Below are positions 1 through 64,000 of a stretch of DNA of 64,000 bases, in pieces. Position 1 is the first letter of the stretch. Every line of letters begins with the position of its first letter. The notes beneath the pieces are model-generated. The model saw only the letters and a list, made by a program, of their open reading frames with translations, did not search any database and had not been told where the DNA came from. The stretch is from Longimicrobiaceae bacterium (GTDB taxonomy: Bacteria; Gemmatimonadota; Gemmatimonadetes; Longimicrobiales; Longimicrobiaceae). A program made the position numbers and the translations under genes. Location: the NCBI GenBank assembly GCA_036375715.1, contig DASVBS010000031.1, positions 62,001 through 126,000 of the forward strand, read 5' to 3'.

Positions 1-163
1 TTCCCGGCCGGACCTCGGTGGTACCCGGGGGACACTCCTCACCCGGGGACACCCTCACGCCGCCCGGTCCACCGGGGCCCTGGAAGGCGGCGGCGCGGTC
101 AACCGGGACGAAGGTCAGCAGGAGCGCCAGCAGCAGGCTGGCGCACAGCGTCGGCCGGATCAT
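1..163 (-). CDS. secreted protein, N-terminal fragment (gene cut by window edge)
   Basis: Reading leftward from an ATG at 163, the visible 54 residues begin with a typical Sec signal peptide (MIRPTLCASLLLALLLTF, then AAA before the likely cleavage point) followed by a Gly/Pro-rich stretch and the short Cys-containing segment ECPPGTTEVRPG. The start lies 2 bp past the stop of the PL11 lyase gene, so it is the last visible gene of that tightly packed minus-strand operon and should act outside the cytoplasm. The Cys-Pro-rich segment vaguely recalls the N-termini of secreted amidohydrolases I associate with this phylum, but that is memory, not a match, and the catalytic part is outside the window. 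Function is left open. Confidence 0.6.
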   Translation of the reverse strand, partial: MIRPTLCASLLLALLLTFVPVDRAAAFQGPGGPGGVRVSPGEECPPGTTEVRPG

Positions 164-165
164 GG

Positions 166-2043
166 TCAATCGCTCTCTTCAGGATGGGGGTACTTGTCGA
201 GCGGGGAGTAGCTGAGGTGCGGGGGCTGGTTGTAGGCCACGTTCTGCCAGGCGATGCCGAGCCGATAGATGTGATCGTGCATCAGGGTGGGCAGACGGAC
301 CGCGGTGGGGTGAGTGGTCGTGTAGAGCCGCAGCTCCCGCGGGTTGTCCTCCGCCCGCAGGATGATCTCCTCCCGCCAATCTCCCAGCAGGTCACCGCTG
401 AGCGTGGGGGTTGCCTTGGTGCCGTTGTTGGACGCGGCTCCCTCCGCGACGAAGAGGGTGTCCAGTCGCGAGGCTTCCCAGTCCCACTTGTAGACTACGT
501 TGCGGTCGAGCAGCTCCCGCAACAGATCCCCGTCCCAATAGACCGCGAAGTTGACCGACCTTGGCTGGGTCTCGCTGATCAGCTCGCCGCGGGCGTTCCA
601 GATTCCGTTCAGATTGGCGCCCGCCACCCACGCTTCCGCACCCGGATGCCTCGGATCCACGTCAAAAGCGTTTCCCCGCCCGGGACCCTCTCCGTCCTCC
701 CCGGCCCGGACTGAAGCCTTCTTCCAGAGCACCTCCCCCGTGCGGGCGTCGCGGAAGTTCGCGCCAGCATCGTCGAAGCGCTCCTGGATGTTGAAGACCT
801 CCAGCCCCGGTCGGGTCGGATCGAGGTCGCCGAAGTGGAGCGCGTCCCCGTGGCCCAGAGCGGTCGAATAGAGTCCGGTGCCATCGTCGTCGATGGCCGC
901 GGCACCGTAGATGATCTCGTCGCGACCGTCTGCGTCGACGTCGCCCACGCTGAGGTTGTGGTTTCCCTGGCCGCGATACGCTTCGTTGCCTGGTGTGCCG
1001 TCGTCGCTGTCAAAGGTCCAGACCCGCGTGAGCTGCCCGTCGCGGAAGTTCCATGCGGTGATGACGGAGCGGGTGTAGTAGCCTCGCGCCATGATGAGGC
1101 TCGGCCGCTCGCCGTCCACATAGGCCACCGCGGCGAGGTAGCGGTCCGACCGGTTTCCTCTTCCGTCGCCCCAGATCTCGCGCAGCTCCTCTTCGCTCGG
1201 ATGGAGCTTGGTCGGGTGACGGGGTGGGATGTAGGGGGCGGTGGCGAGCGCCGCGCCGGTGCGGCCGTCAAAGACGGTCAGGTATTCCGGACCGGCCAGC
1301 ACGTGTCCCCGCTCGTTCCGATAGTCGGCGTTGGCATCGCCGATCACCTTGCCGAGCCCGTCCACGGTGCCGTCGGCGGTCTTCATGGCCACTTCCGCAC
1401 GCCCATCCCCGTCCAGGTCATAGACGATGAACTGCGTGTAGTGGGCGCCCTCGCGGATGTTTCGCCCCAGGTTGATGCGCCAGAGGAGCGTCCCATCGAG
1501 CTCATAGGCCTCGATGATCGGCTCCGTGGTCACCCCGTTCTGGGAGTTGTCGCGCCCGCGACCGACCTGGTGGATGACCAGCTCGTACGCGCCGTCGCCA
1601 TCCAGGTCCCCGACAGACCCGTCGTTGGGGGTGTATCCCTCCGGCGTCTGCAGCGGGATGACGATATACGGAGTCTCGGGCTGCAGGGTGAACCACCCGT
1701 CGGCGGGACTCTCCCGCCCATCCACCACCGGCCGCACCGAATAGACGGCTCTCTCGCCTGGCGCGACCGTCTCGTCGAGCAGGAAGGTCACCTGGCTGAT
1801 CGACTCGGGGTTGAGCCTCCGGGGCTCGCCTCCCTGCGAAGCCCGGTACACGTTGAAGGCGATTCCTTCAGGATCGTCCCCCAGCAGGCGCCAGCTCACG
1901 AAAGCTCCGCCTTCCTCCCGCGGCACCGCGACGACCCCTCGGTCCAGCTTCTCCAGAGGCCACTGGCCGCTGGCCGGCGTCACCCCCGACGCGGAAAGCA
2001 GCAGACAGGAGAGGAAGAGCCGGGACGACGGACGAAGGTCCAT
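166..2043 (-). CDS. rhamnogalacturonan lyase, polysaccharide lyase family 11
   Basis: This 625-residue secreted protein resembles PL11 rhamnogalacturonan lyases (YesW/YesX type), which cleave the rhamnose-galacturonate backbone of pectic rhamnogalacturonan-I by beta-elimination. After a signal peptide (about residues 1-26, ending PASG) comes the family's opening LDRGVVAV, then SWRLLGDDPEGIAFNVYR, a fibronectin-like segment, and an eight-bladed propeller with Ca-binding loops such as GDLDGDGAYE, YDLDGDGRAE and GDVDADGRDE. The C-terminus has the family hallmarks HDHIYRLGIAWQN and YNQPPHLSY. A longer reading begins at 2151 but overlaps the upstream gene; the ATG at 2043 is chosen because it directly precedes the signal peptide. 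It sits 16 bp after the FG-GAP gene and 2 bp before the next gene, so it is one transcription unit with them. Start and family are well supported; exact substrate is inferred. Confidence 0.93.
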   Translation of the reverse strand: MDLRPSSRLFLSCLLLSASGVTPASGQWPLEKLDRGVVAVPREEGGAFVSWRLLGDDPEGIAFNVYRASQGGEPRRLNPESISQVTFLLDETVAPGERAVYSVRPVVDGRESPADGWFTLQPETPYIVIPLQTPEGYTPNDGSVGDLDGDGAYELVIHQVGRGRDNSQNGVTTEPIIEAYELDGTLLWRINLGRNIREGAHYTQFIVYDLDGDGRAEVAMKTADGTVDGLGKVIGDANADYRNERGHVLAGPEYLTVFDGRTGAALATAPYIPPRHPTKLHPSEEELREIWGDGRGNRSDRYLAAVAYVDGERPSLIMARGYYTRSVITAWNFRDGQLTRVWTFDSDDGTPGNEAYRGQGNHNLSVGDVDADGRDEIIYGAAAIDDDGTGLYSTALGHGDALHFGDLDPTRPGLEVFNIQERFDDAGANFRDARTGEVLWKKASVRAGEDGEGPGRGNAFDVDPRHPGAEAWVAGANLNGIWNARGELISETQPRSVNFAVYWDGDLLRELLDRNVVYKWDWEASRLDTLFVAEGAASNNGTKATPTLSGDLLGDWREEIILRAEDNPRELRLYTTTHPTAVRLPTLMHDHIYRLGIAWQNVAYNQPPHLSYSPLDKYPHPEESD

Positions 2044-2059
2044 GGCGGGTCGAGGCGGG

Positions 2060-3811
2060 TCAGTAGTGGGTGTGGTTCGCGATTCGGTATCTGAGGTACT
2101 CGGAATCCCGAGGTACGCGCGGCCCTTCCGGGTTCGCGCCGACGTAGCCATAGACGCGCAGCTTGCCGCGCTCCAGCGTGATCACCTCCTCCGCACCGTT
2201 CCCGAGGAAATCGAACATGTGGAAGACCGGCTCGCCGAAGTAGAGGGTTCCGGTGCCGTCGGGCAATAGCCGGAACTTGTACCAGAAGAGCTCCTCCTTC
2301 CCGTCTCCGTGCCAGTCTCCCTTCACGAAGACCGGGTTTCCGTTCAGAGGCATCCCGGGCCACTTGGAGACCAGGTTGCCGGCGGCGTCGAACCACCAGA
2401 CCTGCGCGGAGAGGTAGGGCTCGCCGGCTTCGCGGTTGCCGTAGGTACGGGCCCCGATCGCCACCTCCAGTCCGGGAACGTCGTCGCGGAAGTCGCCGAT
2501 CTCGATCTGTTGGGAATGCTCCCCCATGTTCTGCCAGAGGATCTCGCCCGTCAGCGCCCGGTAGGCCACCACACCCACTTCGCTGTGGGCGGCGACCGCC
2601 TCCACCGTCCCGTCCCCGTCGAGGTCGGCGACGCGGTAGCTGTCCACGTGGTCGTGATGGTCGTAGAAGAGGTCGAACCGGTTCCAGACCTCCTTCCCGT
2701 GCGCATCGAGCATCATCGAGCCGATCAGAACCTCGTCGATGCCGTCACCATCGACGTCGATCGGGTAGACGTAGTGCCCGAGGTGGTCTTTGCGCTTGCG
2801 GTCCGTCCAGTTCCAGAGCTGACGGAGCTGCCGGTCGTAGGCCGCCACCGAGACCTCGTCGCCGCTGTCGGTATAGACCAGCACGTGCTGCGGCTCACCC
2901 GGTGCGAGGCGCCCTATTGCCAGCCGGAAGTTGTTGTACACGTGGGGCAGTGGGCGGGTTGGCCAGGGTGTTCGGTACTTCACCTTTCCGGTGCGCCCGT
3001 CCGCGGCGACCAGCCACTCCTGCCCGTTTTCCTGACGCCAGTGAATCGCCTCCGCCGCCCCGTCTCCGTCGAGATCCCACACCACCCCCGGGGCCTCGAA
3101 CTCCGCGCGGAGGCGCTCTCCTCCCGCGGGCGCCTCCCAGCTCCACAGCAGGTTGCCTTGGTGATCGAAGGCATGGGCGGAGTAGCCGCGCGTGAGCACC
3201 AGGAAATCGATCTGCCCGTCACCGGTCAGGTCGCCGAACTTTACCGCGTTGGAGGCGGGGATGTCGTATTCGCGCAGGAGTCGCACTTCCCGGTCGAGCT
3301 GCCAGCCGCGTAGCTCCTCCACGGTGATGTCGTCACGCCGGGAGAGGACGAGCACGTCGAGCACGGGACGCCCCTCGATGCGCATCAGGCGTACGTCGAC
3401 CTCGCCGGCCGGGAGGTCGAAGGCGCCCACCCGTTCGAACCGCAGCGGGGCGTCGCCCACGTTTTCTTCGATGACGCGATCACCGACGGCAATGCGAAAG
3501 TAGCTGCCCTCGCTGCCGTGTGTTCGCGCGTAGAGGTAGTAGCGACCCGCCTCCGCCACCGGCACGCGGATGAGGTAGTTGGACCTCGTCCGCATCTCCA
3601 GCGCGGTGTTGTTGAAGATCCAGGGTACGTCCAGTGATGCCGCGTCGGTCAGGACGTGGTTCTTCTGGATTTCGTGGATGAAGTCGCTGGCGTCCAGGAT
3701 GATCGGATCCGACCCTGCCGGCGGCGTCGCCTGCCTGGCCGCGGCGGCGGCGGGAAGCGCGAACAGCGCGAGCAGGACGACCGGGAGCGGGACGGGATGT
3801 CGAACGCGCAT
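2060..3811 (-). CDS. secreted FG-GAP/VCBS beta-propeller protein, PL11-like
   Basis: The 583-residue product has a signal peptide (MRVRHPVPLPVVLLALFALP...AAAAARQ), an N-terminal jelly-roll-like, carbohydrate-binding-like region (about residues 40-150, with NTALEMRTRSNYLIRVPV and AGRYYLYARTHG), and then a propeller made of Asp-rich calcium loops: GDLTGDGQID, WDLDGDGAAE, VDVDGDGIDE type (IDVDGDGIDE), ADLDGDGTVE and GDWHGDGKEE. Propellers of this kind occur in rhamnogalacturonan lyases and in non-catalytic proteins of pectin loci. The setting between GH106 and PL11 suggests binding or cleavage of rhamnogalacturonan, but I see no residues that prove lyase activity. A reading frame extension to 3874 lacks a signal peptide and overlaps GH106; the ATG at 3811, 2 bp after the GH106 stop, is preferred. 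Confidence 0.8.
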   Translation of the reverse strand: MRVRHPVPLPVVLLALFALPAAAAARQATPPAGSDPIILDASDFIHEIQKNHVLTDAASLDVPWIFNNTALEMRTRSNYLIRVPVAEAGRYYLYARTHGSEGSYFRIAVGDRVIEENVGDAPLRFERVGAFDLPAGEVDVRLMRIEGRPVLDVLVLSRRDDITVEELRGWQLDREVRLLREYDIPASNAVKFGDLTGDGQIDFLVLTRGYSAHAFDHQGNLLWSWEAPAGGERLRAEFEAPGVVWDLDGDGAAEAIHWRQENGQEWLVAADGRTGKVKYRTPWPTRPLPHVYNNFRLAIGRLAPGEPQHVLVYTDSGDEVSVAAYDRQLRQLWNWTDRKRKDHLGHYVYPIDVDGDGIDEVLIGSMMLDAHGKEVWNRFDLFYDHHDHVDSYRVADLDGDGTVEAVAAHSEVGVVAYRALTGEILWQNMGEHSQQIEIGDFRDDVPGLEVAIGARTYGNREAGEPYLSAQVWWFDAAGNLVSKWPGMPLNGNPVFVKGDWHGDGKEELFWYKFRLLPDGTGTLYFGEPVFHMFDFLGNGAEEVITLERGKLRVYGYVGANPEGPRVPRDSEYLRYRIANHTHY

Positions 3812-3813
3812 GA

Positions 3814-6798
3814 TCAGGGTTGGAGAGGCTGTAGCGTGACCGGACCGACGAGGCCGGACGGGAAGGGCTCCCACCGCGAGGCGTCGAAGAGTCCGTTCGC
3901 ACCCCGGTTCTCCCGCAACCTCGCCGGGAAGTTCACGTTGTAGAAGCGCTTCCAGAACACGCCCCGACGGTCTAGATCCGCAATCCGGTTGGCCATCAGA
4001 TTGGTCACGGTGACCTCGAGCCGGTTGCGCTCCCGGAGGCGCTCCGCCGGGATCTTCACGCGGAAGGAGGGGCCGATGAGGGTGGCGAGGCTATCGCCGT
4101 TCAGCGCGACGCCCGCGCTCTCGTGCACCTCTCCCAGATCCAGCAGGTACGCGGAGGCGCTGCCGGCGGGGCGCTCGAACTCCAGCGTGTAGGTGGCGGA
4201 GCCGGAGAAGGCGTCCACGTCCTCACCCTCCAGTTCGGTCCAGGAGCCCAGCGAGGTGAGCCGCCGCTCCTGCGGCGGGGTGGGGCCGCCAATCACGAAC
4301 CGCAGCGTCCAGGTTCCCTCGAGCGTATCCGGTGGACCGGCCGGGCGCAGGTAGTGCCATGGGCGCCCACTGCGCTCCTCGTCGTACAGCCGGATGATGG
4401 CGCTCTCGCCTGGCTGGAGCTGAAGGTGCACCTCTACGCCGCCTGAGGCGAGGCGCACGTGGCCGTAGCCCGATTCCCCGGTCATGGGGTCGTACAGAGC
4501 CACGGCGCGCGCTGTCGACGCAAAGGGCACCCACCCATCCACAGGGGTCTCGCCCCAGTTCACGACGAAGTAGGTAGTCCCATCGTCGTGCCGCCGTCGG
4601 ATGAACTCGAGACCACTGTCTGTCATCGACTCCCGGCGTACTCCGACGTAACCGAGCATGGCATCGAGGTCGCTACCGATCACGATTCTCCCCTCGCCGA
4701 TGGCCGCCTCCTGGAGCCCCGTGTCGCCCACGGGGCGGAGCCGCAATTCGCCGAGCAGCTCCCGCAGGCGAGCACTGTGCGTCTCCAGCTCTGCGAGGCC
4801 GGCCACCTCCTCGGCCAGTCCTCGATAGGCCAGGATCGTCGACCCGTTGCGGGCGAGCTCGAAGATCCGTTCGGCGGTCTGCAACGGGATGTAGGTGGAA
4901 CGCGGCACGATCAGGGCGCGGTACTGGCCCCCCTCTGCCCGCAACTCCCCATCCTCGACCTCGATCTCCTGTAGTTGCGCGTCGGAGACGAAATCGTATC
5001 CGTATCCCCGCTCATGCAGCTGTGTGGCCCCTTGTACGAAGGGGTGTGACCGGGACTCCGGATCCCCCGGGATCCCGTTGAAGTGCTGCAGGAGCGCGTC
5101 CCCCTGGCGGCGGGCGTACCAGTCGCTGATCGGGAAATAGAGGAGCAGATCTTCGTCGGGCTCACCCTGCTGCAGGAACGACTGGATCCGCGCAACGTAG
5201 CGGTTCAGCGCCCCAAAATCCCCCCACCAGGTGTTCTGCGGGTTGAAGTGCACCGCCGCGTAGAACAGCCAGCCCGGCCACGGTGCGTCCTGCGGTGAAT
5301 AGGCGGTGCCGTGGTAGACAAGGTGGTTCACGCCGCCGAGCAGGAAACGATCGAGCGCCCTTCGGACATCGGCCAGGGTGGAGGTGAAGTGTTCGCCCAG
5401 CCAGGTGGCCGCTTCCGCGGCGGTCAGGCGCTTGCCGGTCACGTGGGCTGCCGAGGAGGCGAACTTGATCCGCTGGATCTCGGTCCCTTCCGTCTCGGGA
5501 ATGTCGCTCGCGGCGTAGAGGTCGAGGATGTTGGCGGGTGAGCCGTGAGCCTGATTGCGGGTGATGGCGCCGTGCTCGTTGGCCCACTCACGCCACTCTT
5601 CGGTGAATTTCTCGAGCAGCAGCTCCGCGACCGTCTGGCGATAGTCGGTGAGAACGCGGGCGGCAGTGTCGCCCTCCGCGCCGAAGAGGAGGGCGGGGAG
5701 GTACTCGCCCAGGTCGTACCCTCTCCGCTCGCGGAATTCCTCGAACAGCTCCGGCGTCCAGTTTGCCTCGCCCGAGGCGTCGTCCACCTCGTATGAGTCG
5801 TTGAAGAAGCCCCGCAGGGTGGAGAGGTCGTAACCCGAGAACGCCTCGTCGAAGCGTTGCAGGTAGTGCTCGAGCGCGGCATCGGAGAAGTGGTCGATCA
5901 CCTCTCCCTCTCCGCCCGGTCCTGCCCGCTCCACCATTTTGCCATGCCAGCCCAGGAAGAGCGCGTATACTGTCCAGCGGCCCTGCGGAGCGGTCCAGTC
6001 AAGTGTGCCGTCGGCGCCTACACGTTCGGTGAGGTCGAGCACCTGGCCATCCTCCGAGCGGGCGATCACCCGCTGGAGCGGCAGCTCGCGGGGGAACCGC
6101 ACCTGTTCGAGCGCGAGCGATTGGAGGTCTTCGTTCTGCGCCACCGGATCGCGCAGCTGGGCAATGTCGATCTCCCGGGCTCCTGGCCTTCGTAGCGGCT
6201 GCTCGCGTGTGCCTTCCAGCTCCTGCCCCGGGACGGCCAGGATCTCGCCATAGGTCTCGTAGATCTGGTTGCCCACGGCGCGGAGGAGCGGCTCCTGGCG
6301 CAGGACGATTCTCTCCTGCAGCCGCTCGCCACCGTTCAGCGTGTAGGTCCGGTGTGCGAGGTAGCGAGACGCTTCCTCAGGGCCCACCCAGGGGCCACCG
6401 AAGGGCCAGCCGTTGCCGGTCGCCATGTCGACGCCCAGGTCGAGCCGCTCCGCTTCACGCAGCGTGTGCGTGAAGACCTCCATCCAGCGTGGCGAGAGGT
6501 AGTCGATGAACCTGTCTTCCGCGCCGTACACGCCGTAGATGGGGGTGATCTCCACGCCACCTATCCCGGCCGCGCGGAGCTCTTCCAGCTCGTCCGTGAG
6601 GTTCGTTTCGTCCACCGCGCTGCCGTGCCACCACCATCGCGTCCAGGGCCGACTTTCTCGGGTGATCTCCGGCCAGGCGGGAGGGGCGTCGGGAACAGGT
6701 TGTTGCGCGTGGATAGGCGGCGCGCCGCCCAGGAGTACAACTGCGGCGAGCGCAGCGGTCAGGTCGCGAGCGACGCGGTGAAGTACGGAGGCGGGCAT
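3814..6798 (-). CDS. alpha-L-rhamnosidase, glycoside hydrolase family 106
   Basis: This 994-residue secreted enzyme matches GH106 in length and layout. It has a signal peptide (ending near IHAQ, residue 31) and the family's N-terminal signature RWWWHGSAVDE followed by LEELRAAGIGGVEITPIYG. Further blocks are LDLGVDMATGNGWPFGGPWV, a GFFNDSYEVDD segment whose Glu aligns by position with the proposed catalytic Glu of the family, and LGGVNHLVYHGTAYSPQDA. C-terminal beta-sandwich domains follow, ending in a galactose-binding-like module (DLGEVHESAGVALNGD). GH106 enzymes remove alpha-linked L-rhamnose, including from rhamnogalacturonan side positions. It is the first gene of the minus-strand operon, with the FG-GAP and PL11 genes directly downstream, and it faces the divergent DUF6807 gene. 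Exact linkage specificity cannot be read from sequence. Confidence 0.92.
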   Translation of the reverse strand: MPASVLHRVARDLTAALAAVVLLGGAPPIHAQQPVPDAPPAWPEITRESRPWTRWWWHGSAVDETNLTDELEELRAAGIGGVEITPIYGVYGAEDRFIDYLSPRWMEVFTHTLREAERLDLGVDMATGNGWPFGGPWVGPEEASRYLAHRTYTLNGGERLQERIVLRQEPLLRAVGNQIYETYGEILAVPGQELEGTREQPLRRPGAREIDIAQLRDPVAQNEDLQSLALEQVRFPRELPLQRVIARSEDGQVLDLTERVGADGTLDWTAPQGRWTVYALFLGWHGKMVERAGPGGEGEVIDHFSDAALEHYLQRFDEAFSGYDLSTLRGFFNDSYEVDDASGEANWTPELFEEFRERRGYDLGEYLPALLFGAEGDTAARVLTDYRQTVAELLLEKFTEEWREWANEHGAITRNQAHGSPANILDLYAASDIPETEGTEIQRIKFASSAAHVTGKRLTAAEAATWLGEHFTSTLADVRRALDRFLLGGVNHLVYHGTAYSPQDAPWPGWLFYAAVHFNPQNTWWGDFGALNRYVARIQSFLQQGEPDEDLLLYFPISDWYARRQGDALLQHFNGIPGDPESRSHPFVQGATQLHERGYGYDFVSDAQLQEIEVEDGELRAEGGQYRALIVPRSTYIPLQTAERIFELARNGSTILAYRGLAEEVAGLAELETHSARLRELLGELRLRPVGDTGLQEAAIGEGRIVIGSDLDAMLGYVGVRRESMTDSGLEFIRRRHDDGTTYFVVNWGETPVDGWVPFASTARAVALYDPMTGESGYGHVRLASGGVEVHLQLQPGESAIIRLYDEERSGRPWHYLRPAGPPDTLEGTWTLRFVIGGPTPPQERRLTSLGSWTELEGEDVDAFSGSATYTLEFERPAGSASAYLLDLGEVHESAGVALNGDSLATLIGPSFRVKIPAERLRERNRLEVTVTNLMANRIADLDRRGVFWKRFYNVNFPARLRENRGANGLFDASRWEPFPSGLVGPVTLQPLQP

Positions 6799-7101
6799 GG
6801 CTTCTATTCAGGGATCGGTAGCGCGCGCGAGGACACAGGCATCCACACGGGATCGTGCGGGAAGCTCCGTTCGGGCGCGGGATGATCGTCCTTGCGGGAG
6901 GCGGCAGGCGAGCGCCGGGGAGGGGAACGCCCGCTCCTCTTGCCTCCGCCCGGGCCATTCTCGATAATGGGGTATCACCACGACGGACGAAAGCTTTGCG
7001 CACCGCGCCTGCGACCGATGCGTCGTGGTCTCGATTATCCCGCCTGCCGCGCGGCACCTCGCCGCCGGTACCTCCCATGGACGCGCAACCCTTTGATTCC
7101 C
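6799..7101. promoter_or_regulatory. divergent intergenic region between GH106 operon and DUF6807 gene
   Basis: About 300 bp separate two divergent genes and must carry both promoters. I see no convincing sigma-70 hexamer pair. Two near-identical 10-mers, TCTCGATAAT at 6959-6968 and TCTCGATTAT at 7030-7039, lie in the same orientation about 71 bp apart, and CACGACG / CGTCGTG form inverted heptamers between them (near 6979 and 7020). These could be binding sites for a locus regulator, but no regulator gene is visible nearby. Confidence 0.3.
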
Positions 7102-8193
7102 ATGTCCCTGATCGATTCGCTGCAGCTGCCGCGATGGCTTCCGCTGTCGCTTCTCCTCCTGCCGATCATCGGCTGCTCGCAAGAGGCAGGGGAAGCCTCG
7201 CCGGGTGAGGAGGCCGCGGGAGCGCCGGAAGTGCAGGTGGTCCCCAACGAGGCGGAGAACCGGGTCGACGTGCTGGTCGGAGGGGAGCTCTTTACCGCCT
7301 ACATCTATCCCTCCACGATCAAGAAGCCGGTCCTCTATCCCATCGTCTCCGCAACCGGGCAGACGATCACGCGCGGATTCCCGCTCGATCCCAGGCCGGG
7401 TGAGCGGGTGGACCATCCGCACCACGTGGGTCTCTGGTTCAATTACGGAGACGTGAACGGGCTGGACTTCTGGAACAACTCGGACGCGATTCCGCCCGAG
7501 CGGAGGGACCATTACGGCACGATCGTACATCGGGAGATCCGCGGAACGGAGAGCGGTGCGGGCGAGGGGGCGCTGGAGGTCACCATGGAGTGGCTGAACC
7601 CCGCCGGCGAGGCACTGCTCCGTGAGGACACCCGCTTCGAGTTCCACGCCGCCGACAGCACTCGGACCATCGACCGGATCACCACGCTCACCGCGCTCGA
7701 TCAGCCGGTCACCTTCACCGACAACAAGGAAGGGGTGCTGGGGCTGCGGGTCGCTCGCGCGCTGGAGCACCCGTCCACGCAGCCCGAGGTCTTCACCGAC
7801 GCGAGCGGCAAGCCCACCAACGTTCCGGTGCTCAACAACGAGGGTGTTACCGGGAAGTACGTCACCTCGGAGGGGATCGAGGGTGAGGCGGTGTGGGGAA
7901 CCCGGGCGAAGTGGAATGCCCTCTCCGGTGTGGTGGACGGGGCGCCGGTGACGGTCGCGATCTTCGATCACCCGAGCAACACCAACCATCCCACCTATTG
8001 GCACGCGCGCGGCTACGGCCTCTTCGCCGCCAACCCCCTCGCGCCTCAGGCGATGACCGAAGGCAAGGAGGAGCCGTTCGTGCTCACGCTGAACCCCGGT
8101 GAGTCGCTGACTTTCCGCCACCGGATCGAGATCTTCTCCGGCCAGCCCACCGCCGAGCAGATCGAGACGGCGTACCAGGCCTTCGCACAGTAG
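7102..8193 (+). CDS. DUF6807 / PmoA-family lipoprotein
   Basis: The 363-residue product starts with a lipoprotein signal peptide (lipobox PIIGC, Cys at about residue 24) and a short Glu/Ala-rich linker. The body matches the DUF6807 family (often called PmoA, a name that does not imply methane oxidation): VLYPIVSATGQTITRGFPLD, then HPHHVGLWFNYGDVNGLDFWNN, FTDNKEGVLGLR and GYGLFAANPLAPQAMT. Members commonly sit in polysaccharide loci and have a galactose-mutarotase-like beta-sandwich; their reaction is not established. The His-rich HPHH segment could bind a metal or substrate. The longer reading from 6892 runs through low-complexity Arg-rich sequence, so the ATG at 7102 just before the signal peptide is chosen. 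It diverges from the GH106 operon and runs toward the 8253-8297 hairpin. Confidence 0.85.
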   Translation: MSLIDSLQLPRWLPLSLLLLPIIGCSQEAGEASPGEEAAGAPEVQVVPNEAENRVDVLVGGELFTAYIYPSTIKKPVLYPIVSATGQTITRGFPLDPRPGERVDHPHHVGLWFNYGDVNGLDFWNNSDAIPPERRDHYGTIVHREIRGTESGAGEGALEVTMEWLNPAGEALLREDTRFEFHAADSTRTIDRITTLTALDQPVTFTDNKEGVLGLRVARALEHPSTQPEVFTDASGKPTNVPVLNNEGVTGKYVTSEGIEGEAVWGTRAKWNALSGVVDGAPVTVAIFDHPSNTNHPTYWHARGYGLFAANPLAPQAMTEGKEEPFVLTLNPGESLTFRHRIEIFSGQPTAEQIETAYQAFAQ

Positions 8194-8252
8194 GGCAGGA
8201 GGCGCCGCGCCCCCGATCGTGACAATCGGGAGCGAGAGAAGGTACCGACGAA

Positions 8253-8297
8253 GAAAGCGCCCGGTGCGGTCTCTGACGAGATCGCACCGGGCGTTTC
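8253..8297. terminator. strong hairpin between DUF6807 and rhaM genes
   Basis: GAAA(g)CGCCCGGTGCG pairs with CGCACCGGGCGTTTC with one bulged G, and an inner TCTC/GAGA stem closes on TGAC. The flanking GAAA/TTTC makes it A-rich on one side and T-rich on the other, so it can terminate both the plus-strand DUF6807 transcript and the convergent minus-strand GH31-plug-rhaM transcript. The rest of the 8194-8454 gap shows nothing clear. Confidence 0.8.
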
Positions 8298-8454
8298 ATC
8301 ATGCAGCCGTTCACATCCTGCACTATCTGCCACCTCACGCGGCCTTCACGGCGGGGACTGGCACCCCGAGCGTTCGCGCGCCGCACCCCGCGAGGCGCTC
8401 GACACGCACCTGAGGCGATCGTTGTTGGCACGCCGGAGGCGGTTCGCGCTGCCA

Positions 8455-8769
8455 CTAGTCCAGGTGGAACACCTCCCGGAGGTCGCGACTGACCGGGCTG
8501 TCGTCGGGGTTCGCCGGCATCACCTCGCGCATGTAGGCCCACCAGCGGCGGCACTCCGGGGTGTCGGCGATGGCGTCCCAGCGCGCTTCGTCCTCCACCT
8601 CCACGTAGGCGAAGAGGCTGCGGTCCGCCGGGTCCAGGAAGATCGAGTAGTTGTGTACCCCGTGCTCCTTCAAGACCCGCTCGAGCTCGGGCCAGATTGG
8701 CGAGTGCCGCCGTCCGTACTCCTCTTCCTGCCCGGGGTGAACCGACATGCGGAAGGCCTTGCGGATCAT
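8455..8769 (-). CDS. rhaM: L-rhamnose mutarotase
   Basis: The 104-residue protein matches RhaM/RhaU throughout and has the usual length: [45 protein letters not shown], and a C-terminal [17 protein letters not shown] with the paired Trp that lines the active site. It interconverts alpha and beta anomers of L-rhamnose in the cytoplasm, feeding rhamnose catabolism. No rhamnose isomerase, kinase or aldolase is in the window, so the downstream pathway must lie elsewhere. It follows the plug-only gene by 34 bp and is the last gene of the GH31 unit before the 8253-8297 hairpin. Its presence supports rhamnose release by the neighbouring GH106 and PL11 enzymes. Confidence 0.93.
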
Positions 8770-8803
8770 CCTCTCCTTTTCTCCCCTCTCGTTGCCAACT
8801 CGC

Positions 8804-9556
8804 TCACGGGCCGCGCCGGGTCCAGATCAGGATGGCCCCGCAGTTGCTCCGCAGCCCCCCGTACTCGACCGGAACCTGTGAGGGTGAGCGGTAGATCTCC
8901 AGCCCTTCGAGGTCCAGCGGGGTGACCAGGTTGTCGATCGAGCGCTCGAAGCGGGCGATCACTCCGTCCACGATGAACAGTGGCACGCAGCCGCGGATGG
9001 TGATCGGCGCCTGGCCGAACTGGGTAGGCCCCACCTGCACTCCGGGGACCGTCCGCAGAAGATCGGAAGCCCGCATCGCGTGGGCGGCTTCGATCTGCTC
9101 CCGGGTCAGGAAAATGCCCGAAATGGAGCGCTCCGCGCGATCGTAAAAGGCCACGATGTCGGGTGGAGGCCGCCTCCTCCGGCCCTGCACGACCACCGGA
9201 TCCAGCAGCACCGCGGCCGCGGAGATGCGAAACTCCACCCGCAGCGTATCTCCCACCGCGAGCCGGAGCGGCGTGGAGATCGTCTCGGGGTAGCCGAACC
9301 GCTGTGCCAGCAGGCGGAACTCCCCGCGGTCCTCCGCGCCCACCGTGAACTGACCCAGCGAATCGGTAGTCGCCTCGTCCACGGCGAGGGTGTCGGCGGC
9401 CACCAGCACGATGCTGGCCGCCACCACCGGGTCCCGGGTTGACGCGTCCACGAGCTGCCCGGTGATGACCTGAGCGTGCAGCTCGGGACCCGCCGCCAGG
9501 GCCATCACCGCCCCGACCACCCCCGCCATCCATCCGATCCGTTTTCGAGGAGACAT
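8804..9556 (-). CDS. plug-only TonB-receptor-like secreted protein (CarboxypepD_reg-like + plug, no barrel)
   Basis: The 250-residue product has a signal peptide (ending AAGPELHA, residue about 28), a carboxypeptidase-regulatory-like beta-sandwich (about residues 29-110, [20 protein letters not shown] and [19 protein letters not shown]), a short Arg-rich linker (QGRRRRPPP), and a TonB plug domain (about 135-250: [48 protein letters not shown]). It stops at ILIWTRRGP exactly where a receptor would enter its beta-barrel, so it is not a truncated pseudogene by frameshift; the stop is clean. Two Cys (RGCVP and SNCGA) could form a disulfide. The ATG at 9556 has a GGAGG ribosome site. Role unknown; possibly a periplasmic adaptor or binding protein for the carbohydrate locus. 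Confidence 0.8.
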
Positions 9557-9666
9557 GGCAACCTCCAGGTGGGCCCCGAACCCCGGTGCGCGGGCGGGCG
9601 CTCTCGGGCCAGCGGGGTCGATCGACATTCTGTCTATTATTACCCCGCAACTTGGTGATGAGCCGC

Positions 9667-12060
9667 TCAGCGCGCTCGGGCGTTGGTGATCTGCCAGGTG
9701 ACTTCCCCGCGCAGGGGATCCTCCACCAGCCTGCCATCCGCTCCGATCCGCAGGGTATACAAATCCCCTCCAGGGAGGGCGAACAGCGTAGACCCGCCGG
9801 CCGCAATGTCCCCGAAGCGCCGCAGCTCGATCCGACTCCAGTCCAGCGCCCCGGTATGCTGGGCAGGCTGAATGTGCGGGATCACGGCGCCTCCGCGCGC
9901 GAGCACGATGACCGGCACCGGCCCCGCTTCCATCTCGTGCCAACTACCGCCGGAATAGGCCTTTCCCGTCTGGTAGTCGATCCACTCGCCGGGCGGCAGG
10001 TAGACCCGGCGCAAGCTCCCCGACTCGATCAGCGGCGCTACCAGGAGGTCCGATCCGAGCAGGTACTGGTCCTCGATCAGCCAGGACCCGGGGTCGTCCG
10101 GGAACTCGAAGAAGAGAGGTCGGAGCAGCGGGTGCCCCGCCTGCGACGCGGCCACCGACCGCGCGTAGAGGTAGGGCATGAGCGCATAGCGCATCGCCAG
10201 CGCGCGCCGGAAATCCTCGACGATCCCCTGGTCATATTCCCACGGCTCGCGCGGGGGAGCCCCGTGGGTGCGGATGTGCGAGGTGAGCACTCCGAAACCG
10301 AGCCAGCGGCGGTAGAGGTCACGCGAGGGGCGCTCGACGAAGCCTCCCACGTCGTGGCTCCAGTAGGTGAAACCGGACAGTCCGAAGGAGAGGCCCGCCC
10401 GCAGGGTGGCGGCCATGGCCGAATTGGTGTTCTCCGCGTCGCCTCCCCAGTGGAGAGGGTAGCGCTGACTGCCCGCCCAGGCACTGCGGCCCCAGATGAT
10501 CCGCTCCCCGGAGATCTCTTCCGTGATTTCCGCCACCGCGTCGTTATAGCGCACGGGATAGAGGTTGTGCTCGTACCAACCGGTGCGCCCGGAGGCATAG
10601 AGGCCGGTCACGGGCGCGCCCTCGCCGAAATCGGCCTTGATGACATCCACCCCCAAGCGCAGCAGGCCCGCGAGCTTCTCCTGGTACCATTCGACCGCTT
10701 CCGGATTGCTGAAGTCCAGGATCGCGTCCAGGTCCGGCAGGGTGCCCGCCGCATTCCGCACGTGGTAGCCGTGGGACACGATCTCGTCGTAGAGGCGATT
10801 GCGGGGGGTAAAGTAGGGGAGCTGCCAGAGGCTCACGTGGAAGCCCATCTCATGGAGATCCTCGATCATGCGCTTCGGGTCGTCGAAGCGCGTGGTCGAG
10901 AACTCGAAGTCACTCTGCCAGTCGACCTCGAACCAGCCGGTGTCGATGTGGATCACGTCGGCGGGGATCTCCTCGCGCCGAAGCCGCTCGGCGACCGCTC
11001 GCACCTCCTCCTCGGACTTGTAGGTGATGCGACTCATCCAGAGCCCGAAGGACCAGAGGGGCGGCACCGGGCTGCGGCCGGTCAGCGCCGTGTACTCCGT
11101 CAGGATGTCGCGGGGCTCGCCCAGGAAGATGAAGAGGTCGAGTGCCTCGTCGCCGGTGTAGATGACCGCGGTCTCGTCGAAGTCGTGCCCGAAGTCGAAG
11201 GTGACAGGCGCACTGGTGTGGGTGAAGACGCCGTAGCCGTCGCTGCTCAGGAAGAACGGGACCGGCTTGTACATCCACCTGGTCTGCGCGCCCATCGCGT
11301 CCCGGATGAACAGGTTGAGCTTCTGCCCGCGCTTGTCCAGCCGGGTGAACGATTCGCCGGTGCCGAAGATTTTCTCGTCGTGCGAGAGCTCGAAGGCGGC
11401 AGCGGTACTGCGCCCGAAGTCGCTCGCCCGCCGTACGAAGGAAAAGGGAACCGGCACCGCGAAGGTGCTCGGTTCGCCAAGGTTTCGCGTGCGCGTGAGC
11501 AGCTTGCCCTCGGCGTCGTAGAGCTCGACGTGCCAGGGGGCGCGGATCATCCGGACGCGGCCGTAAGGACCGGTCCAGGTGACGGCACTGTCGCTCTCCT
11601 GCACCTGCCAGGAGCCCCGGTCCACCGGTACAGGCCCGACCAGCATGGGGGTTACGGAGTCCGGCAGTGGAGCATCGCGACTCGATATCCGCAGGCGGAC
11701 CGTGCGCGGGCTGACGAAGGTGATCGAGAACGGAAGCTGTGGATCGGTGGCGTACTCGGTTCCCGGGAACTCGTTGCCGCCGGCCCGGGTGAAAGGAAGG
11801 TCCAGCTTGGCGAAGGAGTAGCTGGGTGACCGCGTGTAGCGATTCCACTGGAGTGTTCCCTCGCCGGTGGCCGGGTCGAAAGAGGTCACCTCGCTCGCGA
11901 TGAAGTAGACCTGCTCCAACTTCGCGAAGTCGGCGCTCACGTCGGGCGGATCGCCGAGCACCTGGGCGGTCGCGCGTTCTCCGGGCAGCACCGCAAACAC
12001 AAACACGAGCCCGACGGCCCGTCGGAGCAGACTCTTCACGGAGGCGGGTGGCAGGATCAT
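9667..12060 (-). CDS. alpha-xylosidase, glycoside hydrolase family 31 (YicI-like)
   Basis: This 797-residue secreted enzyme is GH31. The N-terminal galactose-mutarotase-like domain contains FGTGESFTRLDKRGQ; the barrel carries PPLWSFGLWMSRITYKSE, the nucleophile segment GVDVIKADFGEGAP (Asp in KADFGE, the form seen in alpha-xylosidases), and the acid/base segment YPLHWGGDAENT. The late block VFVAPL-like reads LLGSDLLVAPLIESG, followed by YLPPGEWIDYQTG. GH31 alpha-xylosidases remove alpha-xylose from the non-reducing end of xyloglucan oligosaccharides. A signal peptide (VKSLLRRAVGLVFVFAVL...ATAQ) supports the ATG at 12060; a longer reading to 12441 would overlap the divergent SMP-30 gene and is rejected. 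It heads the GH31-plug-rhaM unit. Confidence 0.92.
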   Translation of the reverse strand: MILPPASVKSLLRRAVGLVFVFAVLPGERATAQVLGDPPDVSADFAKLEQVYFIASEVTSFDPATGEGTLQWNRYTRSPSYSFAKLDLPFTRAGGNEFPGTEYATDPQLPFSITFVSPRTVRLRISSRDAPLPDSVTPMLVGPVPVDRGSWQVQESDSAVTWTGPYGRVRMIRAPWHVELYDAEGKLLTRTRNLGEPSTFAVPVPFSFVRRASDFGRSTAAAFELSHDEKIFGTGESFTRLDKRGQKLNLFIRDAMGAQTRWMYKPVPFFLSSDGYGVFTHTSAPVTFDFGHDFDETAVIYTGDEALDLFIFLGEPRDILTEYTALTGRSPVPPLWSFGLWMSRITYKSEEEVRAVAERLRREEIPADVIHIDTGWFEVDWQSDFEFSTTRFDDPKRMIEDLHEMGFHVSLWQLPYFTPRNRLYDEIVSHGYHVRNAAGTLPDLDAILDFSNPEAVEWYQEKLAGLLRLGVDVIKADFGEGAPVTGLYASGRTGWYEHNLYPVRYNDAVAEITEEISGERIIWGRSAWAGSQRYPLHWGGDAENTNSAMAATLRAGLSFGLSGFTYWSHDVGGFVERPSRDLYRRWLGFGVLTSHIRTHGAPPREPWEYDQGIVEDFRRALAMRYALMPYLYARSVAASQAGHPLLRPLFFEFPDDPGSWLIEDQYLLGSDLLVAPLIESGSLRRVYLPPGEWIDYQTGKAYSGGSWHEMEAGPVPVIVLARGGAVIPHIQPAQHTGALDWSRIELRRFGDIAAGGSTLFALPGGDLYTLRIGADGRLVEDPLRGEVTWQITNARAR

Positions 12061-12244
12061 CGGGTGGTGGTCAGGTGGGAAACAGGGCGGCGGGGCCGCG
12101 GTTCTGCCGCAAATGGAAGCGGCGGGAAGGCGGGTTCGCAAGGCCGGCGTCGTCCACCTCTTGCCCGATGCGGTCGTAGGAGTCATCGTGCACCCGGTCC
12201 GGCACGGTGCCGGCTCACCAAACCCGCCCAGCGACTCGACGGCT

Positions 12245-13261
12245 ATGCCATCTTTCGCGAACTTCGCGCGTCCCCTCGTCCTCGCCGCCCTTCCCACGCT
12301 TCTCGCCGGCAACACCTCGATGCTCTCGGGGCAGGTGGTGGAGAGGCTCGACCCGGCCATCGAAGAGCTTCTGCCCGCGGATGTGCAGCTCGAGCGGATC
12401 GTCGACGGCCTCGACTGGTCGGAGGGTCCTGTCTGGCGCAAGAGTGGCGGCTATCTGCTCTTCTCCGATATACCGCGAAACACGATCTATCGCTGGAAGG
12501 AAGGGGAGGGGCTTTCGGTTTTCCTGAGGCCAGCCGGCTATATCCGCGACGATCCCGCGGGACACGAGCTGGGAACGAATGGTCTGGCCTTCGACGCCCA
12601 GGATCGGCTGGTGATGGCCGACCACGGCAACCGCCAGATCGCGCGCCTGGACGAGACCACCTTCACCCGCACCACCCTCGCCGACCGCTACCAGGGGAAG
12701 CGGCTGAACAGCCCCAACGACCTCGTCATCCACTCCAACGGCGATATCTACTTCACCGACCCTCCTTACGGGCTGCGCGACCTCAACCGCAACCCCGCCA
12801 AGGAGCTGGATTTCAATGGTGTCTACCGACTCCGGCCCAACGGCGAGCTCACGCTCATCACCCGCGAGCTGACCTTCCCCAACGGCATCGCCCTGTCGCC
12901 GGACGAGCGGACGCTGTACGTGGCGGTCTCGGATCCGCAGAACCCGGTCTGGATGGCTTACGACGTGGCGCCGGACGGCTCGGTGAGCGGCGGCCGCGTC
13001 TTCTTCGATGCATCTCCGCTGATGCGGGAGGACCGTCGCGGCGCGCCCGACGGGCTCACCGTGGACGTTCACGGGAACCTCTGGGCGACGGGCCCGGGCG
13101 GCGTGTTGATCATCTCCCCCGAGGGGAAGCATCTGGGAACGATCCTGACTGGCCAGGCGACCTCCAACGCCGCCTTCGGCGACGACGGCTCCACGCTCTA
13201 TCTGACCGCGGACATGAACATCATCCGCGTGCGCACGACAACTCGCGGGGTGGGGTTCTGA
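12245..13261 (+). CDS. SMP-30/gluconolactonase-like secreted lactonase
   Basis: The 338-residue product is a six-bladed propeller of the SMP-30/gluconolactonase family: LDWSEGPVWRKSGGYLLFSD with the metal-binding Glu in EGPVW, LNSPNDLVIHSNGDIYFTDP with the Asn of SPND, and FPNGIALSPDERTLYV with a second Asn, plus GAPDGLTVDVHGNLWA carrying the catalytic Asp. These enzymes open sugar lactones using one divalent metal. A signal peptide (about residues 1-30) places it in the periplasm. The ATG at 12245 directly precedes that peptide. It diverges from the GH31 gene, with 184 bp between, and probably oxidative sugar products of the locus are its substrates, though that is inference. Confidence 0.85.
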   Translation: MPSFANFARPLVLAALPTLLAGNTSMLSGQVVERLDPAIEELLPADVQLERIVDGLDWSEGPVWRKSGGYLLFSDIPRNTIYRWKEGEGLSVFLRPAGYIRDDPAGHELGTNGLAFDAQDRLVMADHGNRQIARLDETTFTRTTLADRYQGKRLNSPNDLVIHSNGDIYFTDPPYGLRDLNRNPAKELDFNGVYRLRPNGELTLITRELTFPNGIALSPDERTLYVAVSDPQNPVWMAYDVAPDGSVSGGRVFFDASPLMREDRRGAPDGLTVDVHGNLWATGPGGVLIISPEGKHLGTILTGQATSNAAFGDDGSTLYLTADMNIIRVRTTTRGVGF

Positions 13262-13307
13262 GGCTCGGCCGGCGGAGGGTAGATGCTGAACCGGCGCTCG
13301 CGGGCGG

Positions 13308-13329
13308 GTGTGAATAGGGTGTGAATAAC
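13308..13329 (+). repeat. tandem 11-bp direct repeat upstream of GH16 gene
   Basis: GTGTGAATAGG at 13308-13318 is followed directly by GTGTGAATAAC at 13319-13329. The 11-bp period is one helical turn, as expected for side-by-side protein binding. It lies about 116 bp upstream of the GH16 start; no regulator is identified. Confidence 0.45.
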
Positions 13330-13444
13330 GTGCTCGAAGGTGGTCTGGCTCAGTTAAAGAATTCCCCCGGAGTGTGGCTACATCGCTCCGCATAAGCCCG
13401 CCGCAGGCGTCTAACAAGAAGCGCCGTATACAATTTCGATCACT

Positions 13445-14263
13445 ATGCGGATGAATCGCGCCGTTGTGGCGGCAATCTGCCTCGTACTCCCAACCGCCGC
13501 TCAGGCACAATCAGACTACCGCCTCGTCTGGTCGGACGAGTTCGACCAGCCAGGGCAACCGGATTCCACCAACTGGACCTACGAGCGTGGCTTCGTGCGC
13601 AACGAGGAGCTGCAGTGGTACCAGCCGGAGAATGCGCGCGTCGAGAACGGCATGCTCATCATCGAAGCCCGGCGGGAGTCGAAGCCGAACCCGACCTACC
13701 AGCCCGGGAGCGACGACTGGCGGCGGAGCCGGCCCGAGATCGACTACACCTCCGCCAGCCTCACCACCCGCGGTCGGCATAGCTGGCAGTACGGTCGCTT
13801 CGAGATGCGCGCCCGCATTGACACGAGACCCGGCATGTGGCCCGCCTTCTGGACGCTGGGCGTCTCCGGCCGATGGCCGGCGGGCGGCGAGATCGACATC
13901 ATGGAGTACTATCGGGGGATGGTGCTCGCCAACGTCGCCTGGGCGCGGGACGAACCGGGCCGCGCCTTCTGGGACGATCTACGGAAGCCGATCGACGACT
14001 ATCCCCGAGGGTGGGAGGACGAATTCCACGTCTGGCGGATGGACTGGACGCCGGAGCGGATCGAGCTCTACCTGGATGACGAGCTGCTGAACAGCACCGA
14101 CCTGTCGGAAACCGTCAACTTCGATGGTCGGAACCCTTTCCACGCCCCTCACTACCTGATCGTCAACCTTGCCGTGGGCGGCACCAATGGAGGAGATCCC
14201 TCGGCGACGGAGTTCCCCGCGCGCTACGAGATCGACTACATCAGGGTTTATCAGCGGGACTGA
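13445..14263 (+). CDS. endo-beta-1,3(4)-glucanase-like enzyme, glycoside hydrolase family 16
   Basis: The 272-residue secreted protein is a single-domain GH16 enzyme. A signal peptide (ending AAQAQ, residue 22) precedes YRLVWSDEFDQPG, the usual opening. The catalytic motif GGEIDIMEYY (nucleophile Glu and acid/base Glu in ExDxxE, about residues 150-157) is intact, with MWPAFWTLG before it and FHVWRMDWTPERIELYLDDE after it; it ends in EIDYIRVYQRD as expected for the family. The motif without an extra Met bulge pattern cannot separate laminarinase from lichenase or xyloglucanase reliably. The start at 13445 fits the signal peptide; ATG at 13451 is possible. It lies alone on the plus strand after the SMP-30 gene. 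Confidence 0.9.
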   Translation: MRMNRAVVAAICLVLPTAAQAQSDYRLVWSDEFDQPGQPDSTNWTYERGFVRNEELQWYQPENARVENGMLIIEARRESKPNPTYQPGSDDWRRSRPEIDYTSASLTTRGRHSWQYGRFEMRARIDTRPGMWPAFWTLGVSGRWPAGGEIDIMEYYRGMVLANVAWARDEPGRAFWDDLRKPIDDYPRGWEDEFHVWRMDWTPERIELYLDDELLNSTDLSETVNFDGRNPFHAPHYLIVNLAVGGTNGGDPSATEFPARYEIDYIRVYQRD

Positions 14264-14272
14264 TTTGAACAC

Positions 14273-14457
14273 GGAGGGCACGGAGGACTACACGGAGGTC
14301 ACAGAGGAACCACCACAACCCACCCCTTTTCGCCTATCCTCCAACTCCTATCTTCCAATCCTATCGATCAATGGTGCGAGGGGAGCTTTGGTAATACGAG
14401 GCTGTGATTACTCGCGGCTGCTCCTCTGTGACCTCCGTGTAATCCTCCGTGCCCTCC
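14273..14457. repeat. intergenic inverted-arm repeat, GGAGGGCACGG family
   Basis: The arms 14273-14308 and 14422-14457 are inverted copies of 36 nt differing at one position. Each arm is itself a degenerate tandem of ACGGAGG-like units. The 113-bp spacer contains pyrimidine-rich stretches and no gene. The whole element fills the space between the GH16 stop and the convergent LIC_10091-like gene. No target-site duplication or transposase is visible. A diverged copy of the same arms sits at about 39.07-39.24 kb. Confidence 0.8.
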
Positions 14458-14493
14458 GCGGTTCTTGCCGTCCTCCGCGCCCTCACAGTCCGC

Positions 14494-15576
14494 TTAGAAG
14501 GCCCCCGTTCGAATCAGCTCGTAGTAGCTCCGCACGCGACCCTCGTCGTACGCCTTCAGCAGGCTGTCGATCGGTTGCAGGAGCTGCGTGCTGGCGTAGC
14601 CCGGAACGCTCGCCGGGAGCGGCGTACGGAAGACGCTGCGGATGATGACGGCGTTCGGGGCGCGCGGGAAGAGGCGCAGGTTCTCGATGAACTCGTCGAG
14701 CGAGCCCTCGTTGCCGAGGTAGAACTCCACGTTGGAGGTGTAGTAGGCTGTGAGCGGAATCCCCCGCTCCCGCAAGTACGCGGCGATCGCCGGGACGGCT
14801 CTCGAGCCGGCCAGATCGCCCACCGCGGGGATGATCCCATCCCGAAGCTGCAGCGACCGCACGATCTGAAAAGCCTCCTCACTGGCGAGATAACTCGCCT
14901 GCCTCCCCGCCCGATCCCGCTCCAGGATGAGGTCACGCAAAGTGGGATAGTAGTACTGCGGTGGCCGTCCGAAGCTCTGGAAGCGCAGGTCCAGCCCCGC
15001 GCGTCCGAACGCCTCGTGGAACCTCGCAATGGTAGCGAAATCCTCCTCGCTGAGGTCGAATCCGAAGGTGTCTAGCTGCCGCCGCAGCCGCTCACCCCTC
15101 GCGGCGAACAGTTGCGGATCGTACGTCGACGAATCGAAATGGGCGGTCAGAGCCTCCACTGGCGCCTCAGGCGCCAGCTCTTCAGGCGGGGCCCGGGAGA
15201 GCAGCAGGCTCAGGTACTCGCCCCGGTTTCTGGAGAGCTGGAACAGCGCCTTGAACAGGAGCTGCTGGAGTAGGTTGTCTCGCCGGATGTCGATGATGAT
15301 CGCGATCTCCGGACGGATGCGGGCGATGTAGGAGAAATTCTGGTCGGGGCCCACCCCCAGATAGCCTCCTCCTCGAACCTCGAGCGAGTCGAGCCCTCCG
15401 ATCACGTGCAGGTAGGAGGCCTCGTTCGAGATCAGGTTGTCGGTATCGAAGTACCCGCCCGGCTCGGAGAGTGCCTCACTGATCTCCGAAAACGCAGTGC
15501 CCGACGCCGGCGCCTGCGCGCAGGCCGGAGTCAGGCCCAGGGTGAGGGGGAGGAAGAGGAGGAAGCGCCGGAGCAT
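14494..15576 (-). CDS. secreted LIC_10091-like protein of unknown function
   Basis: The 360-residue product has a signal peptide (LRRFLLFLPLTLGLTPACAQAP; the Cys is near the expected lipobox but the context is not a clean lipobox). The mature part reads FDTDNLISNEASYLHVI, then YLGVGPDQNFSYIARIRPEIAIIIDIRRDN, and later DGIIPAVGDLAGSRAVPAIAAYLRERGIPLTAYYTSNVEFYL. This pattern, a nucleotide-binding-like fold with GVGPDQNF and an aromatic YYTSNVEFYL, fits the family I know as LIC_10091-like, structurally related to SAM-dependent methyltransferases. No substrate or cofactor is established. It is divergent from mutL with 157 bp between, and convergent with the GH16 gene across the 14.3-kb repeat. 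Confidence 0.65.
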   Translation of the reverse strand: MLRRFLLFLPLTLGLTPACAQAPASGTAFSEISEALSEPGGYFDTDNLISNEASYLHVIGGLDSLEVRGGGYLGVGPDQNFSYIARIRPEIAIIIDIRRDNLLQQLLFKALFQLSRNRGEYLSLLLSRAPPEELAPEAPVEALTAHFDSSTYDPQLFAARGERLRRQLDTFGFDLSEEDFATIARFHEAFGRAGLDLRFQSFGRPPQYYYPTLRDLILERDRAGRQASYLASEEAFQIVRSLQLRDGIIPAVGDLAGSRAVPAIAAYLRERGIPLTAYYTSNVEFYLGNEGSLDEFIENLRLFPRAPNAVIIRSVFRTPLPASVPGYASTQLLQPIDSLLKAYDEGRVRSYYELIRTGAF

Positions 15577-15733
15577 GTCACGGTTGTGCAGGGACGGGAA
15601 TCGGCCCTCGGCAAGTTGCGTCAGGCCTCACGCCGCTGCAAGCGCGTCGTTTGACACCAGGGACGCACCTTCCCCGAAGAGGAGTGTATACCGAAGAGAT
15701 ACCGTAACGGCGCATCCCCCCGGCGGAGGTAGG

Positions 15734-17500
15734 ATGGGCCAGATCCGCCAGATGGACGAGCAGCTCGCCACGCTGATCGCGGCCGGAGAAGTCGTCACCG
15801 GTCCGGCGTCGGTCGTTCGCGAGCTCATCGACAACGCCCTCGACGCGGGGGCGAGCGCCATCGACATCCTCCTGGAGGAGGGCGGGCTGCGCACCATCCG
15901 CGTGGCGGATGACGGCTGCGGGATGGATCCGTCCGACGCTGTTCTCTGCCTCTCTCCTCACGCCACCAGCAAGATCTCGGCGGTCGAAGACCTCGAGTCG
16001 CTCCGCACCCTGGGCTTCCGCGGCGAGGCGCTGGCCGCGATCCTCTCGGTTTCTCGCCTCCGCATCGAGACCCGTCGCCCCGAAGACAACGTGGGCACCC
16101 TGGTCATGGGTGCGGGCGGAGAGGTTACCGGTACAGGTCCGGTGGCGCGCCGTCCCGGCACCACCGTCGAGGTGGGGTACCTCTTCTTCAATACTCCGGC
16201 ACGCCGCGAGTTCCAGGACACGCCGCGTGCGGAGTCTGCCCGTGTGCTGCAGGTGGTTCAGCGCGCGGCGCTGGCCAACCCGTCGGTGCGCTTCACCCTG
16301 CGCGAAGGCAACCGGGAGCTACTCTCGACCGCCCCCACGGAGGAGCTGCTCGAGCGCATTCTGCAGGTGCACGGCCGGGAGTTCGCCGACGCACTGCTCC
16401 CCGTAGCGGCCGCGCGTGGAGAAGTCGCCGTCACCGGGTTCGTCAGCCATCCCGCCTCGGCGGTGCGTCGGGCCCGGCGGAACGCCTTCGCCGTCAACGG
16501 CCGCCCCTTCGAGAGCTTCGAGATCCGACGGCTCCTCGCCACCACCTTCTCGCCCCGGGTGACGGGAGGGGGCCACGTCGAAGCGGTTCTCCGCGTTCAC
16601 CTCCCGCAGCGGGAGGTCGACGCCAACGTCAGTCCCGACAAGTCCCAGGTGCGCTTCCGACGACCGGGGCTGGTGCTCGCCACCATCCACGACGCGCTCG
16701 AGCGAGCGCTCGGAGAGGAAGAGGCGATCGTCCGCCTGGCGGCCGTGGGCCATGCGCAGCCGGCGCCCGACCCTTACCCCTCCTCAGTTCGCGGCGCCGA
16801 CGATCCGTGGGGATTCCTCGGCGGCCCAGACCTTCATACGCTCGCCGGCGAGAGCCCCACGCTGCGCCTGCCGCCCCGGCACGGAATTCCGGCCTCACCC
16901 GGCTTCCTCGTCCAGCTCCATGACACCTACCTGCTCTGCCCCGTCCCCGAGGGGCTGCTGATCGTGGATCAGCATTCCGCCCACGAGAGGGTGCATTTCG
17001 AACGACTGCGCGAGCGGCTGCGCAGGCTGGGCCGCGATCCGGAGGTGCAATCGCTGATCTTCCCCGAGCCGATCCCTCTATCCGGCGAGGCGGCCCTGCT
17101 CCTCGCCGAGATGGAACCCTTCCTCCGCCGCGTTGGCTTCGACCTGGTGCCGGCCGGGCCGCACGACTTCCTGGTCCAGAGCGTTCCCGCCGCCCTCACT
17201 GGCCGGAGCGCCCGCGCCGCGCTCGAGGACCTGATCGAGATCTACGCCGAGGGCCGGGAGCTCGGCTTCCGCTCGCACGAGGTCTCGCTGCACCTTGCCG
17301 CCGTGGAGGAACACATGCTCCGCTCGCTCGCCTGCCACGCCGCCGTGCGCGCCGGGCAACCCCTCTCCGAATCGGAAATGCGCGCCCTGTGGGCCGCGCT
17401 GGTGCAGGTCGAGCTCGCCGGCCACGACGTGCACGGACGCCCCGCCATCCTCCTCCTCGATCGCGCCGAGATCGCCCGCCGCATGGGCCGCGGGGGCTGA
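15734..17500 (+). CDS. mutL: DNA mismatch repair protein MutL (endonuclease type)
   Basis: The 588-residue protein is MutL. The GHKL ATPase half shows IAAGEVV, ASVVRELIDNALDAGA (general-base Glu in RELI), DDGCGM, TLGFRGEALA and, near residue 310, DANVSPDKSQVRF. The C-terminal half has the metal-dependent nicking endonuclease motif DQHSAHERVHFE (DQHA-x2-E-x4-E with Ser for Ala), the ACHAAVRAG block, and HDVHGRP where most family members have CPHGRP. It nicks the strand to be repaired after MutS finds a mismatch; no mutS is in the window. The ATG at 15734 follows GGAGGT closely and gives the usual MutL N-terminus; longer readings to 15437 overlap the divergent neighbour. The Cys-to-Asp change at the metal site is noted as a finding. 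Confidence 0.95.
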   Translation: MGQIRQMDEQLATLIAAGEVVTGPASVVRELIDNALDAGASAIDILLEEGGLRTIRVADDGCGMDPSDAVLCLSPHATSKISAVEDLESLRTLGFRGEALAAILSVSRLRIETRRPEDNVGTLVMGAGGEVTGTGPVARRPGTTVEVGYLFFNTPARREFQDTPRAESARVLQVVQRAALANPSVRFTLREGNRELLSTAPTEELLERILQVHGREFADALLPVAAARGEVAVTGFVSHPASAVRRARRNAFAVNGRPFESFEIRRLLATTFSPRVTGGGHVEAVLRVHLPQREVDANVSPDKSQVRFRRPGLVLATIHDALERALGEEEAIVRLAAVGHAQPAPDPYPSSVRGADDPWGFLGGPDLHTLAGESPTLRLPPRHGIPASPGFLVQLHDTYLLCPVPEGLLIVDQHSAHERVHFERLRERLRRLGRDPEVQSLIFPEPIPLSGEAALLLAEMEPFLRRVGFDLVPAGPHDFLVQSVPAALTGRSARAALEDLIEIYAEGRELGFRSHEVSLHLAAVEEHMLRSLACHAAVRAGQPLSESEMRALWAALVQVELAGHDVHGRPAILLLDRAEIARRMGRGG

Positions 17501-17680
17501 GGCAATCACGCCCACGTCCCGCTTTACCTCACGTAAGATCTTGCTGGCAACAGCTTGTATTGTAGCTAATCGCGATTTCCCAACGCATTCCGGAAACAAC
17601 CTGTATAGCTCGGCGTGAGCGCATCCGCCGTCGAGCGGAATGCGCCTTCCGTCATTGGTGTGAACCCAGGAAAGGTGAGG

Positions 17681-20152
17681 ATGCGGGGATTCAGTGTCGT
17701 TGCGGTGGTGTTGTTCGCGTTCGTTCCCGGAGTGTTGTGGGCGCAGGGAGCAGGCGGAGGCGGCGTGATCCAGGGGCGGGTGGTGTCGGAATCGGGAGCG
17801 CCGCTGCCGGCCGCCGGGGTGGAGGTGCGATCGGCGGCAGACTCTACGCTGGTGGGCGGAGGCGTCACCGACGCGGATGGCCAGTTCCGCGTGGAGGGGG
17901 TGCGGCCGGGCCGCTACATGGTTTCGGTCACTCTCCTCGGGTACTCCGCCGCCAGGCGAGGGGACGTGGAGATCACCGCGAACGAATCGCTGGTCAACCT
18001 GGGTACGATCTCGCTGGTCAGTCAGGCGGTGGCGCTGGAGGGATTGGTTGTGGAGGGTGAGCAGTCCAGCATCATCATAGCGCCCGACCGGACGATCTAC
18101 AGCACGCGAGACATGCCCGTAGCCGCCGGCGGGATGGCGACCGACGTGCTGCAGGGTGTGCCTGAGCTGTTGGTCGACATCGACGGGAATGTGGAGCTGC
18201 GAGGAACCGCACCCCAGATCTACATCAACGGCCGGCCTGCGCCAATGGAGGGCGAGTCGCTGCAGCTCTTTCTCCAGCAGTTCCCGGCAGATCGAATCGA
18301 GCGGATCGAGGTGATTCCCAACCCCTCTGCGCGTTTTCAGGCTGAGGGGGCCGGTGGGATCGTCAACATCGTGCTCAAGGAGGACGTCGACCTGGGGCTC
18401 AGCGGGACCGCTTTCGTGAACGGCGGCACGCGCGGAGACCTCGGAGGCGGAGGTCACGCCACCTACCAGAAAGGCAAGCTGACGCTGATGGGTGGCGGCT
18501 TCGCCCGCATCTCCAACCGGGACAACACCCGCTATGACTTCCGCCAGAATCTCCTAGCCGATCCGGTTACCTTCCTGGAGCAGGACGGTTGGTCCGAGCG
18601 GGATGGCCTCTCGGGCAGCGTGAACCTCTCGGGCAACTACGAGCTATCCGAGCGCACCACGCTCTTTTCCGAGGTACGGGCTTTCCGACGCGGCAACGAC
18701 CAGGACGAGCTCACTGCGTACACGCATTTCGACGCCGATCGGCACCCCACGGAGCGCTACGATCGCATCAGCGGCGGGGAGCGCACCGGCCTCTCCACCG
18801 ACCTGGTGGTGGGTCTCACCCACCAGTTCGAGCCTCAGCGACACGAGCTGGAACTGGAAATCGAGGCGGACCTCGGGAGCGACTCCGACCGCAGCGTCAT
18901 CCGGCGCGACTTCCTGACCCCGGAAGGGGAGGACGCAGGCATCCCGGACGAGTTCACCTATGAGCGGGAGGACGAGGACGAGTCGGAGCTTTCCGTGCAG
19001 CTCGACTACGTCCGACCACTGGGCAAGGAGGGACAGATCGAGTTCGGCTACCGCGGCGATTTCGAGCGCACCGACAGCGACCGCGTCCTCGAGATCTATG
19101 CGTCACAGGACGCCACCGACCCGACCAGCCTCCTCGATCGGGGTTTTGCCCAGCACGAAACCTTCAACTCGGCCTACCTGACCGTTTTCCGGACCCTGGG
19201 GAGGCTGGGGTTGCAGGTCGGCCTGCGTGCGGAGCGCGCCGACACGCGTCTCGATATTCCCGGCGGAGAGAGCTTCCACAACGACTATTCGACCATCTTC
19301 CCGAGCGGGAACCTCCGTTACGACCTCGGGGGTGGGCGTGAGCTCCGGCTCTCCTACTCGAAGCGGATCCGTCGGCCGAACCCGTGGGTTCAGAACCCGA
19401 TCAACCGCTCCGACGATCCGCTGAACCGGCGGGTGGGCAATCCCTACATCGATCCCGTCTACAACCACAACGTCAGCCTGGAGGCGAGCTGGAGCGGCGC
19501 GGTCGGGACGCTGCGCGTCTCGCCCTACTTCCGGCGCTCGGTCGGCGACTGGGCGGAGATCAGGACGGTGGATGAGCACGGTGTCTCGACGGTCACTTGG
19601 CAGAACCTCAACTCGGTCGACTCTTACGGCGCCAGCATCACCGCCAACTTGCGCCCGTACAACGGCTTCGGCGGCTATGTGAGCGTGAGCGGTCAGCAGG
19701 AGGAGCGGAACGCGTCCAACCTTGATCGCGATTTCTCGGGCTCGGCCTTCAACTGGCGGGCGCGGGCGAACCTGCAGGCGAGGCTGAGCGACGACCTGAG
19801 CCTGCAGAGCATGATCTTCTACAGCCCGGGGCGCGAGGTCCCGCAGGGGCGCTATTCCTCCACCGTGCGCATGGACCTCGGCCTGCGGAAGCAGTTCATG
19901 GACGACAAGGTCTCTTTGAACGTGTCGCTCCGGGATCCCTTCGACCTCTACAACCGGGAATTCACGACGCACGACGCGACCCATATCCAGACGGGACGCT
20001 CCGACTTCAGCATGCGGGCCGCGGTGATCAGCCTCTCGTACAGCTTTGGCCGTCCCCCGCGCTTCGAGGAGGGAGGCCGCGGCGGACCGGATGGCGGCGG
20101 ACGGGACGGCAGAGGGGGGCCGGATCGACCAGGCCCAGGAGGCCCTCGCTAG
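17681..20152 (+). CDS. TonB-dependent outer-membrane receptor with regulatory N-domain
   Basis: The 823-residue product has a signal peptide (MRGFSVVAVVLFAFVPGVLWAQ), a CarboxypepD_reg-like domain (about residues 27-110: VIQGRVVSESGAPLPAAGVEV, DADGQFRVEGVRPGRYMVSV), a plug (about 120-230: ATDVLQGVPELLVDIDGNVEL, IERIEVIPNPSARFQAEGAGG) and a long outer-membrane barrel of the outer-membrane beta-barrel family, ending in the strand VISLSYSFG. A Gly/Pro/Asp/Arg-rich tail of about 30 residues follows the barrel. Substrate is not evident; no SusD partner or other transport gene is adjacent. A GTG at 17615 extends the frame, but the ATG at 17681 sits after GGTGAGG and before the signal peptide. The gene follows mutL by 180 bp and faces a convergent lipoprotein gene. 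Confidence 0.92.
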   Translation: MRGFSVVAVVLFAFVPGVLWAQGAGGGGVIQGRVVSESGAPLPAAGVEVRSAADSTLVGGGVTDADGQFRVEGVRPGRYMVSVTLLGYSAARRGDVEITANESLVNLGTISLVSQAVALEGLVVEGEQSSIIIAPDRTIYSTRDMPVAAGGMATDVLQGVPELLVDIDGNVELRGTAPQIYINGRPAPMEGESLQLFLQQFPADRIERIEVIPNPSARFQAEGAGGIVNIVLKEDVDLGLSGTAFVNGGTRGDLGGGGHATYQKGKLTLMGGGFARISNRDNTRYDFRQNLLADPVTFLEQDGWSERDGLSGSVNLSGNYELSERTTLFSEVRAFRRGNDQDELTAYTHFDADRHPTERYDRISGGERTGLSTDLVVGLTHQFEPQRHELELEIEADLGSDSDRSVIRRDFLTPEGEDAGIPDEFTYEREDEDESELSVQLDYVRPLGKEGQIEFGYRGDFERTDSDRVLEIYASQDATDPTSLLDRGFAQHETFNSAYLTVFRTLGRLGLQVGLRAERADTRLDIPGGESFHNDYSTIFPSGNLRYDLGGGRELRLSYSKRIRRPNPWVQNPINRSDDPLNRRVGNPYIDPVYNHNVSLEASWSGAVGTLRVSPYFRRSVGDWAEIRTVDEHGVSTVTWQNLNSVDSYGASITANLRPYNGFGGYVSVSGQQEERNASNLDRDFSGSAFNWRARANLQARLSDDLSLQSMIFYSPGREVPQGRYSSTVRMDLGLRKQFMDDKVSLNVSLRDPFDLYNREFTTHDATHIQTGRSDFSMRAAVISLSYSFGRPPRFEEGGRGGPDGGGRDGRGGPDRPGPGGPR

Positions 20153-20181
20153 GGAGCGCCCTGTCGGCCCTGGAGCCAAAT

Positions 20182-20219
20182 GGAACGTCGGAGCGTCGGG
20201 GGCGACACTCCGGCGTTCC
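20182..20219. terminator. hairpin between convergent receptor and lipoprotein genes
   Basis: GGAACGTCGGAG pairs with CTCCGGCGTTCC over 12 positions (one G-U in RNA) around a 14-nt loop. It lies between two convergent stop codons, as expected for a shared terminator, but neither side has a clear T run. Confidence 0.45.
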
Positions 20220-20284
20220 GGCATTGGAGGGGTGCGGCCGTGTTCTCGCTTCCGCGAGGGCCACCGCGTCGGCGTTCGGGCTTC

Positions 20285-20836
20285 TCAGGCTTCGCCCAGT
20301 CGCTTCTTCAGGGTGTCGGTGATCAGCTTCTGCAGGGAGCCGTTCGAGCTACACTGTACCTGCGTAGCCCCGGTGGCGGCGCGGGCGGTCGCCTCGACGC
20401 GGGTACGCAGCACGCTGCCTGATCCGCCCTGGGCGGGGAGGATCTGGGCCTGCAACGAGAGGTACACGTCTCCGCTGGAGGCGAGGTTTCCGTAGGGCCC
20501 TGCGCAGCGGAAGAAAGAGCCGGGGCCCTTGCCGCCGATGCGCCGCACCCTCTGCACCGAAGAGAGAGCACGCACGTTCCCATCGACGGCGGTCACGCCC
20601 AGCGCCAGCTCCTGAAAGACGGCCGGAAGCTCCGTCCAGGCCTTCTCGGCGTCGGCCGCCAGGGCCGCTGAGTGGATGTTGGCGTCGCGCGTGAGCTCCA
20701 TGGCCTCCCCCATGGTTGCGGGTGAGGTCTGCACGGACACGATCGAGCGCTCCGTGTCCGCCTGTGGAATGTTCGAGGCGGAGGCGCAGGCACCGAGCAG
20801 CAGCGGGAGCGCCGCCAGGGTAGGGGTGATCCTCAT
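20285..20836 (-). CDS. lipoprotein of unknown function
   Basis: The 183-residue product begins with a clear lipoprotein signal (MRITPTLAALPLLLGACASA, lipobox LGAC, Cys at residue 17). The rest is soluble, about 165 residues, with an Ala-rich helical middle (IHSAALAADAEKAWTELPAVFQEL) and two Cys in the mature part (FFRCAGPYG and VQCSSNG) that could pair. I do not recognise the family. The ATG at 20836 starts the signal peptide; the reading from 20923 is rejected for that reason. It is convergent with the TonB receptor gene and downstream of gltD on the same strand after a 183-bp gap. Confidence 0.7.
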   Translation of the reverse strand: MRITPTLAALPLLLGACASASNIPQADTERSIVSVQTSPATMGEAMELTRDANIHSAALAADAEKAWTELPAVFQELALGVTAVDGNVRALSSVQRVRRIGGKGPGSFFRCAGPYGNLASSGDVYLSLQAQILPAQGGSGSVLRTRVEATARAATGATQVQCSSNGSLQKLITDTLKKRLGEA

Positions 20837-20944
20837 GGTCGAGAGCGTGCGGGTTCGGGGTGGGGTATCTGCAGAATGCCGCGGAACTACCTCAACATAC
20901 CTGATCCGCTGCCGGTCGGCCACAGGGTTCCTGGTGTCCAGGAA

Positions 20945-20980
20945 CGCGAGAGGCGGGGGAGGGACGGCGTCCCTCTCGCG
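20945..20980 (-). terminator. possible terminator downstream of gltBD
   Basis: CGCGAGAGG (20945-20953) pairs with CCTCTCGCG (20972-20980), with an alternative inner GGGAC/GTCCC stem. It lies 40 bp after the gltD stop. There is no T run, so Rho-independent function is uncertain. Confidence 0.4.
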
Positions 20981-21019
20981 CCTCTGCTTCGCATGTGGGG
21001 GCGGTGGGCGCGCCGCTGC

Positions 21020-22466
<1,447 letters not shown>

Positions 22467-22474
<8 letters not shown>

Positions 22475-25400
22475 GAGCGGCCATCTCCGGTTGCTCCGTG
22501 AGTCTCGCCTCCTGCTCACGCCGCGTGCGCAGGAGCAACACCTTCTTGTATTCGACCGGGATCACCTTCACGAACTTCGGCAGCAGCTCGCGCCAGTGCT
22601 CCAGCACCCAGCGGCCCCGGCTGCTCCCCGTCAGGTGAGTGTGACGCTCGATCAGCCCGCGCAAGGTGTCCTGGTCGTCCCGCTCCACCACCTCCTCCAG
22701 CTCGACCAGTCCGAGGTTACAGCCGCGCTCGAAGTCGCCGTCCTCGTCGAGCACGTAGGCGACTCCGCCGCTCATCCCCGCACCGAAGTTCCGACCGGTG
22801 CGCCCGAGCACAACCACGATCCCGCCGGTCATGTACTCGCAGCCGTGGTCGCCCACTCCCTCCACTACCGCTCGCGCCCCGCTGTTGCGGACCGCAAACC
22901 GCTCGCCCGCGAGCCCGCGGAAGTAGGCCTCCCCGCCGGTAGCACCGTAGAGCACGGTATTGCCGACGACGATGGTCTCCTCGGCGACGAAGGTGGCCCT
23001 CCACGAGGGGTAGATTATCAGCCGCCCGCCCGAGAGGCCCTTCCCGACGTAGTCGTTGGCCTCTCCTTCGAGCTCGAGGGTAAGGCCCGCGGCGGCGAAG
23101 GCGCCGAAGCTCTGGCCTGCCGACCCGGTGAAGCGGAAGTGGATGGTGTCCGCAGGCAACCCGGCCCGCCCGTATCTGAGCGCCACCTCGCCCGAGAGCA
23201 TCGCCCCCACCGCCCGGTGCACGTTGCGGATGGGCAACTCGACTCGCACCGGCTCGCCGCGCTCCAGGGCAGGCTCCGCCAGCCGGATCAGCTCGTGGTC
23301 GAGCCTCCCGTCCAGGTCGTGCTCCTGCGACTGCACACAGTGGATGGCGACGTGCTTACCCACCTCCGGTCGATGCACGATCGGCGAGAGATCGAGGTGC
23401 CGCCCCTTCCAGTGCTGCACCTCCTGCGGCCGGAGTCGGTCCGAGCGCCCGACCATGTCACTGAACTTCCGGAACCCGAGCTGCGCCATCAGCTCGCGCA
23501 CCTCTTCGGCAACGAAGAAGAAGTAGTTGATGATGTGCTCGGGCTGCCCCGTGAACTTCGCGCGCAGAACGGGATCCTGCGTGGCGATGCCCACCGGACA
23601 GGTGTTCAGGTGGCACTTCCGCATCATGATGCACCCCTCGACGATGAGGGGTGCCGTCGCAAAGCCGAACTCCTCCGCCCCCAGGAGGGCGGCTACGACC
23701 ACGTCGCGGCCGGTGCGCATCTGCCCGTCCGTCTGCAGGACCACCCGGCCACGCAGATCGTTGAGGACCAGCGTCTGCTGCGTCTCCGCCAGTCCGAGCT
23801 CCCAGGGGATGCCAGCGTGCTTGATCGACGACATCGGCGAGGCACCCGTGCCCCCCGAATCGCCGGCGATGACGATCAGGTCGGCGTGCGCTTTGGCGAC
23901 GCCGGCGGCCACGGTCCCCACGCCCACCTCGGAGACCAGCTTGACCGAGATCATGGCGCGCGGGTTGACCGTCTTGAGGTCGTAGATCAGCTGCGCCAGG
24001 TCCTCGATCGAGTAGATGTCGTGGTGCGGCGGAGGCGAGATCAGCGTAACCCCCGGCGTGGAGTGCCGGGTCTTGGCGATGATCTGGTCCACCTTGTGGC
24101 CGGGGAGCTGGCCGCCCTCACCCGGCTTGGCCCCCTGGGCGATCTTGATCTGGAGCTCGTCGGCGTTGACGAGGTAGTCTGTCGAGACGCCGAATCGTCC
24201 CGACGCCACCTGCTTGATCCGGCTGTTGCGCTCGCTGTTGAAGCGCTCCGGATCCTCACCCCCCTCACCGGTGTTGCTGCGGCCACCCAAGCGGTTCATC
24301 GCGATGGCGAGGGTCTCGTGCGCCTCCTTGCTGATGGAGCCGAACGACATGGCGCCCGTGCAGAAGCGCTTCACGATCTCGCTGGCGGGCTCGACCTCCT
24401 CGAGCGGGATCGGCTCGCTCGCGAACTCGAAGTCGAAGAGGCCGCGCAGGTTGAAGCGTGCCTGCTCCTCGTTCGCGATGCGGCTGAACTCCTTGTAGGT
24501 CTGGTAGCTGTTGCCTCGGGTGGCGTGCTGCAGCTTCGCGATCGCCAGCGGGCTCCAGTTGTGGTGCTCCCCCTGGATGCGATACGAGTACTCCCCGCCC
24601 GCCGCGAGCCGCAGCAGCGGCGCGACCGGCTCGAACGCCTCGCGGTGACGCTGCAGCGTCTCTTCGGCGATCTCGCGGAGACCCACGCCCCCGATCCGGC
24701 TGGTGGTACCGGTGAAGTGCCGGTCCACCACCTCACGCCCGAGCCCGATTGCCTCGAAGATCTGGGCGTTGCAGTAGCTCTGCAGGGTGGAGATCCCCAT
24801 CTTCGAGAGGATCTTCAGTAGCCCCTTGCCGATCGCCTTGGTGAAGTTCTTCGCCGCAGTGTAGCCGTCGACCGGCAGCTCCCCACGCTCCGCCATCCAA
24901 GCGAGGGTCTCCCAGACCAGGTACGGGTTCACCGCCTCGGCGCCGTATCCCAGGAGAAGCGCGAAGTGGTTGACCTCGCGCGCCTCGCCCGTCTCCACGA
25001 CCAGGCCCGCCCCAGTCCGGAGTCCTTCCCGGATCAGGTGATGGTGCACGGCGGACGTGGCGAGCAGGGCGGGGATCGGCGCGGTGGAGGCATCCACCGA
25101 TCGATCGCTGAGAATCAGGACGCCACACCCGGAGCGGACCGCCTCGGCGGCGGCCCGGCAGAGCTCGTCGAGCGCCACCGCCATCCCCTCAGGCCCCTCC
25201 TCCACCGGGAACAGGGTGCTGAGCGTACAGCTCTGGAACGGCTCGGGCGCCGCGCGCAGTCGATCGAGATCGGCGTCGGAGAGCACGGGCTGGTCGAGGC
25301 GGATCCGCCGCGCATGCTCCGGCCGCTCCTCCAGCACGTCGCCCCGCGGACCCAGGTCGGTGATCAGCGACATCACCAGCTGCTCCCGGATCGGATCGAT

Positions 25401-27002
25401 CGCGGGGTTGGTCACCTGGGCGAAGAGCTGCCGGAAGTACTTGAACAGGAGCTGCGGCCGGTCCGACAACACCGCCAGCGGCGTGTCCGTGCCCATCGAT
25501 CCCACCGGCTCCTGCCCGGTGGTGGCCATCGGCGTCAGGAGCACCTGCAGCTCTTCGGTGGTGAAGCCGAAGGCCGTCTGGCGTTGCATCAGGTTCGCCG
25601 CCTCTACGCGTCGGATCGGCTCGGGCGCCGGCAGATCGGCCAGGTGCACCTGTTGCTCCTGGACCCACTGGGCGTACGGCCGGCGCCGGGCGATCTCGAG
25701 CTTGATCTCGTGGTCGTGCATGACCCTGCCGGCCACCGTGTCGACCAGGATCATCTTGCCCGGTCCAAGCCGCCCCTTGGCGCGGATCTGCTCGGGTTCG
25801 AAGGGGAGTGCACCCGCCTCGGAGGCGAGCACGACCAGGTCGTCGTGCGTGATCAACCAGCGCGCCGGCCGCAGGCCGTTGCGGTCCAGCACCGCGCCCA
25901 CCTGGCGGCCGTTGGAGAAGGCGACCGCGGCGGGGCCGTCCCAGGGCTCCATGATGGCCGAGTGGAACTCGAAGAACGCCCGGATCTCCGGATCCATGGC
26001 GTCGTTCCCCTGCCACGCTTCGGGCACGAGCATCATCGCCGCGTGCGGGAGCGAGCGGCCGCCCATCACCAGGAACTCGAGCGCGTTGTCCAGGCTCGCC
26101 GAGTCGCTCTGGTTCTCCTCGATGATGGGGAAGAGCGCCTCCTGGTTGTCACCGAAGAGGTGCGAATGGAGCGCCCCCTCGCGCACTCGCATCCAGTTGA
26201 TATTGCCCCGCAGGGTGTTGATCTCTCCGTTGTGGCAGATGTAGCGATACGGATGCGCTCGCGCCCAGGTCGGGAAGGTGTTGGTGGAAAAGCGCGAATG
26301 CACCAGCGCGATCGCCGTCTCCACCCGCTCGTCCGCCAGGTCGATGTAGAACCGATCGATCTGATGGGGAATGAGCAGACCCTTATAGACGATGGTCCGG
26401 TTCGACAGGCTCGCCACGTAGAACGCCGAAGCGCCCGCGATGCCCGAGGAGGCGACCGCCTTCTCCACCCGCTTACGGATGAGGTAGAGCTTGCGCTCGA
26501 AGGCGTCCTCGTCGAGCGCGCCGCGTGAGATGAAGCACTGGCGAATGACCGGCAGCGTCTTGCGCGCCTCGGTCCCGATGTGCTCGGGATCGGTCGGCAC
26601 CGTGCGCCAGCCAAGGAACTCCTGCCCCTCTTCCCGGGTCACGGTCTCGATCGTCTGCTCGCAGAAGGCGCGATCGCTCTCGTCCTCCGGGAAGAAGATC
26701 ATCCCGACGCCGTACTCGCCGGCGCCCGGGAGCTGAATGCCGATCTGATCGCACGCCACCCGCAGGAAGGCATGCGGCACCTGGAAATGAAGACCCGCGC
26801 CGTCGCCGCTGCAGGGGTCGCAGCCCGCCGCGCCCCGGTGGGTGAGGTTCTCCAGCAGGGTCAGCCCCTGCCGGATGATCGAGTGAGAAGGTATTCCCTT
26901 GGCGTGGGCGATGAAGCCGATCCCGCAGGCGTCACGCTCGTTGGCCGGGTCGTAAAGGCCCTGTATAGGAGGCATCCCGCGGGACGCTGGCGATGCGGGC
27001 AT
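22467..27002 (-). CDS. gltB: glutamate synthase large subunit
   Basis: The 1511-residue protein has the full bacterial GltB layout. The class II glutamine amidotransferase domain starts at [10 protein letters not shown], whose Cys26 becomes the N-terminal nucleophile after propeptide removal. The central and FMN-binding synthase domains contain [14 protein letters not shown]-like [34 protein letters not shown] and [14 protein letters not shown]. The 3Fe-4S cluster Cys are in [15 protein letters not shown] together with the preceding CIM. The C-terminal GxGxG beta-helix reads [16 protein letters not shown] and [13 protein letters not shown]. It forms glutamate with GltD in ammonium assimilation. 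The start at 27002 gives a 25-residue propeptide; ATG at 26975 would give 16. Promoter and leader are annotated separately. Confidence 0.97.
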
Positions 27003-27235
27003 ACGGTGCTCCCACGTGCAGAGTTCACAAAGAAGCGGCCTCCCGTGAACGAGAGGCCGCTCGCTGATCAGGTTCGTGCGCCGTCTTTTTCGCGCGTCAG
27101 CTCACCGCCCCTCTCGCTGAGAAGGTGGTGCTATTCACATTGGGCACTGCGCGCGACGGGTGTTTCACGACCGACCGGCGGCCTGCGTTCTCGATGGTTC
27201 CGCTTGAATAGTTATTCACAGTAGAGGATAACCAC
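27003..27235 (-). promoter_or_regulatory. gltB 5' leader with GC hairpin
   Basis: The promoter at 27242-27270 implies a leader of about 230 nt. Close to the gltB start, GCGGCCTC (27035-27042) and GAGGCCGC (27053-27060) form an 8-bp stem followed on the minus strand by TTCTTTGTG. This could be an attenuator or the end of the upstream epimerase transcript. A perfect 12-bp palindrome GAATAGTTATTC (27206-27217) lies just downstream of the predicted start and may be an operator. No known riboswitch fold was recognised. Confidence 0.5.
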
Positions 27236-27241
27236 CCTCAG

Positions 27242-27270
27242 AGCATAACCAGGGCAAAAGAGCGTGTCAA
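27242..27270 (-). promoter_or_regulatory. sigma-70-type promoter of gltBD
   Basis: On the minus strand TTGACA (27270-27265) is followed after exactly 17 bp by TATGCT (27247-27242). A near-perfect direct repeat, AGAGCATAACC (27240-27250) and AGAGGATAACC (27223-27233) as read on the plus strand, overlaps the -10 region with 17-bp spacing and may bind a regulator. Confidence 0.7.
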
Positions 27271-27308
27271 GTGCCCTTCCAGCGATTCTGATGGCGGCTG
27301 AGTACGCC

Positions 27309-28253
27309 TCAGTCCGAATGTTCAGCAATCCACTGGAAGGTCGCACCGAGCCCCTCGTGGAGGGGCGTCCGGGGAGCCCATCCGTGTCGGCGCAGTTTAT
27401 CGGTATTCAGGCTGGAGTGGAGGAGCTCGCCGGGGCGGGCTGAAGCGTAGCGGACGTCGAGCGGGCAACCGGCCGCGTCGGCGAGGGTGCGCGCCAGCTC
27501 GTTCACGCTCGTCTCGATCCCGGTACCGACATTGAAGGCGCGATCGTCGAGTGCGGTGGAGCGGGGGAGGCTCAGGTCGGTGAGCAGCAGGTTCGCGGCG
27601 ACCACGTCTCCCACGTAGACGTAGTCGCGGGTCTGCTCGCCATCACCAAAGATGGTTAGCGGCTCGCCGCGTAGCAGCCGGGTGGAGAAGATGGCGACCA
27701 CGCCGGCCTCTCCGTGCGGATCCTGGCGCGGGCCGTAGACGTTCGAGTAGCGCAGGGCCACGTAATCCAGTCCGTGGACGCGGTGGTAGTAGTACAGGTA
27801 GTACTCGCCACCCAGCTTGGTCACGCCGTAAGGGCTCTCTGGCTGCTTCGGCGCCTTCTCCGGTGTAGGCCGAACTTCCGGCTCGCCGTAGACCACCCCG
27901 CCCGAGGAGACAAAGACGAACTTGCCCACCCCGCTCTCCCGCGCCGCCTCCAGCAGGTTCAACAGGCCGTCCAGGTTCACGCTCGCGTCGAAGCGGGGGT
28001 CGTTGACGGAGACGCGAACGTCCATCTGGGCGGCGTGATGGTTGATCACGTCGAAGCGGCCGCTGCGGATCAGCTCCGCGGCTCCGGGATCGCGGATGTC
28101 GAGCTCCACGAACTCGGCGCCGGAGGGGACGTTCTCGCGCCGGCCGTGCACGAGGTTGTCGAGCACGACGACCTCGTCGCCCCGCTGGAGATAGGCGTCT
28201 GCCAGGTGTGAACCGATGAAACCGGCGCCGCCGGTCACGAGAACTCGGGCCAT
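27309..28253 (-). CDS. NAD-dependent epimerase/dehydratase, GalE-like
   Basis: The 314-residue protein is an extended short-chain dehydrogenase of the UDP-glucose 4-epimerase group. It opens with the NAD-binding MARVLVTGGAGFIGSHLAD, has HHAAQMDVRVSVNDP, the catalytic Ser region FVSSGGVVYGEPE, and YGVTKLGGEYYLYYY with the YxxxK pair (Tyr-Gly-Val-Thr-Lys). The C-terminal part DYVYVGDVVAANLL and FNVGTGIETSVNELA is typical of nucleotide-sugar epimerases. It probably supplies UDP-galactose or a related sugar for surface polysaccharide. The HAAQxxVRxSVxDP variant is common in archaeal and Gram-negative homologues; exact sugar is open. The ATG at 28253 begins the Rossmann strand; the longer reading lacks support. 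Confidence 0.9.
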   Translation of the reverse strand: MARVLVTGGAGFIGSHLADAYLQRGDEVVVLDNLVHGRRENVPSGAEFVELDIRDPGAAELIRSGRFDVINHHAAQMDVRVSVNDPRFDASVNLDGLLNLLEAARESGVGKFVFVSSGGVVYGEPEVRPTPEKAPKQPESPYGVTKLGGEYYLYYYHRVHGLDYVALRYSNVYGPRQDPHGEAGVVAIFSTRLLRGEPLTIFGDGEQTRDYVYVGDVVAANLLLTDLSLPRSTALDDRAFNVGTGIETSVNELARTLADAAGCPLDVRYASARPGELLHSSLNTDKLRRHGWAPRTPLHEGLGATFQWIAEHSD

Positions 28254-28424
28254 GGGATCGATCGTTGAATGTAAATGTAACGGTGATCGGAACGTGCGGA
28301 GTGTAGTATCGGCATGACCAGGAGGGAAGGAGGGAGCCGCCGTCATGGCGTGCGCAGCCGTCGGCCGAAAGGCGACACTACATCGAGGGAGACATCGTGA
28401 AGAGCACCCCTGCGCGACTCGCCA

Positions 28425-29447
28425 CTACTCCGGATCGCCGGCGAGTGACAGGAAGGCTGCCACCACCTGTCGATCGAATCGCTGACCCGCCTCCTCCCGG
28501 ATCAGGGCGAGCACGCGGTGGGCGGGCCAGGCCGCGCGGTAAGGGCGATCGTGGCTCAGGGCGTCGTGGAAGTCGACCAGGGCGACGATGCGAGCCAGAA
28601 GGGGGATCTCCTCGCCGGCCAGACGCCAGGGGTAGCCGCGGCCGTCCCAGCGCTCGTGGTGCGAGAGCGCGATCGCTTCGGCGGCGCGGACCAGGGGAGA
28701 GTGACCACCGGCCAGGATCCGTGCACCCAGGATCGGGTGCGTGCGCATGATCTCCTCTTCCGTCGGCAGGAGCGGGCCGGGCTTGAGCAGGATGGCGTCG
28801 GGGATGCCGATCTTCCCCACGTCGTGAAGCGGGGCCGCGCGACGCACGGTCTCCACCTCCCCCGGCGGGAGCCCCAGGCGCTCGGCGACCCGTGCGCTCA
28901 TCTCCCCCACGCGACGCAGGTGCCGGCCGGTGGGCTCGTCCCGGAACTCTGCCGCGCGGGCCAGCCGCTCCACCACCTCCACCCTCGCCTCCTCCAGCTC
29001 GGGGTTCTCCTCGCCGCCTGCCGGGCTACGGGCGAGCTCCCGACTGGTGACCACGATCTCCGTCGCGTGATCGCCGCGCTCGACCAGCCGGCCGCGCGAC
29101 TCCAGCGCGCACCACCCGCCGTCCGCGCGGCGAAAGCGGAAGTCGAGGGAGCCCTCGGTCCGCTGGCCGGCGGCGAGCTCCGCCAGTAGTGATACCGCGC
29201 CCGGATAGTCGCGCCGGTGGATCAGCTCGAAGGCGTTGCGGCCGACCAGCTCCCCTTGTTGGTAGCCGAGTACCTCTTCCACTGCCGGATTGTCGTAGAC
29301 GATCCGGCCGGTGGCATCGATGACCGTTACCAGGTCCGCGGAGGCTTCGACCAGCGCGCGGAAATCCAACCCGGCCGCGGCTGTGCCGTAAGTCGCATCG
29401 CAATTACCGGCCTGGAAGGAGCGGTGCTGGGCAGGTGTGAGCTCCAT
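28425..29447 (-). CDS. PAS domain / HD-GYP cyclic-di-GMP phosphodiesterase
   Basis: The 340-residue cytoplasmic protein has an N-terminal PAS domain (about residues 28-145: LVEASADLVTVIDATGRIVYDNPAVEEVLGY-type sequence) and an HD-GYP domain (about 160-335). The metal and catalytic residues are present: LHDVGKIGIPDAIL, THPILGARIL, and SHHERWDGRGYPWRLAGEEIPLLARI, where GYP is intact. HD-GYP enzymes hydrolyse cyclic di-GMP to GMP or pGpG. The PAS domain probably senses an intracellular cue and sets activity. It is followed 171 bp later by the epimerase on the same strand; no diguanylate cyclase is in the window. Confidence 0.9.
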   Translation of the reverse strand: MELTPAQHRSFQAGNCDATYGTAAAGLDFRALVEASADLVTVIDATGRIVYDNPAVEEVLGYQQGELVGRNAFELIHRRDYPGAVSLLAELAAGQRTEGSLDFRFRRADGGWCALESRGRLVERGDHATEIVVTSRELARSPAGGEENPELEEARVEVVERLARAAEFRDEPTGRHLRRVGEMSARVAERLGLPPGEVETVRRAAPLHDVGKIGIPDAILLKPGPLLPTEEEIMRTHPILGARILAGGHSPLVRAAEAIALSHHERWDGRGYPWRLAGEEIPLLARIVALVDFHDALSHDRPYRAAWPAHRVLALIREEAGQRFDRQVVAAFLSLAGDPE

Positions 29448-29493
29448 GTCGGCATCTCCGGCGCTCGCTGCGGTGACGGCGAGTTCGCGGTGA

Positions 29494-29988
29494 CTACGAG
29501 CGGTGCTTCTCCTTCTCCTCGCGCAGGCGATCCACCTCCTCCGGCTTCCACTCCCGCAGCCCGTCTATCTCGGCCTGGATCTCCGGATAGGGCGACGCTT
29601 CGCACTCGTGTCTGCGCTCGCGCGCGGCGAAGGCAACTCCGCGCGCCTCGTCGTAGCGCCCGGCGTCGAGATAGGCGTGGATCAGGGACTCGTAGAGCAG
29701 CGGGTGGGGATAGCGGCGGAGGAGCTCCTTGAGCCGGGGGATCGCCGCGATGCGCGACTCGGGCGTGGCCACGTCCAGTCGCATGAACTCCTGAAGGACC
29801 TCACCGCGAGTGCGCAGCAGCTCGGCGAGGTCGACCGGGTAGGTCGTGCTGTCGTACTCGCCGAGCGAGCGGAGCCGGACTTCCTCGCGACGCACAGCGC
29901 TGTTTACCAAGGAGCCACGAGGAGGAAGATCGTTCCCCTCGGGTTCAGCGCCTGACATCTGCTCGCGCACCCAGCGGCGCAGGGACAT
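29494..29988 (-). CDS. small helical protein of unknown function
   Basis: The 164-residue product has no signal peptide or membrane segment. The middle (PRLKELLRRYPHPLLYESLIHAY, then LDAGRYDEARGVAFAARE) looks like one or two tetratricopeptide-like helix pairs, and the C-terminus is highly charged (KPEEVDRLREEKEKHRS), likely a free helix. I do not recognise the family. ATG at 29988 is preferred to 30078, which would start in a Gly/His-rich segment overlapping a region without coding character. It lies 46 bp upstream of the PAS/HD-GYP gene on the same strand, so co-expression is likely. Confidence 0.65.
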   Translation of the reverse strand: MSLRRWVREQMSGAEPEGNDLPPRGSLVNSAVRREEVRLRSLGEYDSTTYPVDLAELLRTRGEVLQEFMRLDVATPESRIAAIPRLKELLRRYPHPLLYESLIHAYLDAGRYDEARGVAFAARERRHECEASPYPEIQAEIDGLREWKPEEVDRLREEKEKHRS

Positions 29989-30108
29989 GCTTAAAACGGT
30001 GAGTGTGACGGTGGAAGGGCGAAATCGCGGCGCTGCAAAGTGCAGGTCTCGTTCCACCCTTCCACCGTGGTGCCCCATGCCTCCGGGGCCTCGGCACCCC
30101 TCGCCGAA

Positions 30109-31713
30109 CTAGCTCATTTCGACCTGGTGCACCTCGAGCACTTCGGGCAGCGCGGCGAGCCGCTGCACCACGTCGCCGTTGAGGGCCGAGTCGACGGAGA
30201 TGGCGGCGAGTGCCTCCCCGCCCATCTGCAGCCGCGCCTGGTGGTACTCGGCGATGTTCACCCCCTGTTCGCCGAGCAGGGTACCGACCCGGCCAATCAC
30301 GCCCGGGACGTCGCGGTTGCGCAGCACGACCAGGGTTCCCCGGGGCGCCACGTCGACGCGGAAGGCGCCAATCCGGGTGATGCGCCCGTGCGATTCACCG
30401 AAGAGCGCGCCGGCCACCCGGATGCCACGGTTTCCGCTCTCCATGCGCAGCTCGATCTCCTCGCCGAGCTCGGAGGTCGTTCCGGCGTGTGTCCAGGCGG
30501 TCTCGATGTTCCGCTCCGCCGCCACGTACTGGGCGTTGACGAGGTTGATCGCCCGACGCTCCACCACGTCCCGCAGGGCACCCTGCAGGGCGCCGAGCAG
30601 CAGCGGGCGCGGTGCCTCTTCCCGCGGTCCGGAATACCGGAGCTCGATGGCGCTGATCCCGCCCGGCAGCAGCGCCCGTCCGAGCCGCGCCAGCCGGTCG
30701 GCCAGCTCGATCAGGGGACGAAGCTCCGACACCCCGGCGCCCCCCACTCCCGCCGCGTTCAGCGCGCCGCTGAGGTCGCCGGTGATCAGGGCGTCGCGTA
30801 CCGCCGCGCACGCCTCCAGGGCGACGCTCCGCTGCGCCTCGGCGGTGGAGGCGCCCAGGTGCGGCGTCAGCAGCACGTTCGGGAGAGAACGAAGCGGATG
30901 ATCCGGCGCCAGCGGCTCGCGCGCGTACACGTCCAGCCCCGCTCCGGCGATGCGCCCATCCCGCAGGGCCTCCACCAGCGCCTCCTCTTCGATGATGCCG
31001 CCTCGCGCGAGGTTGAGCACCACGGCGTCGCGCTTGAGCCGGGCAAGCTCGCTCGCGCCGATCATCCCCCGGGTCTCGGCGGTCAGGGGTGTGTGCACGG
31101 TGAGCACATCGGCGGCGTCGAGCACGTCGTGGAGCGTCTCCGCGCGCTCCACTCCCACCTCCTCGAAGCGACTACGAGCCACGTAGGGGTCGTAAGCGAT
31201 CACCCGCATGCCGAAGGCCCGTGCGCGGCGGCTCACCTCCCCACCGATGCGACCCAGGCCGACTACTCCGAGGGTGCGCCCACGCAGCTCCACCCCCCCG
31301 AGCCGCGAGCGTGGCCACTCGCCCTGGCGCATCAGCCGATCGGCAATGTGCACGTGGCGAAAGAGGGAGACGAGCATGCCGAAGAAGAGCTCCGCCACCG
31401 CGACGACGTTGCCGCCCGGAGCATTGATGACCGCCACGCCGAGCTCCGTGGCGCGCTCGAGATCGACGTTGTCCACCCCGACCCCGGCGCGCCCGATCAC
31501 CTTGAGGCGGGTGCCGCGGTCGAGCAGCTCCCGGGTGATGCGAGTGGCGCTGCGCCCGATCAGGGCGTCGTATTCCGGAATCTCCTCCAGCAGCTGCTCG
31601 GGGGGCAGGGTGGGCCTCTCCACTACCTCGATCGATGGTTCCGAGCGCAGGATGGCGATCCCCTCGGGATCCACCTCGTCGGTCACCATCACCTTGAACC
31701 GTTGCTCCGTCAT
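30109..31713 (-). CDS. serA: D-3-phosphoglycerate dehydrogenase
   Basis: The 534-residue protein is the long, type I SerA: substrate and NAD-binding domains (LGVVGLGRIGGEVSRRARAFG, catalytic Arg in NLARGGIIEEE, Glu in GLDVYAREPL, His in LLTPHLGAST), an intervening domain (about residues 320-450), and a C-terminal ACT domain (about 455-534, VPGVIGRVGTLLGEQGVNIAEY) expected to bind serine. It carries out the first step of serine synthesis. Its ATG overlaps the stop of the aminotransferase gene by 4 bp (31710-31713), so translation is coupled with the second-step enzyme. It is the last gene of this unit. Confidence 0.96.
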   Translation of the reverse strand: MTEQRFKVMVTDEVDPEGIAILRSEPSIEVVERPTLPPEQLLEEIPEYDALIGRSATRITRELLDRGTRLKVIGRAGVGVDNVDLERATELGVAVINAPGGNVVAVAELFFGMLVSLFRHVHIADRLMRQGEWPRSRLGGVELRGRTLGVVGLGRIGGEVSRRARAFGMRVIAYDPYVARSRFEEVGVERAETLHDVLDAADVLTVHTPLTAETRGMIGASELARLKRDAVVLNLARGGIIEEEALVEALRDGRIAGAGLDVYAREPLAPDHPLRSLPNVLLTPHLGASTAEAQRSVALEACAAVRDALITGDLSGALNAAGVGGAGVSELRPLIELADRLARLGRALLPGGISAIELRYSGPREEAPRPLLLGALQGALRDVVERRAINLVNAQYVAAERNIETAWTHAGTTSELGEEIELRMESGNRGIRVAGALFGESHGRITRIGAFRVDVAPRGTLVVLRNRDVPGVIGRVGTLLGEQGVNIAEYHQARLQMGGEALAAISVDSALNGDVVQRLAALPEVLEVHQVEMS

Positions 31714-32810
31714 TGCGCGAGCACCTCCTCGAGCTCGGCGAGGAGACGCTCGAGCTCCGCTACCGTGTGATCACCCATATGTCCAATTCGTATCGTCGTT
31801 TCCTTCAGCTTGCCGTAACCCGCGCCGATGGTGTACCCGCGCTGCTTCAGCCGGGACACGATCGGTGCGCCCACCAGCTCCTCCGGGAGCACGTAGGCCG
31901 TCACGGTGGGGGAGCGCGCCCCCTCCGGCGCGAGCACCGACATTCCCCAACGAGCGCCGGCATCCGCCGCCCAGTTCCAGGCCAGGCGGGCCATCGACCA
32001 GTGCCGTTGAGCGCGGGCTTCGACTCCCTCGTTGTCGATGTAGCGGAGCTGCTCGACCAGGGCGTAGAGGAGGTTCACCGCCGGTGTGTTCGGCGTCTGG
32101 TGCTTGCTCCAGTACCGGTCGAACTCGAGCAAGTCGAAGTATTGACCCCGGCCCGGGAGCGTGGCGGCGCGCGCGAGCATGCGCTCGCTGGCGCAGCCGA
32201 AGGCGAGACCCGGAGGAAGGGCCATCGCTTTCTGCGATCCGGTCAGCAGCCAGTCGAGCTTCCAGGCGTCCGCCTCTACCAGGCCGCCGCCCACGCTGGT
32301 GACCCCGTCCACGAGCAGCAGGATCTCCTCGCCGGTGGTGCGCTCGGCGGCGCGAACCGCCTCCGCGATCTCCTTCAGCGGGTTCAGCACGCCCGTCGAC
32401 GTCTCGGAGTGGACCACGGTGACCGCGTCGAAGCCGCCGCGGCGAAGCCTGCGCTCCACCTCCTGGGGATCGTGCGCCTCCCCCCAGGGCACTTCGTAGC
32501 TCTCCACTTCCTTGCCGCAGTCGGTGACGAGGTCGCGGAAGCGGGTGCTGAACGCGCCGTTGACCAGCGAGAGCGCGCGCCGGCGCACGCCGTTGCGCAC
32601 CCCCGCTTCCATCAGACCCGTGGCTGAGGAGGAGGAGACGTAGACGGGACGCTCGGTTGCGAAGAGGCGCCGCAGGCGCGGATCGGCCTCCCGCAGCAGA
32701 TCGGAAAGATCCTGGCCGCGATGTCCGATCACCGGTCGATTCATCGCGGCCAGGATTTCCGGTCGTACCTCGGTGGGGCCGGGCAGGAAGAAACGCCCGA
32801 AAACAGACAT
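31710..32810 (-). CDS. class V aminotransferase, AGAT-type, likely phosphoserine aminotransferase
   Basis: The 366-residue PLP enzyme belongs to the alanine-glyoxylate/serine-pyruvate aminotransferase group: LPGPTEVRPEILAAM, RPVIGHRG, ETSTGVLNPLKEI, LLVDGVTSVGG with the PLP-ring Asp, and TGSQKAMALPPGLAF with the Schiff-base Lys. Family members of this sort serve as phosphoserine aminotransferase in several bacteria that lack classical SerC. The 4-bp overlap with serA and the presence of serB upstream argue strongly for that role here, but alanine-glyoxylate or serine-glyoxylate activity is possible. The start lies just downstream of the AT-rich palindrome at 32850-32926; no strong ribosome site is visible. 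Confidence 0.88.
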   Translation of the reverse strand: MSVFGRFFLPGPTEVRPEILAAMNRPVIGHRGQDLSDLLREADPRLRRLFATERPVYVSSSSATGLMEAGVRNGVRRRALSLVNGAFSTRFRDLVTDCGKEVESYEVPWGEAHDPQEVERRLRRGGFDAVTVVHSETSTGVLNPLKEIAEAVRAAERTTGEEILLLVDGVTSVGGGLVEADAWKLDWLLTGSQKAMALPPGLAFGCASERMLARAATLPGRGQYFDLLEFDRYWSKHQTPNTPAVNLLYALVEQLRYIDNEGVEARAQRHWSMARLAWNWAADAGARWGMSVLAPEGARSPTVTAYVLPEELVGAPIVSRLKQRGYTIGAGYGKLKETTIRIGHMGDHTVAELERLLAELEEVLAQ

Positions 32811-32849
32811 GATAAGTCAGCTAAGCAAAGGACGCTGTGATTTCGAAAT

Positions 32850-32926
32850 AATTTTGAATTTTTTACTTTGAATTTCGAATCAAGCGCATTCCCGAATTCA
32901 AAATTCAAAATTCATAATCCAAAATT
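32850..32926. repeat. AT-rich inverted-arm repeat, TTTTGAATTT family
   Basis: Arms 32850-32880 and 32896-32926 match in inverted orientation at about 25 of 31 positions, around a 15-bp GC-richer loop. The arms are built from degenerate AATTTTGAA units. In this GC-rich chromosome the tract is a sharp AT island. It sits between the serB terminator and the start of the aminotransferase gene, so it lies within that gene's promoter region. Confidence 0.75.
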
Positions 32927-32950
32927 GCGAAGCGCGTGGTCGCGCTTCGC
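32927..32950 (-). terminator. terminator downstream of serB
   Basis: GCGAAGCGCG (32927-32936) and CGCGCTTCGC (32941-32950) form a perfect 10-bp stem with a TGGT loop. On the minus strand it is followed directly by AATTTT. It lies 8 bp after the serB stop, so the kinase-aspC-serB transcript should end here. Confidence 0.8.
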
Positions 32951-32958
32951 CGGACAAT

Positions 32959-33726
32959 TTAGTCCCCGCGGCTCGCTTCGCTAGCGGCCGCCAGCAGCGC
33001 GTCGCCGCGGGCGAGCAGGGTCTCCCAGGGTGTGCCGCGCAGCCGACCGCGATCGATGGGAGAGGACGCCAGCGAAAGGACTGGCGCGAGGGATGGGGCG
33101 GTGAGGACGACGTCGGCTCCCGCCGCCACCAGGGGGCGGTGCGCGACCCCCATGAAGGCGGCGAAGCAGTCCACCACGGGGCGGGTTTCGAGGTCGGTGG
33201 AGCCGTCGCCCACCATGAGGATTGGACGCGGGAGGCGCCAGGCCGCGATCACGTCCGGCTTCCCACCGCTGCGCGCCAGCGGCGAGTCGCGCTCATAGTC
33301 GAGATAACGGCCCTCGCCGTCGAAATCGATCCCCACGGCCGCGACGTGCTCCCGGGCGAGCCCCAGCTCCGCGGCCAGGGCTTCCACCGGGGGGCGCAGC
33401 CCGCCCGAGACGATCCGCACCTCCTTGCCCAGCCAGCGCAGCGCGGCGACGGTCTCCCGGGCGTCCTCGACCAGCGATTTCCGGTAGATGCCGGAGATCC
33501 GCTCGAGCTCTTCCCGGGTCGGGTCGATGAGAGCGAGGCGCCTGCCGTACACCTCCTCGAGCGCCATCGCCCCTTCCATCGCCAGATCGGTCATCCGGCG
33601 GACCTCATCGATCCGATCGCCCGCCAGCTCGTCGATCCCCTCGACGGAGACCAGAGTCGAATCGCAGTCGAAGACGACGGAGGCGAAGCCGCGCCGTGGC
33701 CTCGCCTCCTCCGCCGTGGTCGTCAC
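32959..33726 (-). CDS. serB: phosphoserine phosphatase-like HAD hydrolase
   Basis: The 255-residue HAD-superfamily phosphatase shows motif I VVFDCDSTLVSVEGID (DxDST, nucleophile Asp), a cap region rich in charged helices (GAMALEEVYGRRLALIDPTRE), motif II RIVSGGLRPPVEAL, the motif III Lys in RSGGKPDVI, and motif IV MVGDGSTDLE. This pattern is that of phosphoserine phosphatase, the last step of serine synthesis. Its start overlaps the stop of the upstream aminotransferase gene by 4 bp. With serA and the AGAT-type aminotransferase just downstream, the whole serine pathway is present, though a terminator separates it from the other two genes. Confidence 0.88.
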   Translation of the reverse strand: MTTTAEEARPRRGFASVVFDCDSTLVSVEGIDELAGDRIDEVRRMTDLAMEGAMALEEVYGRRLALIDPTREELERISGIYRKSLVEDARETVAALRWLGKEVRIVSGGLRPPVEALAAELGLAREHVAAVGIDFDGEGRYLDYERDSPLARSGGKPDVIAAWRLPRPILMVGDGSTDLETRPVVDCFAAFMGVAHRPLVAAGADVVLTAPSLAPVLSLASSPIDRGRLRGTPWETLLARGDALLAAASEASRGD

Positions 33727-34907
33727 AGCGCCTTCTCGAGGCGGTTCACCGCGTCGCGCAGCGTGTCCTCGGAGTAGGCGAAGGACATCCGGAAGTAGCG
33801 ATCGTCGCCGAAGGCGATTCCCGGGACCACCCCGACGCCGTACTCGTTCAGCAACCGCTCGCAGAACTGCACCGATCCCTCACCCGGTCGGGCGAAGCGC
33901 TCGCCGCTGACCCAGAAGTAGAAGGCGCCGTCCGGCTCGAGCACCGAGACGCCGGGCAGTCGGGTGGCAAACAGGTCGAGGACGAGGTCACGGCGCGACT
34001 GGAAGGCGGCCCGCATCTGTTCCACCGCCTGGTCGACCTCGGCGCCGGCCTCGTACGCGGCCAGGGCGGCGTACTGCGCCGGGGTCGAAGCGTTGGAGGT
34101 GGTCTGGCTCTGCAGGGCGCTCAACTTCTCCGCCACCTCGGGGGAAGTGTAGGAGAACCCGATGCGCCATCCGGTCATGGCGAAAGCCTTCGAGGTGCCG
34201 TCGAGCAGGATAGCCTTCTCGGTGAGCTCGGCGGGAAGGTCGAAGATGCCCGGTGCGATCGCGCCCTTGAAGTAGATTCGGCGGTAGATCTCGTCGGAGA
34301 TGATCCACACGTCGCGCTCCCGCGCCCACTCCGCGATCGCACGAAGCTCCTCGAGCGTGTAGGTCGCGCCCGTGGGATTACAGGGAGAATTGAGCAGGAT
34401 TGCCCGGGTCGAGGGGCCGGCGGCCGCTTCCAGGCGAGCCGGGTCGACCTTGTAGTCGTTCTCCGGGTCGCCGTCCACGATGACCGGCTCGGCGCGGGCG
34501 AGCTGCACCAGCTCCGGATAGGAGGTCCAGTACGGCTTCGGGATCAGGACGGAGTCCCCTGGCCCGAAGAGCGAGAAGAGCACGTTGAACAGCGCTTGCT
34601 TGACGCCGGCGCTGACCACCACGCCGCGGGGGTCGAACCTGGCGCCCGAGGCCGCGAACCGTTCGATGTCTCGGGCGATGGCGGCCCGTAGCACGGGGAT
34701 CCCGGGCGCGGGCGTGTATCGCGTCTGCCCTTCGCGGATCGCCTTCACCCCCGCTTCGGCGATGATCGAGGGGGTGTTGAAGTCGGGTTCACCGGCGCAG
34801 AGGTTCAGCACGTCCCGGCCCTCCGCGATGAGCTGCTTCACACGCGAGGAGACCGCGATGGTCGCGGACGGCTGCAACGCGGCGATATTGGACGAGAACT
34901 GCGTCAT
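33723..34907 (-). CDS. class I PLP aminotransferase, aspartate aminotransferase-like
   Basis: The 394-residue protein is a type Ib aspartate aminotransferase. It has LCAGEPDFNTPSIIAEAG, RYTPAPGIPVLRAAIA, NSPCNPTGATY with the conserved Asn, WIISDEIYRRIYF with the Asp-x-x-Tyr pair, LDGTSKAFAMTGWRIGF with the PLP Lys, and YFRMSFAYSED with the Arg that binds the alpha-carboxylate. It interconverts aspartate and oxaloacetate using glutamate/2-oxoglutarate. Both ends overlap neighbours by 4 bp: the sensor kinase upstream and serB downstream. That places amino-nitrogen metabolism in one coupled transcript with a kinase. Confidence 0.93.
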   Translation of the reverse strand: MTQFSSNIAALQPSATIAVSSRVKQLIAEGRDVLNLCAGEPDFNTPSIIAEAGVKAIREGQTRYTPAPGIPVLRAAIARDIERFAASGARFDPRGVVVSAGVKQALFNVLFSLFGPGDSVLIPKPYWTSYPELVQLARAEPVIVDGDPENDYKVDPARLEAAAGPSTRAILLNSPCNPTGATYTLEELRAIAEWARERDVWIISDEIYRRIYFKGAIAPGIFDLPAELTEKAILLDGTSKAFAMTGWRIGFSYTSPEVAEKLSALQSQTTSNASTPAQYAALAAYEAGAEVDQAVEQMRAAFQSRRDLVLDLFATRLPGVSVLEPDGAFYFWVSGERFARPGEGSVQFCERLLNEYGVGVVPGIAFGDDRYFRMSFAYSEDTLRDAVNRLEKAL

Positions 34908-36277
34908 GAGTCTCCACCTGGAGCGGTTGTTTCAAAGCTCCGCGCCCCCTCCATGGCAGGCATGGCAGGCACGGCCAACGTGAACACGGAACCCTCGCCC
35001 GGCACGGAACGAAGGCGGATCTCTCCCCCGAGGCGATGGGCGAGGCCTTGGGAGAGGGCGAGGCCGAGCCCGGTGCCACCAAAGCGACGGGTGGCGGAGC
35101 CGTCCACCTGTCGGAACTCGTCGAAGATCGTCGCCTGATCCTCAGACGCGATCCCGATGCCGGTATCCTCCACCCTCCACAACACGAAGCCCGGCGGGTG
35201 GCGTGTTATCCCGTCCGGCTCCTCGACCTCCACGCGCAGGCGGATCGATCCGCGCGGCGTGAACTTGACCGCGTTGGAGAGCAGGTTCTGCAGGATGCGC
35301 AGGACGATCCCCGGATCGGTGCGAACCGGAATGTGCGCGGCGGTGCTCTCGATCGAAAGCTGCACCCCGGAGGCGGGCGGCCGCACGGCGGCCAGCGCCG
35401 CGCGTGCCAGGGCGTTCGCCTCGCAGAGCTCGAGCTCGACCGCGGTAGCGCCGCCTTTCAGGTGGCTCAGGTCGAGCAGGTCGTCGATGAGCGACATCAG
35501 GTTCTGCCCGGCCGCCTCGATCTTGGCGACCGCGTCCAGCGCTTCCTGGTGCAGCTCACCCGAGAGTCCCTCGCGCAGGAGATACGCATACCCCAGGATC
35601 GCCGTCAATGGGGTGCGCAGCTCGTGCGAGATGTTCGCCAGGAACTCGTTCTTCAGTCGGCGTGCCTCGGTGGCTTCGCGCCAGCGCGCCTCGAGGGCGA
35701 AGTTCTGCTCGCGAAGCTGCTCGTTGGCCCGCTCCAGGTCGTCGATGAGGTGCGCCTTCTCGGCCGTCGCGGCGAGCTGATCGGCGACCAGCCGCAGGAA
35801 GCTCCGGTCCGCCTCGTCGAAGTCGAGCGGCTCGGTAAAGTAGAAGGTGAGCGCCCCCATCGGCTTGGCCTGCGGCGAGAGCGGCACCGAGACCGAAGAG
35901 ATGAAGCCCAGCTCGCGTGCCGCCTCCCACCAATCCTCGAGCGCCGGATCCGCGAAGACCTCCGGTGCCTCCACCAGCTCGTTCTGCTGCACCGCGCGCC
36001 CGGTGGGACCGTTGCCCACTCGCACGCGCAGCGCGCTCAGATGGCCAGCGTACGCTTGCGGCCAGTTATAGGCGGCGACGACGCGAAGCAGTTCGGGGTC
36101 ACGATCGCGCAGAAATACGCACCCGAATGCCGCGCCGACGAGTGGTGCAACTCGGCCCAGCGCAAGGCGATAGACCTCTCCGGGCCGACGTGCGGTCAGG
36201 AAGGCGTGGGCAATGTCGCGGGCGGCTTGGAGCTCCCGTCCGGGCGTGTCGATAGGGAGGCAAGACCTAGGAGACAC
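34904..36277 (-). CDS. GAF-domain sensor histidine kinase
   Basis: The 457-residue soluble kinase has an N-terminal GAF domain (about residues 30-175: LVGAAFGCVFLRDRD, GNGPTGRAVQQNELVE, FISSVSVPLSPQAKPMGALTF-like), a coiled coil (ERANEQLREQNFALEARW), a HisKA domain with NISHELRTPLTAILGYAY (phospho-His), and an HATPase with NLLSNAVKFTPRG, VEDTGIGIA and FGGTGLGLALSQGLA. No membrane segment is present, so it senses an internal or soluble signal. The start is GTG at 36277; no other start upstream fits. It overlaps the aminotransferase gene by 4 bp and is divergent from HU. No response regulator is adjacent. Confidence 0.9.
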   Translation of the reverse strand: MSPRSCLPIDTPGRELQAARDIAHAFLTARRPGEVYRLALGRVAPLVGAAFGCVFLRDRDPELLRVVAAYNWPQAYAGHLSALRVRVGNGPTGRAVQQNELVEAPEVFADPALEDWWEAARELGFISSVSVPLSPQAKPMGALTFYFTEPLDFDEADRSFLRLVADQLAATAEKAHLIDDLERANEQLREQNFALEARWREATEARRLKNEFLANISHELRTPLTAILGYAYLLREGLSGELHQEALDAVAKIEAAGQNLMSLIDDLLDLSHLKGGATAVELELCEANALARAALAAVRPPASGVQLSIESTAAHIPVRTDPGIVLRILQNLLSNAVKFTPRGSIRLRVEVEEPDGITRHPPGFVLWRVEDTGIGIASEDQATIFDEFRQVDGSATRRFGGTGLGLALSQGLAHRLGGEIRLRSVPGEGSVFTLAVPAMPAMEGARSFETTAPGGDS

Positions 36278-36302
36278 CTTGGGTTTCTGGCCGAATTCTC
36301 TC

Positions 36303-36331
36303 TTGACGGACTCGCACGCCCGTTCTACTGT
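36303..36331 (+). promoter_or_regulatory. sigma-70-type promoter of the HU gene
   Basis: TTGACG (36303-36308), 17 bp, then TACTGT (36326-36331). The HU start lies about 60 bp downstream with CAGGAG (36385-36390) as ribosome site. Confidence 0.65.
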
Positions 36332-36396
36332 TTGTGGCAGACGGCGTCTGCCGTTGTGTTTCCTGTAGTTCCCCCACCTTCACACAGGAGCCCGCG

Positions 36397-36681
36397 GTGA
36401 ACAAATCGGAACTCACTCAGAAGCTGGCCGAGCGGACGGATCTTAGCAAGGCCGAGGCACAGAAGGCTGTGGACGCCATCTTTAGTGCCAACGGCGGGAT
36501 TATCGCTGAGGCGCTCAAGGCCGGCGACAAGGTGCAGATCACCGGTTTCGGGAGCTTTGAAACCCGCAAGCGCGAGGCTCGGACGGGGCGGAACCCCCGC
36601 ACGGGGAAGGAGATCAAGATCGGCGCCTCCACCAGCGCGGCTTTCCGTGCCGGTAAGGGGCTGAAGGACGCGATCAGCTGA
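36397..36681 (+). CDS. HU-family nucleoid DNA-binding protein
   Basis: The 94-residue protein is a typical HU/IHF member: NKSELTQKLAERTDLSKAE for the helical dimer body, DKVQITGFGSFETRKREAR leading into the DNA-binding arm, and RTGRNPRTGKEIKIGAST at the arm tip, with the usual RNPRTG. It binds and bends DNA as a dimer. The start is GTG at 36397, six bases after CAGGAG; a reading from 36334 adds a Cys-rich segment inside the leader and is rejected. A strong promoter precedes it and a strong terminator follows it, so it is monocistronic. Which HU-like gene name applies cannot be decided. Confidence 0.95.
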   Translation: MNKSELTQKLAERTDLSKAEAQKAVDAIFSANGGIIAEALKAGDKVQITGFGSFETRKREARTGRNPRTGKEIKIGASTSAAFRAGKGLKDAIS

Positions 36682-36708
36682 GCCGATCGCCCCCAGTTCG
36701 AAATCCTG

Positions 36709-36740
36709 GAGCCACGACGGCAACGTCGTGGCTCTTTCTC
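36709..36740 (+). terminator. Rho-independent terminator of the HU gene
   Basis: GAGCCACGACG (36709-36719) pairs perfectly with CGTCGTGGCTC (36724-36734) over 11 bp with a GCAA tetraloop, followed by TTTCTC. Confidence 0.9.
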
Positions 36741-36757
36741 TATCCGGGAGCCGGCGC

Positions 36758-37219
36758 ATGTCGAGAAGAAGGGGTAGGCGCGCCGCAGCCATGCGAGGAT
36801 CGCTCCTGCCCACGCTCGACCTGCACGGTGAGACGGCGGAGAGCGCGCGGCGAATCACCATCCGCTGGCTCGAGGAGCAGCGATCCGAGGGCGAGCGAGT
36901 GGTCCTCGTCGTCACCGGCCGCGGGAAGCACTCGCTGGCGGGTCCCGTTCTGCGCGAGGAGATCGGCGCCCTGTTGCGGGAGCGGACGGGAGGGATGGTG
37001 ATGCGGTTCGAAGAGGAGGCAGGCGGCGGCGCCTTCCGGGTCGAGCTGCGCGCCTCCACTACCGTTCCACCGCGAGCGCCGCCCCCGGTGCCGCAGGCGA
37101 GCCCCGAGCTGCGCAGGCAGGCAGAGGAGGCGCTCGCGGAGCTGGGCGTCGCGCCGACGCCCGAACTTCTCGCCGCCGAGATCCGTCGGCTCCGGGAAGA
37201 GCGCAAACGTCGCTCGTGA
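36758..37219 (+). CDS. Smr-domain protein
   Basis: The 153-residue protein has an N-terminal basic segment (MSRRRGRRAA) and an Smr (small MutS-related) domain: LPTLDLHGETAESARRITI with the conserved DLHG, and LVVTGRGKHSLAGPVLREEI with the TGRGxHS motif. FRVELRAS closes the domain. The C-terminal 50 residues are a Pro-rich linker and a charged helix (LLAAEIRRLREERKRRS). Smr domains are nucleases acting on RNA or branched DNA; free-standing ones are poorly defined. GGGAG 8 bp before the ATG at 36758 and the preceding terminator support this start over the GTG at 36728, which lies in the terminator stem. It is convergent with the helicase-like gene, 4 bp apart. Confidence 0.88.
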   Translation: MSRRRGRRAAAMRGSLLPTLDLHGETAESARRITIRWLEEQRSEGERVVLVVTGRGKHSLAGPVLREEIGALLRERTGGMVMRFEEEAGGGAFRVELRASTTVPPRAPPPVPQASPELRRQAEEALAELGVAPTPELLAAEIRRLREERKRRS

Positions 37220-37223
37220 TCCG

Positions 37224-38906
37224 CTACTCCCCTCGCGGCGGGCGGCGCGTCGCGCGTCTCTGGAATGCGGGTCGCGCGCCCTGTCCCGTGCCGCGCCGGG
37301 AACGGTCCGCGCCCCGGTCGTAGTCCACCCGCACGCTGCGGCCTTTCAAGGTGATTCCGTTGACCGCCTGGATGACGCGGTCGGCGACGTCCGCCTCCAC
37401 CTCGACGATGGAGAAGGTGTCGCGGATCTCGATCTTGCCGATCTGCGAGCCGCGAATGTTGGCCTCACCGGCCAGTGCGCCCACCAGGTCGCCGGGACGT
37501 ACATCGTCGCGGCTTCCCACGCCGACATACAGCCTCGCCCACAGCGCCGGCGGCTTCACCGCTCCGGCCGGTCGCTCCGTGCTGGCTGCAGGGGGGGGCG
37601 GGGCGGTCGCTGCCGGCACGGCGGCTATCGAAGGCGTCGCTGCCGGGGACTCGGCGACCGGCCCCTTGCGTCGCAACAAGGCCGTGGCCGCGGCCGCCAC
37701 CTCGTGCGCCGTGTACTGCTCCAGCAACGGCTCCAGGACCAGGAGCTGAGCGGTGAGGTCCTCTTCCCGCAGGGCGCGCCGTAGCTGATCGCGGAAGGCC
37801 GCCAGCTCACCAGCGACACCGCTCTCCGGGGGCAGGGGCAATGGTCTGACGCGCAGGCGCGCCTGGCGCGCGATCTCCTGCAAGTGCGTCAGCTCGTGTG
37901 GCTCCACCAGAACCACCGCGTCGTCATCACCCCGGTGGCGGGCGAGCAGCGTCTCCGCGTCGTGCGGCACCTCGAAGCTGATCGTCTGCCCCAGGTCGCC
38001 GTCGGCCTCCTCGAGCAGCTCCGCCCGCGTGGTGGTGGTCGAGGCGAGCGCCACGTCGGTATCCGGGTCGTCGATGGCACCGACCACGAAGCCGCGAACG
38101 GAGAGCTGCTCAGCGAGTAGCGCCGCGCGCTCGTCGCTACCCAGGAAGAGGATCGGGGGAGCGCCGCGCTCTTCCGAGCTGGCGAGCTGACGGGCGAGCA
38201 CCTCCAGCTTCCGGGAGGCGGGAAGCACCACGTAGCCGATCTGCCCCTGCAGCGGAGCTCCCGCCCCTTCTTCGGCAACAGCGGGCTCCGCCGGGTACCG
38301 GATCGCGCGCTTCACTCGCCGGGCGATGAGGTCCTCCACCTCTTCGGTCAGGACGCTGGAGACAACGATCCGCTGAGCGTCACGCGGGACGAGGTCGAGC
38401 AGCGAGTCGACCGTCTCCCACTCTCCCAGCGTCGCGATGGCCGAGGCGGCGTCGATGACCACCGCCTCCACGCGCTCGAGTTTGAGACGTGACGCGCTCA
38501 CCGCATCCATGACGTCGCTTGCGGTGCCCGCAAGCACCTCCGCCGCCTCCACAGACGTGCCCCACGCCCCTCCCGACACCGAGATCCCCAGCCCGACGGA
38601 CTGGGCGTAGGGTGCCAGCGACAGCGCCACGCGCTCGGCGAACTCCCGCGTCGGGGTCAGAATGAGCATGCGCAGCAGGGATTCGCTTTGGGCGGCATCG
38701 CCCGCATCCGCCCGCAGACGGTCGAGTACGCCGAGGCCGTAGGCCAACGTCTTGCCCGAGCCGCTGCTCGCACGGGCGACGAGATTTCCTCCGCGCCGGA
38801 GGGTGGGGATGACCGCCGCCTGAAGCGCGGTCGGACGCTCGATCTCCTCGTCCTCCAGGGTGCGAAGGAGCTCGGAGCGCAGGCCGATATCTTCGAACGA
38901 GGGCAT
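37224..38906 (-). CDS. DEAD-box-like protein with degenerate helicase core and DbpA RNA-binding domain
   Basis: The 560-residue product is laid out as a DbpA/DeaD RNA helicase but most catalytic motifs are lost. Present: Q motif (ERPTALQ), P-loop ASSGSGKT, motif Ia as PTREFA. Lost: the DEAD box reads VIDAAS, SAT reads SSV, the GTPGR block reads GTASD, and the motif V (ATDxxARGxD) and HRxGRTGR blocks are unrecognisable. A Pro/Ala-rich linker (about residues 430-460) leads to a well-preserved C-terminal DbpA-type RNA-binding domain (LWARLYVGVGSRDDVRPGDL, TFSIVEVEADVADRVIQAVNG) and a basic tail. It may bind rRNA or ATP without unwinding. The frame is long and uninterrupted, so it is a maintained gene. 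The ATG at 38906 starts the Q-motif region. Confidence 0.85.
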   Translation of the reverse strand: MPSFEDIGLRSELLRTLEDEEIERPTALQAAVIPTLRRGGNLVARASSGSGKTLAYGLGVLDRLRADAGDAAQSESLLRMLILTPTREFAERVALSLAPYAQSVGLGISVSGGAWGTSVEAAEVLAGTASDVMDAVSASRLKLERVEAVVIDAASAIATLGEWETVDSLLDLVPRDAQRIVVSSVLTEEVEDLIARRVKRAIRYPAEPAVAEEGAGAPLQGQIGYVVLPASRKLEVLARQLASSEERGAPPILFLGSDERAALLAEQLSVRGFVVGAIDDPDTDVALASTTTTRAELLEEADGDLGQTISFEVPHDAETLLARHRGDDDAVVLVEPHELTHLQEIARQARLRVRPLPLPPESGVAGELAAFRDQLRRALREEDLTAQLLVLEPLLEQYTAHEVAAAATALLRRKGPVAESPAATPSIAAVPAATAPPPPAASTERPAGAVKPPALWARLYVGVGSRDDVRPGDLVGALAGEANIRGSQIGKIEIRDTFSIVEVEADVADRVIQAVNGITLKGRSVRVDYDRGADRSRRGTGQGARPAFQRRATRRPPRGE

Positions 38907-39295
38907 GACGCCTCTGGATGCTGCGAGAGTCCAGGGTTGAAGCAAGCGCGAAATATAACCACCGGGCGCAAATTGTCTGCCCCGCCGCGGGAAATTTCGA
39001 ATTATGAATCGGCGGAGGAAGTACGAAGTACGAATTACGGCTTACGAAATTCTACGCGACGGGCGTAGGAACCGCATGGACCACAGGATTACGACGGGCG
39101 CACTGAGGGCACAGAAGAAATCCACAATTTCTCCGCGTACTTTCTCCTTTTTTTACTTTCAAAACCTGACTGTCGGAGAAAAGGGGGGAGGGTGTTCCTC
39201 TGTGCCCTCCGCGCTAACCCTCCGCTGGCCTCTGCGGTCTTCCGTAATTCGTAATTCGTAATTCGTAATTACCAATTCGCCGCGCAGCGGCGGCA
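38907..39295. other. 389-bp gene-free region holding nested repeats
   Basis: The space between the helicase-like gene and a small hypothetical gene holds no supported gene. It contains two nested inverted repeats (39019-39263, annotated separately) and a T-rich stretch near 39146-39160 (TTTCTCCTTTTTTTAC). The helicase-like gene's promoter must lie at its left end. Confidence 0.6.
39019..39263. repeat. nested inverted-arm repeat: TACGAATTACG outer arms, GGAGGGCAC inner arms
   Basis: The outer arms 39019-39040 and 39242-39263 match in inverted orientation at 20 of 22 positions and consist of tandem TACGAAT units; the right arm continues to 39270. Inside them, a diverged pair of arms of the same family as at 14.3 kb runs from about 39070-39119 (ACCGCATGG ... 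GAGGGCACAGAAG) to about 39194-39240 (TTCCTCTGTGCCCTCC ... TCTGCGGT). The core between is T-rich. No coding sequence or transposase is present. Confidence 0.75.
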
Positions 39296-39568
39296 TCAGT
39301 CTCCCGGCTGGTAGGGGAGCTGATTCAGCAGGTGGCGCACGGCCATGTCGATCTTGGAGGTGCGCAGCTGGTCGGTGCGGGCGATGACGTCGGTCATGGG
39401 GCCGTGGCGGTGGGTTTCGAGGGTGACGACCCCCTCGCGACCGGCGTAGGTGACGGTGTGGCGGGATTCCCGGCTCCGGCGCAGGCCGGCTCGCTCGGCG
39501 AGGATCTGGTCGGCCAGGGCGAGAATCTCCCCGGCGGAAAGGGCGGTATAGCGCTGATAGTCGGACAT
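39296..39568 (-). CDS. small conserved-looking hypothetical protein
   Basis: The 90-residue soluble product reads MSDYQRYTALSAGEILALAD with an Arg-rich helix (AERAGLRRSRESRHTV), a beta segment (TVTYAGREGVVTLETHRHG) and DQLRTSKIDMAVRHLLNQLPYQ. I do not recognise a family. Codon usage matches neighbours and the sequence is not low-complexity, which supports a real gene. It follows the DsbA-like gene by 72 bp on the same strand and ends at the edge of the nested repeat. Confidence 0.6.
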   Translation of the reverse strand: MSDYQRYTALSAGEILALADQILAERAGLRRSRESRHTVTYAGREGVVTLETHRHGPMTDVIARTDQLRTSKIDMAVRHLLNQLPYQPGD

Positions 39569-39640
39569 GATCTCGGATTCGGTATCGGGTGCGCATCCCG
39601 CTCCCGGTGCCCCCCGGGCTGCGGCGCGGGCGGCGAAACG

Positions 39641-40216
39641 TTAGCCCTCGCGCAGCGCCGCGTCCAGTGCCGCCATCCCCCGTGCTCCCTGGAGGATGCG
39701 GGCGTCCCGGCCGTCGCCGACGAAGAGGGTTGGGGTCGCGGTCACACGCAGCCGCCGCGCCAGAGCCATGTCCGCCTCGACCGTCGCAGCGTGCTCGTCG
39801 ATGTCGAGTGAGATCTTAACGTCGGTCGGGTCGATTCCGAGGTCGCCCGCGAGCCCCATCAACACATCGATCCGCCCGATGTCCGCGCCCTCGGCCCAGT
39901 AGGCGCGGTAGATGGAGCGACGCATCTGGTCGCGGATGCCGCGCGATTCGGCGAAGCGCGAAGCCTCCTGTGCTTTCCGGGTACGTGGACGGAAGGGAGG
40001 GGGGTTGAGAGGCAGCCCGAGCTCGGCGGCGATCTCCTTTACCGCGGCCAGCTCGTCGGTCCTGTGCGCGGGTCGTGGGAGCGGCTCCGGGGCGGGATAC
40101 AGCTCGTACGCCCGCGGCCGCAGATCCAGCCGATGCGCCGGCGCGAGGGCGTGCAGCGCCGCCTCGGTCACGTAGCTGAAGGGGCAGGTAAAGTCCACGA
40201 AGAAGGTGATGGGCAA
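39641..40216 (-). CDS. DsbA-family (FrnE-like) oxidoreductase-fold protein
   Basis: The 191-residue protein has a thioredoxin fold with a helical insert, as in the DsbA/FrnE/2-hydroxychromene-2-carboxylate isomerase group: FFVDFTCPFSYVTEAALHAL at the active-site helix, a helical insert (SRFAESRGIRDQMRRSIYRAYW), and VTATPTLFVGDGRDARILQGA with the cis-Pro loop. The active site is CPFS, with one Cys rather than CxxC, so a disulphide exchange role is doubtful and a glutathione-dependent or isomerase-like role is possible. There is no ATG nearby; TTG at 40216 sits 11 bp after the upstream stop with GAGG overlapping that stop, and is chosen. TTG at 40231 is an alternative. No signal peptide, so cytoplasmic. 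Confidence 0.75.
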   Translation of the reverse strand: MPITFFVDFTCPFSYVTEAALHALAPAHRLDLRPRAYELYPAPEPLPRPAHRTDELAAVKEIAAELGLPLNPPPFRPRTRKAQEASRFAESRGIRDQMRRSIYRAYWAEGADIGRIDVLMGLAGDLGIDPTDVKISLDIDEHAATVEADMALARRLRVTATPTLFVGDGRDARILQGARGMAALDAALREG

Positions 40217-40227
40217 CGAATCCGACC

Positions 40228-42027
40228 TCAACCGACCACCTCCAGCGTGCGCCGGACCACCACCGGCTCCCGCCCGGGCGCCAGCACCGAGACCTCGAGG
40301 TCGTACTGCCCTGGCTTCACCTCCTCCGGGATACGCAGCACCAGCGAGCGCGGTAGCGTCTCGCCGACATAGCCGCTCTCCCCCCAGACGATGCGGATCG
40401 GTTCGATCCGATCCACCACTCCCGCCCGCTCCGCGAGACGTCTCAGCCAACCCGCGTCGGCATCCAGCAGCCGCAACGAGATCTCCAGCCGCTCCGGCCA
40501 CTCCACCGCCGGGCTGTAGATCTCCCAGTAGATCCCGATCCGCTCGCCCGCGCGCACCCGCAATGATCCGCGTGCCCGCCGGATCGCTTCCTCCCGGGAC
40601 TCGGGCACCGAGTCGGCCTCCGCGCTCAGGATGAGAAGGTCCGAGGCGGAGAGCAGGCCCGGCAGCAGCGGCGGGATTCCCAGGCCGAAACGGGCCCGGG
40701 CGGCGCGGCGCCTCTCCCGCGACAGCGTCTCGATGCTGACGAGCGCCGGCCGTTGCGGAGTGGAAAGCGTCAGGACGGCCTCCCGGCCCGCGCTGGGATC
40801 GCGGGTCACCAGCGGCTCGCCGGGCACGCTCAGGCGTGCGGAGAGTACTGCGTCCACCGTGGCTCCGCCGGGAAAAGAGTCCTCGGGAAGGCTATATGCC
40901 ACCACGACCCGGGCCGAATCTCGGTCGCGGAACACGGCAACCTGGTACTCCAGCGGATCGATCCAGCGGAGCCGCTCCCGGCCCTGTGGCAGGGGATAGC
41001 TCGCCCGCGCCCGCCGGTCCTCGTCGTTCCAGACTCCGGCCAGGGGGTCGAACTCACCCACCAGGAGCTCCGGGGGAGGCACCAGGTCGATATCCGCGTC
41101 GGGGTAGTGAGTCAGCAGGGAAAGCTCCGCGGAATGCAGCTGGAAGGGGCGGCGGATGCGCTCCCAGCCGCTCGGCGCGCCGAAGCGCAGCAGGATCTCG
41201 CGCAGGTCCTTGCTCCAGGAGAGGTTCTCGGTGGTCTCGGAATCATCCTGCAGCTCTACCAACAGATTGCGGGAAAAGTGCTCCGAGCGGAGCTCGTTCC
41301 CGGGAGTCTGCAGGAGCGGATCGGCGAGAATCCAGAAACGGGTCTCGAACTCCTGCTTCTCCTCGTCGTTCAGACGCCGGTACACGCGGAGGGGGCGTCT
41401 ATCCAGGATCTGGCTGAGGTCGGTCCACTCTTCCCGTTTCTCCTCCGGCATCGCGCGGAGCATGCGCGCGAAGGCGGCATCCGCCGCTCCCGAGTCACCG
41501 GCCTGGTGCGCAGCGAAACCTCGCACCGCCTCGCACCACCACCGCTCTCCCCGGCAGAGGTCGGCGGCGGTGCGCGCCGCGTCGAAGCGACCGACCTCCG
41601 CCAGGTATCGTACCAGCTGAGCGACCACCCAGCCATCCCCCGGGATTGCCGTCGCGGCGTCGGTGAGCTGGTCCAGTAGGCGCCAGCGTGCGTTCGCTAC
41701 CCCCGTCGGCTCCTCCGGCGGCACCCATTCGGGGGCGTCCTCCTCCGAGTAGGTCAGGCAGAAGCGTCCGATCCGCTCGTCGCACTCGCCCCGGCCCCCA
41801 CCCCAAGCCCATGGCAGGTTATGTCGCCGCAGCCGCTCGAACGCGGCTTGGCGGGAGCGCGCGGAGCGGTGGAGACGGATCGAGTCTTCCCGGCTGGTGG
41901 GGGAAGCGGGGATCGATACCTCCCGCATCTCCGATGCGACCACCGCCTGCGCCATGGCGGCAGGAGCCAGTGTGGCGGACAATGGCGCGACGGGCAGGAA
42001 CGCCAGCGTCGGGAGCAGACGGTTCAT
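40228..42027 (-). CDS. GWxTD-domain-like secreted protein
   Basis: The 599-residue product has a signal peptide (MNRLLPTLAFLPVAPLSATL...AAMAQ) and a mature region starting with helical repeats (WRLLDQLTDAATAIPGDGWV, LAEVGRFDAARTAADL), resembling tetratricopeptide pairs. Around residues 225-290 lies EFETRFWILADPLLQTPGNE followed by EHFSRNLLVELQDDSE, the pattern of GWxTD-domain proteins common in Gemmatimonadota and Acidobacteriota. The C-terminal half looks like beta-sandwich domains (LPRSLVLRIPEEVKPGQYDLEVSVL). Function is unknown; these proteins are usually extracytoplasmic. The ATG at 42027 gives the signal peptide. It is followed by the DsbA-like gene, 11 bp away. Confidence 0.75.
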   Translation of the reverse strand: MNRLLPTLAFLPVAPLSATLAPAAMAQAVVASEMREVSIPASPTSREDSIRLHRSARSRQAAFERLRRHNLPWAWGGGRGECDERIGRFCLTYSEEDAPEWVPPEEPTGVANARWRLLDQLTDAATAIPGDGWVVAQLVRYLAEVGRFDAARTAADLCRGERWWCEAVRGFAAHQAGDSGAADAAFARMLRAMPEEKREEWTDLSQILDRRPLRVYRRLNDEEKQEFETRFWILADPLLQTPGNELRSEHFSRNLLVELQDDSETTENLSWSKDLREILLRFGAPSGWERIRRPFQLHSAELSLLTHYPDADIDLVPPPELLVGEFDPLAGVWNDEDRRARASYPLPQGRERLRWIDPLEYQVAVFRDRDSARVVVAYSLPEDSFPGGATVDAVLSARLSVPGEPLVTRDPSAGREAVLTLSTPQRPALVSIETLSRERRRAARARFGLGIPPLLPGLLSASDLLILSAEADSVPESREEAIRRARGSLRVRAGERIGIYWEIYSPAVEWPERLEISLRLLDADAGWLRRLAERAGVVDRIEPIRIVWGESGYVGETLPRSLVLRIPEEVKPGQYDLEVSVLAPGREPVVVRRTLEVVG

Positions 42028-42070
42028 GGGGACCTCACCGCAATCGGGCGAGCGTGTTACCGACAACGGC

Positions 42071-42745
42071 TCAGGACCAGCAGGCGAGCGGAACGTCCAG
42101 CGGCTGCGCGGTGGACGGGAAGGAGAAATGCCACCACTCGAGGGGATAGTTCTCCCACCCCTCGGCTTCCATTTCGCGCACCAGCGTCATCCGGTTGGCG
42201 AGCACTTCCCCTGACGACGCGGCAGTGTGGGCTTCCGGGGTAAACTCGTCATAACCCGTGCCCATATCGAGCTCGGCTCCGCTCTCCAGGCTCACCAGCG
42301 TCAGGTCGACCGTGTTCCCGCGGTTGTGACCGCTTTCAGGGGCGACGTAGCCCTCCTCGACTACCCAATCATTCGACGTGCGTCGCGCCCACTGCACCAT
42401 CGCCCGGGAGGCTCGCGCCGGTCGATAGGCGTCCCAGACCTTCAGCCCCAGGCCCTGGGCCCTCAGGCGCGCCGCCACTCGCTCCAGGGCGCGCGCTGCG
42501 TCGGGTCGAAGCAGCGCGACCGGCTCCTCGTAGCCGGGGAGCGGAGCTCCGGTGAAGTTTTCGGCGGTAGCGTACCTGACCTCCGTGATCGGTGCGGGAT
42601 TCAGGGTCTCCAGGTTTATCAGGTGCGGAAGCGTCCGTGGACAGCCGTTCGAGATCGTCCGTCCGGGGGCGCAGGCCGCCAGCAGCGTGAGCACCAGGGT
42701 GGCGGCGACGGGAGGCCGCCGCCGGCCCTCAGAAAGCCAGTACAT
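42071..42745 (-). CDS. D-Ala-D-Ala dipeptidase-like lipoprotein (VanX/DdpX family)
   Basis: The 224-residue product has a lipoprotein signal (LVLTLLAACAPG; Cys at about residue 25). The catalytic domain matches peptidase family M15D: INLETLNPAPITEVRYATAENFTG, VWDAYRPARASRAMVQWA, the zinc ligands His and Asp in SGHNRGNTVDLTL, and the catalytic Glu with the third His ligand in LEWWHFSF. Such enzymes cleave D-alanyl-D-alanine, either for vancomycin resistance or for using the dipeptide as nutrient. With no vanHA-like partner nearby, a wall-turnover or nutrient role is more likely. The start overlaps the end of the metallo-hydrolase gene by 17 bp, so the two are co-transcribed. Confidence 0.88.
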   Translation of the reverse strand: MYWLSEGRRRPPVAATLVLTLLAACAPGRTISNGCPRTLPHLINLETLNPAPITEVRYATAENFTGAPLPGYEEPVALLRPDAARALERVAARLRAQGLGLKVWDAYRPARASRAMVQWARRTSNDWVVEEGYVAPESGHNRGNTVDLTLVSLESGAELDMGTGYDEFTPEAHTAASSGEVLANRMTLVREMEAEGWENYPLEWWHFSFPSTAQPLDVPLACWS

Positions 42746-43478
42746 CGCCGTCGTGGCCGAGCTGTATCGCTGGATAGTGCCTCCGCGCGGCGTCCAGGTC
42801 CATGGTGTCGGCATCGGGAGGCAGGTGGACCAGGACTAGCCGCTCCACCCCCGCCTCCCTTGCTACCCACGCCGCGTCCTCCGCGGTACTGTGTCCGGGG
42901 AAGCCTCCCGTGGCCTCGTGTACCAGGATCGCTGCCCCGCGAGCGAGGCGCGCGACCGCTTCCGAGCGCTCGGTGTCCGACGAATAGGCGACCGCCCGCC
43001 CGCTCCGCAGGTCGGTCACCCGCAGCGCAACCGAGGGCGTGCTCCCGTGCTGGGTGGGCGAGGTGGATATCGACCAGAGGTCGTTGCGCCACGACTCTGC
43101 CTCATCCTTCTCCTCCGCCACCCGCCACTCGATGCGGGGCAGGCCCTGCCATCCCTCGGTATCGAAGACCTCGAAGAGCTGTCGCGCCTGCTCCAGCGCG
43201 CGCCGAGGACCGAGAACGGGTAGATCACGACCCCGCTTCGCCAACCAGACCTTCTGAACCAGAAGGGGGAACCCGGTGATGTGGTCCGGGTGCCCGTGGG
43301 TGAGAACCACGAGATCGATCCGACCCGGGTCGAGCCCGACGGTGAGCATCCGGTGGATCGGATCCGCACCACAATCGACCAGGATCACCGAGCCGTCGTT
43401 CTCCAGCGCCAGCATGGTGGTGGTGCGGTCGGGGCTGGAGAGGGAGGCGCCGGTGCCGAGCAGGTGCAGTCGGGCCAT
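42729..43478 (-). CDS. metallo-beta-lactamase-fold hydrolase (RNase Z-like)
   Basis: The 249-residue cytoplasmic protein has the MBL fold with MARLHLLGTGASLSSPDR, the metal motif LTHGHPDHITGFP (HxHxDH), a Ser-rich SGRAVAYSSDTERSEAV carrying the bridging Asp, AAILVHEATGGFPG and LVHLPPD near the end. The opening GTGAS and overall order resemble RNase Z/arylsulfatase-type members, so phosphodiester or sulfate-ester hydrolysis is likely; substrate is not evident. ATG at 43478 begins the first strand; the reading to 43535 is not needed. It is followed by the dipeptidase gene with a 17-bp overlap. Confidence 0.85.
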   Translation of the reverse strand: MARLHLLGTGASLSSPDRTTTMLALENDGSVILVDCGADPIHRMLTVGLDPGRIDLVVLTHGHPDHITGFPLLVQKVWLAKRGRDLPVLGPRRALEQARQLFEVFDTEGWQGLPRIEWRVAEEKDEAESWRNDLWSISTSPTQHGSTPSVALRVTDLRSGRAVAYSSDTERSEAVARLARGAAILVHEATGGFPGHSTAEDAAWVAREAGVERLVLVHLPPDADTMDLDAARRHYPAIQLGHDGDVLAF

Positions 43479-43567
43479 GAGCGTCGAAGTGGACGGTGGG
43501 GTGGCGTGAGGCCGCGGCAGCAAGTTGGACGCCAATGTCTGCGTCTCCGCGGCTCTGAATGTGGCCT

Positions 43568-44044
43568 CTACCTGCTCGCTTCCAGCTCCGGCTGCCAGTT
43601 GCAGGGATGGTCCGCATCCGCCAGGATCGCGGCGGCCTTCGACTCGTAGCTACGGAACACGTTGGCCTCCACCGACTCCGGGTCGGGAGCCCGGATCTGG
43701 ATCCGCTTGAACGCGTCGTGGTAGCGGGCGGAATCGGTCGGAGACCGGGCGTGATTGAGTGCAGAGTCGAGCTGAGCCAGGGCGGCGAGGCGCAGTCGTG
43801 CGTGCTGTACGAATGCCCGCTGGAAGGCGACCGGTCCCGCAGTCACTCCCAGCGACTCCAGCGTCGCCAGCTCGTCCTCGGCCTGCTGCAACAGGCGCTC
43901 CGCCGCGCACGCCTCGCTGGCGGCGAGACGGCGCGCGCGGAGCTGCTCCTCGGTTGGGCCCGAGTCGTCCGGTCTACAGGCCGCCAGACCGCCGGCGACG
44001 AGAATACCCAGAATACCGAATGTAGAAGTGCGGTTAGGCTTCAT
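43568..44044 (-). CDS. lipoprotein of unknown function
   Basis: The 158-residue product starts with a lipoprotein signal (ILGILVAGGLAACRPDD, lipobox LAAC, Cys at residue 23). The mature part is almost entirely helical and Ala/Arg/Glu-rich with a likely coiled coil (EEQLRARRLAASEACAAERL), then DSARYHDAFKRIQIRAPD and a late Cys in DHPCNWQPE. I do not recognise a family. Its start overlaps the stop of gmhA, so it is translated from the same mRNA and may be an envelope component. Confidence 0.7.
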   Translation of the reverse strand: MKPNRTSTFGILGILVAGGLAACRPDDSGPTEEQLRARRLAASEACAAERLLQQAEDELATLESLGVTAGPVAFQRAFVQHARLRLAALAQLDSALNHARSPTDSARYHDAFKRIQIRAPDPESVEANVFRSYESKAAAILADADHPCNWQPELEASR

Positions 44045-44661
44045 CAGGCGGAGGGTGAATCGGCCGGTCCGTTACGCATCTTCTCGAGGTCGCCGAACAG
44101 GATTCGTTCGACGAGCTCACAGAGAAGATGAATGATCGTGATGTGCCCCTCCTGGATTCGCTCAGTGGCATCGGAGGGCACCACGAGTGTGTCACTGCAG
44201 AGCGCTGCCAGTCGGCCACCGTCCCGGCCCGTCAGACCGATAGTGAAAGCACCGCGCTCGTTCGCCACCTCTACGGCGCGTACGATGTTGGGGGAATTGC
44301 CGCTGGTGCTGATTGCCAGGAGCAGGTCTTTCGGGCCGACCAGGGTCTGCACCTGGCGTGCGAAGGCCCCTTCGAAATCGTAGTCGTTGGACCAGCAGGT
44401 CAGAGTGGCGGCGTCGAGAAGGTGGTGAGCCGGCAGCCCGGGGCGGTCGCGCTTGTAGCGCGCGACCAGCTCTTCCACCAGGTGCACAGCATCACAGGCC
44501 GAACCGCCGTTGCCGCACGCGTACAGGTGTCCGCCGGCCCGGAATACGTCGGCCATGCGGTCGGCCACGCGCGCGATCGCCGGGGCCAGCTCCTGCATGG
44601 CCCGTTTGACGCGGGCAGATTCCTCGAGACCTGCCTGGACGATGGCGATCGGGTCGGTCAT
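44044..44661 (-). CDS. gmhA: phosphoheptose isomerase
   Basis: The 205-residue SIS-domain protein matches GmhA in length and motifs: GGHLYACGNGGSACDAVHLVEEL with the His/Glu pair that binds metal, LLLAISTSGNSPNIVRAVE for the phosphate, and RIQEGHITIIHLLCELVE with the Gln and His of the C-terminal metal site. It converts sedoheptulose 7-phosphate to D-glycero-D-manno-heptose 7-phosphate, the entry to the heptose of the lipopolysaccharide core. That supports an LPS-bearing outer membrane. It is the first gene of a minus-strand unit that continues with a lipoprotein gene. Confidence 0.92.
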   Translation of the reverse strand: MTDPIAIVQAGLEESARVKRAMQELAPAIARVADRMADVFRAGGHLYACGNGGSACDAVHLVEELVARYKRDRPGLPAHHLLDAATLTCWSNDYDFEGAFARQVQTLVGPKDLLLAISTSGNSPNIVRAVEVANERGAFTIGLTGRDGGRLAALCSDTLVVPSDATERIQEGHITIIHLLCELVERILFGDLEKMRNGPADSPSA

Positions 44662-44952
44662 CCGGAACGAACCTGGGAGCGGAATGTGCTGGCGGACGGT
44701 TAAGGTACACGGGCGGGGAAGGAATGAGAAGTGCCGACGCAGGCGGCCATGCCGGGCGTCGCGGGGAGCGATCCGGGGCGCGCACTTACCGCCGCACTCC
44801 AGACTACAGGTGGGTGTGCGGCGGAGGAAGGAAGAACTGTCGACGGTGTGGTGATCGGCAGGAGCCGGACCTCGGCCAGCGCTGCCGGCTTCGAGGGCGC
44901 CGTCGCGCTGTCGGTTTTAACGCTCTGGCGAGCTGAGATGCCCTGAGTGACC
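44662..44952. other. 290-bp region without a supported gene
   Basis: Frames are open here on both strands, but the translations are Arg/Ser/Ala-rich with no recognisable domain, as expected of high-GC non-coding or antisense sequence. It presumably holds the gmhA promoter. No repeat or clear promoter hexamer was found. Confidence 0.4.
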
Positions 44953-45132
44953 TCAGTGCTCGGCGTCGATGCCGTTCTGCCGCTTGAGAATCCACCCGGC
45001 GACCAGGAAGGGCAGGAGGTTGATGCTGAGGCTGGCGAGCGCCGGGAGCATCGCCGTCCGCCCGAAGAAGAAGATCGCAACCATGATTGCCGGGAAAGTG
45101 ATGAGCACGGCAGCAATCAGCATCATCTTCAT
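44953..45132 (-). CDS. 59-residue membrane protein
   Basis: This short gene reads from an ATG at 45132 to a TGA at 44953. The product begins MKMMLIAAVLITFPAIMVAI and has two hydrophobic segments (about residues 3-24 and 28-48) separated by GRTAM and ends with a charged tail (KRQNGIDAEH). GGAGA precedes the start. The hydrophobic pattern and balanced composition argue for a real small inner-membrane protein, likely a two-helix hairpin. Family unknown. It stands alone, divergent from the SDR gene with 172 bp between. Confidence 0.6.
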   Translation of the reverse strand: MKMMLIAAVLITFPAIMVAIFFFGRTAMLPALASLSINLLPFLVAGWILKRQNGIDAEH

Positions 45133-45304
45133 GGTCGTTCTCCGAATCGGTCAGGCGACGTGCAATCGTGAGGGACGCTGGAATTCATGCGCGGATTTTA
45201 CGCTTTCGCGCCATTGATAGCAAGTTACACTCCGGGGGTTCGCAGCGCCGGAAGGTGGCACGGCGGCTGCAGCCCGACGAAGCTCTTCATCACCCACACA
45301 CATA

Positions 45305-46051
45305 ATGGATTTCACGATGACGATGCGCGGAGATCTGCGGGGAAAAACGGCGATCGTGACAGGTGCGAGCAAGGGGATCGGCTACGCGCTGGCGGCGGCG
45401 CTCGCGGAGGCCGGGGCGAACGTGGTGCTCTGTGCACGCAACGCGGAGGAGCTGACCCGGGCGTGTAGCGAACTGGAGGGCAGGGGCGATGGCCGGGTGA
45501 TTGGCGTGACGTGCGATATGCGCAAGCTCGAGGACGTTCGGCGGCTGGTGCAACGGGCGGTGGAGGAGTTCGATGGGGTGGACATCCTGATCAACAACGC
45601 CGGCGTTGGCATCTACGCCCCCATCGACGAGCTGTCGCCGGAGGCCTGGCACCAGGTCATCGAGACCAACCTCATGGGGCCCTACTACGCGAGCTACACC
45701 TCGATCCCGCACATGAAGCGGCGCGGAGGCGGGTGGATCATCAATATCGGCTCGCTGGCGGGCAAGCACGCCATGCCGGGAGGGAGCGCCTACAACGCGT
45801 CCAAGTTCGGGATGCTCGGCTTCTCCGAGGCAATGATGCTTGACGTGCGGCACCACGGCATCCGCGTGAGCTGCGTGATGCCGGGTAGCGTGGCCACCCA
45901 CTTCAACCAGCACACGCCGAATCCGGAGGCGGATGCGTGGAAGATCCAGCCCGAGGACGTCGCCGCGATCGTGATGGACCTGCTGGCGATGCCGGAACGC
46001 ACGCTTCCCTCACGCGTGGAGGTGCGACCCACACGTCCTCCCAAGAAGTAG
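45305..46051 (+). CDS. short-chain dehydrogenase/reductase
   Basis: The 248-residue protein is a classical SDR: KTAIVTGASKGIGYALAAAL (TGxxxGIG cofactor loop), CARNAEELTRA with an Arg after the second strand that favours NADPH, VDILINNAGVGIYAPIDEL, catalytic Ser in IINIGSLAGKHA, and YNASKFGMLGFSEAMM with the YxxxK pair. The PGSVATHFN block follows. Substrate is unknown; many such enzymes act on sugars, polyols or 3-ketoacyl groups. The start at 45305 is taken from the first in-frame ATG; ATG at 45317 is close and equally possible. It is followed 2 bp later by the HAD phosphatase gene, indicating one operon. Confidence 0.9.
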   Translation: MDFTMTMRGDLRGKTAIVTGASKGIGYALAAALAEAGANVVLCARNAEELTRACSELEGRGDGRVIGVTCDMRKLEDVRRLVQRAVEEFDGVDILINNAGVGIYAPIDELSPEAWHQVIETNLMGPYYASYTSIPHMKRRGGGWIINIGSLAGKHAMPGGSAYNASKFGMLGFSEAMMLDVRHHGIRVSCVMPGSVATHFNQHTPNPEADAWKIQPEDVAAIVMDLLAMPERTLPSRVEVRPTRPPKK

Positions 46052-46053
46052 CG

Positions 46054-46551
46054 ATGGCGGGGCGAACGACGGCTTCACAGGGAACGAAGCCGAAAGCGGT
46101 GATCTGGGACCTCGACGGGACGCTCTGCGACGACCGCGCTCGCGCGCATTTCGTCGAGGTGGAGGCGGGGAAGCAGCGGGACTGGGAATCCTACTTCGAC
46201 GCGATCGAAGAGGACCCGCCGATCGCCGCGTCGATCGCCCTGCTGCACGCGCTGCGCGCGACGGGGATCCGCATCGTCTACCTGACCGGTCGACCGGAGT
46301 ACACGCGCCTGCGGACCCAGCGCTGGCTGAAGGCCAACGGGCTGGACGAGTTCGACCTGCTGCTCATGCGCCCGCACGGCGAACTGCGCCACGCGGGCGA
46401 GTTCAAGGTGGAGATGGTGCAGGAGCTGAAACAGCGCTACGATCTGATTTGCGCCTTCGAGGACCGTCTGGATGTGGCCGAGCACCTGCGGCGCGGGGGA
46501 GTGCCGGTGTTTGTGTACGGCGCGGGAGGGGCGGGGTGGTCGGTTGAATGA
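46054..46551 (+). CDS. HAD phosphatase resembling the polynucleotide kinase 3'-phosphatase domain
   Basis: The 165-residue protein opens with PKAVIWDLDGTLCDDRARAH (DxDGT, nucleophile Asp), followed by WESYFDAIEEDPPI, motif II RIVYLTGRPEYTRLRTQRWL, LLLMRPHGELRHAGEFKVEM with the motif III Lys, and motif IV ICAFEDRLDVAEHL. This order is that of the C-terminal phosphatase domain of T4 polynucleotide kinase/3'-phosphatase, so a role on nucleic-acid 3' ends or nucleotides is plausible, but no kinase domain is fused and the substrate is inferred. The ATG at 46054 starts 2 bp after the SDR stop; the reading from 45937 lies inside that gene. Confidence 0.85.
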   Translation: MAGRTTASQGTKPKAVIWDLDGTLCDDRARAHFVEVEAGKQRDWESYFDAIEEDPPIAASIALLHALRATGIRIVYLTGRPEYTRLRTQRWLKANGLDEFDLLLMRPHGELRHAGEFKVEMVQELKQRYDLICAFEDRLDVAEHLRRGGVPVFVYGAGGAGWSVE

Positions 46552-46767
46552 GGTGACGGGGTGACGGGGTGACAAGGGGACAAGAAGACAAGGAGCGGGC
46601 GAGGGGTTTCCGCCCTCCGAGGCAGGTCAAATCAAGAGGCCGGGATCGACCTAGATGCCGGCCTCGTCGTTCACCCGTACACCCGCACTCCTTGTCTCCT
46701 TGTCTCCTTGTCTTTATCTGCGGTTCACCCCCCCACCACCCCGTTCACCTTGCCACCTTGTCACCCC

Positions 46768-46772
<5 letters not shown>
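46550..46772. repeat. inverted-arm repeat, GTGACAAGG family
   Basis: The left part (46550-46599) is a run of GTGACGGGGTGACAAGG and GACAAGGAG units; the right part (about 46683-46772) carries the reverse complement, CTCCTTGTCTCC repeats, then CACCTTGTCACCCC. The arms are imperfect and of unequal length. In the centre, GAGGCCGG (46636-46643) pairs with CCGGCCTC (46658-46665). The element fills the space between the HAD gene and convergent fumC. Confidence 0.7.
46636..46665. terminator. hairpin in centre of the 46.6-kb repeat
   Basis: An 8-bp perfect stem, GAGGCCGG/CCGGCCTC, with a 14-nt loop lies between two convergent genes. On the minus strand it is followed by TTGATTTG, so it may end the fumC transcript. 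Confidence 0.5.
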
Positions 46773-48186
<1,414 letters not shown>

Positions 48187-48300
48187 GGGATGCTATGGGA
48201 ATCGGGAAGTGAATCCTTGCGCTTCAAGACCGGGCGAGGCCTCTCCATTGGCTCGCCCCTTCGTCGCCCGGAAGATGTCCCACCGGCTACCGAGGCGCAA

Positions 48301-50277
48301 TCAGGACACCCGGTCTGCTTCCCGCCGCTCCAGCAGCGCGTATACGGGCATCTGAGTCCCGGAGGAGGTTTCGATGATGCCGCGGGTCTCGAACTCGAAG
48401 GCTCCATGCAGAGCGGCGTACGCCGCGGGTGAGACGTGCACAGTGCCGGTCTCACCCTGCGCGGCGAGCTCCCGCGCGACTTCCGGAGCCTCTCCCCAGA
48501 GGCCGAACGCAAACCGGTCGGTTTCGATCAGGCTCGCCACCGCGGGCCCCACGTGTATGCCGATGCCGACGCGGATCGCCTCGACATCCGCGGCCCGAGC
48601 CACCCCCTCCTCGCGCAGCCTCAACGCCAGTTCCCCGATCGCCACTGCGTCCGGTTCGTCCGCGGGGTCCGCCGGAGCGCTGGTCGCGACCAGTGCGGCC
48701 CCGCCCTCCCACCGCAGCTCCACCGGCAGGTCCTGGGCGCACGCCTCGAAGGCCTCCATCGTGCCGAGCAGCCACTCCGCCAGGGCCGTGTCACCCTGTC
48801 GGGTGGCGTAGGTGGAGAGCCCCTGCAGGACGACGATCACGACGGCAAGGCTGTCCTGACTCTCCACCAGGGCGCCGCGGCCGGCGCGCAGGCGGGGTGT
48901 GAAGCGGTCGGGAACCAGACTGCGGGCGAGCCGCTCCGCCCACGCGCTCTCCTCTTCCAGCTCCTGCCGCGCCCGCCGCTGCTGCGCCCGCAGGCGGTAC
49001 AGATCGAGGGTGGCGGAGAGTCGGGCCTGGAGCAGTACGGGATCGAACGGCTTGATGAGGTAGTCGACCGCCCCCTGCTCGATGCACCGCACCACCCCTT
49101 CGATCTCGTCCATCGCTGAGGTCATGATCACCGGGACCTCCGTCGTCGCGCGATCCCGCTGCATCTGCGTCAGCACACCGATCCCGTCCAGGCCGGGCAT
49201 CAGGACGTCCAGGAGGACGAGGTCAAAGTCCTGCCGTCGAAGCAGCTCGAGGGCCGTGTTCCCGTCCTCCGCCAGCGCCACGCTGAAGCCCTGCCGTGCG
49301 AGCTGCCGGGAGAGGAGGTCCCGGTTCGTCGGGTTGTCGTCGACGACCAGGATGTGGCCATGCAACGGCGGCGCGTTCTCCTCCACGGCTCCGCCGCGCG
49401 GCAGCCCGGCAATGACCCGCGCCGCCAGCTCACGGGTGAGCCCCGCCGCGGACTGATCGATTCCGACGGCGGGGCCGTTCAGCTCGGATAACACCAGCGT
49501 CCGCAACCGCCCCGCCGCCTCCGCGATCCGGTCGACGTCGGCGAGGGTGTCCGCGTCGGCATCCTGCAAGGCCGTCCGGGCTTCGGCGCAGAGCTCGCCG
49601 AGGCGCGCGGTGGACTCGTCCATCTCCTCGCGTATGCGCCGGCGCATCGCGGCGAGCACATCGTCGGTCAGCTCCGTTTCGCCCGCGTCGGGGCGGAGGA
49701 TCTCGTTCACCAGGAGCAGGCTGCGCTGACCGGCGGTGAGGATTGCCCGGACTGGTGCCTCCCGCTCCGGCGGCAGGTCCTCCAGCAGGAGCTCGCTGTA
49801 GCCGATCACCGCGTTGAGGGGCGTGCGGAGCTCGTGTCGCAGGGTGGCGAGCAGTGCGCGGCGGAGGTCCTCGGGCGTGGGTTGGAGGTCGGCAGGTGGA
49901 GGGCTGCTCGGAGCGGCGGCCGGACGCGCGGCCTCCCTGCGCGGCGGCGCACGCCGGGGGAGCTGACGCGCGATCGCCGCCGCCGGCGGGGTGTTCGCAC
50001 GCAGTGCCGGAGGATTCTCCGCATCGGAGCCGGTTCGCTTGACGCCCTCGGGGCTGAGGTCGTAGGCCCACGCCAGGATCATTGCCAGCGGAAAGCCCAC
50101 GAGCGCGATGAGGACGACGAAGGAGTCGGTCCACGTGGGCAGGGCCAGCGCCTCCTCGGCCGCGGCCGAGACCTCCACCATCAGCCAGGCCACCACGCCG
50201 TACGCGACGGCGACGCGAGTCACCCGTCGCCGGCGGAGCTCACGCGCGAAATCTCGGACCGAAGCGATGAAGCTCAT
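48301..50277 (-). CDS. membrane-anchored HisKA-receiver-pseudocyclase hybrid protein
   Basis: The 658-residue protein has an N-terminal two-helix membrane module (VTRVAVAYGVVAWLMVEVSA, then FVVLIALVGFPLAMILAWAYDLSPEG) of a type common on Gemmatimonadota signalling proteins. Then come a Pro/Ala-rich linker, a HisKA domain (LRHELRTPLNAVIGYSELLL, phospho-His present) without any HATPase (no N, G1 or G2 box), a receiver (about residues 308-425: HILVVDDNPTNRD, DLVLLDVLMPGLDG with the phospho-Asp, IMTSAM, LIKPFDP), and a class III cyclase-like domain (about 460-650) whose first metal Asp position reads VVIVVLQGLS and whose second is also missing. It can receive phosphate but probably makes no cyclic nucleotide. 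A receiver gene lies just upstream. Confidence 0.85.
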   Translation of the reverse strand: MSFIASVRDFARELRRRRVTRVAVAYGVVAWLMVEVSAAAEEALALPTWTDSFVVLIALVGFPLAMILAWAYDLSPEGVKRTGSDAENPPALRANTPPAAAIARQLPRRAPPRREAARPAAAPSSPPPADLQPTPEDLRRALLATLRHELRTPLNAVIGYSELLLEDLPPEREAPVRAILTAGQRSLLLVNEILRPDAGETELTDDVLAAMRRRIREEMDESTARLGELCAEARTALQDADADTLADVDRIAEAAGRLRTLVLSELNGPAVGIDQSAAGLTRELAARVIAGLPRGGAVEENAPPLHGHILVVDDNPTNRDLLSRQLARQGFSVALAEDGNTALELLRRQDFDLVLLDVLMPGLDGIGVLTQMQRDRATTEVPVIMTSAMDEIEGVVRCIEQGAVDYLIKPFDPVLLQARLSATLDLYRLRAQQRRARQELEEESAWAERLARSLVPDRFTPRLRAGRGALVESQDSLAVVIVVLQGLSTYATRQGDTALAEWLLGTMEAFEACAQDLPVELRWEGGAALVATSAPADPADEPDAVAIGELALRLREEGVARAADVEAIRVGIGIHVGPAVASLIETDRFAFGLWGEAPEVARELAAQGETGTVHVSPAAYAALHGAFEFETRGIIETSSGTQMPVYALLERREADRVS

Positions 50278-50373
50278 CTCGCCGTCAGTCGTGTGGGGGT
50301 GCGGGTTGCCGGCCCGGCCGGTTGCGCCATGGTCGCGCGGGGTGCCCTGGTGAGGACCCGGGAAATCGGACGT

Positions 50374-50769
50374 TCAGGAGGGGAGGAGGGAGCGGATCTT
50401 GGTGACCAGGCGGGGGAGATCGATCGGCTTGGTATCGAAGTCGTCGCACCCTGCCTGGCGCGCGAGCTCCTCGTCTCCCGACATCGCGTGCGCCGTGAGG
50501 GCCACCACCGGGATGTTGCGCGTCGCCTCGTCGGATTTCAGCGCGCGCGTCGCCTCCCATCCGCTCAGCACGGGGAGGCTCATGTCCATCAGGATGACAT
50601 CCGGACGCCAATCCCGTGCGAGCTGGAGGCCCAGTTGCCCATCGTGGGCGACCGCGACCTCGAAGCCCTGTCGCTGCAGTCGCCGCGACAGCATGTCCCG
50701 GTTCAGCTCGTTGTCCTCGACGAGCAGGATCCTCGGCATCCGTTCTCGAGCTGGTGGCTGGTTCTGCAT
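50374..50769 (-). CDS. single-domain response regulator (receiver)
   Basis: The 131-residue protein is a CheY/DivK-like receiver: RILLVEDNELNRDMLSRRL with the acidic pair, DVILMDMSLPVLSGWEATRAL with the phospho-Asp, VALTAHAM with the Thr, and DTKPIDLPRL with the Lys. No output domain follows. Its sequence around EDNELNRDMLSRRLQRQGFEV closely parallels the receiver of the adjacent hybrid protein (DDNPTNRDLLSRQLARQGFSV region), suggesting duplication. The start may be ATG at 50769 or ATG at 50739, the latter directly before PRILLVED with GAG upstream. It lies between sucB and the hybrid gene. Confidence 0.9.
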   Translation of the reverse strand: MQNQPPARERMPRILLVEDNELNRDMLSRRLQRQGFEVAVAHDGQLGLQLARDWRPDVILMDMSLPVLSGWEATRALKSDEATRNIPVVALTAHAMSGDEELARQAGCDDFDTKPIDLPRLVTKIRSLLPS

Positions 50770-50894
50770 GGTCGGGACGCTGGGGATCGGCAGCGAGGAG
50801 GCGTGACGCAGCAGCTCGAGAGGTGGAACCGCCGCCCGAGGGATACCCGGGCGGCTTCCTGCGTGGCCGCGGCGGAGGGAAGCTCGGATTCCCG

Positions 50895-52232
50895 CTATCC
50901 TTCCAGCAGCATGGTCTCCGGGTCCTCGATCATCTCCTTGACCGTGACCAGGAACCGCACCGCTTCGCTGCCATCCACGATCCGGTGGTCGTAGGTCAGC
51001 GCCACGAACATCATCGGCCGGATCTCGATCTGCCCGTCGACCACTACCGGACGCTCGACGATGTTGTGCATGCCGAGGATGCCGACCTGGGGCGGGTTGA
51101 GAATGGGGGTCGAGAGCATCGACCCGTAGATCCCGCCGTTGGTGATCGTGAAGGTACCTCCCTGCAACTCCGGCAGCGTCAGCTTCCCCTCGCGCGCCCG
51201 CTTGGCCAGGTCGGCGATCTGCCTCTCGATCTCCGCGAAGCTCAGGCGATCCACGTCGCGGACCACGGGTACGACGAGCCCTTCGTCCGTGCCGACCGCG
51301 ATGCCGATGTCGTAGTAGTGCTTGAGGACGATCTCGTCGCCCTGGATCTCCGCATTGAGTCGCGGGAAGCGACGCAGCGCCCCGACCACCGCCTTCGCGA
51401 AGAACGACATGAAGCCCAGCTTGACCCCGTGCTGCTTGACGAAGTTCTCCTGCCGGCGCTTGCGCAGCGAGAACACCCGCGACATGTCGATCTCGTTGAA
51501 GGTCGTCAGGCTCGCCGTGGTCTGCTGCGCTTCCACCAGGCGCCGCGCGATGGTCTGACGCCGCCGTGACATGCGCTCGCGGGTCTCCCGCTTTCCGTCC
51601 GTGGAGAGTGTGGGGGTCGGTGGGGGCGCGCTGGGCCGTGCCGGAGCCGGCTCGGCGGGCGGAGGCGGAGCGGACGGTCGCGGTTCAGTCGGCGCCGCGG
51701 GCGTGGCCTCGGCCTGTCTGCGCTCCAGCGCCTGGAGCACGTCCTCCTTGGTGACGCGGCCGTTGGGCCCCGTCCCGCTGATCGAGGCGATGTCGATGCC
51801 GTGCTCCGCTGCGATGGCGCGCGCCGCCGGTGAGGACTGCGGCGGGGTGGCGGTGGCGGCCCTCTCCTCCGTTCCGGGGGCGGCAGCGCCGCCGCCGGCC
51901 TCCGCCCTCACAGCGGCGCCCCGAGCCGCATTCACGGCGGCGTCGGGCTTTGCTTCCACGGCGTCTCCTTCGCCTGCCGCGGCGCCGGCCGAGGCACCCT
52001 CCTCGATCGTGCCTAGCACCTCGTTCAGCCCGACCGTCTCCCCCTCCTGCTTCTCGATACGGCTGAGCACACCCGAGCGCGGCGCCGCCACCTCGACCGT
52101 GATCTTGTCCGTTTCCAGCTCCACCAGGACCTCGTCTTTTTCGACCGGCTCTCCCGCCTGCTTCAACCAGGTGCCGACGGTCGCCTCGACTACGGATTCG
52201 CCCAGCGGTGGAACGCGGATCTCAACGGACAT
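50895..52232 (-). CDS. sucB: dihydrolipoyllysine succinyltransferase (2-oxoglutarate dehydrogenase E2)
   Basis: The 445-residue protein has one lipoyl domain (residues 1-77, lipoyl-Lys in VELETDKITVEV), a long Ala/Pro/Glu-rich linker, a peripheral subunit-binding domain (SSPAARAIAAEHGIDIASI, GRVTKEDVLQAL), another Pro-rich linker and the acyltransferase core (about 215-445) with TTFNEIDMS, LGFMSFFAKAVVGAL and the active-site ALTYDHRIVDGSEAV (His and Asp). It transfers succinyl groups to CoA in the TCA cycle. The succinyl rather than acetyl specificity rests on sucA just upstream (31-bp gap) and on one lipoyl domain. No E3 gene is in the window. Confidence 0.95.
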   Translation of the reverse strand: MSVEIRVPPLGESVVEATVGTWLKQAGEPVEKDEVLVELETDKITVEVAAPRSGVLSRIEKQEGETVGLNEVLGTIEEGASAGAAAGEGDAVEAKPDAAVNAARGAAVRAEAGGGAAAPGTEERAATATPPQSSPAARAIAAEHGIDIASISGTGPNGRVTKEDVLQALERRQAEATPAAPTEPRPSAPPPPAEPAPARPSAPPPTPTLSTDGKRETRERMSRRRQTIARRLVEAQQTTASLTTFNEIDMSRVFSLRKRRQENFVKQHGVKLGFMSFFAKAVVGALRRFPRLNAEIQGDEIVLKHYYDIGIAVGTDEGLVVPVVRDVDRLSFAEIERQIADLAKRAREGKLTLPELQGGTFTITNGGIYGSMLSTPILNPPQVGILGMHNIVERPVVVDGQIEIRPMMFVALTYDHRIVDGSEAVRFLVTVKEMIEDPETMLLEG

Positions 52233-52262
52233 TTTCGCTTTGTAGTGACTTTGAGTGTTCTC

Positions 52263-55079
52263 TTAAGCTCTCTTGCGTTCGCGACGCGGTGCCGGCGCAT
52301 CCTCCCAGGCGGTGGAGACGATGCGGTTCTGCTCGGCAGCGTGCTGCGTGGCGTATCCTTCTGCCGGACTGGCGCGATTGGGCCGGCCCGTGTACCGCAC
52401 CTCGATGGCGTCGCCGGCGAGCTTTACCAGCTCGGAGCGAACGAAGGTCCAGGCGCCCATGTTCCGCGGCTCCTCCTGCACCCAGACGATCTCCTGCAGC
52501 GCCGGAAAGCGGTCGATCTGCGCCCGCAGTGCCGCGGCGGGGAAGGGGTACAGCTCCTCCACGCGCGTCAGAGCCACGTTGCGCGCTCCCTCGCGCGATT
52601 CGCTGGTCATCAGGTCGACGTAGACCTTGCCGGTGCAGAGCAGCAGGCGGGTGATCTCGTCCTCCCGGCCATCCACGCTGACGTCCGGCAGAACGGGCTC
52701 GAAGCGGCCGGTCGCGAGCTCCTCCAGCCGGGAAGCGGCCAGCGGGTGGCGTAGCAGACTCTTCGGGCTCATCACCACCAGCGGCCGCGGGTCGAGACGC
52801 AGCAGAGCGGCCTGCCGGCGCAGCAGGTGGAAATACTGCGCGGCGGTGGTGCAATTCACCACCCGCAGGTTGTCTTCGGCGGCGAGCTGCAGGAAGCGCT
52901 CGAGGCGGGCACTGGAATGCTCGGGGCCCTGCCCCTCGTAGCCGTGCGGCAGCAGGAACACCAGCGCGGAGCGTTGCCCCCACTTCTGGTAGGCGGCGGC
53001 CGCGAACTGATCGATGATGACCTGCGCGCCGTTGGCGAAATCACCGAACTGCGCTTCCCAGACCACCAGCACCTGCGGGTCGAAGACGGAGTAGCCGTAC
53101 TCGAAGCCTACGATCGCCATCTCCGAGAGGGGCGAGTTGTGCACCTCGAACGAGGCGCGCGCCTGCGGAATCGAGCCGATCACGTCCAGCTTCTCTCCCG
53201 TTTCGGCGTCGTGCACCACCAGGTGCCGATGGCTGAAGGTGCCCCGCTCCGCATCCTGCCCCGTCAGGCGCACGGGAATCCCCTCCGCGATCAGGGAGGC
53301 GAAGGCGAGCGCCTCCGCATGCCCCCAATCGATCCCCCCGCTCTCCCCCATGGCGTCGCGCCGCCTCTCCAGCAGCCTGGCGAGGCGGGCGTTGGGGACG
53401 AAGCCTTCGGGCCGCGCCAGCATCGCCTCGTTCAACTCGATCAGACGCTCGGCGGGCACTGCCGTCTCCGGCGGTTCGATCGTACGGCGCGGCCGGATCT
53501 CCGGCGCGGCCGTGGGTGGGGTCGCATCCGACTCCTGCAACCGGCTATGGACGTGAGCGAGCTCGTCGAGCACCGACTGCAGCATCGCGTCCGCTTCCTC
53601 CTGCGATACCACCCCCTCCTCCACCAGGCGAGCCGCCCACTTCTCGCGGACCGTCGGGAGGGCGCGGATCACCTCGTACATCTTGGGCTGTGTGAAGGTC
53701 GGCTCGTCCCCCTCGTTATGCCCCCAGCGGCGATAGCCGACAAGGTCGATCACGAAATCCTTGTGGAACTGCTCCCGGTACGCGAGGGCCAGCCGCGCCA
53801 CCGCCAGGCAGGCTTCCGGATCGTCGGCGTTGACGTGGACGATCGGCAACTCGAAGCCCTTCGCCAGGTCGCTGGCATAGCGAGTGGAGCGGGCCTGGGC
53901 AGGCGGGGTGGTGAATCCGATCTGGTTGTTGACGATGATGTGCAGCGTGCCCCCCACCGTGTAGCCGGCGATGCGGGACATGTTGAGCGTCTCCGCGACC
54001 ACACCCTGGCCGGGGAAGGCTGCGTCTCCGTGGATCAGGATCGCGAGGGCGACATCGGTGTCCAGGCGCGGGGTACCCGGAGCGGTGGTGTCGTCCTGCG
54101 CCGCGCGGGTCATGCCCACCACCACCGGGTCGACGAACTCGAGGTGGCTAGGGTTGGGCGAGAGGGTGATGCGCACCTCGTTCTCGCCGATGGTGCGGGT
54201 GTCCCGCCACCCCATGTGGTATTTCACGTCGCCGGTGAGGTCGTCCTCGCTCAGCGGATGGGGTTGAGTGGCACCCGCGAAGCCCGAGATCATCAGGTCG
54301 TAGGGCTTCTCGAGCACGTGGGTGAGCACGTTGAGGCGGCCGCGGTGGGCCATACCGATCACGATGTCGCGAGCTCCCCCCTGACCCGCTCGTTCGATCA
54401 CCTCGTCCAGGATGGGCACCATCATATCGGTGCCCTCGATGGAGAAGCGCTTCTGCCCGAAGAACGCCTTGTGCAGGTACTTCTCGAACCCCTCCACCTG
54501 CGAAAGGCGGCGGAGCAGCGACCGCTTCCCCTCGTCATCGAGGGGGAGGTGGTAGCGGCGGGACTCGATCGCATCACGCAGCCATTCCCGCTCGGCCGCG
54601 CCGACGATGTGATCGAACTCGTAGCCGATCGTGCCTGAATAAATGGCGCGGAGCCGTTCGATCCCCTCGAACGCGTTCCGCGCCTCGCCGGCGATGGGCC
54701 CTCCTACTCCGGAGGCGGGCAGTTGCTTCAGTATCTCTTCCGACAACCCGTGGGTGGCTGGTAGCAGCGCCGGGTCCGGGTCTGTCGGGTCCTCGAGCGG
54801 ACTCAGCCGGGCGGCAGTGTGGCCGCGCGCTCGAATCGCTTCGGCAAGCTCATGCGCCCCGACGATGATCGAAACAGGTAGGGCGGTGGCAGCCGCACTT
54901 CGATCTCCCGTGGGCGCGAGCGCCGGTGCCGTGGTCAGCGCCTGCGGATCGAAATCCTGAAAGAAATCCCGCCAGGTGGAATCCACCGAGTCGGGATCGT
55001 TCCGGTAGCGCTCGTAAATATCGAGAACGTACCCCGCATTGGGGCCGTGAAAAGATCGGAGATCTGAAGTTTCGGACAT
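52263..55079 (-). CDS. sucA: 2-oxoglutarate dehydrogenase E1 component
   Basis: The 938-residue thiamine-diphosphate enzyme matches SucA end to end: GPNAGYVLDIYERYRNDPDSV near the start, FEKYLHKAFFGQKRFSIEG, IGMAHRGRLNVLTHVLEKPY, HMGWRDTRTIG, the diphosphate site ILIHGDAAFPGQGVVAETLN, HIIVNNQIGFTT, then RRWGHNEGDEPTFTQPKMY, and in the last third SHRHLVVHDAETGE, VVWEAQFGDFANGAQVIIDQ, LLPHGYEGQGPEHSSARLER and WVQEEPRNMGAW. It decarboxylates 2-oxoglutarate and passes succinyl to SucB. It is the first gene of the sucAB unit; a -10-like TAGAAT lies about 55 bp upstream on the minus strand (55138-55133). Confidence 0.97.
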   Translation of the reverse strand: MSETSDLRSFHGPNAGYVLDIYERYRNDPDSVDSTWRDFFQDFDPQALTTAPALAPTGDRSAAATALPVSIIVGAHELAEAIRARGHTAARLSPLEDPTDPDPALLPATHGLSEEILKQLPASGVGGPIAGEARNAFEGIERLRAIYSGTIGYEFDHIVGAAEREWLRDAIESRRYHLPLDDEGKRSLLRRLSQVEGFEKYLHKAFFGQKRFSIEGTDMMVPILDEVIERAGQGGARDIVIGMAHRGRLNVLTHVLEKPYDLMISGFAGATQPHPLSEDDLTGDVKYHMGWRDTRTIGENEVRITLSPNPSHLEFVDPVVVGMTRAAQDDTTAPGTPRLDTDVALAILIHGDAAFPGQGVVAETLNMSRIAGYTVGGTLHIIVNNQIGFTTPPAQARSTRYASDLAKGFELPIVHVNADDPEACLAVARLALAYREQFHKDFVIDLVGYRRWGHNEGDEPTFTQPKMYEVIRALPTVREKWAARLVEEGVVSQEEADAMLQSVLDELAHVHSRLQESDATPPTAAPEIRPRRTIEPPETAVPAERLIELNEAMLARPEGFVPNARLARLLERRRDAMGESGGIDWGHAEALAFASLIAEGIPVRLTGQDAERGTFSHRHLVVHDAETGEKLDVIGSIPQARASFEVHNSPLSEMAIVGFEYGYSVFDPQVLVVWEAQFGDFANGAQVIIDQFAAAAYQKWGQRSALVFLLPHGYEGQGPEHSSARLERFLQLAAEDNLRVVNCTTAAQYFHLLRRQAALLRLDPRPLVVMSPKSLLRHPLAASRLEELATGRFEPVLPDVSVDGREDEITRLLLCTGKVYVDLMTSESREGARNVALTRVEELYPFPAAALRAQIDRFPALQEIVWVQEEPRNMGAWTFVRSELVKLAGDAIEVRYTGRPNRASPAEGYATQHAAEQNRIVSTAWEDAPAPRRERKRA

Positions 55080-55361
55080 GAAATGGGGTCCTTGCGTACT
55101 GACGGACGGCTTCTCCGCCGACGAGATCCTTTATTCTAACGTACCGCCGAAAAACCCGCTACGGCGAACGGTCGTTGCATGATTCTCGCCGTAGGCCGGT
55201 ATGCGGCCTGCGGCAACGGGCGGCACCTGACGCCCCCGCTCAGGCTCTGCGAGCTGCTCGATAACGGATGTTTTCCGACCTTCTGTCGGGGTGTAGATTG
55301 TCGTCCCCGCCGCCTCCTGGCGGCCGCGTTTTGTCCGCCGGTCATCCTGGTGCCGCCGCTC
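55080..55361. promoter_or_regulatory. divergent region between sucA and tamA
   Basis: The gap carries the promoters of two divergent operons. For tamA, TTTTCC (55271-55276), 17 bp, TAGATT (55294-55299) is a plausible sigma-70 pair about 60 bp before the start; for sucA only the -10-like TAGAAT is seen. The reading frame of tamA stays open upstream to 55179, so a longer N-terminus cannot be fully excluded. Confidence 0.4.
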
Positions 55362-57572
55362 ATGGAGAGTTCGTCCGGATCCTTCTCGAGGAGCCGCTCG
55401 ACCCTGCTGTGGCTTGCGAGCCTGCTCGCGTGCCTCCTCTCCGCGTGCGCGCAGAACCCTGCGGCGCGAGGGCCCTTTCCGGGCTTCGCCGAGTACGAGG
55501 GCATGTACGTCGACGAGCTGGAATTCGTTGGGGATCTGGTCCTCCCCCGCGACTCACTCGCGGCGATCACCATGGCGCACGCCCCTCGCTGTCGAGTGGC
55601 CTTTCTCCCGCGCAAGCTCTGCATCTTCGGGATGCGCCGGTATCGACTCAGCCTCACGGAGCTCTACGGCGACGTGGTACGGCTCCACCTCTTCTACCGT
55701 GATCACGGTTATTATGGCTCCCGGGTCACACCGTCGGTCGAGCCCATGGGTGAATACCTCTCAGTGCGCTTCGGGATCTCTCCCGGCGACCGGGTGGTGG
55801 TGACCGATCTCACCATCGAAGGGGTCGACAGCATCATCCCCTTCGAAGAGCTCGCCCGGGAGCTGCCGATCGCTACCGGCGGACCTTTCCGCCGGGTAGG
55901 CTTTCTGGCTGCGGCGGATACCATTCAGTCGGAGTTGTATCGCCGAGGTTACGCGTACGCTCAGGTCCTGAGGAACTATTCGATCGATACCATCGCCGAC
56001 GTGGCGGAGGTGATCTACCAGGCTGTTCCCGGTCCCCAGGTGACTGTGGACAGCCTTGTCATTCTCGGCGCGGACGAGCTGGGGCCGACGACCATCCGTC
56101 GGCAGGTAGGAGTTCGCGAGGGCGATCTGCTCCAGCGACAGGAGCTCACGGAAAGCCAGCGGAGCCTCTATCAGTTGGGGATCGTCAACTACGCCGCAGT
56201 CGAGATCGCTCCCGACTCGCTCCAGCTCGACACGGATTCGACCACTGCCACGGTCGCCGTGCGGATCGTCGAAGCACCCAAGTACCTGACCGAAGCCGCG
56301 GTGGGCTGGGGACAGGTGGACTGCCTCCGGAGCGGCGTGCGGGCCAGAGATCGGAACTTTTTCGGCGGCGGGCGCACGATGGAGCTCACCGCCTCTGCGG
56401 CGAAGATCGGCGTCGGCTCTCCCCTCGACTTCGGCCTGCAAGGGTCCTTCTTCTGCCGCGACCTCGAGAACGATCTCTTCAGCGACGAGGTGACCTACCG
56501 GCTGGCGGCCGACTTCCGGCAGCCACGGCTCCTCGGTACGCGGACCCAGCTCAGCACCACGCTGCACACCGAGCGTCAGTCCGAGCTGCTGCTCTACCTG
56601 CGAGAATCGGTCGGTGGGCAGGTGAACGTGAGCCGGGAGGTGGGACGGGGAATGCTGGTGGGCACCGGCCTCCAGGTGGAGCGCGGGTCGACCTCCGCGT
56701 CACCGGCGATCTTCTGCGTGCTCTTCACCGCCTGCAGCAGCCTGGAGCAGGAGCCATTGCGACGCGATCGCTGGACCAACGCGGTGACCCTCACCGCGTC
56801 GCTCGATCGTACGACGAACCTCCTGCGGGTGACGAACGGCTACCAGCTACGGACGAACTTCGCCTGGGCATCGCCGGTGTTCCTCTCCGACGATACCTAT
56901 TTCAGCGTGCTCGGCGAGGCCGCCGGCTATCTGGCCTTAAACTCCGAATGGGTGTTGGCGGCCCGTCTGCAAGCGGGGAGCTTCATCGCGGGGGCCGATG
57001 CCGTGCGGCGGGGTACCCTGCCCCCGGAGCGGCGATTTTACGCGGGAGGGCCGAATACGGTGCGAGGGTTCCCGATCAACGGCCTCGGCCCCCAGACCTA
57101 CGTGGTGCAGGAAGACGACTACAACCGGGTCGTCCACGATGAAGGCCGTCCGGTCGAGGAGGTGCCTGCGCGCGCCTTCCCGCTAGGGGGCACCCAGGTG
57201 TTCGTGGGCAGCCTGGAGCTGCGGGGTCCGTCCCCCTTCCTCTCCGACTTCACCCGCCTCGCCGCCTTCGTCGATGTCGGACAGGTGTGGGCGGCGGGGG
57301 TGGAGGAGATCGACAACCGAGTGGACCTGGCGGGCGGGAACCTGGTGGTAACTCCAGGCTTCGGGTTGCGGATCTCGACCCCCGTCGGGCCGATCCGCGC
57401 GGATCTCGGGTACAACGCCTATGATCTGCGAGAAGGCCCGCTCTATCTCGCTACGGGAGGCGGCGGCGAAGGGTCCAGCGATCTGGTCATGCTCCTGCCG
57501 CGCTTTGCGCCGGAGCAGGAGACGCTGCTGGACCGGTTCCAGCTCCACATCGCGGTAGGGCAGGCGTTCTGA
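55362..57572 (+). CDS. Omp85-family outer-membrane assembly protein, TamA/BamA-like
   Basis: The 736-residue product has an N-terminal hydrophobic signal (LLWLASLLACLLSACAQN) whose LSAC could be a lipobox. POTRA domains follow (about residues 45-320: YVDELEFVGDLVL, VVVTDLTIEGVDSI, VTVDSLVILGADEL with RQVGVREGDLLQR), then a 16-strand Omp85 barrel starting near EAAVGWGQVDCLR, with RRFYAGGPNTVRGFPINGLG (the RGF lock motif) and PVGPIRADLGYNAY, ending in the aromatic AVGQAF typical of BAM-inserted proteins. It overlaps tamB by one base and so is probably the TamA partner, helping place outer-membrane proteins or lipids. A Cys-containing insert (IFCVLFTACSS) sits in a barrel loop. The start lacks a good ribosome site. 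Confidence 0.88.
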   Translation: MESSSGSFSRSRSTLLWLASLLACLLSACAQNPAARGPFPGFAEYEGMYVDELEFVGDLVLPRDSLAAITMAHAPRCRVAFLPRKLCIFGMRRYRLSLTELYGDVVRLHLFYRDHGYYGSRVTPSVEPMGEYLSVRFGISPGDRVVVTDLTIEGVDSIIPFEELARELPIATGGPFRRVGFLAAADTIQSELYRRGYAYAQVLRNYSIDTIADVAEVIYQAVPGPQVTVDSLVILGADELGPTTIRRQVGVREGDLLQRQELTESQRSLYQLGIVNYAAVEIAPDSLQLDTDSTTATVAVRIVEAPKYLTEAAVGWGQVDCLRSGVRARDRNFFGGGRTMELTASAAKIGVGSPLDFGLQGSFFCRDLENDLFSDEVTYRLAADFRQPRLLGTRTQLSTTLHTERQSELLLYLRESVGGQVNVSREVGRGMLVGTGLQVERGSTSASPAIFCVLFTACSSLEQEPLRRDRWTNAVTLTASLDRTTNLLRVTNGYQLRTNFAWASPVFLSDDTYFSVLGEAAGYLALNSEWVLAARLQAGSFIAGADAVRRGTLPPERRFYAGGPNTVRGFPINGLGPQTYVVQEDDYNRVVHDEGRPVEEVPARAFPLGGTQVFVGSLELRGPSPFLSDFTRLAAFVDVGQVWAAGVEEIDNRVDLAGGNLVVTPGFGLRISTPVGPIRADLGYNAYDLREGPLYLATGGGGEGSSDLVMLLPRFAPEQETLLDRFQLHIAVGQAF

Positions 57573-60500
57573 TGCTCAAGCGCCGGCTGCGGCAGGGGAC
57601 GATGCTCCTCGCCGGTCTCGCCGCCGGCTTCCTCCTGGCCCTCCTCGCGGCCTACCTCTATTTCCGCGCGGTCTCCGACGCGGCCCTGGCCGAAAGCGTG
57701 ATCCGCACGGTTGGCCTTCCTCCCTCGGCTTTCGAGCTCGAGCGGGTGGAGGGGGACAGCATCGCCGTGGTTTCGGCCTCGGAGATCGTCGTCCGCTCCG
57801 AGGAAGGCGACACGATGTTCGCGGCCCCCACCGCGCGACTCCGCGTGCGTTTGAGCTCGCTCTCGGGCGATGGGCCGATCGTGGCGGACGAGGTCCGTCT
57901 CCTGCGGCCGTACGTCAACTTCGAGCAGTCTCCGTCAGGCGAGATCAACCTGACGCAGGCAATGGTAGTAACGGCCGGTGGGCAGGAGCTGGAGGGAGAG
58001 GAGGGGCGGCCGATCGAGCTGCGCGACGTGCGCCTGGAGGACGCCCGCATCCGCGTTGTCACTCCCTACGAGCCGGATTCGCTTTCCACCGAGCTACCCC
58101 CCGACGTGCGCCTGGCGCGCTCCGGCGGGTCGGCCATGCGCCTCCGCTGGGCGCGCAACGTCGACGCCCGTCTACCCCTCGTTCGGGTGGGTGGCGGCCA
58201 GGGGTGGCGGGTGGAAATTGCGGCTCTCACGGCCATGTTGACCGACCCGGCCACGAGGATCACCCAGCTGGCCGGGTTCGCTGAGGCCCCCGCCGACGGC
58301 CCCATCACCTTCGGCCTGCGGGAGCTGCGTACCGGTCAATCGGTGATGGCCGCCTCGGGCACCCTGGAATTCACCGAGAACGGGGTGCAGGTGGACGTCG
58401 AAGGCCAGGTGCAGCCACTTGCGTTTTCCGATGCGCGGTGGTTCGTGCCTGCCCTTCCCGAGGATGGAACCGCGCGCGGAGCCTTTGCCGTCCAGGGTGG
58501 CGTCGGGTCGCGCCTGGCAATTGGCGCGAGCGACCTCGAGGTGGAGGTGCGCGACTCCCGGATCACAGGCTATCTGTCGGCCGAGATCGGAGGTGACGCG
58601 CCCGCCGCGTTCGGCGAGACCCGTCTGTCTCTCGAGCCCCTCCGCATCGAGACGGTGCGCTCGTTCGGAATCGGTGCAGACCTTCCCTACACCGGAGAGA
58701 TCACCGGCACGGTCAGTTCGGCCGGCGGGGTCGCGGGCGACACGGCGGAGCTGCAGCTCGACCTCACCGCGGCGGTCACGCCGGAGAGCCGCGAGACGAC
58801 CGCTTCGACCATCTTCGTTCAGGGCCCCATCGCCCTCACCGAGGAGATGGAGGTGCGGTTCGCGGGGTTGAGGGTGGCGGTGCAGCCGCTCTACCTGGAG
58901 GCGCTGCGCCCCCTCTCTGAGGAGAATGCGGACCGCCTGAGAGGAGTCCTGCGCGGGAGCGTGATTCTGGAAGGCACCCCGCGTGATCTGCAGCTCAGCC
59001 AGGGTCGGCTCGATTATGAGGTGGGAGAAGCACCGGTCACCACGCTCACCGAGATTTCGGCCAGCATCCGGCTCGACCCCGAGCTTCGCTTCGACCTCTC
59101 TACCCAGGCGCAGCCGATTGCCCTGGGGACGTTGGCGGCGCTCTTCCCCGGACTGCCCTTCCGGAGCGCACGCTTCGCCGGGCCGCTCCGCTTGAGCGGC
59201 ACCGCGGACGAGGTGCGGATCGACGCGCAGCTCGCGGGCTCCGCCGGTAGCATCATGGCGCAGGGAGCCGTCTGGCCCGGCGACCCCCTCCGCTTCGATG
59301 TAAACGGTGAGGTCGCGGCGTTCAACGCGGAAGCCGTGCTCGCCCGGTCGGTCCCGATGGAAGGACCGGTGACGGGAACCTTCCAGGTGAACGGCAGCAG
59401 CCAGCAGTTCGCTTTCGACGTGGACCTGGCGCAGGAAGGGGAGGAGGCGGAGCAGGAAGGGCGCTTCGCCCTGGCCGGCACCTTCCGCTCAGGGACCGAC
59501 GCCCCGGCCCTGATCGACGTGGCGGGTGACGTATCGAACTTCAACCTGGGCGCGGTGATCGGTCGTCCGCGGCTGTTCCCCTCGCGGATGACCGGACGGA
59601 TCGAGCTGACGGGCGGTGGAACCGACCCGTACCGCTTCGCCGTCGACCTTCGTGGCCAGGCGGGCATACTCGACCTATCGGGCTATTACCTCTCCGGCAA
59701 GGTTCCCCTCTATGCGGCATCGGGGCAGGTCGTCGGTCTCGATTTGAGGCAGTTGCCCGGACTGCAACTCCTCCCCTCCACCTCGCTGCGCGGCACGGTC
59801 GAGCTGGAGGGGCAGGGAACGAGTCTCGAGACACTCGCCGGTTCCCTGCGCTTCAACGCCCTCGGATCCACGGTGGGAGGGATGCGGCTCGACCGGCTGA
59901 ACCTGGACCTCGCGGTGGATGACGGGGTGCTGCAGGTGCGCACGCTGGAAGGAGGCCTGGCGGGAACGCAGCTCAGCGCACAGGGGAGGCTGGGCCTCTC
60001 TCGTCCGGTCAGCGGGAACCCCCTACAGATCCGCGCGGTGTCCCGGGACCTCAGCCGCCTTGCCCCACTTGCCAGCGGTGTCACCGGTCTGCCGCCACGG
60101 CTTACCGGCTCGTTCGTCATGCAGGCGACGCTGACGGGGTCGATCCGCGCGCCCGTGGTCACCGCCTACTTCCGCGGGCAGGAGCTCCGCTACGAACGCT
60201 ATCTTGCCGAGCGTCTGGAGCTGGACGCGGACCTGGCGATCGGCGAGAGGGTGGAGCAGATCGAGGGCTCGGTCCTGGTTTCGGGAGACGGGCTCGCCCT
60301 TCCCAACATGACCATGGACTCGCTGCGGTTCGCCGCGGATGGGACGCAGGACAGCATGGCCGTCCGCCTGGCAGTGACGCGCGAGGCGGGCAGCGACATC
60401 CAGCTCAGGGGAGCCCTCGAGCTGGAGGGGAGGGAACCGCGCGGCCTCCTGCTGGATTCCCTGCTGCTCCGCGCGGGGCTCCTCGTCTGGGACCTGGAGG

Positions 60501-62599
60501 CCCCGGCGGAGGTTCGCTGGGGTGGGCCTGACGGCGTGCAGGTCTCGAACTTCGTGCTGCGGAGCCGCACCGATCCCAACGCCAGCGTCAGGATTGCCGG
60601 GCAGCTTCCGGAGAGCGGTGCGACGGACCTGAGGATGGAGGTGCGACGCCTCGACCTCGAGCTGGTCCGCCGCCTCCTGCCGGACGCCCCAGACCTCGGA
60701 GGCGTGGTCGACCTCGACCTGCTCCTGCAGGGCACCACGCAGACGCCGAGACTGGTCGCCCGGGCTTACGGATCCGGGCTGCGCTACCAGGGAGTGCTGC
60801 TCGACTCGATGTCGCTGAACGCGCAGTACGATGCGCAGCGACTGGTGACTGAGGCCAACCTATGGCAGGGCTCGGTGCCGGTGGCGGTGGCTCGTGCAGA
60901 GATCCCGATGACCGTGACGCTCGACGGGGTCGCTCCCTCGGGAGAGCTGATCCGCACCGAGCCGGTCGTGGCCAACATTCGCGCCGATTCGCTCCCCCTG
61001 GGGCTGCTCACCGCCGGATCGTCGCAGGTCTCCGATGGTGCCGGCATGATCGTCGGTCAGCTCGACCTGCAAGGGACCGCCGAGGACCCCCTGCTCAGCG
61101 GCTACGCCACCGTGATCAACGGCGCCGTCACCGCTCCGCAACTCGGCCGGAGGTTCGAGCGCATCTCCGGGCATTTCATCCTCGACGAGCAGCAGATCCT
61201 CATCGACTCGCTGGTGGTCTGGAGCGCCGGGCGCGGCGAGGTGAACGGCTCGGTGCGGGTGACGGACCTCGAGCGGCCGGAGCTCTATCTCACCGCGTCC
61301 TTCGATGGCTTCCACGCCATCGACAACCGTCAGATCGCCAACCTGACCATGTCGGGCAACGTACGCCTCGAGGGAGTCATGCCCGAACCGGTGCTCACCG
61401 GCTCGGTGCGCCTCCAGGACGGCGCGATCTACATCCCGTCGCTCGGGGAGCAGGTCCCGCTGGAGATCGCGAACGTCGACGTGGGCCAGGTGGGAGCCGA
61501 CACCGCGGTCGCCGCGGCCATCGGGCCAAGCCTCCTGGAACAGGTTCGCATCAGCGGTCTGGAGGTCGCCGTCGAGGAGGGGGTCTGGCTCGAGTCGGAC
61601 GAGGCCAACGTCCAGATTCGCGGGGACCTGGTAGTGATCCGGAACGGGCCGGACATGCAGCTCTTCGGCACCATGGAGGCGGTGCGTGGCACCTACACCC
61701 TTCCGATCGGACCGCTCTATCGCGAGTTCGAGGTGGTGAGCGGCTCCGTGCGCTTCCTGGGAACACCCAACTTCAACCCCGAGATCGACATCACGGCGGA
61801 GCACGAGGTGCAGGCCGGAACCGCGGGGGGACAGCAGGCGCTCGCAGTGCTCGTGCACCTGACCGGAACGCTCGAGAACCCCAGCATCGAGCTGACCTCC
61901 AATACCCGTCCGCCCCTGCCGGAGTCGGAGTTGTTGAGCTGGCTGGTCTTCGGACAGCCCTCCTTCCGCTTGAACCAGGGGACAGGTGCCCTGGCGCAAC
62001 AGCTCGTCATCCAGGAGTTCGTCGGCGGCCTGCTCAGTCGCCAACTCAACGACCTGGGGCTCCCCTGCGAGTACTTCCGCCTCCGCGGCCGCCCGAACCT
62101 TCTGAACCTGGTGGATCCGCTCGGTGCCACCTCGCTGGAGTGCGGGGTGCAGGTGGTCGAGGACCTCTTCCTCACCCTGGAGACGGGGGTGCTCTCTTCC
62201 CTCAGGGGAGACAACAGCTCGGTTCGCGGCACGCTGTTCGGCCTGCGTATGGATTGGCGAGTGAACGACCAGCTGACGACGACGATCGCGCGGGAGCCGG
62301 TGCAGTCGGCGCTGGGAACGCTCTACATCACCGCGTCCGAGATCCCCTACCAGTTCTCGGTCGAGGTCCGGGGCACCTGGGAGTTCGAGAAACCGAGACA
62401 GACCGAGCTGCCGGTGCCCGATCTCGAGGAAGATTCCGTAGTAGAGTCCGCTCCGATCGAAGCCGTCGCACCCCCCGATACCCTTTCCGAGTCTCCGGAA
62501 GGGGGCGGCCCGGCGAACGAGCGGGAGGGCGAGGAGCTACCGCAACCGCCTCCCAACGGCGCCGATCCTCAGGCCGCCCGGCCCGAAAACGAGGAGTGA
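57572..62599 (+). CDS. TamB-like envelope-spanning protein
   Basis: The 1675-residue protein has an N-terminal membrane anchor (MLLAGLAAGFLLALLAAYLYF, split here as about residues 11-31), an AsmA-like start (FELERVEGDSIAVVSASEIVV), a very long stretch of repeated beta strands forming the TamB groove, and the C-terminal TamB domain (about 1290-1620) with GSVRFLGTPNFNPEIDITAEH, LTGTLENPSIELTSNTRPPL and SELLSWLVFGQPSF, the family signature. A 60-residue acidic Pro/Glu-rich tail ends the protein. TamB-type proteins bridge inner and outer membranes and carry phospholipids or aid outer-membrane protein assembly. Its ATG overlaps the upstream stop (TGATG), so the two are coupled. It is longer than the E. 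coli protein (about 1259). Confidence 0.92.
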   Translation: MLKRRLRQGTMLLAGLAAGFLLALLAAYLYFRAVSDAALAESVIRTVGLPPSAFELERVEGDSIAVVSASEIVVRSEEGDTMFAAPTARLRVRLSSLSGDGPIVADEVRLLRPYVNFEQSPSGEINLTQAMVVTAGGQELEGEEGRPIELRDVRLEDARIRVVTPYEPDSLSTELPPDVRLARSGGSAMRLRWARNVDARLPLVRVGGGQGWRVEIAALTAMLTDPATRITQLAGFAEAPADGPITFGLRELRTGQSVMAASGTLEFTENGVQVDVEGQVQPLAFSDARWFVPALPEDGTARGAFAVQGGVGSRLAIGASDLEVEVRDSRITGYLSAEIGGDAPAAFGETRLSLEPLRIETVRSFGIGADLPYTGEITGTVSSAGGVAGDTAELQLDLTAAVTPESRETTASTIFVQGPIALTEEMEVRFAGLRVAVQPLYLEALRPLSEENADRLRGVLRGSVILEGTPRDLQLSQGRLDYEVGEAPVTTLTEISASIRLDPELRFDLSTQAQPIALGTLAALFPGLPFRSARFAGPLRLSGTADEVRIDAQLAGSAGSIMAQGAVWPGDPLRFDVNGEVAAFNAEAVLARSVPMEGPVTGTFQVNGSSQQFAFDVDLAQEGEEAEQEGRFALAGTFRSGTDAPALIDVAGDVSNFNLGAVIGRPRLFPSRMTGRIELTGGGTDPYRFAVDLRGQAGILDLSGYYLSGKVPLYAASGQVVGLDLRQLPGLQLLPSTSLRGTVELEGQGTSLETLAGSLRFNALGSTVGGMRLDRLNLDLAVDDGVLQVRTLEGGLAGTQLSAQGRLGLSRPVSGNPLQIRAVSRDLSRLAPLASGVTGLPPRLTGSFVMQATLTGSIRAPVVTAYFRGQELRYERYLAERLELDADLAIGERVEQIEGSVLVSGDGLALPNMTMDSLRFAADGTQDSMAVRLAVTREAGSDIQLRGALELEGREPRGLLLDSLLLRAGLLVWDLEAPAEVRWGGPDGVQVSNFVLRSRTDPNASVRIAGQLPESGATDLRMEVRRLDLELVRRLLPDAPDLGGVVDLDLLLQGTTQTPRLVARAYGSGLRYQGVLLDSMSLNAQYDAQRLVTEANLWQGSVPVAVARAEIPMTVTLDGVAPSGELIRTEPVVANIRADSLPLGLLTAGSSQVSDGAGMIVGQLDLQGTAEDPLLSGYATVINGAVTAPQLGRRFERISGHFILDEQQILIDSLVVWSAGRGEVNGSVRVTDLERPELYLTASFDGFHAIDNRQIANLTMSGNVRLEGVMPEPVLTGSVRLQDGAIYIPSLGEQVPLEIANVDVGQVGADTAVAAAIGPSLLEQVRISGLEVAVEEGVWLESDEANVQIRGDLVVIRNGPDMQLFGTMEAVRGTYTLPIGPLYREFEVVSGSVRFLGTPNFNPEIDITAEHEVQAGTAGGQQALAVLVHLTGTLENPSIELTSNTRPPLPESELLSWLVFGQPSFRLNQGTGALAQQLVIQEFVGGLLSRQLNDLGLPCEYFRLRGRPNLLNLVDPLGATSLECGVQVVEDLFLTLETGVLSSLRGDNSSVRGTLFGLRMDWRVNDQLTTTIAREPVQSALGTLYITASEIPYQFSVEVRGTWEFEKPRQTELPVPDLEEDSVVESAPIEAVAPPDTLSESPEGGGPANEREGEELPQPPPNGADPQAARPENEE

Positions 62600-62604
62600 A
62601 CGAC

Positions 62605-62635
62605 AAAGGGCCGGTCCTGCGTGGGCCGGCCCTTT
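62605..62635. terminator. terminator shared by tamB and convergent lipoprotein gene
   Basis: AAAGGGCCGG (62605-62614) pairs perfectly with CCGGCCCTTT (62626-62635) over 10 bp. A and T runs on both ends allow termination on both strands. Confidence 0.85.
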
Positions 62636-62661
62636 CTCCCAGGACGCAAAAGCAAAGCGGT

Positions 62662-63435
62662 TCAGAGCACGGGGCGGCGCTCCGCGTTCTCCTCGTTCAG
62701 CTCGATGTGAATGCTGTCGCCGGTGACCTCGATCGGCTCGTTCCAGTACAGCTCTTCGTAGGGCAGGGCATAGCGGCCGTAGACCCACCACTGCCCTTCG
62801 GGCACCTCGAAGACGGCGATACCATCAGTGTTGGTGGTGTCGGCCACGGGTTCCACACCCCGCTGCTCAACCTTCGCGTCGGCGACCTGCTGGAAGTCAC
62901 GGAACGCTTCCTCCGCCCAGGCGTCGCGGGCGGCGCGCAACGAATCCGCGCGAGCCATGGTCGCCTGCTGGAGCGCCGTAACCCGGGCTTGAGCAGAGTC
63001 CACCGCTTGCTTGACGCTTTCAACCTCCCTCTCTAGTCTGCTGAAAGTCTCGAATACCTCTCGGTATTCGGGGGTATCCAGGAGGTCCTGCTCCTGCATC
63101 TGCTGGGTTCGCTGGGCGACGACTCCCAGGGAGTCCTGCAGCGATTGCAGGCGCGCTTCGAGCTCGGTCTGCTGCTGCTGCGCCTGGACGATCTGTTGCC
63201 GCTGCGCGATCAGGTCAGGGGGAATAGGAGGCTCGGGAGTGCCGTAGGCGGCTTCCAGCGAATCAAAGATGGCGTCGCGGTCGTAGGGGAGAAGCTGGAT
63301 CGGGACTTCCGGCAGAGGGATACTCTGCCCGATACTGTCTTCGACCATCGTTACTTCCGCTACGACCTGGGTTCTGCTGCACGCAGCCGACCCGAGAAGC
63401 AGGGTCAGGAGCGGCAGCGCAAATGCTCGCTTCAT
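62662..63435 (-). CDS. coiled-coil lipoprotein of unknown function
   Basis: The 257-residue product has a lipoprotein signal (LPLLTLLLGSAACSRTQ, lipobox SAAC, Cys at residue 19). The middle (about residues 75-185) is a long Gln/Glu-rich coiled coil (QIVQAQQQQTELEARLQSL, REVESVKQAVDSAQARV). The C-terminus (about 195-257) is beta-rich: NTDGIAVFEVPEGQWWVYGRY and PIEVTGDSIHIELNEENAE, resembling a small Ig-like or carboxypeptidase-regulatory-like unit. I do not recognise a family. GGAG eight bases before the ATG at 63435 decides the start over the ATG at 63450. It is convergent with tamB and divergent from the TPM gene. Confidence 0.75.
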   Translation of the reverse strand: MKRAFALPLLTLLLGSAACSRTQVVAEVTMVEDSIGQSIPLPEVPIQLLPYDRDAIFDSLEAAYGTPEPPIPPDLIAQRQQIVQAQQQQTELEARLQSLQDSLGVVAQRTQQMQEQDLLDTPEYREVFETFSRLEREVESVKQAVDSAQARVTALQQATMARADSLRAARDAWAEEAFRDFQQVADAKVEQRGVEPVADTTNTDGIAVFEVPEGQWWVYGRYALPYEELYWNEPIEVTGDSIHIELNEENAERRPVL

Positions 63436-63486
63436 TTGCAACTCCAGCATTCAATTAGAGTTAGGCTCTCTAGCCAGGGGAAAAGT

Positions 63487-64000
63487 TTGAGCCAAGGTAC
63501 CGAGCGTCCATTTTCTTTTCAACCCCGTCCGGCTGGGGGCTCCCTGAAACGCGTCCTGTCGGAGCTACTGCTTTTTCTGGGCCTCGGACTGGTTGCCGTG
63601 CCGGTGGCAGGGGGGCAGGACACCGGCGGACTGCAGATTCCCGCGCCGGTCGGCTACGTCAACGATTTCGCCGACATCATCCCTCCGGAGCGTGAGCGCC
63701 AGATCGACGCGGTGATACAGGAGGTGCGCGCGAAATCGGGGGGCGAGATGGTGGTCGTGACTCTGCCTTCACTGCAGGGTCGGACGGCAGACGAGGTGGC
63801 GCTGGCGATCGGTCGGCAGTGGGGTGTCGGGCGGGTCGGGGAGCCGGGTGATCCGGCACGAAACACCGGCCTGATCGTGCTGGTAGCGCCGCAGGAGCGC
63901 CGCTGGAAAATCGAGGTCGGCCTCGGCACCAACACGTTCATTACCGCTTCGGAGGCGGGCCGCATCGGTCGGGAGCAGATGGTTCCGGCCTTCCAACAAG
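63487..64000 (+). CDS. TPM-domain (YgcG-like) secreted protein, N-terminal part (cut by window edge)
   Basis: The visible 171 residues start at a TTG (63487) with AGGGG six bases upstream; no ATG is available in frame. A signal segment (LSELLLFLGLGLVAVPVAGG) precedes the TPM domain: GYVNDFADIIPPERERQIDA, EVRAKSGGEMVVVTLPSLQG, LAIGRQWGVGR, GLIVLVAPQERRWKIEVGLG and AGRIGREQMVPAFQQ. TPM domains occur in bacterial membrane proteins of the YgcG group and in plant thylakoid proteins; phosphatase activity has been reported for some, but the bacterial role is unclear. The remaining part, often a glycine-rich membrane tail, is outside the window. Confidence 0.85.
   Translation, partial: MSQGTERPFSFQPRPAGGSLKRVLSELLLFLGLGLVAVPVAGGQDTGGLQIPAPVGYVNDFADIIPPERERQIDAVIQEVRAKSGGEMVVVTLPSLQGRTADEVALAIGRQWGVGRVGEPGDPARNTGLIVLVAPQERRWKIEVGLGTNTFITASEAGRIGREQMVPAFQQ

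Follow-up and report, generated by a model that had tools for sequence, protein, structure and literature searches.

A HisKA, receiver and cyclase protein without an ATPase domain

What can a signaling protein do if it carries a phospho-acceptor histidine, a receiver and a cyclase fold, and has neither an ATPase domain nor the catalytic residues of a cyclase? This question is raised by an ORF on the minus strand (positions 48301-50277, coordinates and strand confirmed) of a 64,000 nt stretch of contig DASVBS010000031.1 from a Longimicrobiaceae bacterium, hereafter the window. A Pfam scan of the encoded 658-aa protein detected HisKA (residues 139-195, E 6.7e-13), Response_reg (309-420, E 7e-30) and Guanylate_cyc (541-648, E 3.5e-13). 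Together with a structural model, this bore out an earlier note, made from the sequence alone, according to which a membrane module, HisKA, a receiver and a class III cyclase fold are joined in one chain. The reading frame can be regarded as real because relatives are 32-40% identical across its full length. The NCBIfam families among the matches listed were all reached via the receiver or kinase parts, with scores far under the cut-offs, and the PDB sequences among the matches listed align to the receiver.

The N-terminal membrane module (residues 1-82; 50032-50277, minus strand, as for all features of this protein) consists of a helix and two long hydrophobic helices (model helices 2-16, 19-44 and 49-71). 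It is the sole copy found in its genome and, by alignment, is kept in four other membrane-anchored relatives (L077, L078, L001 and L002). A Pro/Ala-rich linker follows (residues 83-134; 49876-50031), which is probably disordered (pLDDT <50 at 84-133) and leads into a first DHp/HisKA hairpin (residues 135-193; 49699-49875) detected by Pfam and modeled as helices 135-167 and 170-193. Its H-box, RHELRTP, is intact and H148 (49834-49836), in the first of the two aligned His columns, is the predicted phospho-acceptor. The receiver domain (residues 308-424; 49006-49356; Pfam and alignment) is 50-65% identical to the receivers of relatives and retains D313, D314, D357 and K409, with D357 (49207-49209) the predicted phosphorylation site from the alignment. 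The phospho-acceptor His and receiver Asp are thus both present, as previously claimed. The claimed absence of a HATPase also held, with none detected by Pfam at E<=1, such that HisKA is not followed by the HATPase_c domain of a hybrid histidine kinase. Such a domain hidden between residues 190 and 300 had been named beforehand as grounds for abandoning the earlier reading; none appeared, and the whole-protein AlphaFold2 model has helices rather than an ATPase fold at residues 205-265.

Two HisKA hairpins in one chain

Relatives were recovered by searching with the cyclase part and then with the tandem-DHp part of the protein. L081-L085 were matched by the cyclase fragment only, and L084 was interpreted as a receiver-cyclase that lacks HisKA. 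Two HisKA copies precede the receiver in each of the full-length relatives aligned. The corresponding stretch of the 658-aa protein, whose nature the earlier note overlooked, is a second, decayed HisKA hairpin within residues 200-270, with Glu217 (49627-49629) aligned in place of the phospho-acceptor His. This assignment rests mainly on position, relatives and model: the hairpin proper (residues 205-265; 49483-49665) aligns with the second HisKA copies of relatives and is modeled as helices 205-236 and 242-265. Support from sequence comparison was mixed, as the hairpin scored 17.0 bits against an HMM of the relatives' first hairpins (0 of 4727 reported shuffles as high) and 11.7 bits against a combined HMM (1 of 4639), while its 3.4 bits against an HMM of their second hairpins were not above shuffles (131 of 4539 as high). 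It is very diverged, being at most 21% identical to any relative.

The whole-protein model, which was built on a thin alignment of 16 sequences, places all four helices in succession. When residues 133-273 were folded alone with AlphaFold2, on an even thinner alignment of five sequences, they formed one four-helix unit (pLDDT 89, pTM 0.83). Both hairpins are therefore predicted to pack within one chain as a four-helix bundle whose sole phospho-acceptor His is H148, and we infer that the single-chain bundle would also be the form adopted in solution. Foldseek returned no significant PDB match for the bundle, including to HPt or Spo0B (best E 0.06), and the Pfam scan of the 658-aa protein gave no HPt profile match.

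Catalytic residues are lost from the cyclase domain of membrane-anchored members

The C-terminal domain (residues 470-651; 48325-48870), assigned from Pfam, Foldseek and the aligned catalytic columns, retains the class III cyclase fold (modeled domain versus 5o5l, TMt 0.81, E 1.3e-14, Foldseek). Class III cyclases use two metal-binding Asp and a transition-state Asn and Arg, none of which is found in the 658-aa protein. In the alignment to active relatives, V483 occupies the position of the first metal Asp, and E599 and E603 those of the Asn and Arg. The second metal and base-specifying positions, without Asp or Lys, are occupied by R522 and G526, one residue shifted in a realignment. The earlier description of a cyclase-like domain without metal Asp was accordingly correct. 

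We aligned the C-terminal parts of 14 members, eight of which were also in an earlier alignment; the replacement residues in the dead cyclases shift by one position between alignments, and only the absence of the catalytic residues is firm. Both metal Asp, the Lys, the Asn and the Arg are present in all nine members without a membrane module (L003, L004, L048, L049, L108 and L112-L115). The catalytic residues are gone in all five membrane-module members (the 658-aa protein, L077, L078, L001 and L002), with the exception of L002, where an Asp aligns at the second metal position. A motif search had suggested incomplete cyclases in L113 and L114, which we rejected since the alignment finds the residues present, with only the surrounding letters differing. 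Membrane anchoring and cyclase loss thus coincide in 14/14 members. A tree of the receivers unites the five dead-cyclase members with modest branch support (74/78), and hence the loss and the anchoring may be a single event rather than an independent association.

For the L001-L002 pair, the cyclase domain has a dN/dS of 0.46, compared with 0.06-0.09 for the membrane module, the DHp hairpins and the receiver; these ratios are rough given synonymous sites near saturation. The lowest value of all domains, 0.06, was that of the His-less second hairpin, as expected for the structural half of a bundle. The earlier note had proposed the cyclase fold as a dimerizing or binding unit; the several times faster change of the pseudo-cyclase in this closest dead pair speaks against a binding site under high constraint.

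The module is linked to a CheY-like gene in several phyla

A single-domain (CheY/DivK-like) response regulator of 131 aa (Pfam Response_reg E 1.9e-24) is encoded at 50374-50769 on the same strand, 96 bases upstream of the ORF. Its conserved link to the tandem gene had also escaped the earlier note. The CheY-like protein is 66% identical to its counterpart in L049, 64% to that in L048, 65% to that in L004, 68% to that in L109, 62% to that in L110, 58% to that in L111 and 60-65% to those in L112-L115, and only 44% to that in L003; among the other receivers of its genome, the highest identity is 47%. Identity to the L080 counterpart is 63%. L080 is the same locus as L001, where the CheY-like gene follows two kinases at the distant end of the operon. 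In L078, a CheY-like ORF (7303-7728, minus strand) lies beside a kinase and is convergent with the tandem gene. No CheY-like neighbor was found in the stretches examined of L002, L077 and L108, with the L002 and L077 contigs being short. The linkage of the partner to the tandem gene therefore extends over rhizobia, Planctomycetota and Gemmatimonadota.

In L001, L002, L003, L004, L048, L049, L078 and L112-L115, the module lies next to a kinase bearing HisKA and ATPase motifs. The Longimicrobiaceae locus has two HisKA hairpins before the receiver, the second degenerate, and the orthologous single-domain receiver gene adjacent, and no histidine kinase adjoins 48301-50277. Elsewhere in the window, a GAF-HisKA-HATPase histidine kinase, a candidate partner, is encoded ~12 kb away (34904-36277, minus strand), and a PAS and HD_5 protein, possibly of the cyclic-dinucleotide phosphodiesterase type, at 28425-29447 (minus strand).

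The earlier note had taken the domain order to be new, which did not hold. The (HisKA)2-receiver-cyclase order occurs in Planctomycetota, on rhizobial megaplasmids and in other Gemmatimonadota, usually beside the orthologous CheY-like gene and a histidine kinase, and with the small receiver gene it constitutes a module in at least three phyla. Among rhizobial plasmids in PLSDB, 78 records match the L003 protein, 76 of them over >=80% of its length. The rhizobial members are already in GenBank as cyclase-domain proteins, and the order is thus public under generic names; no paper describing the module was recognized in the open-licence literature searched, most of which was judged by title and abstract. 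Matches on viral contigs covered receiver or HisKA-receiver stretches only, none the whole protein. In Sinorhizobium meliloti AK57 (L048, 3615-5179), the annotation divides the tandem-DHp-receiver-cyclase gene into two overlapping CDS, for HisKA and cyclase proteins. This suggests a frameshift in the record; in strain M270 (L115) the gene is one 520-aa frame. Receiver-cyclase proteins without tandem DHp were seen in Chloroflexota and Acetothermia (L006, L008-L018 and L020), many directly after very long kinase-receiver ORFs (about 1100-2400 aa).

Most tandem proteins retain a single histidine

Reading both His columns in an alignment of 18 tandem proteins, we found exactly one His in 14, in either hairpin, both in two and none in two. 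These 18 represent far fewer independent events, since L049 and L112-L115 all come from rhizobia and L001 is closely related to L002. The sole His is in the first hairpin in the 658-aa protein, L078, L001, L002 and the stand-alone proteins of L109 and L110, and in the second hairpin in L004, L049, L108, L112-L115 and the stand-alone protein of L111. Both are kept in L077, from the same order as the genome studied here, and in L003 (Planctomycetota). L109 and L110 are genomes from the same family as that of the 658-aa protein, and their receiver-fused tandem proteins contain neither His.

In L109 and L110, a stand-alone tandem protein with one His is encoded directly upstream of the CheY gene, and a His is found in one or more tandem proteins of every module examined. 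The module is spread over three genes in these two genomes (L109, 5473-7466; L110, 217-1571 and upstream), encoding the stand-alone tandem DHp, the CheY-like receiver and the His-less tandem DHp-receiver. The latter proteins end after the receiver, with no output domain, and L111 is the tandem part alone. With their position beside the CheY gene, the stand-alone proteins of L109, L110 and L111 look like members of Spo0F-Spo0B pairs.

A predicted membrane-anchored phosphorelay intermediate

By a slight balance of the evidence, we favor the view that the 658-aa protein is anchored in the membrane as a phosphorelay intermediate with a fused receiver. The two HisKA hairpins would form a four-helix bundle with H148 as single phospho-acceptor, an integral counterpart to an HPt domain or to the dimeric, histidine kinase-derived phosphotransferases Spo0B, ChpT and PhyT. 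A separate histidine kinase would phosphorylate the CheY-like receiver encoded just upstream, and the CheY-like protein could then donate phosphate to H148, which would hand it on to D357 in the fused receiver, or phosphate could flow in the opposite direction, as a sink. For the soluble relatives, we expect the receiver to regulate an active nucleotide cyclase; because the cyclase is catalytically dead in the membrane-anchored lineage, output there would have to go by protein contacts or by setting the phosphorylation level of CheY.

Support for the relay comes from the missing HATPase, the intact H148 and D357 and the tandem hairpins of all relatives aligned, as well as from the CheY-like partner linked across rhizobia, Planctomycetota and Gemmatimonadota and the kinase adjoining the modules of most relatives. 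The usual single His (14/18), with the no-His proteins beside a stand-alone one-His tandem protein, also supports it; with both halves of the bundle in one chain, the loss of one His is allowed, as observed. We counted against it the diverged second hairpin, the lack of a PDB match for the bundle, the lack of an adjoining kinase, the low identity of the L003 neighbor and the three examined stretches in which no CheY-like neighbor was found. The His-less tandem-receiver proteins of L109 and L110 also count against the relay, since they indicate that a fused bundle need not carry out phosphotransfer itself in order to be retained.

These same proteins would fit a bundle that serves as a docking or decoy scaffold, mimicking a kinase DHp and binding the CheY-like protein and the receiver at the membrane, with the His a relic. 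The strong constraint on the His-less hairpin between L001 and L002 would fit as well. We nevertheless regard a scaffold as rather unlikely, given that each module examined has at least one His-bearing tandem protein, in L109 and L110 the neighboring stand-alone one, and that the hairpin retaining the His varies, which a relic would not predict. It is quite unlikely that H148 is instead the direct trans-substrate of the ATPase domain of a separate histidine kinase, with phosphate moving on to the fused receiver or to a CheY-like protein that is output and not donor. The H-box is canonical and kinases adjoin most relatives, but the neighbor retained here and beside the L111 stand-alone tandem protein is the CheY-like gene, not a kinase, and the usual target of an ATPase domain is a DHp within the same dimer.

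Lastly, the protein could be a decaying response-regulator cyclase, its cyclase dead, its second hairpin eroding and the gene in the course of being lost, without any particular mechanism. This seems very improbable: although the raised dN/dS of the cyclase domain and the divergence of the second hairpin are in keeping with decay, the 658-aa frame, H148 and the receiver site are intact, the receiver is well conserved, and the dead-cyclase form is present in five genomes, as one receiver-tree group, if with modest support. The phosphotransfer hub of the earlier note is thus upheld insofar as a phosphotransfer role is the likeliest reading.

It is a tentative suggestion, with somewhat less than an even chance of being right, that the module represents an undescribed phosphorelay class, with two DHp hairpins per chain, an asymmetric single-His bundle and a dedicated single-domain receiver, which drives cyclases across phyla and has a membrane-anchored branch without cyclase chemistry. 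If so, it would be a kinase-derived counterpart of HPt and another route from histidine kinase to phosphotransferase, in which the ATPase was dropped, the DHp doubled in one chain and one His lost, a path to an HPt-like bundle that differs from those of Spo0B, ChpT and PhyT. Single-domain receivers would also be tied to cyclic-nucleotide output in rhizobia and Planctomycetota. The members, with both His, one or none and with the cyclase live, dead or absent, provide a natural series for testing the role of each part.

Comparison with known systems

Spo0B (Bacillus subtilis) and ChpT (Caulobacter crescentus) are homodimers with a vestigial ATPase-like domain. They share with the 658-aa protein, as predicted here, a DHp-type four-helix bundle that acts as phosphotransferase downstream of a receiver, whereas the bundle of the 658-aa protein is predicted to lie in one chain, with one His, fused to a receiver and a pseudo-cyclase. 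ChpT is described as a dimeric histidine phosphotransferase (PMC3433190). PhyT of Sphingomonas melonis is a histidine kinase-derived, membrane-anchored bifunctional phosphotransferase that connects a single-domain receiver to an output receiver (PMC5898713), and it sets a precedent for the relay favored above. Both it and the 658-aa protein are membrane-anchored and have a DHp without a working ATPase, and the relay between receivers carried out by PhyT is predicted here. However, the PhyT DHp is of the HRxxN type (HWE/HisKA_2) with a degenerate ATPase domain still present, in contrast to two HisKA hairpins and no ATPase, and PhyT acts on an output receiver, PhyR, that is encoded separately rather than fused. 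The 658-aa protein has the DHp with phospho-acceptor His of these phosphotransferases (Pfam HisKA, H148) and, by Pfam and the model, no vestigial ATPase-like domain, and for the latter reason we consider that it works like Spo0B, ChpT and PhyT at most and do not file it as a member.

In response-regulator and hybrid-kinase adenylate cyclases (CyaC, L006 and L010), a receiver is likewise helix-joined to a class III cyclase, and a hybrid kinase is near many of the loci. The CyaC of cyanobacteria bears its own kinase. L006 and L010 have no tandem DHp, and the cyclase motifs lost in the 658-aa protein are intact in all three. Rhizobial WQO70103.1 (L049) has the same (HisKA)2-receiver-cyclase order, with the orthologous CheY-like gene directly upstream, but differs from the 658-aa protein in having no membrane module, the His in the second hairpin only and intact cyclase residues.
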